Made by a program: the position numbers and the translations under genes
Part shown: positions 1-39,106 of the stretch, piece by piece
Layout of the letters: every line of letters begins with the position of its first letter
How positions within the stretch are numbered: the first letter of the stretch is position 1
Notes under the pieces: model-generated
The model's database searches: none
The model's input: the letters and a program-made list of their open reading frames with translations, nothing else
Told to the model about the DNA's origin: nothing
Assembly: GCF_010672455.1 (NCBI RefSeq)
Contig: NZ_JAAHGO010000009.1
Location: 19,414 to 58,519 of the forward strand
Source of the DNA: Okeania sp. SIO2C9
Lineage (GTDB): Bacteria; Cyanobacteriota; Cyanobacteriia; Cyanobacteriales; Microcoleaceae
Direction: 5' to 3'
DNA: 39,106 bases

Positions 1-157
1 ACTACAGGTTGTGGATTTACTGTTTCCTGTACCGTAGTTGGTTGTGGCACTACAGGTTGTGGATTTACTGTTTCCTGTACCGTAGTTGGTTGTGGCACTA
101 CAGGTTGTGGATTTACTGTTTCCTGTACCGTAGTTGGTTGTGGCACTACAGGTTGTG
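1..157. repeat. 48-bp direct tandem repeat (3 full copies plus partial)
   Basis: Three identical 48-bp units at 1-48, 49-96 and 97-144, then a partial unit to about 157. The unit length is a multiple of three, so the array keeps the minus-strand reading frame and encodes the 16-residue protein repeat. Complete identity of the copies suggests recent expansion or gene conversion. Confidence 0.9.
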
Positions 158-188
158 ATGGCTCGTTTATTTGTTGTTTTTCTTCCAT
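1..188 (-). CDS. N-terminal part of a repeat-rich hypothetical protein (cut by window edge)
   Basis: Reading the minus strand from an ATG at 188 gives an open frame to the window edge, about 62 residues: MEEKQQINEPSQ followed by a 16-residue unit (PVVPQPTTVQETVNPQ) repeated at least three times. GAGGA lies 5-10 bases upstream of the ATG as a ribosome-binding site. The start of the protein is therefore a Pro/Val/Gln/Thr-rich, low-complexity, probably disordered segment; no domain is visible and the C-terminal part lies outside the window. There is no signal peptide, so it may be a cytosolic protein with a disordered head or linker. Function unknown. Confidence rests on the long open frame, the in-frame repeats and the good ribosome-binding site. 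Confidence 0.6.
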   Translation of the reverse strand, partial: MEEKQQINEPSQPVVPQPTTVQETVNPQPVVPQPTTVQETVNPQPVVPQPTTVQETVNPQPV

Positions 189-763
189 ATATCCTCAGTC
201 AAGAAATTTTAGTAAGTCTATCCTAATATCTTTAGATTTACTCATCTCCTCTATCCGGTCTCTTGGATTTTAGGGGATTTTGTTTTAAATTTGCCAGCAA
301 ATAATATATATAAATGTTTTTCCTGTCCTTGTTTAACAGATTAGATGAATTTACTTGCATCAAATCTTGAAGAAGTAGTCAGTAGTAGGGACGAATGGCC
401 ATTTCCCCCTACAGTAGGTTACAATGCTGTCGATAGGGGTGAGAATCCCTATCAAACCTTATTTGCACCTCCTGTAAGATGGGAACCTATCAGGGAAAAG
501 AGAATTTCAGAGGTTGAAAAAGAACAAGATGGATAATTTGGCACCAAAAAATAATCTAAAATATAAAATTTTTAGATTCATTCAAACAAAGTAAAATCAA
601 TCTCAAGTAGTAAGCCGATCCAAATTTTTTGCTACTGTTAAGGATATCGTTAAAATTGCTTAAGACCCGGATACCCGAAGAATGTTTTTGAAATTTTCTT
701 CTTCTGCAAATAAATGAAAATTGTCAGCTTAGAATCAACGCAGATTGACAATAAACAAAAATT

Positions 764-1348
764 ATGATTTATAAATCCAGATTAATAGAAACACTTACAG
801 GCAAAAATCGTGGTTTACTAGCAAGTAAAAATGACCAACAAGTAATTCTAGCAGCGATCGCTCAAGTAGAAGATTACAATCCAAACCCTTGTCCCTTTGA
901 AGCAAAAGAACTATTAAATGGCAATTGGCGATTACTTTATACTACCAGTCAAGAATTACTACGCATTGATAGTTTTCCTTTCCTGAAACTAGGGGAGATT
1001 TATCAATGTATCCGAGTCCAAGATACAGCAATCTATAATATTGCTGAAGTATCTGGTTTGCCTTTATTAGAAGGAATAGTTAGTGTTGTTGCTCAGTTTG
1101 AAGCTGTTTCCGAAAAGCGAGTAAATGTTAAATTTAATCGTTCAATTTTAGGTTTACAAAGTTTAATAGGTTATCAATCACCTAATAGATTAATTGCCGA
1201 AATAGAATCAGGGAAAAAATTTACTGCTGTTGATTTTAGTATACAAAACCGAGAACAAAAGGGATGGTTAGATATTACATATTTAGATGAAGATTTACGC
1301 ATTGGAAGAGGCAATCAAGGCAATGTATTTGTACTAACTAAAGTTTAA
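764..1348 (+). CDS. PAP/fibrillin family (plastoglobulin) protein
   Basis: A 194-residue protein with the two signatures of the plastid-lipid-associated/fibrillin family: NGNWRLLYTTS at residues 52-62 and a C-terminal DEDLRIGRGNQGNVFVL stretch (about 175-191). Family members are lipocalin-like proteins associated with thylakoid membranes and lipid droplets, linked to carotenoid and prenyl-lipid handling and protection from photooxidation. The length is typical and there is no signal peptide. The gene stands alone: about 540 bp of gene-free DNA follows, and the neighbour downstream is on the other strand. The substrate is unknown. Family assignment is firm; the role is inferred from the family. 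Confidence 0.85.
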   Translation: MIYKSRLIETLTGKNRGLLASKNDQQVILAAIAQVEDYNPNPCPFEAKELLNGNWRLLYTTSQELLRIDSFPFLKLGEIYQCIRVQDTAIYNIAEVSGLPLLEGIVSVVAQFEAVSEKRVNVKFNRSILGLQSLIGYQSPNRLIAEIESGKKFTAVDFSIQNREQKGWLDITYLDEDLRIGRGNQGNVFVLTKV

Positions 1349-1887
1349 TTAAGGTAATATACTAACTAATTTTTGTGAATGATGAGGAATACAGTTCAAA
1401 TATCTAAAAATTATTTTTACTTTATTTATAATTTATCGATTATTTTTAATTCTGAAATCCACTATACCTTATGTCAAAAATCAAAGCATTCGTAAAATAG
1501 TCTCCAAATTTATTTGTCTGCCTCTTATATGAAATCCGGCTATACAGTTATTGCACTTTTTATTTCCATTCAATGCAGACATAAAATGCCGGAATATCCC
1601 CAGATAATTCCCACTCTAATCCTTGCTTTTTATTGACTCGGTCTTCCTACAATAACTAATTTCCGAAGACTATATTAGTACCAATCATCAAAAAGAATGC
1701 TATGAAAAGGAAATTGGCAAGTTATGCAGTTCGATAGTTTCTCCAATCTTATTTGGTACTTAATCTATGTACATTAGTTTCTTTTTTTTCTTGCTTCTCT
1801 ACTTCTTTGCCTTGACTATTTTGCCATTACTCACTCAAATTGGTGGGCATTATCTTTGTGAATAAAGATATATTGAAGCATAATTAA
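1349..1887. other. Gene-free stretch between convergent genes
   Basis: AT-rich, with stops in all frames. Around 1678-1725 there is an ATACCAAT-like start followed by AAAAAGAATGCTATG, the left end of the family I element seen complete at 32102-32299. No terminator with a clear GC stem and T-run was seen for either flanking gene. Confidence 0.5.
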
Positions 1888-2469
1888 TTAGAACTCTTCT
1901 AACAGAGAACTTAAGCGCTGCAATAAAGGATCTGCATCAGTTGTAGATTGTTGAACAGATAAATCTTCTTCTGTTGGTTTAGTATTAGTAGGAGTTAATT
2001 CTTCTGACTCTTCTTGGGCTGATTTAGTAATAGGTATTTCTATCCGTGACAACTCTGTCTTAAAAGTCTCCATAACTTCGATGAATTTAGCATCTAAATT
2101 TAATTGGATTTGAGCCAACTGTTGATGCAATTGATTCAAGTGTTTTTTTAACTCACTTTCATTTGATTGAGATTTGTCATTAGATGTATTAAATTCATCA
2201 GAAACCAATTTTGTTTCTAACTCAGAAAAATGTTTGGTAAGCTTCTCATAAATTCTGTGCTCTAGCCGTTGTAAATTAGACGCAGATTTAGCTAATTCTG
2301 TCGATGATGAAGATACATCCAAAAATTGCCACAGAGCTTGTTTACAAAGATTGCTAAAAGTTCGATATTTTTGAGAATTTAACTCTTTTTCTATAGCTAC
2401 CAATAATTGCTTATCTGCTGCCTCTTCGGTAAAAAAGACTTCTTTTTTCTGATTTTTTTCCCAAAGCAT
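1888..2469 (-). CDS. Putative ParR-like / coiled-coil partner of the upstream actin-like ATPase
   Basis: A 193-residue acidic protein encoded downstream of a ParM-type ATPase on the same strand. Residues about 20-52 (LLVAIEKELNSQKYRTFSN followed by LCKQALWQFL) look like a short strand followed by two helices, as in ribbon-helix-helix DNA-binding proteins. The middle is a heptad-like helix rich in Leu, Glu and Gln (about 65-150), probably a coiled coil, and the tail is Ser/Thr/Glu-rich and disordered. In type II partition systems a small DNA-binding adaptor follows the actin-like gene, so an adaptor role is inferred from position and shape, not from a recognised family signature. It is separated from the ATPase by 205 bp holding two inverted repeats. 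Confidence 0.5.
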   Translation of the reverse strand: MLWEKNQKKEVFFTEEAADKQLLVAIEKELNSQKYRTFSNLCKQALWQFLDVSSSSTELAKSASNLQRLEHRIYEKLTKHFSELETKLVSDEFNTSNDKSQSNESELKKHLNQLHQQLAQIQLNLDAKFIEVMETFKTELSRIEIPITKSAQEESEELTPTNTKPTEEDLSVQQSTTDADPLLQRLSSLLEEF

Positions 2470-2493
2470 CAGGTAATATTTTTGTTAACTTAA

Positions 2494-2533
2494 CACGGGG
2501 ACAGAGAAAATTTATTTTCTACTGTGCCCCGTT
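2494..2533. repeat. Long inverted repeat upstream of the putative adaptor gene
   Basis: CGGGGACAG followed by AGAAAA on the left pairs with TTTTCT and ACTGTGCCCCG on the right, with two single-base bulges and a short loop (TTTA). The dyad lies between the actin-like gene and its partner, about 25-60 bp before the partner's ATG on the minus strand. It could be an operator/centromere site or an mRNA hairpin that sets the ratio of the two products. Confidence 0.6.
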
Positions 2534-2568
2534 ATTTTTTACTTCCAGATATAGAAAAAACTACACAG

Positions 2569-2623
2569 GAACCTCAGTGCTATACTCAATTATATATAAA
2601 CTAGATTTTAGCACCTGAGGTTA
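2569..2623. repeat. Second inverted repeat in the same intergenic gap
   Basis: AACCTCAGTGCTA on the left and TAGCACCTGAGGTT on the right are complementary except for one bulged base, enclosing about 27 AT-rich bases. A third AACCTCA occurs in direct orientation at about 2645. Repeated half-sites beside an actin-like partition gene are what a parC-type site would look like, but this is inference. Confidence 0.55.
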
Positions 2624-2674
2624 TCTAAAAATGCTTAGATTGTACAACCTCAAATATCTTTGTGATGTTAAAAC

Positions 2675-3769
2675 TTATCTAGATATTGCTAGTTGAGCCT
2701 CTCCATAAATATATTGTCCCAGAGCATTTGCTTCTCTAGGTGGTTGAGCTAAATGAGCATTGAGACCTGCCTCTTGTAATAACCTTTCCAAATCTTCCTG
2801 GAAAAAATCTGCACCACCGCCAGTCATAACAACATCTGTCACCCTTTCTGGTAGCCACTTAATCAAACGGTCACAGAGTTTAGTTGCAAAAACTTTACGC
2901 AACTCAGGGACAACACCATCAAGATTAATTGGTTTTGTCGCTCCTCTGGGACGATAGGAACGCTGGCCTTCTGGTTTATGGACTGCTTCTAGCAAATACA
3001 AAGACTGAGCATCTGCTCCCTCAATCTTAGAAGCCACATCTTCATAAAATTGGCTCATGGCAAAAGGTTCACTCTTAGAAGCAGCTCTAGCAAACCGAAA
3101 ACGGTCTACCATTAAGAAGTCTGTAGTTTGATGGCCAATATCAACAATAGCAAGAGATAGTTTGGGTAACTCTGGCTTAAATTCCTTGCCATTGTTAGCT
3201 TCACACCATAGCAAACTACCATATCCCTCTGGCATGACCCAAACCTTATTAATTCTAATTTCGGTAGGTTCGCTACCTCGATAAGACATTTTATGAGGAC
3301 ATTGTAATTGACTAACAATCTGTTCCTTTTCCTTTTCAAATTGCTCTTGGGAATAAAATGGTAAACCCATCACAACTGAAAATTCGCCTTTGAGCTGAAA
3401 ATAACCAGCACAGGCCAAGATTTTAATTAGAGCATCCTCGACTTTGGACTTGGCAAAAGAGCGTTCATCACCGAATAGATTGGCCCCGAAATCAGCAGCC
3501 AACTGACCTACAGCGTATCCAGAACCTTGATATTCTAGCCACATATCTAATAGTGGGTCTGTAGGTTTAGACTCAAAATTACCCGATCTGACCTGTTCTA
3601 AACTTAATTGTTTGACATTAGCTGGAATAAAAACTACACCATTTGGGGTCCGACTAACACAAGCTTTACTAGCTGTCCGTCCTAAGTCCACACTCAGGAT
3701 TGTTTTTTTACCCACACTAGGTGGTTTCTGGGTCAGCATTGCTGCTGCTGCTGGCTGTTTAATAACCAT
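2675..3769 (-). CDS. Actin-like ATPase, ParM family
   Basis: A 364-residue protein with the actin/Hsp70-fold nucleotide motifs in order: phosphate-1 DLGRTASK (28-35), phosphate-2 DIGHQTTDF (210-218) and adenosine motif VMTGGGAD (314-321). ParM-type proteins form dynamic filaments that push DNA apart in type II partition systems. The first 22 residues (Ala/Pro-rich) precede the fold; an internal Met at residue 11 is an alternative start. The small protein encoded 205 bp downstream is the obvious candidate adaptor. The flanking genes look chromosomal, so this may be a chromosomal relative of plasmid ParM rather than a plasmid segregation cassette. The family call is secure; the DNA-segregation role is inferred. 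Confidence 0.8.
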   Translation of the reverse strand: MVIKQPAAAAMLTQKPPSVGKKTILSVDLGRTASKACVSRTPNGVVFIPANVKQLSLEQVRSGNFESKPTDPLLDMWLEYQGSGYAVGQLAADFGANLFGDERSFAKSKVEDALIKILACAGYFQLKGEFSVVMGLPFYSQEQFEKEKEQIVSQLQCPHKMSYRGSEPTEIRINKVWVMPEGYGSLLWCEANNGKEFKPELPKLSLAIVDIGHQTTDFLMVDRFRFARAASKSEPFAMSQFYEDVASKIEGADAQSLYLLEAVHKPEGQRSYRPRGATKPINLDGVVPELRKVFATKLCDRLIKWLPERVTDVVMTGGGADFFQEDLERLLQEAGLNAHLAQPPREANALGQYIYGEAQLAISR

Positions 3770-4441
3770 TAGGCTGTATTACCTCACTAAACTTTTAAAT
3801 CAAAATACTACCGTTGTTAAAAATCCTAAGTTATAGATGAATTAAGACCTACGGTATTAAGCGAATAAAATCGCTGAATAAAATTAACATAGAAGGTAGA
3901 AGTAAAGTACTTTCAGAAGTTTCAGTCAACTGGAGAATACACACTCTATACTTTTACACCTTCACTTCTGCAGTACGGGGAGACTCCCATATCAGGTGTG
4001 ACACCTTCCTCTATTTCACACTTGTTTTAACAAGGGATTATTTTCAACCGAGCGATCGAAAGGTGGAGATTTTCAGACTTTCTCTAGATAGCTTTTTGGT
4101 CAAACCTATTCTTTTGAGCCGAGGACATATAGCTAATTAAATATAATATTAGATATTAGTCCGATCAAAATTATGATTAAAGCATCGTTTCACGAAGCTC
4201 CCTCCATTAATTAAACAAGTTAATGAAACTTTGCAAGAATTGTTATCAGAATTTCTAAGTTAATTAAAATAACTTTCCATGAACTTAGCATCTTAAGTTA
4301 AAAATGTTTAGCACATATAAAGGAAAAGGAAGAGGAAAAAAGTTGATTTTTTGACCGTGCGTCACTTCACTTCTTAAGGTAAGTGAAACATCTAGGGAAC
4401 TAGAGTAATTCCCTACTTCTGAGAAAATGACTTAATATTCA
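3770..4441. other. Gene-free stretch upstream of the actin-like gene
   Basis: AT-rich, with no open frame of note and no tRNA-like fold seen. Promoters for the minus-strand ATPase must lie near 3775-3900, but I could not identify a convincing -10/-35 pair. Confidence 0.4.
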
Positions 4442-4534
4442 CAGGACTTAGGCAGAGACTCTACATATAGGGATGGTGAATACCATTTACCCCTACAGAT
4501 GGTGGTTTAAAAGTAAATTTGCGTCCATTCCTGA
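4442..4534. mobile_element. Degenerate family C MITE-like element (copy C3)
   Basis: Begins AGGACTTAGGCAGAGACTC and ends AATTTGCGTCCATTCCTGA. The inside (CTCTACATATAG, ACCCCTACAGATGGTGGTT, AGTAAATTTGCG) matches the better preserved copy at 22802-22920, which has perfect inverted ends. The terminal repeats here have decayed. Confidence 0.7.
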
Positions 4535-4802
4535 TTCATTTAGAGATTTAACCTTAAATTAATACTTCCTTTTTAATATTCTTGATCATATCCTTCAGTT
4601 ATTTTTTCATCAAAACAGAGAATTTCAGTATTCTCTCCATCTATATATATATTGCTAACCCTAGCCTAAGATTGCTTCCATCGGGGATAACTCTAAAGGA
4701 ATTTCTAGTCCCCTAATGCAGGATGGCAGAAATAACTAACCAGTTACAAAATCCTAAAAGCCTTACCAATCAATACTTTTGACTGTCAGATGTGCGTCTT
4801 AC

Positions 4803-4823
4803 ATTCTGAGGGGACCTCAGAAT
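4803..4823 (+). promoter_or_regulatory. Perfect 9-bp hairpin in the ftsH upstream region
   Basis: ATTCTGAGG and CCTCAGAAT are perfectly complementary around a three-base loop. No T-run follows, so it is not an obvious terminator. It is one of several strong stems in the 500 bp before ftsH. Confidence 0.4.
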
Positions 4824-4929
4824 TACACACTCGATGCATGACTTCCGGGTAGCGGCACTAATTTGTTTGTCTCAATACCAGGAGATTTGTTCTGGAAGTC
4901 CAAGTAGTTGCCCTAATGTCTATTGTTAA

Positions 4930-4947
4930 GTTACATTTAGTTAAGAT
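4930..4947 (+). promoter_or_regulatory. HLR1-like site (possible RpaB binding site) upstream of ftsH
   Basis: GTTACATT, two bases, then GTTAAGAT. The known HLR1 element of cyanobacterial high-light genes is two (G/T)TTACA(T/A)(T/A) halves two bases apart; the first half here is perfect and the second matches 6 of 8. FtsH acting in photosystem II repair is a high-light gene, so the placement makes sense, but the second half is imperfect and the site lies about 335 bp before the start codon. Confidence 0.35.
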
Positions 4948-5010
4948 TATGAGTATTTCTTGGCCGCTGGACTAGTGGTGTCAGTGCCAGTAGCTGATGG
5001 GGGAAACCAC

Positions 5011-5052
5011 GGCAGTTGCTCCACTTGGGGGAGACCCCAAGACCGCACTGCC
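5011..5052 (+). promoter_or_regulatory. Two-tier hairpin in the ftsH leader
   Basis: An outer stem GGCAGT (5011-5016)/ACTGCC (5047-5052) encloses a strong inner stem CTTGGGG/CCCCAAG with a GAGA loop (5024-5041). The GGGGGAGACCCCAAGACCGC stretch is much more GC-rich than its surroundings and resembles an interspersed GC-rich element that I recall from other filamentous cyanobacteria. It may be a transcribed leader structure or a small repeat unrelated to ftsH. Confidence 0.45.
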
Positions 5053-5159
5053 TTCCCAAGACCGCCCTGGCTTAACTGTGGAGCAAACCTTTAGATCTGA
5101 AATGGTTTACCCCAAAGAAGGTAGCTGCATTGTTAGGGTTTCTGGAAGAGGCAGCAGGA

Positions 5160-5179
5160 CCCAAATAGTGATATTTGGG
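5160..5179 (+). promoter_or_regulatory. Perfect 8-bp GTGA-loop hairpin in the ftsH leader
   Basis: CCCAAATA, loop GTGA, TATTTGGG. It lies about 100 bp before the ftsH start and could act in the mRNA leader. Confidence 0.4.
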
Positions 5180-5280
5180 ACTCTCCGCCTTAAATCAAGT
5201 CAGGTGGGAAAAAATGTCAAAAGTGTAAAAAATTACACCAACTATTTCAATTCAATTTTACTAAAAGAGGCCAATAATTT

Positions 5281-7167
5281 ATGAAAATTTCTTGGAGAAC
5301 AATTGTACTTTGGAGCTTACCAGCTCTAGTCATCGGTTTTTTTGTCTGGCAAGGGGCATTTTCCCCAACAGTAGCAAACATGGGTAGCAATACCGCCAGC
5401 ACCCGGATGAGCTATGGTCGATTCTTGGACTACTTACAAGCAGACCGAGTGACAAGTGTAGACCTTTATGAAGGTGGCCGTACAGCTATTGTTGAAGCAG
5501 TCGATCCAGAACTAGATAATCGGGTCCAACGATTACGAGTAGATTTACCAGCCAATTCTCCAGACCTAATTTCTCGTCTGCGAGAGGCAAATATCAGCTT
5601 TGACAGTCATCCCCCACGCAATGAAGGGGCGATATGGGGCCTATTAGGAAATTTGATTTTCCCAGTTTTATTGATTGTCGGTCTGTTTTTCCTATTCCGT
5701 CGCTCCAGTAATGTTCCTGGTGGTCCTGGACAAGCAATGAATTTTGGTAAGTCTAAAGCCCGCTTTTCCATGGAGGCGAAAACAGGTGTATTGTTTGATG
5801 ATGTGGCTGGAGTTGATGAGGCCAAAGAAGAATTACAAGAAGTTGTGACTTTCCTCAAAAAACCAGAAAGATTTACTGCAGTTGGAGCGCGAATTCCTAA
5901 AGGTGTGCTTTTAGTTGGTCCTCCGGGAACTGGTAAAACTTTGTTGGCCAAGGCGATCGCTGGTGAAGCTGGTGTTCCATTTTTCAGTATTTCTGGTTCG
6001 GAATTTGTGGAAATGTTTGTGGGTGTGGGTGCTTCCCGCGTTCGCGACCTCTTCAAAAAAGCTAAGGAAAACGCTCCATGTATTATCTTTATTGATGAAA
6101 TTGATGCGGTGGGTAGACAACGTGGTGCTGGTATCGGTGGTGGTAACGATGAAAGGGAACAAACTCTTAACCAATTGTTGACAGAGATGGATGGTTTTGA
6201 GGGTAACACTGGTATCATTATTATTGCTGCTACTAACCGCCCTGATGTATTAGATTCTGCATTGTTACGTCCAGGCAGGTTTGACCGTCAAGTTGGTGTT
6301 GATGCTCCAGACATTAAAGGTCGTTTGTCAATTCTGGAAGTTCATGCTCGCGACAAAAAGATAAGTGAAGAAGTATCTCTAGATGCGATCGCTCGTCGTA
6401 CTCCTGGTTTTACAGGTGCAGATTTGGCCAACTTGTTGAATGAAGCTGCAATTCTAACTGCTCGTCGTCGTAAAGAAGCAATTACCATGCCGGAAATTGA
6501 TGATGCTGTAGACCGGGTGGTTGCAGGTATGGAAGGAACTCCACTCATGGATGGTAAGAGCAAGCGATTAATTGGTTATCACGAAATTGGTCATGCGATA
6601 GTTGGTACTTTGATCAAAGACCATGACCCGGTGCAAAAAGTTACTTTGATTCCCCGTGGTCAAGCTCGTGGTCTCACCTGGTTTATGCCTAGTGAAGACC
6701 AAGGTTTAATCTCCAGGTCACAAATTTTGGCTCGTATTACTGGTGCTCTTGGTGGTCGCGCTGCTGAGAAGGTTATTTTTGGTGATGCTGAGGTGACGAC
6801 TGGTGCTGGTAATGACCTTCAACAGGTTACGGGGATGGCACGTCAAATGGTGACTCGTTATGGTATGTCTGATCTCGGTCCGATGTCTCTGGAAACTCAA
6901 CAAAGTGAAGTGTTTTTGGGTCGGGACTTAATGACTCGTTCAGAATATTCTGATGAGATCGCTTCTCGTATTGATGATCAAGTTCGCACTATTGTTGAAC
7001 ATTGTTATGAACACGCTTGTAATATAATGCGTGAGAACCGGGTTGTTATAGATCGTTTAGTTGATTTGCTCGTTGAGAAAGAAACTATTGATGGTGATGA
7101 GTTCCGACAAATTGTGGCTGAGTACACTAATGTTCCAGAAAAAGAACGTTATGTTCCGATCATGTAA
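5281..7167 (+). CDS. ftsH: ATP-dependent zinc metalloprotease FtsH
   Basis: A 628-residue membrane AAA+ protease, the usual length for cyanobacterial FtsH. In order: TM helix about 7-27; lumenal/periplasmic domain 35-115; TM helix about 118-141; AAA module with Walker A GPPGTGKT (213-220), Walker B IIFIDEID (268-275) and second region of homology through ATNRPD and the RPGRFDR arginines (about 317-336); peptidase domain with zinc site HEIGH (434-438) and third ligand D512. It degrades damaged membrane proteins; cyanobacterial paralogs form hexamers that remove photodamaged D1 from photosystem II. The sequence resembles the thylakoid FtsH2/slr0228 type, but the paralog assignment is by recall. 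AAAGAGG precedes the ATG by about 13 bases. Gene-free DNA flanks both sides, so it is probably monocistronic with a long leader. Confidence 0.97.
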
Positions 7168-7312
7168 TTAAAGAAGCGGTCAGCGCTCAGCAATCAGCAG
7201 TCAGCAAGATTATTTTTTTAACGTTTAGAAGGGGTTAAACCTCTCCTAAACAATTCTGCTTATAGAAGCAGCGGACTTTAAAAGCTGATAGCTAGTAGTT
7301 AACTTCCCTGGC

Positions 7313-7346
7313 GGGAAGTCCCGCGCTCTCCCGCAGGGGAGCGTCG
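7313..7346. repeat. GC-rich hairpins resembling IS200/IS605-type end sequence
   Basis: GCGGGA/CCCGC around AGT, directly followed by CGCTCTCCC/GGGGAGCG around GCA. This GC-rich block in AT-rich DNA resembles the hairpin-bearing region found 3' of tnpB in cyanobacterial IS200/IS605 elements. No transposase reading frame remains nearby. Confidence 0.35.
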
Positions 7347-7502
7347 TATGGGAAAGCCAAGGCCAAGATTCGGATACCTTCATAAGCTAAACGTTCATAT
7401 GCCCTTGACAAGCTAGGTACATTTTGTTATTGTAAGGCCCAACACAGGGGGAGGACATCACCTCTGTCTAAACAGCGGTCAGGGTTTCCCAGACTGAAGA
7501 AT

Positions 7503-7532
7503 CCCGCGTTGTCCCGTAAGGGCAACGTCGGG
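7503..7532. repeat. Second GC-rich hairpin, possible IS200/IS605 right-end remnant
   Basis: CCCGCGTTG pairs with CAACGTCGGG (one bulge) and an inner CCC/GGG closes a GTAA loop. It is preceded by CAGACTGAAGAATCCCGCG, a sequence type I associate with the right end of IS605-family elements in cyanobacteria. Together with 7313-7346 it may be a solo transposon end left after loss of tnpB. Confidence 0.35.
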
Positions 7533-7550
7533 AGTATGTCAATTTAACAG

Positions 7551-7564
7551 GACTTACGCACTCA
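7551..7564. repeat. Solo left end of family C element
   Basis: CAGGACTTACGCA, identical to the terminal repeat of C1 and C2; no matching right end was found within a few hundred bases. Confidence 0.5.
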
Positions 7565-7590
7565 AGCAGGTTTCTGTTTAGCAGACCAAA

Positions 7591-7618
7591 GTAGGGACGT
7601 TCCATGGAACGTCCCTAC
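7591..7618. repeat. Perfect 28-bp palindrome
   Basis: GTAGGGACGTTCCA is followed by its exact reverse complement. Related palindromes of the same length and outer sequence (GTAGGG..CCCTAC) occur at 13901-13928, 14140-14167, 21031-21056 and 21843-21868. Confidence 0.85.
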
Positions 7619-7714
7619 AAAGTTTTGGTTGTGATGATGTGATTCATCAATCTGAAAAGTGTTTTCAGGGAATGAAAAAAATAAACTTCAGCATTTCTAG
7701 TCTCTGGTTTTATA

Positions 7715-7819
7715 TACAGCAGATTTCGGGAAAATGATGTACAAGATAAATCGTGAAAATATTGTAGTGCGGGCAAGATGCACGCGCGGGTGTACCTCAT
7801 AACAACGGAAAGTGCTGTA
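7715..7819. mobile_element. Family E MITE-like element (copy E1)
   Basis: Ends TACAGC and GCTGTA, with a core (AATGATGTACAAGAT, GAAAATATTGTAGTGCGGG, GGTGTACCTCA) shared with the copy at 8166-8273. Taking CAGC...GCTG as the ends leaves TA on each side in both copies, consistent with a TA target as used by IS630/Tc1-type transposases. Confidence 0.65.
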
Positions 7820-8097
7820 TAAAACAGTTGAAAATTTGTCATTGCGAAGATAGGAAGTAATTTCCTAAACCCGTGAGATTGCTATATTCTAATTTGAGTT
7901 TGTCCATAATATTTTTGACAAGTTAGGTTAATCTTGCATTATAATTTTAATCTAAAATAACTGTTATTTTTCTTTGCGTTAAGAACTGCAAGAGTTGCTT
8001 AAGACAAATAATTTGGTATTAGAGATAAGTTGATTTTATTTATTTCCTTGGACAGATAAAATCGTCTCTTTCTAAATTATTCCTGATAACTTTTTAC

Positions 8098-8412
8098 GTA
8101 AGCATTCAGCTATTAGCTGTCAGCTATCAGCAACAAGACTCTCTCCTTAAGGATAACGTTTAAATTACAGCATATTTCTGGCAAATGATGTACAAGATGA
8201 ATAGTGAAAATATTGTAGTGCGGGCATCTTGCCCGCTTCGGGGTGTACCTCACGGGCAGCAGAAAGCGCTGTAATATAGATAGACTTTAAGGGCAAAGGA
8301 GTCAACTTTTGTAGTAAGAAAATTAATAAAGCTTTTATCGTTAACTAAAAGCACTCTTCTGATAGCTGATGGCTGACGGCTGTTTGCGCAGCATTCCGGA
8401 GGAAATGCTTAC
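8098..8412. mobile_element. Family D MITE-like element (copy D1) with 8-bp target duplication
   Basis: Starts GTAAGCATTCAGC and ends AATGCTTAC; flanked on both sides by the identical 8-mer CTTTTTAC (8090-8097 and 8413-8420). The interior matches D2 (30925-31122) and D3 (34320-34502). It is interrupted by a family E element and by a short insert (GCGCAGCATTCCGGAGGA) just inside the right end. No open frame of its own. Its right end supplies an in-frame ATG ahead of the aminopeptidase gene. Confidence 0.85.
8166..8273. mobile_element. Family E element (copy E2) nested inside D1
   Basis: The sequence between GTTTAAAT and AGACTTTAAGGG is uninterrupted in D2 and D3 but holds this 108-bp element in D1. 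It shares its core and TACAGC/GCTGTA ends with E1 at 7715-7819. Confidence 0.75.
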
Positions 8413-8443
8413 CTTTTTACTTCTAACTAATAACAAATCAACC

Positions 8444-9754
8444 ATGACAAATTACTCAGAATATAAACAACGACGCGAACAATTAATGGCAAAAATTGGC
8501 AATGGTACGGCTATTTTCAGAAGTGCGCCAATGGCTGTTATGCACAATGATGTAGAATATGCTTATCGTCAAGATAGCGATTTTTTTTATTTAACAGGTT
8601 TTAATGAACCGGAAGCTGTAGCAGTTATTGCACCACACCATGAAAAACATAAATTTGTTCTGTTTGTCCGACCAAAGGACCCGGAAAAAGAGACTTGGAG
8701 TGGTTATCGCACTGGTGTGGAAACTGCTAAAGAAAAGTATGGTGCTGATGCAGCTTTTCCTATTAATGAATTGAATCAAAAATTGCCTGGATATTTGAAA
8801 AAGGCAGATAAAATATATTATCGTTTGGGACGCGATCGCCACTTTAATGAAACAGTGCTTAAACATTGGCAAAATTTGATGCGGGTCTATCCGAGAACTG
8901 GTACTGGACCGATCGCTATTCAAGATGCGGGTACGGTTTTACATCCGATGCGTCTGATTAAAAGTGATGTGGAATTAGAACAAATGCGCAAAGCTGCTGA
9001 TATTGCTGTTGATGCTCATAACCATGCGATGAAGTTTGCTCAAGTGGGGAAGTTTGAATATCAAGTTCAATCTGAAATGGAGTATATTTTTTCTCGTCAT
9101 GGAGCGACTCCTGCTTATCCTTCTATTGTTGCTTCTGGTGCTAATTCTTGCATTCTTCATTACATAGAAAATAATCGGCAAATGCGAGAAAATGATTTGT
9201 TGTTAATTGATGCTGGAGCTGCTTACAATTATTATAATTCTGATATTACTCGGACTTTTCCTATTAGTGGCAAGTTTACACCAGAACAAAAGATTATTTA
9301 TGAGTTGGTTTTAAAAGCGCAACAAGCAGCAATTGCTGAAGTAAAACCAGGAAATCCTTATAAACAATTTCACGATACAGCAGTACGAGTATTAGTGGAA
9401 GGTTTGATTGATTTAAAATTGTTAAAAGGTAATATTGACGAAATAATTGAAAAGGAAAAATATAAGCATTTATATATGCATAAAACCGGACATTGGTTAG
9501 GTTTAGATGTACATGATGTTGGTGTTTATCAGTGGGGAGAAGAACCGCAAAATTTACAACCAGGACAAGTGTTAACTGTGGAACCTGGTATTTATATCGG
9601 ACCGAATATTAAGTCAGTTGAAGGTCAACCGGAAGTGTATGACCGTTGGCGTGGAATTGGTGTCAGAATTGAGGATGATGTTTTAGTTACTGCTGAAGGA
9701 AATGAAGTATTAACTGCGGGAGTTCCGAAATTAGTTGAGGAATTAGAGGATTAA
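8444..9754 (+). CDS. pepP: Xaa-Pro aminopeptidase (aminopeptidase P, M24B)
   Basis: A 436-residue metallopeptidase that removes the first residue from peptides with proline in position 2. The N-terminal part is the aminopeptidase P creatinase-like domain; the C-terminal pita-bread domain has all five dinuclear metal ligands: D256 and D267 (in LIDAGAAYNYYNSDITRTF), H350 (HKTGHWLG), E380 (VEPGIYI) and E410 (RIEDD). I chose the ATG at 8444 (MTNYSEYKQRR). An in-frame ATG at 8369 would add 25 residues, but those are encoded by the end of mobile element D1 and its flank, and the protein family begins near YSEYKQRREQL. Probably monocistronic; a 10-bp tandem repeat array begins 10 bp after the stop. 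Confidence 0.95.
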   Translation: MTNYSEYKQRREQLMAKIGNGTAIFRSAPMAVMHNDVEYAYRQDSDFFYLTGFNEPEAVAVIAPHHEKHKFVLFVRPKDPEKETWSGYRTGVETAKEKYGADAAFPINELNQKLPGYLKKADKIYYRLGRDRHFNETVLKHWQNLMRVYPRTGTGPIAIQDAGTVLHPMRLIKSDVELEQMRKAADIAVDAHNHAMKFAQVGKFEYQVQSEMEYIFSRHGATPAYPSIVASGANSCILHYIENNRQMRENDLLLIDAGAAYNYYNSDITRTFPISGKFTPEQKIIYELVLKAQQAAIAEVKPGNPYKQFHDTAVRVLVEGLIDLKLLKGNIDEIIEKEKYKHLYMHKTGHWLGLDVHDVGVYQWGEEPQNLQPGQVLTVEPGIYIGPNIKSVEGQPEVYDRWRGIGVRIEDDVLVTAEGNEVLTAGVPKLVEELED

Positions 9755-9763
9755 ATAGTCAGG

Positions 9764-9858
9764 GTGTGGGGAGTGTGGGGAGTGTGGGGAGTGTGGGAGG
9801 TGTGGGAGGTGTGGGGAGTGTGGGGAGTGTGGGGAGTGTGGGGAGTGTGGGAGGTGGG
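9764..9858. repeat. 10-bp tandem repeat array (GTGTGGGGAG)
   Basis: About nine to ten copies of GTGTGGGGAG with occasional GTGTGGGAG variants. The same unit recurs at about 21976-22018 and 32138-32172. Confidence 0.9.
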
Positions 9859-9975
9859 GTTAAAAGTAGGAAAAATTTAATCTATACTAACCGACTAATA
9901 ATTGTCAAAAAAAGACTTTGATTCTTGGTAAATATTTGACTGTTGAAGTATAGCATTAATAGATAGAAATTGGTG
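9859..9975. mobile_element. Family I element, right part (copy I2)
   Basis: TAAAAGTAGGAAAAATTTAA, CTATACTAACCGACTAATAA and GGTAAATATTTGACTGTTGA match the complete copy at 32102-32299 almost base for base, ending near GTATAGCAT...AAATTGGTGT. Its left end is lost or replaced by the GTGTGGGGAG array. Confidence 0.65.
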
Positions 9976-9978
9976 TCA

Positions 9979-10083
9979 TATCATGTCCGGATAATCAGTG
10001 ATAAAAAAACCTTACTCCTTTTAACCTTTTCTTCCCTTCTGCCTTCCTTCCTCTAAAGTGTAAGTATTCAACCAGACATGATA
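9979..10083. mobile_element. Family B MITE-like element (copy B1)
   Basis: Inverted ends TATCATGTCCGG and CCAGACATGATA, with a pyrimidine-rich core (CCTTTTCTTCCCTTCTGCC). Same ends as 21097-21236 and 22261-22435. Confidence 0.75.
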
Positions 10084-10146
10084 TTACCGAAAAATTGAGG
10101 CTTTAAACCAGAATTATTTAATTATTAATTATTAATTATTCGGTAA
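10084..10146. repeat. Family G repeat, short copy, with TTAATTA heptamers
   Basis: TTACCGAA and TTCGGTAA form the ends; inside are GAGGCTTTAAACCAGAATTA and TTATTAA repeats. It directly abuts B1. Longer relatives are at 13164, 14255, 19951, 22628, 29954 and 31329. Confidence 0.6.
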
Positions 10147-10220
10147 TTCTAAATTCTAAATTATAAATTCTAAATTCTTGAACTCTCTTCCTTCTTTATA
10201 CCAACTTAAAACTAGAAGTA

Positions 10221-12476
10221 ATGAACAATAAAACTGAAATTATAACAGCAGATAAAGTAAATTTAACTAATTGCGATCGCGAACAAATTCATATTCCTGG
10301 TTCGATTCAACCTCATGGGGTATTATTAGTTTTGCAAGAACCAGAATTGGATATTATTCAAGTTAGTAATAATACAGAAGAATGGTTAGATGTTCTCCCT
10401 GAAAATTTGCTCAACCAAAATATCAAATATCTATTAGAACCTCAAAAAATAGATTCTATACGTAATAGTTTAACAGGAGATTTTGAATATCTAAATCCAC
10501 TAAAATTATCTATCAAATGTGGGGATGAAACAAAATTATTTGACAGTATAGTACATCGCAATGATGGAGTAGTAATTTTAGAACTTGAACCTTGTAAAAT
10601 TGAATTAGAACAAGATTTTTTCCAATTTTATCGACTCACTCGCCACACTATTACTCGGATTCAGAAGTCTGCCAATTTACAGGAACTTTGTTCAATTGTA
10701 GTTAAAGAAATTCGTCAATTGACAGGGTTAGACCGGGTGATGATATATAAGTTTCATGTCGATAATTCAGGAGAAGTTATTGCCGAAGCTAAACGAGAAA
10801 ATTTAGAACCTTATTTAGGTTTGCATTATCCAGCTAGTGATATTCCTGAATCATCACGACATTTGTATAGTATTAACTATCTGCGGATTATTCCAGATAT
10901 TAACTATCAACCTGTGGAGTTGTTTCCTAAAAATAATCCTTTGACTAACCAACCCCTAGATTTAAGCTTTTCTGTATTGCGGAGTGTTTCCCCAATTCAT
11001 ATAGAATACCTACAGAATATGGGTGTAAAAGCCTCTATGTCAATCTCTTTATTAAAAGAAGGAAAGTTGTGGGGATTGATTGCTTGTCATCACTATTCAG
11101 TTAAATATATTCCCTACGATTTACGAACAGTTTGTGATTTCTTTGGACAAGTAATGTCTATTCATATTACGACAAAAGAACAACATGATAATTTAGATTA
11201 TCATGTTGTTCTAAAATCTATACAATCTCAGGTGATAACAGCTATTTCTGAATCTGAAAATTTATTGATGGCCTTCAAAAATATTGGAGAAAAATTATTA
11301 ACAATAGTAGGGGCAACGGGAGCAATAATTTATGCAGAAGGAGAACTTCAAAAAATAGGAGAAACTATCAAAGATGAAGAAATTGAACCTTTGCTTAATT
11401 GGGTCATAACTCAAATAAAGACTGATATCTATTACACAGATTCTTTGCCAAAAGTTTATCATCCAGCTAATGAATTTAAAGAGATTGCTAGTGGTTTATT
11501 AGTGTTAGAAATTACCAAAGTCCAAAAAAATTATGTGTTATGGTTTCGCCCAGAGGTAAGTCAAACAGTTAATTGGGCTGGAAATCCACAAAAACATGGC
11601 AAAATTGAATCGGATGGTAGCATTACACTTTTGCCTCGAAAATCTTTTGCAAAATGGCTCGAAACAGTTGAATGTCATTCTCTTCCTTGGCAATCTTATG
11701 AAATAGAAGGAGCACAAGAACTCAAAAGTGCTATTTTGGGGATTTTAATGCGTAAAATGGCTAAATTAGCAGAAATAAATCTAGAATTAGAAGAAAGTAA
11801 TAGTGACTTAGATTCTTTTACTTATATTGCTTCCCACGATCTAAAAGAACCTTTACGAGGTATTCATAATTATGCTACATTTTTGATGGAAGATTATGGT
11901 GAAATTCTTGACCAAGATGGTCGCCAAAAATTAGATACTTTGGTGCGTTTAACTCAACGGATGGAAGATTTAATTAATGGTTTATTGTTTTTTTCCCGTT
12001 TGGGTCGTCAAGCACTTCATAAAGCTCCGATTAATCTGAATGAATTAATTGAAAATGTGGCAGAAGTTATTAGGATGAGTAAACCTAATGAATCTATTGA
12101 AATTATAAAAATGGATAATTTACCGATAATTTATGGTGACATAATTCTCATGGAAGAAGTATTTAGCAACTTAATCAATAATGCGGTTAAATATAATAAA
12201 AAAACTCATAAAACTGTAGAAATTGGTTATAAAACAACTGAAGAATCTGCCTGTATAATATCTATCAAAGATAATGGTATAGGTATTCGAGAAAAGCATA
12301 TAGAGACAATTTTTAAACTTTTTAAACGATTACATGGGAAAGATAAGTTTGGTGGCGGTACAGGGGTAGGTTTAACAATAGTCAAAAAAATCATTGAGCG
12401 TCATGGTGGAAAAATTTGGCTGGAGTCTAATTATGGAGAAGGAACAACATTCTATATTAAATTATCGGAGCATTAA
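10221..12476 (+). CDS. cphB: Phytochrome-type sensor histidine kinase (biliverdin-binding type)
   Basis: A 751-residue red/far-red photoreceptor kinase. Domains: PAS (about 20-125), GAF (140-310) with PASDIP (204-209), PHY (about 325-500) with the tongue motif PRKSF (472-476), HisKA with phospho-acceptor H539 (SHDLKEPL), HATPase with N box NLINNAVKY (650-658), G1 DNGIGI (684-689) and G2 GGGTGVGL (711-718). The bilin Cys of Cph1-type phytochromes (GAF, position 259) is Ile here (SVSPIH), while Cys18 in NCDREQIHIPG matches the N-terminal biliverdin-binding Cys of bacteriophytochromes. So this is a CphB/BphP-type receptor that should bind biliverdin through Cys18. The response-regulator gene follows after 6 bp. 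Symbol by analogy with Calothrix CphB. Confidence 0.92.
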   Translation: MNNKTEIITADKVNLTNCDREQIHIPGSIQPHGVLLVLQEPELDIIQVSNNTEEWLDVLPENLLNQNIKYLLEPQKIDSIRNSLTGDFEYLNPLKLSIKCGDETKLFDSIVHRNDGVVILELEPCKIELEQDFFQFYRLTRHTITRIQKSANLQELCSIVVKEIRQLTGLDRVMIYKFHVDNSGEVIAEAKRENLEPYLGLHYPASDIPESSRHLYSINYLRIIPDINYQPVELFPKNNPLTNQPLDLSFSVLRSVSPIHIEYLQNMGVKASMSISLLKEGKLWGLIACHHYSVKYIPYDLRTVCDFFGQVMSIHITTKEQHDNLDYHVVLKSIQSQVITAISESENLLMAFKNIGEKLLTIVGATGAIIYAEGELQKIGETIKDEEIEPLLNWVITQIKTDIYYTDSLPKVYHPANEFKEIASGLLVLEITKVQKNYVLWFRPEVSQTVNWAGNPQKHGKIESDGSITLLPRKSFAKWLETVECHSLPWQSYEIEGAQELKSAILGILMRKMAKLAEINLELEESNSDLDSFTYIASHDLKEPLRGIHNYATFLMEDYGEILDQDGRQKLDTLVRLTQRMEDLINGLLFFSRLGRQALHKAPINLNELIENVAEVIRMSKPNESIEIIKMDNLPIIYGDIILMEEVFSNLINNAVKYNKKTHKTVEIGYKTTEESACIISIKDNGIGIREKHIETIFKLFKRLHGKDKFGGGTGVGLTIVKKIIERHGGKIWLESNYGEGTTFYIKLSEH

Positions 12477-12482
12477 TCATCA

Positions 12483-12941
12483 ATGAGTGAATTACTAAAT
12501 AAACAAAAAAAAGATTTATCTTTGCTCATAGTTGAAGATAGTGAAGAAGATTATACTACATTGCTCCGAATTCTTAATAAACAAGGTTTTGAGTATCCTA
12601 TATATCACTGTGTAGATGGAGATGACGCGTTAGATTTTGTTTTCCAGACAGGAGAATATTCTCCTGAAATAGCTCCTCGTCCTACACTGATTTTAATAGA
12701 TTTAAATCTGCCAGGAACTGATGGACGAGAAGTAATTGAAATTATCAAAAATCATCAACAATTAAAAATTATCCCTATAGTTGTATTTTCAACTTCATCA
12801 AATACTAAAGATATTCAAATTTGTTATGAACAGGGAGTGAATAGCTATATGGAAAAACCAGTAAATCTTAAAACTTTTAGCAAAAACATAGAAGATTTTT
12901 TATCCTATTGGTTTGAAACAGCTATTTTGCCTAATAGTTGA
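12483..12941 (+). CDS. rcpB: Response regulator of the phytochrome (Rcp1/RcpB family)
   Basis: A 152-residue single-domain receiver with no output domain. Acidic pocket VEDSEED (17-23), phosphorylated D73 in LIDLNLPGTDG, T104 in VFSTSS and K125 in MEKP. The long insertion before the phospho-site (FQTGEYSPEIAPRP) and the C-terminal helix are typical of the Rcp1 family, which receives phosphate from phytochrome kinases. It begins 6 bp after the kinase stop; a GGAG within the kinase's last codons could serve as its ribosome-binding site, so the two are likely translationally coupled. Its downstream partner is unknown because it lacks a DNA-binding domain. Confidence 0.92.
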   Translation: MSELLNKQKKDLSLLIVEDSEEDYTTLLRILNKQGFEYPIYHCVDGDDALDFVFQTGEYSPEIAPRPTLILIDLNLPGTDGREVIEIIKNHQQLKIIPIVVFSTSSNTKDIQICYEQGVNSYMEKPVNLKTFSKNIEDFLSYWFETAILPNS

Positions 12942-13081
12942 ATTATACAGAATATTTCATATCAATGATGTACATCTGTGGCGTGCAAGATGTTCGCACT
13001 TAATCGTTAATATTTTTACCTAATATACCACCGAATCTGTTGTATTTTCAAAAATAGTCTAAACTTGTTGCCTGTTCCTCC

Positions 13082-13118
13082 CATCTCCGCGTCTCCGCGT
13101 CTCCGCGTCCCCGTTTCC
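13082..13118. repeat. Short tandem repeat (TCTCCGCG)
   Basis: Three to four copies of an 8-base unit TCTCCGCG, then TCCCCG. One of several short tandem arrays in intergenic DNA. Confidence 0.75.
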
Positions 13119-13163
13119 TAACCCCACAACCAATTTTTTCAGCAGACCCTAAATATTTAGGAC

Positions 13164-13297
13164 TTACCGAAAAATTGTGGGTATGTGCCTCCCCTTTTTT
13201 CGGGGATAATAAAGAAAAATTTTCATCTCTTTGTCAATCCTCTTCTTTCAAGGAGAAGTAATTATTCATTATTCATTATTCATTATTAATTGTTGAA
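13164..13297. mobile_element. Family G repeat (copy G2)
   Basis: TTACCGAAAAATTGTGGGTA, CGCCTCCCC/GGGGATAATAAA-like hairpin, TTTGTCAATCCTC, AGGAGAAGTAATTATTC and ATTCATT repeats ending ATTAATTGTTGAA; closely matches 29954-30085. Confidence 0.65.
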
Positions 13298-13846
13298 GCA
13301 CCTACAACGTATTTGCCTCCGAAGCGACCCACAGGAAAGCCATCTCAAATCCTAGTTTTTCGTACCTCATGCTTAATATCATGTATCTTTAAAATACCGA
13401 CAATAAAAATTTTAGGGAATAGGGAACACTGGATCTGGAATCTGGGATAAATTTATCAGAGAAAACTTTTTTATTCTGGCTAACTAATGAGACTTGATAT
13501 AAGTCCTGATCTTAATATTTTAGTAATTAAATATAATGCTTACCTGATTAATTTTTATTGCTTATAACTAACCGCTAATACCAGTTTAAAAAAAGAATGC
13601 TATAAAAAGTACATCTCGTTCGGATATGCTTAAAAATAACTTATCCAGTTAATTTTAGATGGTTATATCTATCGTTTTCCCTTTTTTTTCAATATTTAGG
13701 GCTTGCTGATTAAATATAAAAGCATTGAAAGATAAAGGTTTTAGCATTTTTTTAGACAAAAAAATGCCAGCTTTTCAGCTTTTTGAGCTGCATAAAGCTA
13801 GTATTTTGGGACGATTATGGCAGAAAAATCATTCTTACAATTCTTA

Positions 13847-13971
13847 TATCAAATCCGTTGGCTTCGGAGTAATATAATTCTGTTGATCGTCATACAATGT
13901 GTAAGGGCGAATGGCCATTCGCCCCTACAGTTCTTTAATACTGAATAACACCGATGCTACCGGATTTGATA
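13847..13971. mobile_element. Family A MITE-like element (copy A1) nested in F1
   Basis: Ends TATCAAATCCG and CGGATTTGATA, flanked by TTA on both sides (13844-13846, 13972-13974). The uninterrupted site is visible in F3 as CAATTCTTACTCC. The centre carries a 28-bp palindrome. Nearly identical to 21789-21924. Confidence 0.85.
13901..13928. repeat. 28-bp palindrome at the centre of A1
   Basis: GTAAGGGCGAATGG followed by its reverse complement with one mismatch. Same outer sequence type as 7591-7618. Confidence 0.8.
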
Positions 13972-14139
13972 TTACTCCTACCTCCTCGCTCCCAAGCCAT
14001 TTCTCCTGTCTTCCCCTCCAGGGAGGGGGAGGGGCGAGGGGTGGGTTGTCTCCTGTCTCCTGTCTCCTACCCCTACTAAAAGACTTTCCATACGCAAACC
14101 CTATTTATTCCTTCTTCCTTCTTGCTTATTCCTTCTTTC

Positions 14140-14167
14140 GTACGGACGTTGCATGCAACGTCTCTAC
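14140..14167. repeat. 28-bp palindrome (GTACGGACGTTGCA type)
   Basis: GTACGGACGTTGCA followed by TGCAACGTCTCTAC; two mismatched positions. It is a divergent sister of the perfect palindrome at 7591-7618. Confidence 0.7.
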
Positions 14168-14254
14168 TATTTGTAAAAAACGTTGATCAAATTGGTATAA
14201 TAGCTAAATGATTACTCTTTTTCTCAGATAGAGTATCATGAATGAGACTTCAAC

Positions 14255-14492
14255 AATTAATTATTAATTATTAATTATTAATTATTAATTATTAATTATT
14301 ACCTCTCCTTGAAAAGAAGAGGATTGACTAAAAGGAAAATTTTTCTTCTCTTGGTCGATTGGATATGGCGAGGAGACTAGCTCTTGACAGAGCCGCTCCG
14401 AATTGCGCCATCCCACCCAACGGGGAAGCTGCGAAGATCGACCGCTTATTATCCCCTTAAAAGGGGAGGCTTTAAACCACAATTTCTCGGTA
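14255..14492. mobile_element. Family G repeat, long copy (G3)
   Basis: TTAATTA heptamers, then ACCTCTCCTTGAAAAGAAGA, CTTCTCTTGGTCGATTGG, a GGCGAGGAGAC segment, CCCCTTAAAAGGGG (palindromic) and AGGCTTTAAACCACAAT ending TCGGTAAA. Same order of blocks as 31329-31555 and, inverted, 22628-22800. Confidence 0.65.
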
Positions 14493-15494
14493 AATATTAA
14501 TGCTCTTGTCGATCATGTTGAGAATGTCTCAAATTTCCCTATACTCCTTAGAGAAATTGCCTATAGGGGTGCTGAATACAACGTTCCTAATAAATAGACA
14601 TCTCCGAAAAAGATATAGGTTTTTTGCAGGAGTAGGCAACAGCTCATCTGCTCCGTCAGGGAACAGGTAAGATATTTTTACGCGCAAAGGTACGAAAAAA
14701 GATTTTTTAGGGTAAATTTTTTGTATCCTTAGCCTGCTCTAATTAAAAGATTTATTTTCTGGAGATGTCTAATGTTATTTATGGGAATTTAATACCAATT
14801 CCCATGCATTAATACTATACTTAGGTCACACTTCAGTGATTAAGTAATTTTAAATAGATATTAAAATAATTTAGCAGCAAAGCTATGCTGTATTTATCGC
14901 ATTCTTTTTTCACCTTTGTATTAAGAATTTATCAGACATCTATACATTCTTGTTCGCCCCTATTTCTATTGAACAAAAGGAGAAACTCCGCCAAATATCT
15001 TAGATTTAGATGCGCCTTATTAATATTTAGAATATTTGCCGTGCTAGTACAGTAACTATTTATTTATTTTATGCCTAGTATTGCGTGATTATCACTATTA
15101 AACTATAATCTACAATATATTTTAGGGTGATGAATACAGTAACAAACACTTGTTAACTATTTTGAAGATATAGGAGATTGATCGAATCAAGAAGTTTACT
15201 TCATTATAGCAATGAGCGCTGGTATATTTACAAATTGCAGGAGGGGCAAAATAGCTAAAAGTCTTATATTATTCCAACGGAGATGCTGCGCAAACGGCAA
15301 TTTATTCCCCCAGATGAGCTGTTGCCTTCCGGAGCTGTTGCCTGCGCACAGCGCTATAACTTACCAATCTAAATATTTAGTATATCTAGCTGTAGTAAGC
15401 TTAAATTAATAATTGTGGCCTGATAGGTTGAATACCCTACCATCACTCGCATTATTATCACTCATACTGACTACTTCCTCAAAGAAGCACAAAA
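14493..15494. other. Gene-free stretch upstream of the hybrid kinase
   Basis: AT-rich; open frames are short and lack protein character. GCGCAAACGGCAATTTATTC and TGTTGCCTTCCGGAGCTGTT (15291-15350) belong to the same GC-rich insert type seen inside D1 and D2. The promoter of the kinase must be here, but I could not place it. Confidence 0.4.
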
Positions 15495-18400
15495 ATGCCT
15501 AACTCAAGCTATAGCAAAATGCCCCATGGTGACAGCAATGTTAGCACACCTGAAGCTTTATTGCCGACAATAACTATTTTACTCCTAGATGATTCTGAGG
15601 TCGATCGTCTCACCTACATTCGTTATCTTAAATCAGATCCAGACCGCACTTACCACATAATAGAAGCGGAAACCTTAGAAGAAGGAATAGAAATGTGGCA
15701 CTCGGAGCGACCAAATATAGCCTTGGTTGATGTAAATCTACCGGATGGAAATGGATTGGAGTTCTTAGATGCAATTGCCACTGACTACCCTAAAGATAAA
15801 TTACCCGTAATCGTGCTAACTGGATTGGGGGATGAGCGGGTTGCAGTACGAGCAATGAAACTAGGAGCAGCAGACTATCTGGTCAAGGGAGATCTTACAG
15901 CTACCTCACTATGCTCCTGTGTTAGTCAAGTTTCTGTTCGCACCACGGTGCTTACTCAGCTAGAACTGAAATCTGCAATCATTAGGAATCCCTTGATTGT
16001 AAATCCGGAGACAACAGTCAGAGATGCTATTACCTTAATGAATAACCAGCGGTCGCTTACCAGTGATGTCAAAATGACAGATAGGGCAGAAAAAGATCGT
16101 CATCAAAGGGCAAGGTCAAGTTGTGTATTAGTAGTTGAGGATGGGCGGGTCGTAGGTATTATGACTGAGCGGGATGTAGTTCGCTTAAGTGCCCAGCAAC
16201 AATCCCTAGATCGTTTGGTAATGGGTCAGATTATGGCACGTTCAGTCATTACCCTACCTGAGTATGATTTGACTGATTTGTTTTCTGTAATTAATCTGCT
16301 TCAGCAGCATCAGATTCGTCACTTGCCGATTCTAGATGAACACGAGCATCTGCTTGGTCTAGTTACCCATGATAGTTTGCGACAAATTTGCCAACCAACT
16401 AACTTGCTACGGCTACGTCTGGTACGCGAAGTCATGAACCATAAAGTAATTTGTGCCACAGCAGAGACATCTCTGTTGACAATTGCCCAACTTATGAACG
16501 ATCACCGTATTAGTTCAATCGTAATTGTGAAATATGGTACAGAATCACTGCAAATTCCGGTGGGGATGCTGACTGAGCGAGATATGGTTAAATTTCAGGC
16601 ATTGGGCTTAAATCTAGAAAATTCCATAGCAGAGGCAGTGATGAGTAAACCGTTGCTGACAGTTAAACCAGAAGCGTCACTTTGGACTGTCCAACAGATT
16701 ATGGAAGAGCGCAATATCCGTCGATTAGTGGCGTGTGGCGAGCAAGGAGAACTTCTAGGCATTGTGACACAAACCAGTGTGTTGCAAGCCATCAATCCTT
16801 GGGAAGTTAGCAAGTTGATGGAAGTTTTGGAACAAAGGGTAGTGCGTTTAGAAGCAGAGCGAATCAAACTACTGGAAAGTCGCACTGTTGAACTAGAAAG
16901 GTTGGTGGAAGCGAGAACTAATGCTCTCAAAGCTAAGGCAAGTCGCGAAAAATTAATGATGACTGTAACAGACCAGATACGGTCATCGCTGGATTTGCAG
17001 AAAATTCTTGATACAGCAGTACGAGAGATACCCCCACTGTTGCACTGCCATCGGGCGATGGTTTACCAATTCCATCCTCAGTCTTCTGATACTGTAGTTG
17101 CTGAGTCAATTGCTGAAGGCAAGCGATCGCTATTGGATGCAGAATTTGCCCAGATATGGGTGACACCTGAATGGATGGAGCAGTATCGCCATGGTCAGAT
17201 TAGGGCAGTAAATGACGTATACGAATCAGATATAAGTCCAGAACATCAAGAAATCCTGGTAAATTCTGGTCTTCGTGCTACCCTAGTTGTGCCAATTATA
17301 GTAGAAAATGAACTATGGGGTCTGATTCTTGCCAGCCACGATCATGCCTATGTCTGGAAAAAAAATGGGATCTATTTAGTAGAACGATTATCTGTTCACA
17401 TTGCTATTGCGATCCAACAGGGAAAAGCCTATGAACAAATAAAGGTTGAACTAGAAGAACGGCGACGAGCAGAATATTCCTTGAACGAGAGCGAAAATCG
17501 TTACTCAACATTAGCTGCGACTGTTCCAGTGGGAATTTTTCGTACCGATCTGACAGGAAACTGTATATATGTTAACGATCACTGGAGTCAGATTGCCGGA
17601 ATATCTGTAGAGACAGCAACTGGAACTGGATGGCAACAGGCGTTACACCCTGACGATCGAGTGATGGTTGCCACAGTCTGGGAGCAATTTCTCGAAGGTA
17701 AGCATTCTGGCCAAATGGAATATCGCTTGCAACATCCTGACGGTACTGTGAAGTGGGTGTATGCACAAGCGGTGGTAGAATGGGATAGTGAGGGACAGAA
17801 AATCGGTTATGTTGGCACAATTACTGATATTAGCAGTCGTAAACAAGTGGAAGAAACTCTGCGCAAAAGTGAAGCTCATTTAAAAGCAGCACAAAAAATA
17901 GGTAAACTGGGGAGTTGGGAATTCGATGTAAAAACGGGGGCGGTTGCTTGGTCTGACGAAACTTTCCGTATTTTTGGACAGTCGCCAGAAGTGAAAACTC
18001 TAACTTATGAAGATTTCCTAGAACTTGTCCATCCTAAAGACCGCGAGGGTATAGACCGTGCAGTTCAGGCTACCATAGCAACTGCTCAACCCTACAAAAT
18101 CGAATGTCGCATCTCTCGACCGAATGGCTCTTTGGTTTATATTTCGGCTCGTGGCAGACCTCTGTGCGATGTCTCCGGCAAAGTAATATACATCATAGGT
18201 ACAGTACAAGATATCACAGAGCGCAAATTAGCTGAACAGCAGTTGCAAAAAGCAAAAGAAGCTGCCGAATATGCTAACCGTGCCAAGAGCGAATTTTTAG
18301 CTCTGATGAGTCACGAAATTCGTACTCCGATGAATGGTATTCTGGGACTCACTCACTTGGCTTTACAAACCGATCTTACCCACTACCAGCAAGACTATCT

Positions 18401-19892
18401 CACCAAAATCCAGAGTTCTGCCCAATCATTGTTGGAAATCATCAACGACATCCTGGACTTTTCCAAAATAGAAGTCGGGAAACTGGAACTGGAATCTATC
18501 CCATTTGAATTAGATCAAATCCTGAATCAAATCAACAATGTTCTTGGTCTAAAAGCTACTGAAAAAGGGCTAGAACTATTATTCCAAGTTGGGGATAGGA
18601 TTCCCCATTATTTAATTGGAGACTCACTGCGCTTAACTCAAGTTTTGATGAATCTAGCGAGCAATGCTATCAAATTCACCGAAATAGGTGGCGTTACCAT
18701 TGGAGTTGAACTACTCACTTATAGTCAGGAAACTGTTTGCCTGAAATTTCAGGTGAAAGATACAGGAATTGGTATTAGTCCTTCTCAGATGGAAAAACTA
18801 TTTCAGTCCTTTACCCAGGTGGATGCTTCTACCAGTCGCAAGTACGGTGGTACAGGACTTGGATTGGCAATTTCTAAAGGTCTTGTGAACATGATGGGAG
18901 GCACTATTGGTGTTGAGAGCGAACTCGGTAAAGGCAGTGTATTCTACTTTGAACTAGAACTGGACTACCTCTGGGAACCTGATGATGATTCTGATTATCC
19001 GGTACTCAGTGATTCTAGAGAAACTCAATTGTTCTGCATGGAAGAACTTGAAAAAATTCAAGGGGCTAATATTCTACTGGTAGAAGACAATGCAGTGAAC
19101 CAACAAATCGCCCAGGAATTACTGCAAAAGGTAGGGTTGAAAGTAGATTGCGCAACCAATGGAACAGAGGCGATCGCTAAAGTTATGGAGCAGATTTACG
19201 ACCTAATCTTGATGGATATTCGGATGCCGGGAATGGATGGACTAGAGGCGACTCGCCGTATCCGTTCTCTGGCAAAGGAGGACAACAGCGGAACAGAATG
19301 GTTTGCTACTGTACCGATTATTGCTATGACAGCTAATGCTATGGATATGGATAGAGCTAAAAGTTCGGCAGCGGGGATGAATTATCATCTATCCAAACCT
19401 GTTAACCCTCAAGAGCTATATGAGACTCTCCTGAAGTGGATTATTCCAACTAACAGTTCCTCTGTACCCACGAACAATAATATCCCTAGTCTTCTCCTAG
19501 AAAAGATTGATATTCCAGAGACTCCTAAATTATCTCTACCTGGTCTAAATGTCAATTTGGGTTTAGAGTTTACGGGTGGTCAATGGAGTGATTATCTGGA
19601 CATTCTGAGACTCTTTCAAACTTCTCAACAAAAGTATGACACTGAAATCCTAACAGCACTAAACCACGGAGATTTGAAGAATACCTTATATTTGGTTCAC
19701 TCACTCAAAGGAGCAGCAGGTAACATTGGAGCAGATACCCTCTACAAGTCTGCTGCCTCTCTACATCAGGAACTACGAAGTGAAACTCCCGATATGGAAG
19801 TTTTATCTACCAAAGCTTTAATTTTAGCCCAACAGTTTCAGCAAGTATTAGAGAGCATTGATATACTTCTAGATAAATTCACGAGTCAGTAA
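15495..19892 (+). CDS. Hybrid sensor histidine kinase: REC-CBSx4-GAF-PAS-PAS-HisKA-HATPase-REC-Hpt
   Basis: A 1465-residue soluble phosphorelay protein with no TM helix. Domains: receiver 1 (26-145, phospho-site D79, K131); four CBS motifs (about 165-235, 245-300, 312-368, 382-435), which usually bind adenine nucleotides; coiled coil (436-480); GAF (488-645); two PAS/PAC units (665-785, 795-912); HisKA with H940 ([10 protein letters not shown]); HATPase with N box NLASNAIKF (1053-1061), G1 DTGIGI (1089-1094), G2 GGTGLGL (1118-1124); receiver 2 (1192-1318, D1241, K1301); Hpt with H1402 ([11 protein letters not shown]). A complete His-Asp-His relay thus lies in one chain, with an extra N-terminal receiver as input. 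The GAF resembles cyanobacteriochrome GAFs but has Glu583-His584 where those have Cys-His, so covalent bilin binding is unlikely. The ATG follows an AGAAG about 8 bases upstream. Its signal and output are unknown. Confidence 0.93.
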
Positions 19893-20308
19893 TTATATCA
19901 AATCTGGGTAATGGGAATTATTGAGGAAATCGAAACAACTAGACATCTGTTCAACAATTAATAATTAATAATTAATAATTACCTCTTCTTTTCAAGGAGA
20001 GGATTGACTCAAAGGAAATTTTTTTATTTTTTCTCCTTTAAAGGAGAGGATTTTTACCGAATAATTAAGGTAAAAATTCAAAATAGAATCAATTATTATC
20101 TATAAATTATCAATTACTTCTCCCTGTTCCCTGTCTCCTGTTCCCTGTTCCCTGTTCCCTCTTTTATGGAGAGGTCTACTAGATAGTAAAACTTTTTATA
20201 TTTAATTAAGTAGAGCTACTTATGATACTTCAAAAAGAAAGAGAAAATATAGCTTTTCTCAACGTACTGAGAAATTCTGTGTAATTAAAATTGGACTTGA
20301 GAGCAAGT
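19893..20308. other. Repeat-filled stretch between convergent genes
   Basis: Contains TATCAAATCTGG (19896), a solo family A end 4 bases after the kinase stop; a family G copy (19951-20071); and an STR of CTGTTCCC/CTGTCTCC units at about 20122-20162. No gene was seen. Confidence 0.6.
19951..20071. mobile_element. Family G repeat (copy G4)
   Basis: CAACAATTAATAATTAAT, ACCTCTTCTTTTCAAGGAGA, GGATTGACTCAAAGGAAAT, a TCTCCTTTAAAGGAGA palindrome, and TTTTTACCGAATAATTAAGG; blocks shared with the other family G copies. Confidence 0.6.
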
Positions 20309-20500
20309 CTAATATCTAGGCTCCAAGAATTCTCCGTTAATAGAAGAGTTATTAGAGGTATCTTCAGGTAACCAACGACATTCTAATTTTCCTGCTTCTA
20401 TTTGAGGTACTTTAATAGCAAACCCATTACCATCACCTACCATAGAAAATCCAAAACCAACAGAAGTTCCTAGTAATACTAAAGCAACTGTTCTAAACAT
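20309..20500 (-). CDS. Small hypothetical exported or membrane-anchored protein
   Basis: A 63-residue frame whose first 20 residues (MFRTVALVLLGTSVGFGFSM) form a hydrophobic segment with one positive charge, like a signal peptide or a single N-terminal TM helix, followed by a short polar region ending LEPRY. The ATG has a TGGAGATA ribosome-binding site 7-10 bases upstream. It lies apart from the SUI1 gene (866 bp) and converges with the hybrid kinase. I do not recognise a family. The good start region and unrepeated sequence make it more likely real than the other short frames here. Confidence 0.45.
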   Translation of the reverse strand: MFRTVALVLLGTSVGFGFSMVGDGNGFAIKVPQIEAGKLECRWLPEDTSNNSSINGEFLEPRY

Positions 20501-20673
20501 TTATATATCTCCACTAATATAAGTTTAATTACTTCTTATTTAAAACTACAAAGCTAAAATCAAAATTCCGCAACAATTATCGTTCTAAATATTAGCTATA
20601 TAAATATTATAACAGTCGAAGCAAAGGTTAGGACAGATCAAAAACTTAAAACTCAGACAAGGTAATACTTTTC

Positions 20674-20704
20674 CTTCTTCCTTCTTCCTTCTTCCTTCTT
20701 TCTT
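20674..20704. repeat. Short tandem repeat (CTTCCTT)
   Basis: Four or more copies of TTCCTTC/CTTCTTC. A second small cluster of the same unit is at about 20847-20866. Confidence 0.75.
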
Positions 20705-20727
20705 CTGCTATATCTTTTTCTTTTCGG

Positions 20728-20802
20728 TTTAATACCCCATCGTCTACATGGTGTTTACAATTGGTTGGGGTTTGAGTCCCCATCCACTTTTTCCTCACAG
20801 GA
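20728..20802. repeat. Family H repeat (copy H1)
   Basis: GTTTAATACCCCATCG, GTGTTTACAATTGGTTGGGG and CCCCATCCACTTTTTCC recur in the same order at about 26570-26702. Confidence 0.55.
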
Positions 20803-21030
20803 GTGCGCATTCCCTTGCGTCTGTCGCACCCCGCGGGGTCGCACCACTTCTTCCTTCTTCCTTCTTCAATGGTACATTTATATTTCATAATTAATGCTTT
20901 GCCGATCGAATTCTACAGTATCTCTGTGATATTTTCCGGATTTTATAATTACAGAAGTTTTCGTATTATATAGACTAGAGATTACAGTGCTTTTCAGATT
21001 AATAAACCACATCGTCATAAATACAACCCT

Positions 21031-21056
21031 GTAGGGGCGAATGGCATTCGCCCTTA
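21031..21056. repeat. GTAGGGGCGAATGGCATTCGCCC palindrome (partial)
   Basis: GTAGGGGCGAATG pairs with CATTCGCCCTTAT except near the outer end. It is a solitary copy, not in a recognised element. Confidence 0.65.
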
Positions 21057-21096
21057 TTGTGGTTCACTGAAATGAAAACCGCTGTCAAGTAAGTTA

Positions 21097-21236
21097 TATC
21101 ATGTCCGGATAATTAGTTATAAAAAAACTTTCTCCTTCAACTTCAGTTCTTCTTCTTTCTTCCCTCTTTCCTCCTGACTCCTGACTCCTGACTCCTCGGT
21201 AGTTATTTATTTATCACTGTTCAACCGGACATGATA
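21097..21236. mobile_element. Family B MITE-like element (copy B2) with TTA duplication
   Basis: Perfect inverted ends TATCATGTCCGG and CCGGACATGATA, TTA on both sides, and an inner CTGACTC repeat. No coding content. Confidence 0.8.
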
Positions 21237-21366
21237 TTACAGTAGGGAAGAATAGCTCAAATTCATGGGAAATATAACTCATATATTCCTGACTCCCTAC
21301 TGCTTCGCTCGGTCTACTTTAAATGCTTTAATTACAGTTTGTTGAAATTTATCATCCTAAAATACC

Positions 21367-21735
21367 TTAACCACCACTAATTTTAGCTTTGTAGCCCAAT
21401 TTAGTTAAAATCTCCAGTAACTTTTGCTTATGTTCCCCCTGAATTTCAATTTCATTGTCCTTGAGAGTACCACCCGCACCACATTGATTTTTCAGCTGTT
21501 TCAGTAAAGTTGTCAAAATTTCCTGGTTCGACTGAAACCCACTAATAATTGTAACTGTTTTTCCTTTGCGACCTTTGCGGGATGCTTGTACTTTTAAATT
21601 TTGTTGATTTGGGGGTAAGTTTGGTACTGCTCTTTCTGTTGCTGGGGAGGTAGCATTATTACCAAACTCTGAGTAAACTACGCGATCGCCTTTAGCAGAT
21701 GTCATATTAGGGGAATTATTTTTTGAACGACCCAT
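21367..21735 (-). CDS. SUI1/YciH-family translation initiation factor
   Basis: A 122-residue protein. The C-terminal half (about 55-122) is the eIF1/SUI1 fold: GRKGKTVTIISGFQ, then LLKQLKNQCGAGGTLKDN, EIEIQGEH and a final KLLEILTKLGYKAKISGG. The N-terminal RVVYSEFG is typical of the bacterial YciH group, which in E. coli lies on the ribosome and can increase initiation fidelity. The linker between (26-54) is longer than in E. coli YciH and looks disordered. The ATG at 21735 is preceded by TTTAAAG. There is no operon partner. The family is firm; the exact role in cyanobacteria is not established. Confidence 0.9.
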   Translation of the reverse strand: MGRSKNNSPNMTSAKGDRVVYSEFGNNATSPATERAVPNLPPNQQNLKVQASRKGRKGKTVTIISGFQSNQEILTTLLKQLKNQCGAGGTLKDNEIEIQGEHKQKLLEILTKLGYKAKISGG

Positions 21736-21788
21736 AACTTTAAAGGAATATTATTTAGATTACTACATAATCAGTATATACCAGGTAA

Positions 21789-21924
21789 TATCAAATCCGT
21801 TGGCTTCGGAGTAATATAATTCCGTCGATCGTCATACAATGGGTAGGGGCGAATGGCATTCGCCCTTACAATATAGATTCTTATCTTTGAATGCTGAATA
21901 ACACCGATGCTACCGGATTTGATA
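21789..21924. mobile_element. Family A MITE-like element (copy A2)
   Basis: Ends TATCAAATCCG and CGGATTTGATA; TAA on both sides (21786-21788, 21925-21927). Almost identical to A1 over its left 75 bases and right 30 bases, with a central palindrome at 21843-21868. Confidence 0.85.
21843..21868. repeat. Central palindrome of A2
   Basis: GTAGGGGCGAATGG/CATTCGCCCTTAC, equivalent to the 28-bp palindrome of A1 with two central bases lost. Confidence 0.75.
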
Positions 21925-21927
21925 TAA

Positions 21928-22110
21928 TATCATGCCCGGTAGCATTGGTGTGTGGAGACCCTCCCTGAAGGGGGAGTGTGGGAAGTGTGGGAAGTGTGGG
22001 GAGTGTGGGGAGTGTGGGTACCCACCCGCGCGCCCCTCCCTGGAGAGGAATGTGGGGAGATGGCGCTCAGATGGAACATTTTCTTAGACCGAATGGCAGC
22101 GGATTTGATA
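21928..22110. mobile_element. Hybrid-ended A/B element (A3) abutting A2
   Basis: Left end TATCATGCCCGGTAGCAT (B-like), right end CGGATTTGATA (A-like), TAA on both sides (21925-21927 shared with A2, 22111-22113). It contains a GGGAAGTGTG/GGGGAGTGTG tandem array. Confidence 0.7.
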
Positions 22111-22216
22111 TAATACCAAATCACGTTGAACAACCTCACACTCAATATCTAGTCAGTAGTTACTAGAGGATGCTAAACCCTTAAACATTTAGTATAGCAA
22201 CTGCCTGGTTGGTGTT

Positions 22217-22472
22217 TGACAATTAGTGCGAGCATCTTGCTCGCGTCTTAACGCGCGTCATATCATGTCCGGTAGCATCGGTCTTGTATAGTAAATAGTA
22301 AATAGGCAACAGGCAACAGGCAACAGGCAACAGGCAACAGGCAACAGGCAACAGGCAAGAAAAAAACTTAAATTTCCTGTAGATATCCACGCTAACTTTT
22401 GCACAAACGATTGCCTTCGGACTTCGGACATGATATGACAATTAGTGCGAGCATCTTGCTCGCGTCTTAACG
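22217..22472. repeat. Pair of identical 37-bp direct repeats bracketing element B3
   Basis: TGACAATTAGTGCGAGCA followed by TCTTGCTCGCGTCTTAACG occurs at 22217-22253 and again at 22436-22472. Each contains the small palindrome GCGAGCATCTTGCTCGC. Confidence 0.85.
22261..22435. mobile_element. Family B element (copy B3) with a GGCAACA array
   Basis: Ends TATCATGTCCGG and TCGGACATGATA. Near the left end, GGTAGCATCGGT is the same subterminal sequence as in family A. Inside, about eight GGCAACA heptamers (22305-22358). Confidence 0.8.
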
Positions 22473-22627
22473 AAGTTAGAAGTCAGAAGTCAACCCACCC
22501 CTCACCCCTCCCAGGAGGGGAAGTCAGAAGTTATTTTTGTAACGGGGATGCGTGAGCAACTCTCCAAAAACCCGATCGCCTTAAAAGGCGGGGTTTTAGA
22601 CCCATATTATTTTGATAAATCATCATA

Positions 22628-22800
22628 ATTACCGAATAATTAAGGTAAAAATCCTCTCCTTTAAAGGAGAAACAAGCGGTCGGGGGATGGCGAGGTCTCC
22701 TCGCCATATCCAATCGACCAAGAGAGAAAAAATTTTCACGCTCCGCGTCAATCCTCTTCTGTTCAAGGAGAGGTAATTGTTATTATTAATTATTAATTAT
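22628..22800. mobile_element. Family G repeat (copy G5, inverted)
   Basis: TTACCGAATAATTAAGG, TCCTCTCCTTTAAAGGAGA, GGCGAGGTCTCCTCGCC (palindromic), CCAATCGACCAAGAGAG and AAGGAGAGGTAATTG, then TTAATTA repeats: the same blocks as 14255-14492 read on the other strand. Confidence 0.6.
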
Positions 22801-22801
22801 T

Positions 22802-22920
22802 ATCAGGACTTACGCAGAGACTCTACATATAGCGAAGGCGCCATTCGGAGCTTTGCGGAGCGCAAATACCATTCACCCCTACAGATGGTGGTTAAACAGT
22901 AAATTTGCGTAAGTCCTGAT
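22802..22920. mobile_element. Family C MITE-like element (copy C1)
   Basis: Perfect 15-bp inverted ends: ATCAGGACTTACGCA and TGCGTAAGTCCTGAT. Compared with C3 (4442-4534) it carries an extra GC-rich block (GCGCCATTCGGAGC through GCGGAGCGC) that can fold on itself. Confidence 0.85.
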
Positions 22921-22985
22921 GATTATATCATGTCCGTTTTAATATAACTTCTAACTTACGCGTAGCGCTATACACGATCCTATCC

Positions 22986-25900
22986 TTAACTAACTACACC
23001 CAAAGCACCCGCACCCGCAGCAGCTATGGCGGAAATCAAAGCAGTAAAGAATAACCACCATGATGCAACTGCTGCCGCTTTGCGAGCTTCTTCCACTTGA
23101 CGCTGTGCCTCGTGCTTAATCTTGCTTAGACGTACTTGTACTTCCATGTTTAACCTTTCAGCCTTTTGTAATACCCGATTACGAGTTCGCTCAATCTGAA
23201 CCACAATTTCATTAGCATCTGCTTCGGAAATATCATCACGAGAGCTGAGAATAGCAATCAAAGTATCCCGGTCAAACTGAGAAAGCCGATCGCGCAAAGC
23301 CTCAAATCCTGCTTCTGGGTCATCAAACAAAGTCCGTACATCCTTGCGAATACCTTCATAATTAAGTTCTGGTCGTTCTAAACCATTCAGATAATCGCGT
23401 ACCTTAGCAAAAATGCGCTTCACCACAAAAAGCATCTGTTCTTGGATAGAGCGAAGTTGCTCAATTATTCGATCGCGCACTTCCATCACTTGGTCAACAA
23501 TACGATTAACATCTTCCTCAGAAATATCGCCTCGCTGAGTCAAAGCTGTCACCAGAGTATTTCGGTCAAAATGAGAAAGGCGATCGCGCAAACTTTCCAT
23601 ACCCAAACGGGGGTCATTCATCAGTAAATTAATATCCCGCTGAATGCCATCAGGATTCAACTCATCCCTGTCTGTGGAGCGCAAATAATCAACCAGAGAA
23701 CTCTGGAAATCTTCAATCTTAGCTTGAGTTCGTCGTGCAAGTCTTTGAGGTGATTTGGCAATATCCCGCAAGGTTGACAACACTTCATCTATGACCTGAT
23801 TAATTTGCTCCTCTGTTAGGTCATCCCTTTGATTGAGTAACTGCACCAGAGTATCGCGGTCCATTCGTGCTAACCTTCTTCTGATAGCTTGCGCACCTTC
23901 TTGAGGACTCTCTAATAATTTATTTAGGTCGCGCTTAATACCAGCAGGGTTGAGTTCTTCCTTACCTGTTTGACAAAGATAACTAGCTATGGAAGTAGTT
24001 ACATTTTCATATTCTTTCTGAGCTTTTTCTGCTAAGTATTGAGGTGCATAGACCGTGCTGTTCCACGTTTCTTCTACCTGGTCGAGAGTGCTCTCAATTT
24101 GGGCTTGACTCAGGTCATTCCTTGTGGTCAATAACTGCACTAAAGTATTGCGCTCGAATTGTTCAGCTCGCGCTTTTATTGCTGAGATTCCCCCTTGAGG
24201 GTTATCTAAGAGCATTTTTAAATCCCGTTCAATTGCTTGGGGGTTGAGTTCATCTTTGCCCCTATCTTTCAGGTACCACTGAACCTTCAGCCATTGTTCT
24301 GAAATTTTGGCTTTTGCCTTACTCTGTAGATCGAGGGATTCTTCTATAACGCTATCTCTTACTTTTTCCAAATCTGATATAACGACTGCTACATCTTCCC
24401 GATTCAAATCTATTCGTTTTTCTAACAACCGTTCAAAAGTGGGGCAGTCTAGTTGACCTAGACGAGCCTTCATTTTTTCATGACTAGCATCAGGAGCTTT
24501 AAGAATGGGTTTGAAGTTGAGCTGAATTTTTTCTGGTGTCAGCTCTTGTGGAGGAGTAGTTGATAGATAATTTTCAACTTCTGCAAATAAAACAATTTGT
24601 GCCTCTCGCTCCACCGCTGCTTCTGCTAGAGCTAAAACTTGTAAACGAACTGCTTCAAGTCTACTGACTATATGTTGAATTTCTTCTTGAGTGAACAGAC
24701 CTCGTTGGCGCAGTAAATTCTCAAAATATGACTGATTCAACTGTCTTAACTCATTAGCTAATAGTTCTGGATCAGCAGATTCGTCATAAATTATATGGCG
24801 GAAGTCGCGCTCTACTCTATCTGGTTTCATGTGCCAAGAATAAGTATTAAGCAAATAGTTTTCCACATCGGCCTGTAATAGACTCTGGGAGGGGTTATCT
24901 TGCTTGGCTCGATCTACTACTTCATTTACTTGGTCTTTGAGCGGTTGCAGTTGATTAATAATTTTTTCTACATTCAAGTCAGATAGGTCGGCGCGCCCCA
25001 TTACTAAACCTACTAAGCTCTGAAAACCCATTGATGTACCTTGAGATAAAGGATTTTGTGACTGAAACTTACCACGATTTGCTCGTTTCTCTGCGATTAG
25101 AGGATCTACTTTTTGACTTAGATCGTTACTACTCAACTGTTGGGGTGAGGCAGATTTAAGATAGTCTACTAACTCAGCCATGGGGTCTGTGCGTTCTGGT
25201 AGTTTATTGACTGTACTTCTCCAAGCAGCTTCTAATTGTTTGGCAAGACGGTTGACTTCTTGACGAGATAAGTCGGTGCGACTGCTGACTAGATTGATAA
25301 AAACTTGGCGGTCTATATTTCGGAGACTGTTGCTATCTGCAACTTTTTGCAAACTGGGATCATTGAGGATGTTTTCAAACTCTTTCCTGATTTCTTTTAT
25401 GTCTAGCTCTGGCGATCGTATAGATTCGAGGTAATCTTCTACATTTTCCCGCAGAGTATTAGGATCTAGGATAGAGCTGAGTTCCCGGCGGATGGTTGTT
25501 GCTGCTTCTGCTGTAGCTACAACTTGTTTACTAGCAGTGGCTCCTCCGATGGCTGCTGTGGCTGTTCCTAGTAGGGATTGAAATCCTGACGTTGCAGTAT
25601 TAACTACCGAACCAATGAGGGAACCAACTGTTGTTGAACTCACCCACACCATTAGAGAAAAGTAGGTACCCCAAATTACTAAGCCTACTATTGCTCCTGA
25701 TACTGGAGAGATAAACAAACTTAATCTTACTGCTAATAAGCTGGCTAAAAATAGAGCAATAGTAACGCTTATTAAGGTTCCTAAACCTACAGTTAGACTG
25801 ATTTTCTGAATGGTACTGCTGACACTTCCAGAATCATCTTCATTGTCATTTTTTTTCTTTGAACTTGACGAAGCACCCAATAATGAAATCCCGGCTGCTA

Positions 25901-26102
25901 CACCGAGATTAGTTAGTAAAAGTTGAAATGCAAAAGCTAGAACTACTCCTGCAATTAAAGCTGTAAAAAATTGTGGTCTGCTAAATAATAATGCTGAGTT
26001 TTCTACTGTTTCTGCATCAGTTAAAACATCAATTTGTCCTATCCAGGATGCTAGATTATCTAATCTTAATCCTCGTTCTATGGTTTGGTATATGAGATTC
26101 AT
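22986..26102 (-). CDS. Large membrane protein with about eight 100-residue helical repeats
   Basis: A 1038-residue protein. The N-terminal region has three to four hydrophobic segments (about 45-77, 102-124, 131-154, 157-188); the extreme C-terminus has one more (about 1012-1036). Between them, from about 215 to 990, are about eight tandem units near 100 residues each. In units 5-8 the pattern is YLxxTxRDELNPxGIxRD, then L.DP..G...LR.RL..FDRDTLV, LL.QRDDLSEEQVN.I, followed by a charged coiled-coil helix; units 1-4 are more diverged. I do not recognise a named family; similar conserved hypothetical proteins may exist in other cyanobacteria. The membrane-anchored, long, coiled-coil-linked design suggests a scaffold or tether, which is inference. 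No SD stands out before the ATG, and the gene is alone. Confidence 0.85.
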   Translation of the reverse strand: MNLIYQTIERGLRLDNLASWIGQIDVLTDAETVENSALLFSRPQFFTALIAGVVLAFAFQLLLTNLGVAAGISLLGASSSSKKKNDNEDDSGSVSSTIQKISLTVGLGTLISVTIALFLASLLAVRLSLFISPVSGAIVGLVIWGTYFSLMVWVSSTTVGSLIGSVVNTATSGFQSLLGTATAAIGGATASKQVVATAEAATTIRRELSSILDPNTLRENVEDYLESIRSPELDIKEIRKEFENILNDPSLQKVADSNSLRNIDRQVFINLVSSRTDLSRQEVNRLAKQLEAAWRSTVNKLPERTDPMAELVDYLKSASPQQLSSNDLSQKVDPLIAEKRANRGKFQSQNPLSQGTSMGFQSLVGLVMGRADLSDLNVEKIINQLQPLKDQVNEVVDRAKQDNPSQSLLQADVENYLLNTYSWHMKPDRVERDFRHIIYDESADPELLANELRQLNQSYFENLLRQRGLFTQEEIQHIVSRLEAVRLQVLALAEAAVEREAQIVLFAEVENYLSTTPPQELTPEKIQLNFKPILKAPDASHEKMKARLGQLDCPTFERLLEKRIDLNREDVAVVISDLEKVRDSVIEESLDLQSKAKAKISEQWLKVQWYLKDRGKDELNPQAIERDLKMLLDNPQGGISAIKARAEQFERNTLVQLLTTRNDLSQAQIESTLDQVEETWNSTVYAPQYLAEKAQKEYENVTTSIASYLCQTGKEELNPAGIKRDLNKLLESPQEGAQAIRRRLARMDRDTLVQLLNQRDDLTEEQINQVIDEVLSTLRDIAKSPQRLARRTQAKIEDFQSSLVDYLRSTDRDELNPDGIQRDINLLMNDPRLGMESLRDRLSHFDRNTLVTALTQRGDISEEDVNRIVDQVMEVRDRIIEQLRSIQEQMLFVVKRIFAKVRDYLNGLERPELNYEGIRKDVRTLFDDPEAGFEALRDRLSQFDRDTLIAILSSRDDISEADANEIVVQIERTRNRVLQKAERLNMEVQVRLSKIKHEAQRQVEEARKAAAVASWWLFFTALISAIAAAGAGALGVVS

Positions 26103-26867
26103 TAGTTATTTTTTCTATTACTAATTCACTAAAATTGTGATTTATTTCTCTGTGGGTAGTAATTGTACAGTTAAATATGAATTAATTAAGTATTTTTTTT
26201 CATCTATCGTAGGTTATAATATCTATCCTAGGTTATAATTTCAAGTTAAATATTTAGAGTGGCTTTTTTGTTTACCCAACTTAACTAAGTTCTTCCGGTT
26301 AGTTAAAATACCTCTGAAATATGAAAAATACTATACTTCTGATTCGTTCAAAATAAATATTCTGTACATCTGATTTATTTACCTAGATTTTTTGATAAGC
26401 ACGTCTATCTAAAGAAAGATTTTATATTATTTTTGTATAGTAGGGAACAGAGAACAGGGAGAAAAACATTTTTGACAATAACTGGACTTCTACCCAAAGG
26501 AATAATTTTAACTGGGAAGTTTGAGTAGCGATCGCTATTACTTATATATAATTTTTAATAGGTTCGTTTAATAACCCCACTATTCAATTATTTATTTTTT
26601 TTTTGGTATAATATCCCGCACCTCATAAGCAGTATTTACAATTTGTTGGGGTTATAAGACACAAAGTGGCTAGCCGTTGACTATCCCCATCCACTTTTTC
26701 CTTTTTCCTCCTTCCTTCTTGCTTCTTCCTTGTAAAATATGATTTAGCTACACTAGAATGAGTAGAAAAAACCGGATCGAAAAGTTCGGTCACACTTAAT
26801 GGAGTAGCTGGAAAATGTTGCTAATATGTAACTAAATACTAAACTATATTAATTCCAGATAAGTACT
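26103..26867. other. Divergent intergenic stretch
   Basis: Holds promoters for both flanking genes. A direct repeat TAGGTTATAAT occurs at about 26209 and 26230. A family H repeat (copy H2, about 26570-26702) carries TTTACAATTTGTTGGGGTT and CCCCATCCACTTTTTCC. One HIP1 octamer is at about 26528. No gene was seen. Confidence 0.5.
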
Positions 26868-27194
26868 ATGAATAATCTTCCAGGTCATCCCTCTGAATAT
26901 TCTGCCAATCAATCCAGTAGTGATAACTTATTATGGCAATATGTTCAATCTTTGAATCCAGAAACCGTAGCTCAACTTTCTCAACCAGAACCAGAAGTTG
27001 CTCAAATTATGGAACAAAATTTAAGAGGAATGTTGGGAAATTTACCACCAGAGCATTTTGGTATGACTATAAGTACGAGCAGAGAAAATCTTGGTCAAAT
27101 GCTGGCTTCTGCGATGATGAGTGGTTACTTTTTACATCAAGCTAAACAAAGAATGGAACTTGACAAATCTCTCCAAGGCCTGCATTCTAGTTGA
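26868..27194 (+). CDS. DUF760 domain-containing protein
   Basis: A 108-residue soluble protein. Core: LLWQYVQSLNPETVAQLSQP, EPEVAQIMEQNLRGMLGNLP, then STSRENLGQMLASAMMSGYF and a helical tail. This is the DUF760 pattern found across cyanobacteria and in chloroplast proteins; some plant members are linked to chloroplast stress regulation, but no biochemical activity is established. The length is normal for the single-domain cyanobacterial form. The start at 26868 has only a weak upstream purine stretch. A DHH phosphoesterase follows about 210 bp later on the same strand. Confidence 0.8.
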   Translation: MNNLPGHPSEYSANQSSSDNLLWQYVQSLNPETVAQLSQPEPEVAQIMEQNLRGMLGNLPPEHFGMTISTSRENLGQMLASAMMSGYFLHQAKQRMELDKSLQGLHSS

Positions 27195-27408
27195 GATAGC
27201 TAAACATTTACTTGAGGTGATAAATTCTACAAACAATAGGATGAATGAAAGAGGATAGTTTGAAATCAAACGGTTAATCCAAAAAGTATTTCTGATAATT
27301 GTCCCAAAATTAGAATCATTGTACAAAATTAATATCCTCTTTCAGCTACAAAATAAATGGAAATAAACTGAATTTATGACAGCTTATTAGTTGTCTAAAA
27401 AAATAATT

Positions 27409-28578
27409 ATGACCAATCATTCTCAAGTTAAAAATCAGGAACTGACTAAAAAATATGCCAGTCAAACTTTATCTAAAATTATCCCAATTCCTACTAATTT
27501 AAAAACAGATGCTTTAATCGAAACTTTGGAGAAGTACTCTCATACTCGTCAATTAATTATTCTCCAAGATTTTCCAGACCCAGATGCACTTTCAGGGGCT
27601 TGGGCTTATAAGTTAATTGCCGAACAATATGATATTCAATGTGATATTGTTTATGCTGGTACTCTTAGTCATCAAGAAAATATTACACTTGTTAAATTGA
27701 CTGGTTTGCCCGTCCAAAAATGGACAGTAGAAACTGCTAAAAAAAAGGATTTATCTGTTTACCAGGGATGTGTTTTTATTGATAACCAAGGTACTACCAG
27801 TCAGCTCACTTCACTGGTGCTAAAAACTATTCCTGTAGTGGCTGTTATTGACCACCATAGTCTACAAGAAAACTTAAAGGCAGAGTTTGTAGATATTCGG
27901 CCTTCAATCAAAGCTACAGCAACTATCTTAACCCAATATATTCAAGCAGGATTACTAGAATTTGATAATAATACTATCGAACATATAAAATGTGCTACCG
28001 CTTTGATGCATGGTATCAGATCTGATACAAATCAGTTATTACAAGCAACAGATGAAGATTTTCTGGCGACGGCTTATTTAAGTCGTTTTTATGATGCAAC
28101 GTTATTAAATGCGGTGCTACAATCTTCTAGGTCTCAACGGGTGATGGATATTATTGAAAGAGCTTTGTCTCATCGCTCTATATATAACAATGTTTCTATT
28201 TCTGGTGTTGGTTATCTTCGTGCTTTAGATCGAGATGCTATTCCTCAAGCTGCTGACTTTTTAATCACAGAAGAAAATGTTCATACTGCTGTTGTTTATG
28301 GTATTGTTCAAGATGAGGAAAAAGAACTAGAAGTAGTAACTGGATCGTTGCGAACTAATAAAATTACTCTAGATCCAGATGAGTTTATTAAAGAAGCTTT
28401 TGGAATGGATACCCAAGGAAATTTTTTTGGTGGAGGGCGTTCCCAAGCAGGAGGTTTTGAAATTCCTATAGAATTTCTTTCTGGTTTTAATTTTAACAGT
28501 GAATATGCTCAAAAAAAATGGGATGTTTTTAATATTCAAGTTAAGCAAAAGCTTTTAAAATTAGTCAATCCTAACTAA
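27409..28578 (+). CDS. DHH family phosphoesterase (NrnA/RecJ-like)
   Basis: A 389-residue protein from the ATG at 27409; a TTG at 27391 would add six residues but has no ribosome-binding site. The DHH domain has ILQDFPDPDALSGAW (motif I, D57 and D59), VFIDNQ (motif II, D125) and VIDHHS (motif III, D147-H149). The C-terminal DHHA1-like domain has GGGRSQAGGFE (about 341-351). NrnA-type enzymes hydrolyse short oligoribonucleotides and pAp or cyclic-di-AMP products. Two differences from the classical pattern are visible: the first His of motif I (HxDxD) is Phe, and the His of GGGHxxA is Arg. These may mark a cyanobacterial subgroup with a changed substrate or activity. The family is firm; the substrate is not assignable. 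Confidence 0.85.
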   Translation: MTNHSQVKNQELTKKYASQTLSKIIPIPTNLKTDALIETLEKYSHTRQLIILQDFPDPDALSGAWAYKLIAEQYDIQCDIVYAGTLSHQENITLVKLTGLPVQKWTVETAKKKDLSVYQGCVFIDNQGTTSQLTSLVLKTIPVVAVIDHHSLQENLKAEFVDIRPSIKATATILTQYIQAGLLEFDNNTIEHIKCATALMHGIRSDTNQLLQATDEDFLATAYLSRFYDATLLNAVLQSSRSQRVMDIIERALSHRSIYNNVSISGVGYLRALDRDAIPQAADFLITEENVHTAVVYGIVQDEEKELEVVTGSLRTNKITLDPDEFIKEAFGMDTQGNFFGGGRSQAGGFEIPIEFLSGFNFNSEYAQKKWDVFNIQVKQKLLKLVNPN

Positions 28579-28599
28579 ATAGGCATCTCCGAAAGAGAG

Positions 28600-28630
28600 A
28601 GAGTAGGGAGTAGGGAGTAGGGAGTAGGGG
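28600..28630. repeat. Short tandem repeat (GAGTAGG)
   Basis: About four GAGTAGG heptamers. The reverse-complement unit (CTCCCTA) recurs at 29733-29752. Confidence 0.8.
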
Positions 28631-28730
28631 GAAATAATTGATGATTTATGCGTATGGGATTGATTTGATTTTTGATGATCGCGCCTATGTCTAATAGAAA
28701 AATACGAAAATTATGACTACTTAATTATTA

Positions 28731-28891
28731 GGCGTTGGTGAAAAGAGGTATGATATTTTGTCCGGATAAGAGCGCAAACAAAAAAACTTTCTCCTTCTAT
28801 TCCTTGTTTCTTCTTCTTTCTTTCCTCCTGACTCCTGACTCCTGACTCCTAAGTAATTAAGATTAATATCATACCTTAATTTACCAACGCC
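28731..28891. mobile_element. Family B-related element (copy B4) with long imperfect inverted ends
   Basis: GGCGTTGGT...GGTATGATATT on the left answers AATATCATACC...ACCAACGCC on the right. Inside are TTTTGTCCGGATAAG and CTCCTGACTC repeats as in B2. The right end stops 2 bp before the stop codon of the kinase gene on the minus strand, so the whole element can fold as a hairpin directly after that gene and could act as its terminator. Confidence 0.6.
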
Positions 28892-28893
28892 AA

Positions 28894-29598
28894 TTATTCT
28901 TTCCATAAAGCAATTCCTCCTAATAAACCATTTACATTAGGCACTATTTTTACATTTGTTGGTAATTCAAATTCAATTTTTTTTGTATTGCCACCACCAA
29001 GATAAATACAATCGCAATTAAATAAATGTTGTAGAGTAGCGATCGCTTTTTCTAAGCGCTTATTCCACTTCTTTTTACCAATATCATCTAATGCTGCTCT
29101 TCCTAACTGTTCCTCATAAGTGTCTTTTTTGCGAAATGGATGATGACCCATTTCCAAGTTTGGCACTAGTTTTCCTCCTAGAAACAATGCTGAACCGAAA
29201 CCAGTTCCTAAAGTAACTACCAACTCTACTCCTTTGCCTTCAATTGTTCCTAGTCCTTGAATATCAGCATCATTAGCAACTCGCACGGGTTTCCCCAAGC
29301 GTTCTGAAAGCATTGCTGCTAAATTCAACCCTATCCAGTCAGAATCTAAATTTGCTGCTGTTTTAATCACACCATCCATAACTACACCAGGGAAACCTAC
29401 GGATATTCTGTCAAATTCTCCTTGTTCTACTGCTAAAGAGACAATCTCTTTTAACATTGGGTCTGGTTTTGCTGGGTCTGGTGTTTCGACACGACTACGT
29501 TTTGTGATAGGTTCTCCTGTTTCATCTAAGACTATTACTTTAATTCCGCTGCCACCAATATCAACAGCTAAAGTTTGTATAGTTTTAACTTCATTCAT
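28894..29598 (-). CDS. ppgK: Polyphosphate glucokinase-like ROK family kinase
   Basis: A 234-residue ROK-fold sugar kinase. Phosphate-binding DIGGSGIK (13-20), sugar-binding GFPGVVMDG (68-76), catalytic D110 in NDADIQGLG, TLGTGFGSA (129-137), and NLEMGHHPF (147-155), where Glu and His contact glucose in the family. It lacks the Cys-rich zinc motif of regulatory ROK proteins, and its size and order match polyphosphate/ATP glucokinases, which phosphorylate glucose using polyphosphate. The downstream neighbour is a mobile element, not a gene. ROK kinase is certain; polyphosphate use is inferred from similarity to PPGK. Confidence 0.85.
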   Translation of the reverse strand: MNEVKTIQTLAVDIGGSGIKVIVLDETGEPITKRSRVETPDPAKPDPMLKEIVSLAVEQGEFDRISVGFPGVVMDGVIKTAANLDSDWIGLNLAAMLSERLGKPVRVANDADIQGLGTIEGKGVELVVTLGTGFGSALFLGGKLVPNLEMGHHPFRKKDTYEEQLGRAALDDIGKKKWNKRLEKAIATLQHLFNCDCIYLGGGNTKKIEFELPTNVKIVPNVNGLLGGIALWKE

Positions 29599-29803
29599 TG
29601 TTTACGCTTTTTTTATTACATATTATCATTATAATTAATATTGTTTTACTCCTACAATATTTATAACCTTATCTTAATTATTTATAGCGTTTCTCAAGTT
29701 ACTGAAGTACAGTGATTTTTTTGATTTTCTACTCCCTACTCCCTACTCCCTAAAACAAACGAATTTTGTATCTCATCAGGATGGGAATTGCTATATCTAA
29801 TTA

Positions 29804-30208
29804 GGGTTTACTGATTAAATCTAAAAACATTGACATATAAAGACTTTAGGCTTTTTTTTGCCTTTAAAAAGTGGCTGGTATCACGTCTAAAACGCTCAAA
29901 AAGTTAGTATTTTAGGCGCATAGTTGGGCAGAAAAATTAAGGGAAAATTCTTACCGAAAAATTGTGGGTATGCGCCTCCCCTTTTAAGGGGATAATAAAA
30001 AAAATTTTCATGAATTTGTCAATCCTCTCCTTGAAAAGAAGAGGTAATTATTCATTATTCATTATTCATTATTAATTGTTGAATATTACCTCCTCTATAA
30101 TTCCCATTTCTCCTGTCTTCTGTCTTCCCCTCCTGGGAGAGGGAGGGGCGAGGGGTGGGTTGTCTCCTGTCTCCTACCCCTACTAAAAGACTAGTGAAGC
30201 GCAAACCC
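29804..30208. mobile_element. Family F MITE-like element (copy F2) with 6-bp target duplication
   Basis: Begins GGGTTTACTGATTAAAT, ends GAAGCGCAAACCC, flanked by TAATTA on both sides (29798-29803, 30209-30214). Contains a nested family G repeat. The right border coincides with the last base of the esterase stop codon, but the target duplication preserves the stop. Confidence 0.8.
29954..30085. mobile_element. Family G repeat (copy G6) nested in F2
   Basis: CCGAAAAATTGTGGGTATGC at the left, ATTAATTGTTGAATA at the right, TTA on both sides. It is inserted at the same position of element F at which A1 is inserted in copy F1. Confidence 0.65.
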
Positions 30209-30861
30209 TAATTAAAGTTTTGATTTAAAAATTGATAAGTTTCCTGCCAAACTTTTGGCATCACATTCCCCAAAGTATGGTCAGTATCAAGTTCTATTAA
30301 TTCTATCCAGGAGCGTTTGGCAACAAATTCTCGACTAGCTTGAATGGGAATTACATTATCATTTAAACCATGAAAAATTAAAGTTGGTAAAGTACGTTTT
30401 AATTTTTTTTCTTCATACTCAAGCAAATCAACTATAAAATCATAACTCAATAGTGAATATTTTTTTTCTCCATAATGGTATATCCAATAATTTCCTCTTT
30501 GCTGCCATTTTTGTAATTTTTCTTCTCCTAAATTTTGTTGCCAATGGGATAAAAAATTAAAGGCTGGTGCCAGTAAAATTATTGCTTTAATATTGAAGTT
30601 TCGTTCTGCTAAAAAAGTAGATGTTAAACCACCAAAGCTAGAGCCAATTAATATTATTGGTGTAGATTTTTTTGTTATTTCTGACTCTACTTGATGAATT
30701 TGTCTTGTTAAGGTTAGGTTGAAAAAATCATTTTTATTTAAGTCAAGAATATTAAGATTGAGGTTTATTTCGGAGAAGCGTTCCTGTAAATATATAGCTT
30801 TATTAGATTTGGGACTAGAGGCAAATCCATGTAAATAAATATAGGTGTAATTATTCAGCAT
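30208..30861 (-). CDS. Small alpha/beta-hydrolase esterase (YqiA-like)
   Basis: A 217-residue protein with the YqiA/UPF0227-type layout: N-terminal YIYLHGFASSPKSNKA, nucleophile S75 in GSSFGG, acid D168 in HGLNDNVIP and H195 in DTDHTLGN. No signal peptide, so cytoplasmic. Enzymes of this type cleave short acyl esters; the natural substrate is unknown. The start at 30861 gives MLNNYTYIYLHG, the usual beginning for the family. The gene lies between two mobile elements (F2 at the 3' end, D2 about 60 bp upstream), so its promoter lies in a short gap or within D2. Confidence 0.8.
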   Translation of the reverse strand: MLNNYTYIYLHGFASSPKSNKAIYLQERFSEINLNLNILDLNKNDFFNLTLTRQIHQVESEITKKSTPIILIGSSFGGLTSTFLAERNFNIKAIILLAPAFNFLSHWQQNLGEEKLQKWQQRGNYWIYHYGEKKYSLLSYDFIVDLLEYEEKKLKRTLPTLIFHGLNDNVIPIQASREFVAKRSWIELIELDTDHTLGNVMPKVWQETYQFLNQNFN

Positions 30862-30924
30862 TTTTTTAAGTCAAATTGAATCTAAAAATTAGGTGAGCGT
30901 TAGATCAATCAGTTATCATTTATG

Positions 30925-31122
30925 GTAAGCATTCAGCTATCAGCTATCAGCAACAAGATTCTATCTTATGGGACAGTGTTTAAATTAACAACTGACTTTA
31001 AGGGTAAGGGAGGGAATTTTTGCAGTAAGACAATTAATAAAGCTTTTATCCTAAACTAAAAGCAATAGCTGATAGCTGATGGCTGACCGCTGTTTGCGCA
31101 GCATTCCGGAGGAAATGCTTAC
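30925..31122. mobile_element. Family D MITE-like element (copy D2)
   Basis: Ends GTAAGCATTCAGC and AATGCTTAC; flanks CATTTATG and CATTTATC (7 of 8 identical). It carries the short GCGCAGCATTCCGGAGGA insert at the same place as D1 but lacks the nested family E element. Confidence 0.8.
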
Positions 31123-31328
31123 CATTTATCAGCAAAGATATCCCTTTGTTAAACCAGGGACTAGAGATTAATCTGTACTTTTTATTTATAAAACAATCTT
31201 ATAGTAGGTCTTAAAAAGTTTGCTAAATATCGACTTTGCTCCAGGAAAGAAGATTAAAATAGTAAGGTTTAGGATTAAAAGCTGTACTGGTGTAGATATG
31301 ATTCATTAATGGATAATGGATAATTGAT

Positions 31329-31555
31329 AATTACCTCTGGTTAAAACCGCTACGGAATTGAAAATAAGGAAATATTATTTCTTCTCTTGGTCGATTGAAT
31401 ATGGCGAGGAGACCCGTTCTTGCAGACCCGCTCCGAATTCGCCATCCCATCCTACGGGAAGCTCCGAATATCGACCGCTTTTTTCCCCTTAAAAGGGGAG
31501 GCTTTAAACCAGAATTATTTAATTAATAATTATTAATTATTAATTATTCGGTAAA
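31329..31555. mobile_element. Family G repeat, long copy (G7), truncating a gene remnant
   Basis: TTACCTCTGG, TCTTCTCTTGGTCGATTG, GGCGAGGAGACC, CCCCTTAAAAGGGGAGGC, TTTAAACCAGAATTATTTAA and a TTCGGTAAA end. The restriction-gene remnant opens immediately after it. Confidence 0.65.
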
Positions 31556-32033
31556 TTTTTTGATTCAGGTAGTCGTGCTACTATTGCTATTACTTTGTTA
31601 ATCAAAAATCCTGGTAAAAAGCAGGAAAGAAAATTATTTTATTATGATATTGGTGATTATTTAAGTCGGGAATATCAACTAAGGATTATTAAAGACTTTG
31701 GTGATATTTCGACTATCACATGGCAAGAAATAACACCGAATGAAAATTATGATTGGATTAATCAACGTAATGATATTTTTGAAAGCTTTATTTCTTTAGG
31801 TGATAAGAAATATCAAACAAGTAAAACTATTTTTGATGTGTCTTCAAGAGGATTAGCAACAAGTAGAGACACTTGGGTTTATAATTTTTCCCATAAATCA
31901 GTTATTGATAATATGACAAGAATGATTTATTTTTATAATCAACAAGTTGAAGGGTTTAAAAAATATATAAAAGGTAAAATTTTGGCTAATCCTGAACAAC
32001 TTACCTGCATTAAACGAGAGAAAATAGCGATCG
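31556..32033 (+). pseudogene. Fragment of a Type ISP-like restriction-modification/helicase-methylase gene
   Basis: The frame is open from 31556: FDSGSRATIAITLLIKNPGK, then YYDIGDYLSREYQLR, ITWQEITPNENYDWINQRN, SSRGLATSRDTWVYNFS and MTRMIYFYNQQVEGF. These stretches resemble the region near the methylase core and target-recognition part of large single-chain restriction enzymes (Type ISP, annotated as DEAD/DEAH helicase or N-6 DNA methylase). Only about 160 residues of an expected 1000 or more remain. Upstream the frame is cut by repeat G7; downstream it runs into an AGTTATC repeat and stops. The TTG at 31595 is not a credible start because coding similarity extends before it. Assignment is by remembered family motifs. 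Confidence 0.6.
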
Positions 32034-32035
32034 CC

Positions 32036-32072
32036 ATTTCAGTTATCAGTTATCAGTTATCAGTTATCAGCT
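32036..32072. repeat. Short tandem repeat (CAGTTAT)
   Basis: Four to five copies of CAGTTAT at the 3' break of the restriction-gene remnant. Confidence 0.8.
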
Positions 32073-32101
32073 ACTGGTAGCGTGTATAGCGCGGTAGCGT
32101 A

Positions 32102-32299
32102 ATACCATTTATCAAAAAGAATGCTATGTATGATTGGGTGGGGAAGTGTGAGAAGTGTGGGAAGTGTGGGGAGAGTTTAAAAGTAGGAAAAATCTATACT
32201 AACCGACTAATAATTGTCAAAAAAAGACTTTGAATCTTGGTAAATATTTGACTGTTGAAGTGTCACTGAAGTATAGCATTGCTTTTGGGAATTGGTATA
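32102..32299. mobile_element. Family I MITE-like element (copy I1)
   Basis: Inverted ends: ATACCATTTATCAAAAAGAA and TTTTGGGAATTGGTAT; next to them GAATGCTATG answers GTATAGCATTG. Inside is a GGGAAGTGTG array and the sequence shared with 9859-9975. Confidence 0.7.
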
Positions 32300-32355
32300 A
32301 CACACCAAAACCCTATATCTATTGTCAGTAATAATTAATTATTAATTATTAATTA

Positions 32356-32592
32356 GGGCTTGTTGATTAAATCTAAAAGTATTTACAGATAAAGGTTTTA
32401 GCCTTTTTGGGGTCGAATTGCAGTGCCTGGTTTTCAGCTCTTCACGCTCAAAAAGTTAGTATTTTAGGCGCATAGTTGGGCAGAAAAATTCAGGGACAAT
32501 TCTTACTCCTAACTTCCTCTAAATTCCCATTTCTCCTATCTCCTGTCTCCTGTCTCCTACAAAGAGCAAAAAGACTTTCCATACGCAAACCC
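32356..32592. mobile_element. Family F MITE-like element (copy F3), uninterrupted
   Basis: Begins GGGCTTGTTGATTAAAT, ends TTTCCATACGCAAACCC; flanks TAATTA and TCATTA. At 237 bp it is the shortest copy and shows the empty site for the insertions in F1 and F2. Confidence 0.8.
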
Positions 32593-32602
32593 TCATTAAT
32601 TT

Positions 32603-32691
32603 AGGACTTACGCAACGGCACTAATTGCAGTGGTTAAATCAGTAATAATGACCAAGTTATACACTATATGTAACGGTAATGCGTAAGTCCT
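32603..32691. mobile_element. Family C MITE-like element (copy C2)
   Basis: Perfect 12-bp inverted ends AGGACTTACGCA and TGCGTAAGTCCT around an 65-bp core unrelated to C1. It lies 10 bp after F3. Confidence 0.8.
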
Positions 32692-32739
32692 GTAATTATT
32701 AATTATTAATTATTAATTATTAATTGTTAAACACCTTCT

Positions 32740-34083
32740 TCAACGTAAAGTTACTAACTCTTCTGAAGTGGAAGGGTGAATACCAATAGTGCGGTCAAAG
32801 TCTGCTTTGGTTGCACCCATATTAACAGCGATCGCCATTCCTTGGATAATTTCACCTGCATCTTTACCGACCATGTGTACTCCTAAAATGCGCTCAGTAT
32901 TACCCTCGACTACCAATTTCACCATTACTTTCTCATCTGCACCTGTGAAACTGTGGAACATTGGGCGAAACTTGGCGCGGTAACATTTGATAGAATCACC
33001 AAATTTTTCTTTAGCTTCTGCTTCTGTTAAACCGACAGTAGATCCTTCTGGTTCTGAGAAGACTGCTGTGGGAATATTTTCTAGAGAAATTGATCTAGGA
33101 AGATTACCAAATTCTGTATCAGCAAAAGCACGACCTTGAGCAATAGCAACAGGAGTTAAATTTGCTTTATCTATACAGTCTCCCACCGCATATATATTTG
33201 GTTGAGTGGTACGACAGTTGGTACTAACGGCAACTGCACCACTGACTGTTTCTACTCCAGCGTTTTCTAAATTCAAACCTTCTAAGTTTGGTTTGCGACC
33301 AGTTGCACAGAGGAAAGTATCGACAATTAAAGGTTCGGTATTTTCTCCAGTTAAGTGAACTTTTAAACCTTCTTCGACTTTCTCAATTTTTTCTACATTT
33401 GTATTGATGCGGAAGTCTACTCCATGTTTTGTCATTCCTTCTTGAATATTGCTGCGGATGTCTTGGTCAAAACCTCGCAAAATTAAATCCCGACGAATAA
33501 TTTGAGTAACTTCAGTACCGACACCATTTAAAATTCCGGCAAATTCTACACCGATATAACCACCTCCCCAAACTGCCATTCTTTTTGGTTGTTCTTTGAG
33601 GTGGAACATTTCGCGGGAAGTAATACTATGTTCAATTCCAGGAATATTGATTTTTTCTGCTTTTCCACCAACAGCAATTAAGATTTTGTCCGCTGTGATT
33701 TTACGATCGCCTACTTCTACAGTATGGGGGTCGATAAATTTTGCATATCCTTCTATTAGTTCCACTCCTGCTTTTTCCAGGAAACTGATGTGTAGTTTAT
33801 TCAAACGTAGAACTTCTGTATTTACAGCATCTATTAATTTATACCAATCAAAACTCGGTTCTACTGGACTCCAACCATAACCTACTGCATCTTGATACAA
33901 GTGGGAAAATCTGGAACCGTAAACCATAAGTTTTTTTGGGACACATCCTCTAATGACGCAAGTACCTCCTACTAGGTCATTTTCAGCGATCGCTACTTTT
34001 GCTCCATAAGATGCTGCTCTTTTGGAAGATGCTAACCCACCCGATCCTGCACCTATCACAAATAGATCGTAATCGTATGCCAT
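32740..34083 (-). CDS. gor: Glutathione reductase (NADPH)
   Basis: A 447-residue flavoprotein disulfide reductase that regenerates glutathione with NADPH. FAD-binding VIGAGSGGLASSKRA near residues 9-23; redox-active C42-C47 in GGTCVIRGCVPKK; NADPH site WGGGYIGVEFAG with RRDLILRGFD, whose arginines favour NADPH; second FAD motif YAVGDC; C-terminal IGIHPSTSEELVTLR with the catalytic His-Glu pair (HPSTSEE, where most members have HPTxxEE). The start is set at 34083 (MAYDYDLFVIG), which has AAAGGA 11 bases upstream; a longer frame to 34155 adds 24 residues without similarity. The nearest same-strand neighbour upstream is 470 bp away, across element D3. Confidence 0.95.
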   Translation of the reverse strand: MAYDYDLFVIGAGSGGLASSKRAASYGAKVAIAENDLVGGTCVIRGCVPKKLMVYGSRFSHLYQDAVGYGWSPVEPSFDWYKLIDAVNTEVLRLNKLHISFLEKAGVELIEGYAKFIDPHTVEVGDRKITADKILIAVGGKAEKINIPGIEHSITSREMFHLKEQPKRMAVWGGGYIGVEFAGILNGVGTEVTQIIRRDLILRGFDQDIRSNIQEGMTKHGVDFRINTNVEKIEKVEEGLKVHLTGENTEPLIVDTFLCATGRKPNLEGLNLENAGVETVSGAVAVSTNCRTTQPNIYAVGDCIDKANLTPVAIAQGRAFADTEFGNLPRSISLENIPTAVFSEPEGSTVGLTEAEAKEKFGDSIKCYRAKFRPMFHSFTGADEKVMVKLVVEGNTERILGVHMVGKDAGEIIQGMAIAVNMGATKADFDRTIGIHPSTSEELVTLR

Positions 34084-34319
34084 AATTTGATATCCTTTGA
34101 TTGATATTTTAATTATTTTGTTGAGTAAATTATAACAAAGTATGAACAAACTCAACTATTTAGATTCTTGTTGAGGGAACATATTTATTTAGGTAGGAGG
34201 TTTTCTTGAACCAACTTGAAAAATAAAGTTTCAAGAACAGTCAAATCTTTAGTTATTAAATAAAAATTTTCTCTACATCCTATTTAGGTTTCCGCTTTTG
34301 CGCTATACCAATTTATAAT

Positions 34320-34502
34320 GTAAGCATTCAGCTATTAGCTGTCAGCTATCAGCAACAAAGCTCTCTCATATAGAACATTGTTTAAATTTCAATAGACTTT
34401 AAGGGCAAATAAGCCAACTTTTTTAGTAAGACAATTAATAAAGCTTTTATCCTAAATTAAAAGCAATAGCTGATAGCTGATGGCTGACGGCTGAATGCTT
34501 AC
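34320..34502. mobile_element. Family D MITE-like element (copy D3) with perfect 8-bp duplication
   Basis: GTAAGCATTCAGC at the left, GGCTGAATGCTTAC at the right, flanked by TTTATAAT on both sides (34312-34319, 34503-34510). This is the simplest copy, without the inserts of D1 and D2. Confidence 0.88.
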
Positions 34503-34556
34503 TTTATAATTTCTTTGAATCTTAAGTTATAGAAAATAATTAACCACTACAATTAA

Positions 34557-37154
34557 TTAATCATTCTTATATTTTGTACCTTTTCTTCTATTCGCATTTT
34601 TATGAGTAATTTGTAAGTTATCAATAGAATCTAATCCTCCTATGGCTAATGGTTTTTTATGATCTACTTCAATTTCATCTCCCATAAACAGAGGGTTTCC
34701 AGATATAGGACATCTATTTCCTTGTTTTTTTATTAACATTTCTTTCTCTGAATCAAATAATTTGAGTTTTCTTTTATCTTGCTTGTACTTTTTTTGAAAT
34801 TTTTCTATTTCTTTTTTAAATTTATTCTCATCATAATTACTATCTTGTGTATTTTTCATTCTATAGAATAAATCTTTAAGTTCCTGTTTTATTTCTTGTC
34901 TATAGTGCCTTACCATTTCATAATTTAGAGGAATAAATACATACCAGAGTATATAAAAATCTTGTTTAGTTCTTCTAAAATTACGACTTCCCTTACGAGT
35001 TTTATATAGAGAGTCTAATTCATCTTTCAAATATGCATCTAGCTGATTTTTATCTATATCTTCATCAAGCAACACACATCTGACTTTTGATATAAATTGT
35101 TCCACCATTGTAATGCTCTTCATAAATAGTTTCTTATCTTCCTGATTTTCAGAAACTTTTGTCAAGACTAAATTAATATCTTTTATTACACCTAATCTGA
35201 GATTAATTCTATTATTTTGTTTATATATTTTGAGAAACTTTTCTATATTTTGCTCTTGAAGCTGTTTAAACTCAAAATATACTAAAGATGTATATAGTTC
35301 CTCATTCTCCATCCGGTCACGATCTTTAGGTTGCTTGGCTAATTTTAAATGAAACCATTCTCGATGTTTACTAACATTATCTTTGATTTTTGTAATTACT
35401 TCGCGTTCTGCCCAAGAGTTCCACATTTCAAAGGAATTTTCTTTGATAGGATAAGGCTTATTATTTAATCTAACAAATAAATCTACCGGATCGAATTCTG
35501 TATTTAGGCGTTCTTCTATCTCAACAACAAATAGTTCAAAATCTAAAATTTTATCTTGTAATGCAGGTTCTAAAGCTTCAAATTTTTTATTCTTTAAGTC
35601 TTTAAGAATTCGTAAATCTTTCAGGGCAAAATTTGAGTTTTTCGTGCTACATTTATTATTTTCCTCATCAACATATTCTTTTCCCAGGTATCCTAAAATT
35701 GTTAAAAGTCTTTGCTGACCATCAATAACTTCTGAAATTCCATCTAAACGTTTAAAAATAAAAATAGGTGGTAAATTAATACCTAACAAAATACTTTCTA
35801 TGATAGCTGATGCTTTCGGCAAATTAATTACTTCCGATCTCTGATAAGAAGGTCTAACTAAAAATTTCTTACGTTCCATCACTCGTGCTATATCGTCTAT
35901 TGAGTTTCGGGATGGATCTGGCTTAGTTACTCTTAAAGATTCAAGCTCACTGAGTTTAGTAACAGTATCTTCATCCTCTGTTTGGCGAAGTTTACTCAGT
36001 TCTTTTGTTTTCTTATCACTACCTTCATAATAAACTTGTAATTTAATTTTAAATTCTGTTTCAAACAGTTTAGCTGTAAAAGTATATCGTTCTTGTATTT
36101 GTTTATAATTCCCGTCGCTATATTTTTGGATATTATTTGATATTTTTTTACTTACTCTCTTTAACAAAGCTTTATTTTTTAGTTTAGATAAATCTAGTTT
36201 TTCATTCTCTAAAATTAGCATACTCCATAGTAAACATTCAAAAACTAACTGATTGTTTTTGAAATTGAATTCTATAAATATTTGCTTGAATGATTCTACA
36301 ATTTTAACTTTCTCAATAAATGACTGACATAGTGGCTCTGGATCGGGATTTTGATCTGATAAGTATTCAAATAATTTTTCTAAAGTTTCTGTCCTAGAAT
36401 TACCCCAAGAATATTGCTTTATAGGAAACATTTTTAAAACTAAATGTCGTCTAATAAACTGTAAAATTTTTCCTCTGTCATGTTCTATGCTATTATTGCC
36501 ACTTCTTTTAAAGAACAAATCATACATTAATTGTTCAAAATCTGGTTCTTGCGTTAAAAGATTTTTAAAATACTGATAAATTGGATCGTTATCATAAACA
36601 GCATTGTCAATTTCTGGTGTTGTTAAAGGCGTTATACCTGAATTATATCTAGCAAAGATTTCTTTTTTGATTTTATCTTCTAATAGAGAGTCTAACTTTC
36701 GTTCATTAACAATTTCAAATTCAACGATTCTAATTTTTGCATCTAAAAATAAATCTATTATGCTAGTAGTTTCATTATTTTCAAAAAGGGATTTGTATCT
36801 ACTTCTTGAGAGTTGTTTTAAAGCAGATAACCCCTTTTTAGTTAATTGCAGTTCATTATCCTTAAATCTCTTAATCGTTTCAAACCTTTGTCTTCTATCA
36901 ATAACTTCTATTTTCTCTGCATTATTGAAAAATATTAAAGGAGGAATTTCTGTTCCTAGAAGTATGCTCTCAATAAAATATGAAGCTTTGTCATCATCCC
37001 AAACATAATTTCTTTGATAGTAAGGTTTATAATCAATACGCCTTAAAAGGCGATCGCTAAATAGAGTTTCTATTGATTTTGAATAAGTCTCTATTTTCAG
37101 ATGGTCTTTGAATATACGTTCAAAATCTTCCGGTTGTAAAAATAAATTGCTCAA
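34557..37154 (-). CDS. Tandem DUF262-DUF262-HNH protein, candidate defence nuclease
   Basis: An 865-residue protein starting at TTG (37152-37154) with AAGGAG about 10 bases upstream. Domain 1 (about 25-200): YQRNYVWDDDKASYFIESIL and, at the DGQQR position, D86-R87-R88-Q89-R90, so the motif is altered. Helical middle (about 200-400). Domain 2 (about 415-600): SYQRSEVINLPKASAIIESI and canonical D478-GQQR. A further helical region follows, then a C-terminal HNH nuclease (about 810-860): NRCPISG (C815), EVDHKKPLAIGG (D831-H832), DNLQITHKNANRRKG (N846, N855). DUF262 is the NTP-using domain of GmrS and SspE, which restrict modified or phosphorothioated phage DNA with an HNH/DUF1524 nuclease. Two DUF262 domains with one degenerate and an HNH in one chain is unusual. 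A defence role is inferred; the substrate is unknown. Very AT-rich compared with its neighbours, which suggests transfer. Confidence 0.8.
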   Translation of the reverse strand: MSNLFLQPEDFERIFKDHLKIETYSKSIETLFSDRLLRRIDYKPYYQRNYVWDDDKASYFIESILLGTEIPPLIFFNNAEKIEVIDRRQRFETIKRFKDNELQLTKKGLSALKQLSRSRYKSLFENNETTSIIDLFLDAKIRIVEFEIVNERKLDSLLEDKIKKEIFARYNSGITPLTTPEIDNAVYDNDPIYQYFKNLLTQEPDFEQLMYDLFFKRSGNNSIEHDRGKILQFIRRHLVLKMFPIKQYSWGNSRTETLEKLFEYLSDQNPDPEPLCQSFIEKVKIVESFKQIFIEFNFKNNQLVFECLLWSMLILENEKLDLSKLKNKALLKRVSKKISNNIQKYSDGNYKQIQERYTFTAKLFETEFKIKLQVYYEGSDKKTKELSKLRQTEDEDTVTKLSELESLRVTKPDPSRNSIDDIARVMERKKFLVRPSYQRSEVINLPKASAIIESILLGINLPPIFIFKRLDGISEVIDGQQRLLTILGYLGKEYVDEENNKCSTKNSNFALKDLRILKDLKNKKFEALEPALQDKILDFELFVVEIEERLNTEFDPVDLFVRLNNKPYPIKENSFEMWNSWAEREVITKIKDNVSKHREWFHLKLAKQPKDRDRMENEELYTSLVYFEFKQLQEQNIEKFLKIYKQNNRINLRLGVIKDINLVLTKVSENQEDKKLFMKSITMVEQFISKVRCVLLDEDIDKNQLDAYLKDELDSLYKTRKGSRNFRRTKQDFYILWYVFIPLNYEMVRHYRQEIKQELKDLFYRMKNTQDSNYDENKFKKEIEKFQKKYKQDKRKLKLFDSEKEMLIKKQGNRCPISGNPLFMGDEIEVDHKKPLAIGGLDSIDNLQITHKNANRRKGTKYKND

Positions 37155-37235
37155 TTTAAAAACTTCTCCTTATTCGACTTATTTTTCTCAAATATTCAAC
37201 TAACTGTTCAGAGAATAAAATTCATCATCAAAGAT

Positions 37236-37502
37236 TCATTTCACAGTTATTCTACCAAGAAAATTTTCCTCTAAAATTGTTGAAATCTGTTGAGGGAAAA
37301 CACGACTATACCAAACTTCCTCTGGCAAAATTAAAACCATCGGTCCGTTGCCACATTGCCCCAAACATCCGCTTTTTTCTACTTGAATATTAGAAACTTC
37401 AGATGACTCAAAAGCAGCTAATACTTTTGCAGAACCTTGTTTCCGACAAGTACGATTTTGACAAACCAATAAACGTCTCTCAACTTGACTATTTTCCATC
37501 AT
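37236..37502 (-). CDS. Thioredoxin-like [2Fe-2S] ferredoxin domain protein
   Basis: An 88-residue protein with four cysteines C14, C19, C46 and C50 in a CX4C...CX3C pattern (LVCQNRTCRKQG; SGCLGQCGNGP), as in the thioredoxin-like [2Fe-2S] ferredoxins and the NuoE/HoxE fold. This is a soluble electron carrier or regulatory domain. The start is ATG-ATG at 37502 with GGGAG 8-12 bases upstream. The DUF262-HNH gene is 81 bp downstream on the same strand and cysK 231 bp upstream, with a tandem C-rich repeat between. The redox partner is unknown. Confidence 0.85.
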   Translation of the reverse strand: MMENSQVERRLLVCQNRTCRKQGSAKVLAAFESSEVSNIQVEKSGCLGQCGNGPMVLILPEEVWYSRVFPQQISTILEENFLGRITVK

Positions 37503-37640
37503 AATTTCTCCCTGTTATACCAATTCACAAAAATAATGCTGTACTTCATTAGAACTTCAGTTATTAGGGAATTAACTTATGTCGAATCATCTTTTTACTA
37601 CTTTGAGGTAAGTTAATGTTAACTATTCTTATGTTTAATT

Positions 37641-37697
37641 CTCCCCTACTCCCCCACTCCTCTACTCCCCCACTCCCCCACTCCCCTACTCCCCTAC
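37641..37697. repeat. Short tandem repeat (ACTCCCCT/ACTCCCCC)
   Basis: About eight units of CCCCTACTCCCCCACT type between cysK and the ferredoxin gene. It lies in a likely transcribed spacer. Confidence 0.85.
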
Positions 37698-37733
37698 TAT
37701 GCAAAAATATAGAAAAGTTTTTGAGAAATAGTA

Positions 37734-38714
37734 TTATCCTTCATCCGGCAATAAATTTTTAGCAGTTAACCACTCACTATTAAATAATTTTGATTGATAA
37801 CGAGCGCCACTATCACATAATACAGTCACAATAGTATGACCGGGACCCATTTCTTTTGCTAAAGCAACTGCTGCACCAACATTAATTCCGACAGAACCTC
37901 CCATAAATAAACCATCTTTTTTTAACAGTTGATAAACTACTCTAACCGCCTCTTTATCATCCACTCGAATTGCATCATCAATCGGCACATTTTCCATATT
38001 TTTCGTAATCCTACTATTACCAATACCCTCAGTAATAGAATTACCCTCTGTAGAAATTTCCCCAGTTTTCACATAACTATAAATACCACTTCCCATCGGG
38101 TCAGCTACAACAGTTTTAACTTGGGGATTTTTTTCTTTTAAAAACAATGAAACACCAGCAAAAGTTCCACCCGTTCCAGTAGCAGCTACCCAAGCATCTA
38201 CTTTTCCATCTGTTTGTTCCCAAATTTCCGGTCCAGTTGTTTCATAATGAGCGATTCTATTTGCCAAATTATCAAACTGATTTGCCCAGATAGCATTTTC
38301 CATTTCCGAAGCTAATCTACCTGACATTTTTACATAATTATTCGGGTCTTTATAGGGAACCGCAGGAACGGGGCGAACTTCTGCACCTAAAGTTCTCAAA
38401 GCATCCATTTTTTCAATAGATTGAGTTTCAGGAATAATAATCAAACATTTATAACCTTTAGCATTACAAATATGTGCCAAACCAATTCCTGTATTACCAG
38501 CAGTTCCTTCCACAACTGTTCCACCAGGTTTCAGTAAACCTTTTTCTTCTGCATCTTTAATAATATAAAGAGCAGCTCGGTCTTTCACCGAACCCCCTGG
38601 ATTCAGAAATTCTGCTTTACCTAAAATTTCACATCCAGTTTCTTCACTGAAGCTATTTAATCTAATTAATGGAGTGTTGCCAACTGTACCGATAAAACCT
38701 TGTTTAATATCCAT
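37734..38714 (-). CDS. cysK: Cysteine synthase A (O-acetylserine sulfhydrylase)
   Basis: A 326-residue PLP enzyme that makes cysteine from O-acetylserine and sulfide. PLP lysine K44 in GGSVKDRAALY; substrate loop EGTAGNTGIG (about 69-78); phosphate-binding VAATGTGGTFAG (about 171-182); C-terminal TVLCDSGARYQSKLFN. The cyanobacterial form with TAGNTG in place of TSGNTG is matched. The ATG at 38714 gives MDIKQGFIGTVGNTPLIRLN, the normal start. A Uma2-type gene ends 34 bp upstream on the same strand, so the two may be co-transcribed. Confidence 0.95.
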   Translation of the reverse strand: MDIKQGFIGTVGNTPLIRLNSFSEETGCEILGKAEFLNPGGSVKDRAALYIIKDAEEKGLLKPGGTVVEGTAGNTGIGLAHICNAKGYKCLIIIPETQSIEKMDALRTLGAEVRPVPAVPYKDPNNYVKMSGRLASEMENAIWANQFDNLANRIAHYETTGPEIWEQTDGKVDAWVAATGTGGTFAGVSLFLKEKNPQVKTVVADPMGSGIYSYVKTGEISTEGNSITEGIGNSRITKNMENVPIDDAIRVDDKEAVRVVYQLLKKDGLFMGGSVGINVGAAVALAKEMGPGHTIVTVLCDSGARYQSKLFNSEWLTAKNLLPDEG

Positions 38715-38748
38715 TTTTTGACCAATATTTTATGTACAAAATATTATT

Positions 38749-39106
38749 TTACCAAATTTTGCTCATATTTAAAAAAAATCCAGGCAATACTGGGTCTCCA
38801 CTCACACTATCAGGATTTTCTAAACATTCGGTAGTCATTCCTGGGCGATAAATATAAACTTTCTGTTGCTTTCTATCAATTAACCAACCTAATTTTACCC
38901 CCGGTTCTTCCAGATATTCTGTCATTTTTGCTTGGAGAGTTTTCAGATTATCTGAAGGTGACATTAATTCCACCACAAAATCCGGGCAAATCGGAGCAAA
39001 CTTTTCTTTTTGTTCTTGAGATAAACTATTCCATCTTTCTAATTTTATCCAGGAAGCATCAGGAGATTTTTTCGCTCCTGTAGAAAGAGTAAATCCAGTA
39101 CTGGAA
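38749..39106 (-). CDS. Uma2/DUF820 family protein, C-terminal part (cut by window edge)
   Basis: The frame is open from the window end to a stop at 38749, about 118 residues: SSTGFTLSTGAKKSPDASWI, ERWNSL, PDFVVELMSPSDNLKTLQAK, EYLEEPGVKLGWLIDRKQQK, VYIYRPG and a C-terminal DPVLPGFFLNMSKIW. This is the PD-(D/E)XK-like Uma2 (DUF820) pattern that is greatly expanded in cyanobacteria; catalytic-type residues are the Asp/Glu in SPDASW and PDFVVEL and the Lys in KLGWLID. The cellular role of the family is not known. The real start is upstream, outside the window. Confidence 0.8.
   Translation of the reverse strand, partial: SSTGFTLSTGAKKSPDASWIKLERWNSLSQEQKEKFAPICPDFVVELMSPSDNLKTLQAKMTEYLEEPGVKLGWLIDRKQQKVYIYRPGMTTECLENPDSVSGDPVLPGFFLNMSKIW

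Follow-up and report, generated by a model that had tools for sequence, protein, structure and literature searches.

A single-chain protein with two DUF262 domains and an HNH nuclease as a probable GmrSD-like anti-phage restriction protein

Main finding

The window, by which we mean the whole 39,106-nucleotide stretch of marine cyanobacterial DNA analyzed here, carries a genuine open reading frame (34557..37154, reverse strand) for an 865-residue protein, P0001, in which two DUF262 domains are followed by a C-terminal HNH nuclease domain. This is probably a single-chain GmrSD-like anti-phage restriction protein, in whose relatives the tandem switch would act through another output encoded next to it. 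Because those relatives have other effector genes in place of the cutter, the protein is probably a little-described form of a known anti-virus enzyme type. More tentatively, with somewhat less than even confidence, we propose a modular defense family: a fused, asymmetric DUF262 pair (DG[R/K]QR and DGQQR) would be the constant sensor-switch into which different lineages plug an HNH, PIN_8, or putAbiC output. If so, the sensing logic would be common to the whole family, and what varies would be the output: DNA cleavage in some lineages, possibly RNA cleavage or an attack on the membrane in others.

Gene and domain architecture

Pfam bears out the architecture given in a preliminary description of this DNA. 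PF03235 (GmrSD_N) matched the whole protein in two stretches (E=3.8e-26). A search of the organism's own genome, which scores the DUF262 domains separately against a cut-off of 33.2 bits, gave 62.4 bits for domain 1 (residues 29-185; 36600..37070, reverse strand, converted from C307:56013-56483) and 52.8 bits for domain 2 (residues about 429-566; 35457..35870, reverse strand, converted from C307:54870-55283). Each domain is followed by a tail, helical in both predicted models for module 1 (residues 201-395; 35970..36554, reverse strand) and mostly alpha-helical in the predicted model for module 2 (residues 601-790; 34785..35354, reverse strand). The HNH domain (residues 817-861, including the catalytic-type residues D831, H832, N846, and N855; 34572..34706, reverse strand) scored 26.7 bits with PF13395 (cut-off 22) and 24.7 bits with PF01844 (cut-off 21.4).

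The proposed TTG start is also upheld. A ribosome-binding-site-like AGGAG is read directly 11 nt upstream (37166..37170, reverse strand), and an intact homologue (L028) has methionine in the same alignment column. The gene is AT-rich, as had been noted (27.9% GC versus 36.6% for the window), but its GC3 equals that of the neighboring cysK (0.19 in both). The low GC sits in codon positions 1 and 2, and therefore reflects amino-acid make-up.

Two conserved but probably non-equivalent domains

The absence of a DUF262 fold from domain 1 had been named as a finding that would count against the initial reading. When searched against BFVD, the AlphaFold2 model of residues 1-395 instead hit DUF262 models (best E 1.2e-9), placing domain 1 in the DUF262 fold as predicted; ParB/sulfiredoxin structures in the PDB were matched weakly. 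The two domains are homologous to one another (hhalign probability 99.3).

The motif positions were read correctly at the outset (DRRQR at 86, DGQQR at 478, CPIS at 815-818, H832, THKNAN), and we compared them across the family, of which 17 near-complete members were aligned, using 18 motif rows for domain 1, 19 for domain 2, and 12 for HNH. In domain 2, DGQQR (residues 478-482; 35709..35723, reverse strand) is invariant, and QR and FxxxN are kept, in 19/19 rows. In domain 1, QR and FxxxN are kept in 18/18 rows, and the motif at residues 86-90 (36885..36899, reverse strand) is DG[R/K]QR in the 17 rows other than that of P0001. Loss of Gly87, giving DRRQR, is thus private to the window copy, which this change to arginine may weaken. 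Across the fetched loci as a whole, DGRQR accounts for 19 distinct motifs, every one of them in domain 1 of the tandem family, and DGQQR for 92; DGKQR was found twice, in a tandem-family member (L027) and a 190-residue viral ORF (L036).

Comparison with one relative (L006) gave dN/dS values of 0.155 for residues 1-200, 0.219 for the following stretch, 0.106 for residues 406-600, 0.25 for the next, and 0.137 for residues 791-865. These values point to purifying selection on all parts of the protein, with domain 1 about as constrained as domain 2 (0.155 versus 0.106). Given this similar constraint, the private nature of DRRQR, and the conservation of DG[R/K]QR elsewhere, domain 1 is best regarded as a conserved, distinct partner, and its interpretation as a degenerate copy is rejected. 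The earlier suggestion of a sensor copy accordingly loses its argument from degeneration; the asymmetry behind it survives as a family-wide feature. Since the change from Gln to Arg or Lys in domain 1 is found throughout the family, domains 1 and 2 probably differ in their roles.

A recent internal duplication is rejected as a simple origin of the pair. In a quick tree with long branches, the first and second domains form separate clades (SH-aLRT 100 each) and the first groups with some stand-alone DUF262 proteins (support 90), which makes an ancient pair or fusion the likelier origin.

The HNH domain

D831, H832, N846, H851, N855, and K858 are kept in 12/12 HNH rows. The reduced zinc knuckle reported previously is present, but it is not exceptional: C815, C818, and C854 are all cysteine in only 4/12 rows, and the eight rows lacking the full set form one clade (95/93). 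In profile searches, the domain matched the HNH of Cas9 and 4h9d. An RNA-guided, IscB-type HNH was rejected, as NF040563 scored 21.2 bits against a cut-off of 175 and matched the HNH region only. The HNH tail has pLDDT <50 in the predicted model.

Comparison with known DUF262 systems

TgvAB and GrwAB, GmrSD-like type IV systems of two proteins each, are the nearest experimentally tested precedents. According to the available excerpts of the source papers, both have two DUF262 domains, only one of which is followed by a His-Me/HNH nuclease, and QR, DGxQR, and FxxxN occur in both domains (PMC11411939, PMC12137116, PMC12409362). In the same excerpts, both DUF262 proteins are required, and mutating the NTPase motif of either abolishes defense (PMC11411939, PMC12137116). 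A review describes their need for two partner proteins as unusual, a difference that "warrants further investigation" (PMC12409362). Compared by description, these systems comprise two adjacent genes and a DUF1524 domain, whereas P0001 is one DUF262-DUF262-HNH chain with an HNH_4/HNH domain and, as a family trait, a DG[R/K]QR-type domain 1. Because mutation of either NTPase motif in TgvAB or GrwAB abolishes defense, at least as excerpted, the initial proposal that domain 2 alone drives the nuclease becomes the less likely model; in the family, too, both domains keep QR, DGxQR, and FxxxN.

SspE, BrxU, DndI, and Eco94GmrSD likewise join a DUF262 NTPase to a C-terminal HNH-type nuclease, but with one DUF262 domain and DUF1524 rather than two DUF262 domains and HNH. 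The excerpted description of DndI has its N-terminal domain reducing DNA binding by the nuclease domain, an effect controlled by ATP hydrolysis. P0001 shows an N-terminal DUF262 domain and, in domain 2, DGQQR, as in the GmrSD family. No match to PF07510 (DUF1524) was found in it up to E=1, while two other proteins (L001, P0012) do score with this profile. Lacking DUF1524, P0001 lies outside the defined GmrSD family. Its similarity to the SspE profile (E 1.8e-4) has a best stretch of 27 residues and does not extend over the full length. A GmrSD protein of the same genome matches DndI (9jfl, E 4e-14) and, weakly, SspE (E 0.14) by sequence; neither was among the sequence-search matches of P0001 and the family profiles. 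Foldseek searches with the full-length and residue 1-395 models placed neither DndI nor SspE among the best 50 of 123 matches or the 46 listed, and no match in these lists fell below 0.001.

The PADLOC model NsnA, which we take to be a component of Menshen, matched P0001 (E 3.1e-54) best over residues 15-366 and matched one relative (L011) best over the second half. Each half of the protein thus resembles a whole NsnA-like module, whereas the NsnA and PD-T4-2_A models, of 385 and 363 positions, have the length of a single-DUF262 protein. The NsnA model is unspecific, as stand-alone DUF262 proteins (L002, L003) also match it. In contrast to Menshen, neither of the two genes flanking P0001 encodes an OLD-family nuclease.

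In the open PMC literature (a scope that leaves subscription papers and preprints outside), the phrase "two DUF262" was not found, nor was a description of a single-chain DUF262-DUF262-HNH protein in the text available. The available part of a survey of 1119 GmrSD homologues names other added domains and no second DUF262 (PMC4619093).

Distribution and differing partners

The family is rare and patchy. It was found in 3/385 other genomes of the window organism's phylum and 5/394 other Bacteroidota genomes, and in none of the 397 and 293 other genomes searched in two additional phyla. Within the genus, two of five genomes carry the gene; the other three gave no match, and in two of these other genes fill the same slot. 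Searches with P0001 found no match among 50,697 phage records (E 1e-8) and one, a truncated copy, among 72,556 plasmid records (E 1e-20). Two further viral scans yielded no new member, their sole match (L153) being the same contig as the known locus L056. Several family copies are broken or truncated.

The order DUF262-DUF262-HNH is kept by part of the family. HNH is fused in 10/17 near-complete members, as called by Pfam for two and by aligned motif for the others. A PIN_8 gene adjoins the core downstream in four of the 17, and also at a split locus (L031); a putAbiC gene precedes the core in one, inside a P2-like prophage; and two have no assigned partner. We infer that the two domains pair, hydrolyze NTP, and together gate an exchangeable effector; in relatives, the output driven by the tandem switch would be encoded next door, putatively as a nuclease of the PIN_8 type or as the membrane protein putAbiC. 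For P0001 itself, dependence on a ligand and on modification is predicted by analogy. A fused pair in fixed order with a conserved NTPase-motif difference would make division of labor testable in one chain. In DUF262 systems, a sensor that stays the same while its effectors vary would also make it possible to separate sensing from killing.

The same partners could be read as those of an abortive-infection switch, in which the tandem protein senses infection and an HNH, PIN_8, or putAbiC effector damages host nucleic acids or membrane. PIN_8 and putAbiC are atypical as DNA-restriction effectors, an Abi_C ORF adjoins L056, and DUF262 is linked with an OLD nuclease in Menshen, as excerpts describe it (PMC10952713). 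We nevertheless consider this reading unlikely, given that, in the portions available, phage or foreign DNA is described as the target of the HNH in SspE, DndI, BrxU, TgvAB, and GrwAB.

Genomic contexts

Part of the family occupies mobile or defense-linked contexts, which, together with carriage by two of five genus genomes, supports the original characterization as a GmrSD-like, probably anti-phage accessory nuclease. One relative (L033) lies within a P2-like prophage, between the replication-nicking and portal genes, and another (L137) is 2.6 kb from a tyrosine integrase adjoining tRNA-Ser(cga). Others adjoin PtuA/PtuB-like (Septu-like) genes (L011), have further DUF262/GmrSD genes nearby (L040, L043), or are plasmid-borne and truncated (L022). 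Recombinase-like ORFs, recognized by eye, also adjoin L056. The expectation that homologues would sit in defense islands therefore holds for some only: ordinary-looking neighbors surround half of the ten near-complete HNH-fused genes, namely the window copy, L006, L028, L041, and L042, as judged by eye from ORF tables for the last four (L136 is likewise unscanned).

Such neighbors, together with purifying selection, would suit a housekeeping or DNA-repair nuclease with no tie to phage defense. The patchy distribution, carriage of relatives by a prophage and an integrative element, and the broken copies make this most improbable, and homologues are not solely housekeeping genes. It is also very unlikely that P0001 is an ordinary type II restriction enzyme with its methyltransferase elsewhere in the genome. 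The PADLOC REase_II model does match domain 2 (E 7e-13), and L100, a large viral contig, carries a methylase-like ORF next to a single-DUF262 protein whose end is HNH-like (both by eye). However, no intact methyltransferase gene was recognized beside the ten near-complete HNH-fused genes (ORF tables read by eye, few scanned), and the type ISP/IIG enzyme in the window, 2.5 kb from the gene, is present as a fragment.

Surroundings in the window

The window is no defense island. P0001 lies between a gene for a pyridine-nucleotide oxidoreductase and one for a 2Fe-2S ferredoxin-like protein, and the decayed ISP/IIG fragment (31595-32080) was the only restriction-type match in a PADLOC scan of 10 of the 22 window ORFs of at least 100 residues. 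The mobile element earlier proposed on the 3' side of the gene was not borne out: no transposase ORF was recognized there, and the site holds a palindromic repeat (34310-34512) with 44-nt arms at 84%. Its 16-mer core has 333 matches in the genome (at most one mismatch) versus 0 for the reversed control. As the repeat is dispersed across the genome and recurs within the window, its role as carrier of the gene is unsupported.

An FtsH ORF (5281-7167) was rejected as IetA, with which it shares an AAA domain; through the same domain it also matches TRIP13 and mad8 in PADLOC. In the same scan, a histidine kinase of the window gave weak matches to SduA and PDC-M60B over its receiver region.

Domain architecture and fold

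The tandem-DUF262 protein of the window, P0001, is encoded on the minus strand at 34557-37154. It is 865 residues long and begins with a TTG codon, with an AGGAG resembling a ribosome-binding site 11 nt upstream. Pfam assigns it two GmrSD_N (DUF262) domains, here D1 and D2, and an HNH nuclease domain at residues 817-861. The two halves are homologous (hhalign probability 99.3, E 4e-20, 30% identity, 174 columns), and an AlphaFold2 model of residues 1-395 (module 1; 10 sequences, mean pLDDT 80) resembles DUF262/GmrSD_N models of viral proteins (best E 1.2e-9, 16 matches below 0.001). The DUF262-DUF262-HNH order in one chain, noticed in the preliminary description, is thus confirmed.

Structural matches of module 1 in the PDB are weak: ParB-CDP with probability 0.96 and E 0.03, sulfiredoxin with probability 0.89 and E 0.94. 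For the full-length model (pLDDT 70, HNH tail undefined), none of the best 50 of 123 PDB matches listed was significant. Neither sequence searches nor the fold matches listed linked the family to a solved DUF262 enzyme in a PDB copy that includes DndI and SspE; as a control, a GmrSD protein encoded in the genome of P0001 retrieved DndI (E 4e-14) and, weakly, SspE (E 0.14) from that copy. In profile comparison, the HNH region is similar to a maturase (E 8e-5) and to HNH domains of Cas9 (best E 2e-4).

Conservation and origin of the two DUF262 domains

Motifs were counted in 19 aligned rows (17 near-complete members and the partial loci L007 and L022), 18 of which hold D1. The D1 motif is DG[R/K]QR in 17 of these 18 (16 DGRQR, one DGKQR) and DRRQR in the window copy only, while D2 carries DGQQR in all 19. 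QR and FxxxN, which together with DGxQR are described as DUF262 signatures (PMC11411939, PMC12137116), are retained in every row in both domains. Across all fetched loci, the 19 distinct DGRQR motifs all lie within D1 of this family; the same loci contain 92 DGQQR motifs. The last arginine of the motif, without which SspE and DndI reportedly do not hydrolyse NTP, is present in both domains, including those of the window copy. In the nuclease domain, D831, H832, N846, H851, N855 and K858 are found in 12/12 HNH rows, and cysteines at 815, 818 and 854 occur together in 4/12.

Pairwise Nei-Gojobori dN/dS between the window copy and its relative L006, calculated without error bars, is 0.192 overall and, along the chain, 0.155 (residues 1-200), 0.219, 0.106 (406-600), 0.25 and 0.137 (791-865); against L028, synonymous sites are near or past saturation. 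Relaxed selection appears evident in no part of P0001. With DRRQR confined to the window copy, DG[R/K]QR elsewhere and constraint throughout, the earlier reading of D1 as a decayed sensor copy does not hold. The conserved Arg/Lys instead predicts that D1 may handle nucleotides differently from D2. The Gly87-to-Arg change of the window copy could weaken D1 or be a sequence error.

A quick domain tree combined 14 D1 and 14 D2 segments with 45 from stand-alone DUF262 proteins; thinning had reduced the stand-alone set from 81 to 58, of which the first 45 were used. D1 and D2 each form one clade (SH-aLRT 100 each) and are not sisters; D1 groups with seven stand-alone proteins (90), a placement that is unsure because of long branches. 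These separate clades suggest that two types of DUF262 protein have long been partners and are today joined in one chain.

A family with differing candidate effectors

The tandem-DUF262 family is rare and has differing candidate effectors, which makes it more interesting than P0001 alone. Its alignment and tree comprise the 17 near-complete members; the broken, split or fragmentary loci L012, L013/L031, L029 and L030 stand outside the tree. HNH is fused to the core in 10 of the 17 (by aligned motif, and by Pfam for P0001 and a second member, P0008), and one locus, L044 (7435-10746), has three N-terminal DUF4379 treble-clef repeats ahead of DUF262-DUF262-HNH. In L008, L009, L010 and L040, which form a single clade (100/98), the core ends without HNH and a PIN_8 gene (PF18476, E 1.6e-53 to 1.2e-66) lies downstream, as it does in the split locus L031; core and PIN_8 gene share 4 nt in L008 and L010, whereas 13 nt separate them in L009. 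The viral member L033 also lacks HNH and is preceded by a putAbiC gene (E 1.3e-18) whose end overlaps its start; it branches next to an HNH clade (94/95, not starred). Bootstrap trees require 3-4 changes of the HNH label, compatible with more than one number and direction of effector exchanges. Two members are without an assigned effector: L056, with an Abi_C ORF nearby on a contig ending 411 bases downstream, and L011, with convergent Septu-like genes.

In SspE, DndI and BrxU, the N-terminal domain is reported to bind and hydrolyse NTP and to control the nuclease domain; in the first two it is also reported to sense DNA modification. TgvAB and GrwAB are described as depending on a pair of DUF262 proteins, each with its NTPase motif intact (PMC11411939, PMC12137116). 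P0001 has two DUF262 domains and HNH in a single chain. Taking these precedents together with its architecture, we propose that an intramolecular DUF262 pair would gate the HNH domain of P0001. An anti-phage role is likely for the family.

Distribution and genomic context

The nearest named relatives of P0001, whose host genome is 10.9 Mb, come from Okeania, a cyanobacterium (L006, 85%; L007, 82%). Among 385 other genomes from the window's phylum, profile searches detected the tandem core in three (intact in one, interrupted by an in-frame stop in another, a fragment in the third). The core was also present in 5/394 other genomes of the Confluentibacter phylum (Bacteroidota), and in 0/397 and 0/293 others of the Glaciecola and Brocadia phyla, respectively. 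A second profile found it in 4/194 other genomes of the window's order, two of them new, and a search of 123 genomes in the order of genome G672 added one. Viral contigs hold two near-complete members (L033 and L056) and plasmids one truncated member. Phage records gave no match to P0001; with the L033 protein as query, partial matches (20% coverage) occurred in nine Moraxella phages.

L033 lies between genes for a replication-nicking protein (phrog_91) and a portal. These surroundings are P2-like, and in P2 the interval is an accessory-gene hotspot. A resolvase and an integrase linked to tRNA-Ser are encoded close to L137, and recombinase-like ORFs (by eye) close to L056. L011 adjoins PtuA/PtuB-like genes, L135 a NERD-UvrD helicase gene; L040 and L043 are near GmrSD or DUF262 genes and L044 near a MazF-like gene. 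By eye, the neighbours of L028, L041 and L042 all look ordinary, as do those of L006 except one transposon-like ORF.

The P0001 gene itself is accessory, though the window does not constitute a defence island. The gene is flanked by an oxidoreductase gene and a ferredoxin-like gene, is present in 2/5 genomes of the genus, and the same interval holds different genes over ~4 kb in two others.

Additional observations

Upstream of the tandem gene of L056, a 459-residue ORF (6556-7935) has weak mad2 and PD-Lambda-5_A matches and no Pfam match. In L007, about three 308-bp tandem copies (1655-2565) lie around the point where the ferredoxin gene ends and the DUF262 gene begins, and the beginning of the latter is disrupted there; the region adjoins an assembly gap and is either a real array or an assembly artefact. 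On a 353-kb viral contig, L100 (6784-8999) encodes a 365-residue single-DUF262 protein with an HNH-like end, and its neighbour is a methylase-like ORF; both assignments were made by eye.

Within the window, a 161-residue fragment at 31595-32080 (plus strand) shows a 46-residue match to the Type ISP C-terminal domain and also hits PADLOC models of type IIG/I restriction-methylases at positions 1159-1300 of 1646; it is a restriction-modification gene remnant ~2.5 kb from the P0001 gene. MITE-like palindromic repeats lie at 34310-34512, ~8116-8380 and ~30929-31090, and their 16-base core has 333 genome-wide matches (at most one mismatch) versus 0 for a reversed control. Elsewhere on the contig, ~41 kb away, a stand-alone DUF262 protein with DGTQR (L151, 11278-13076) is encoded beside a HEPN_MAE_28990 gene, a possible DUF262-HEPN pair; MAE_28990 HEPN in an operon with a ParB-type gene is already listed in PMC3710099. 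A restriction-type AAA ORF lies on the same contig ~47 kb from the P0001 gene, also outside the window.
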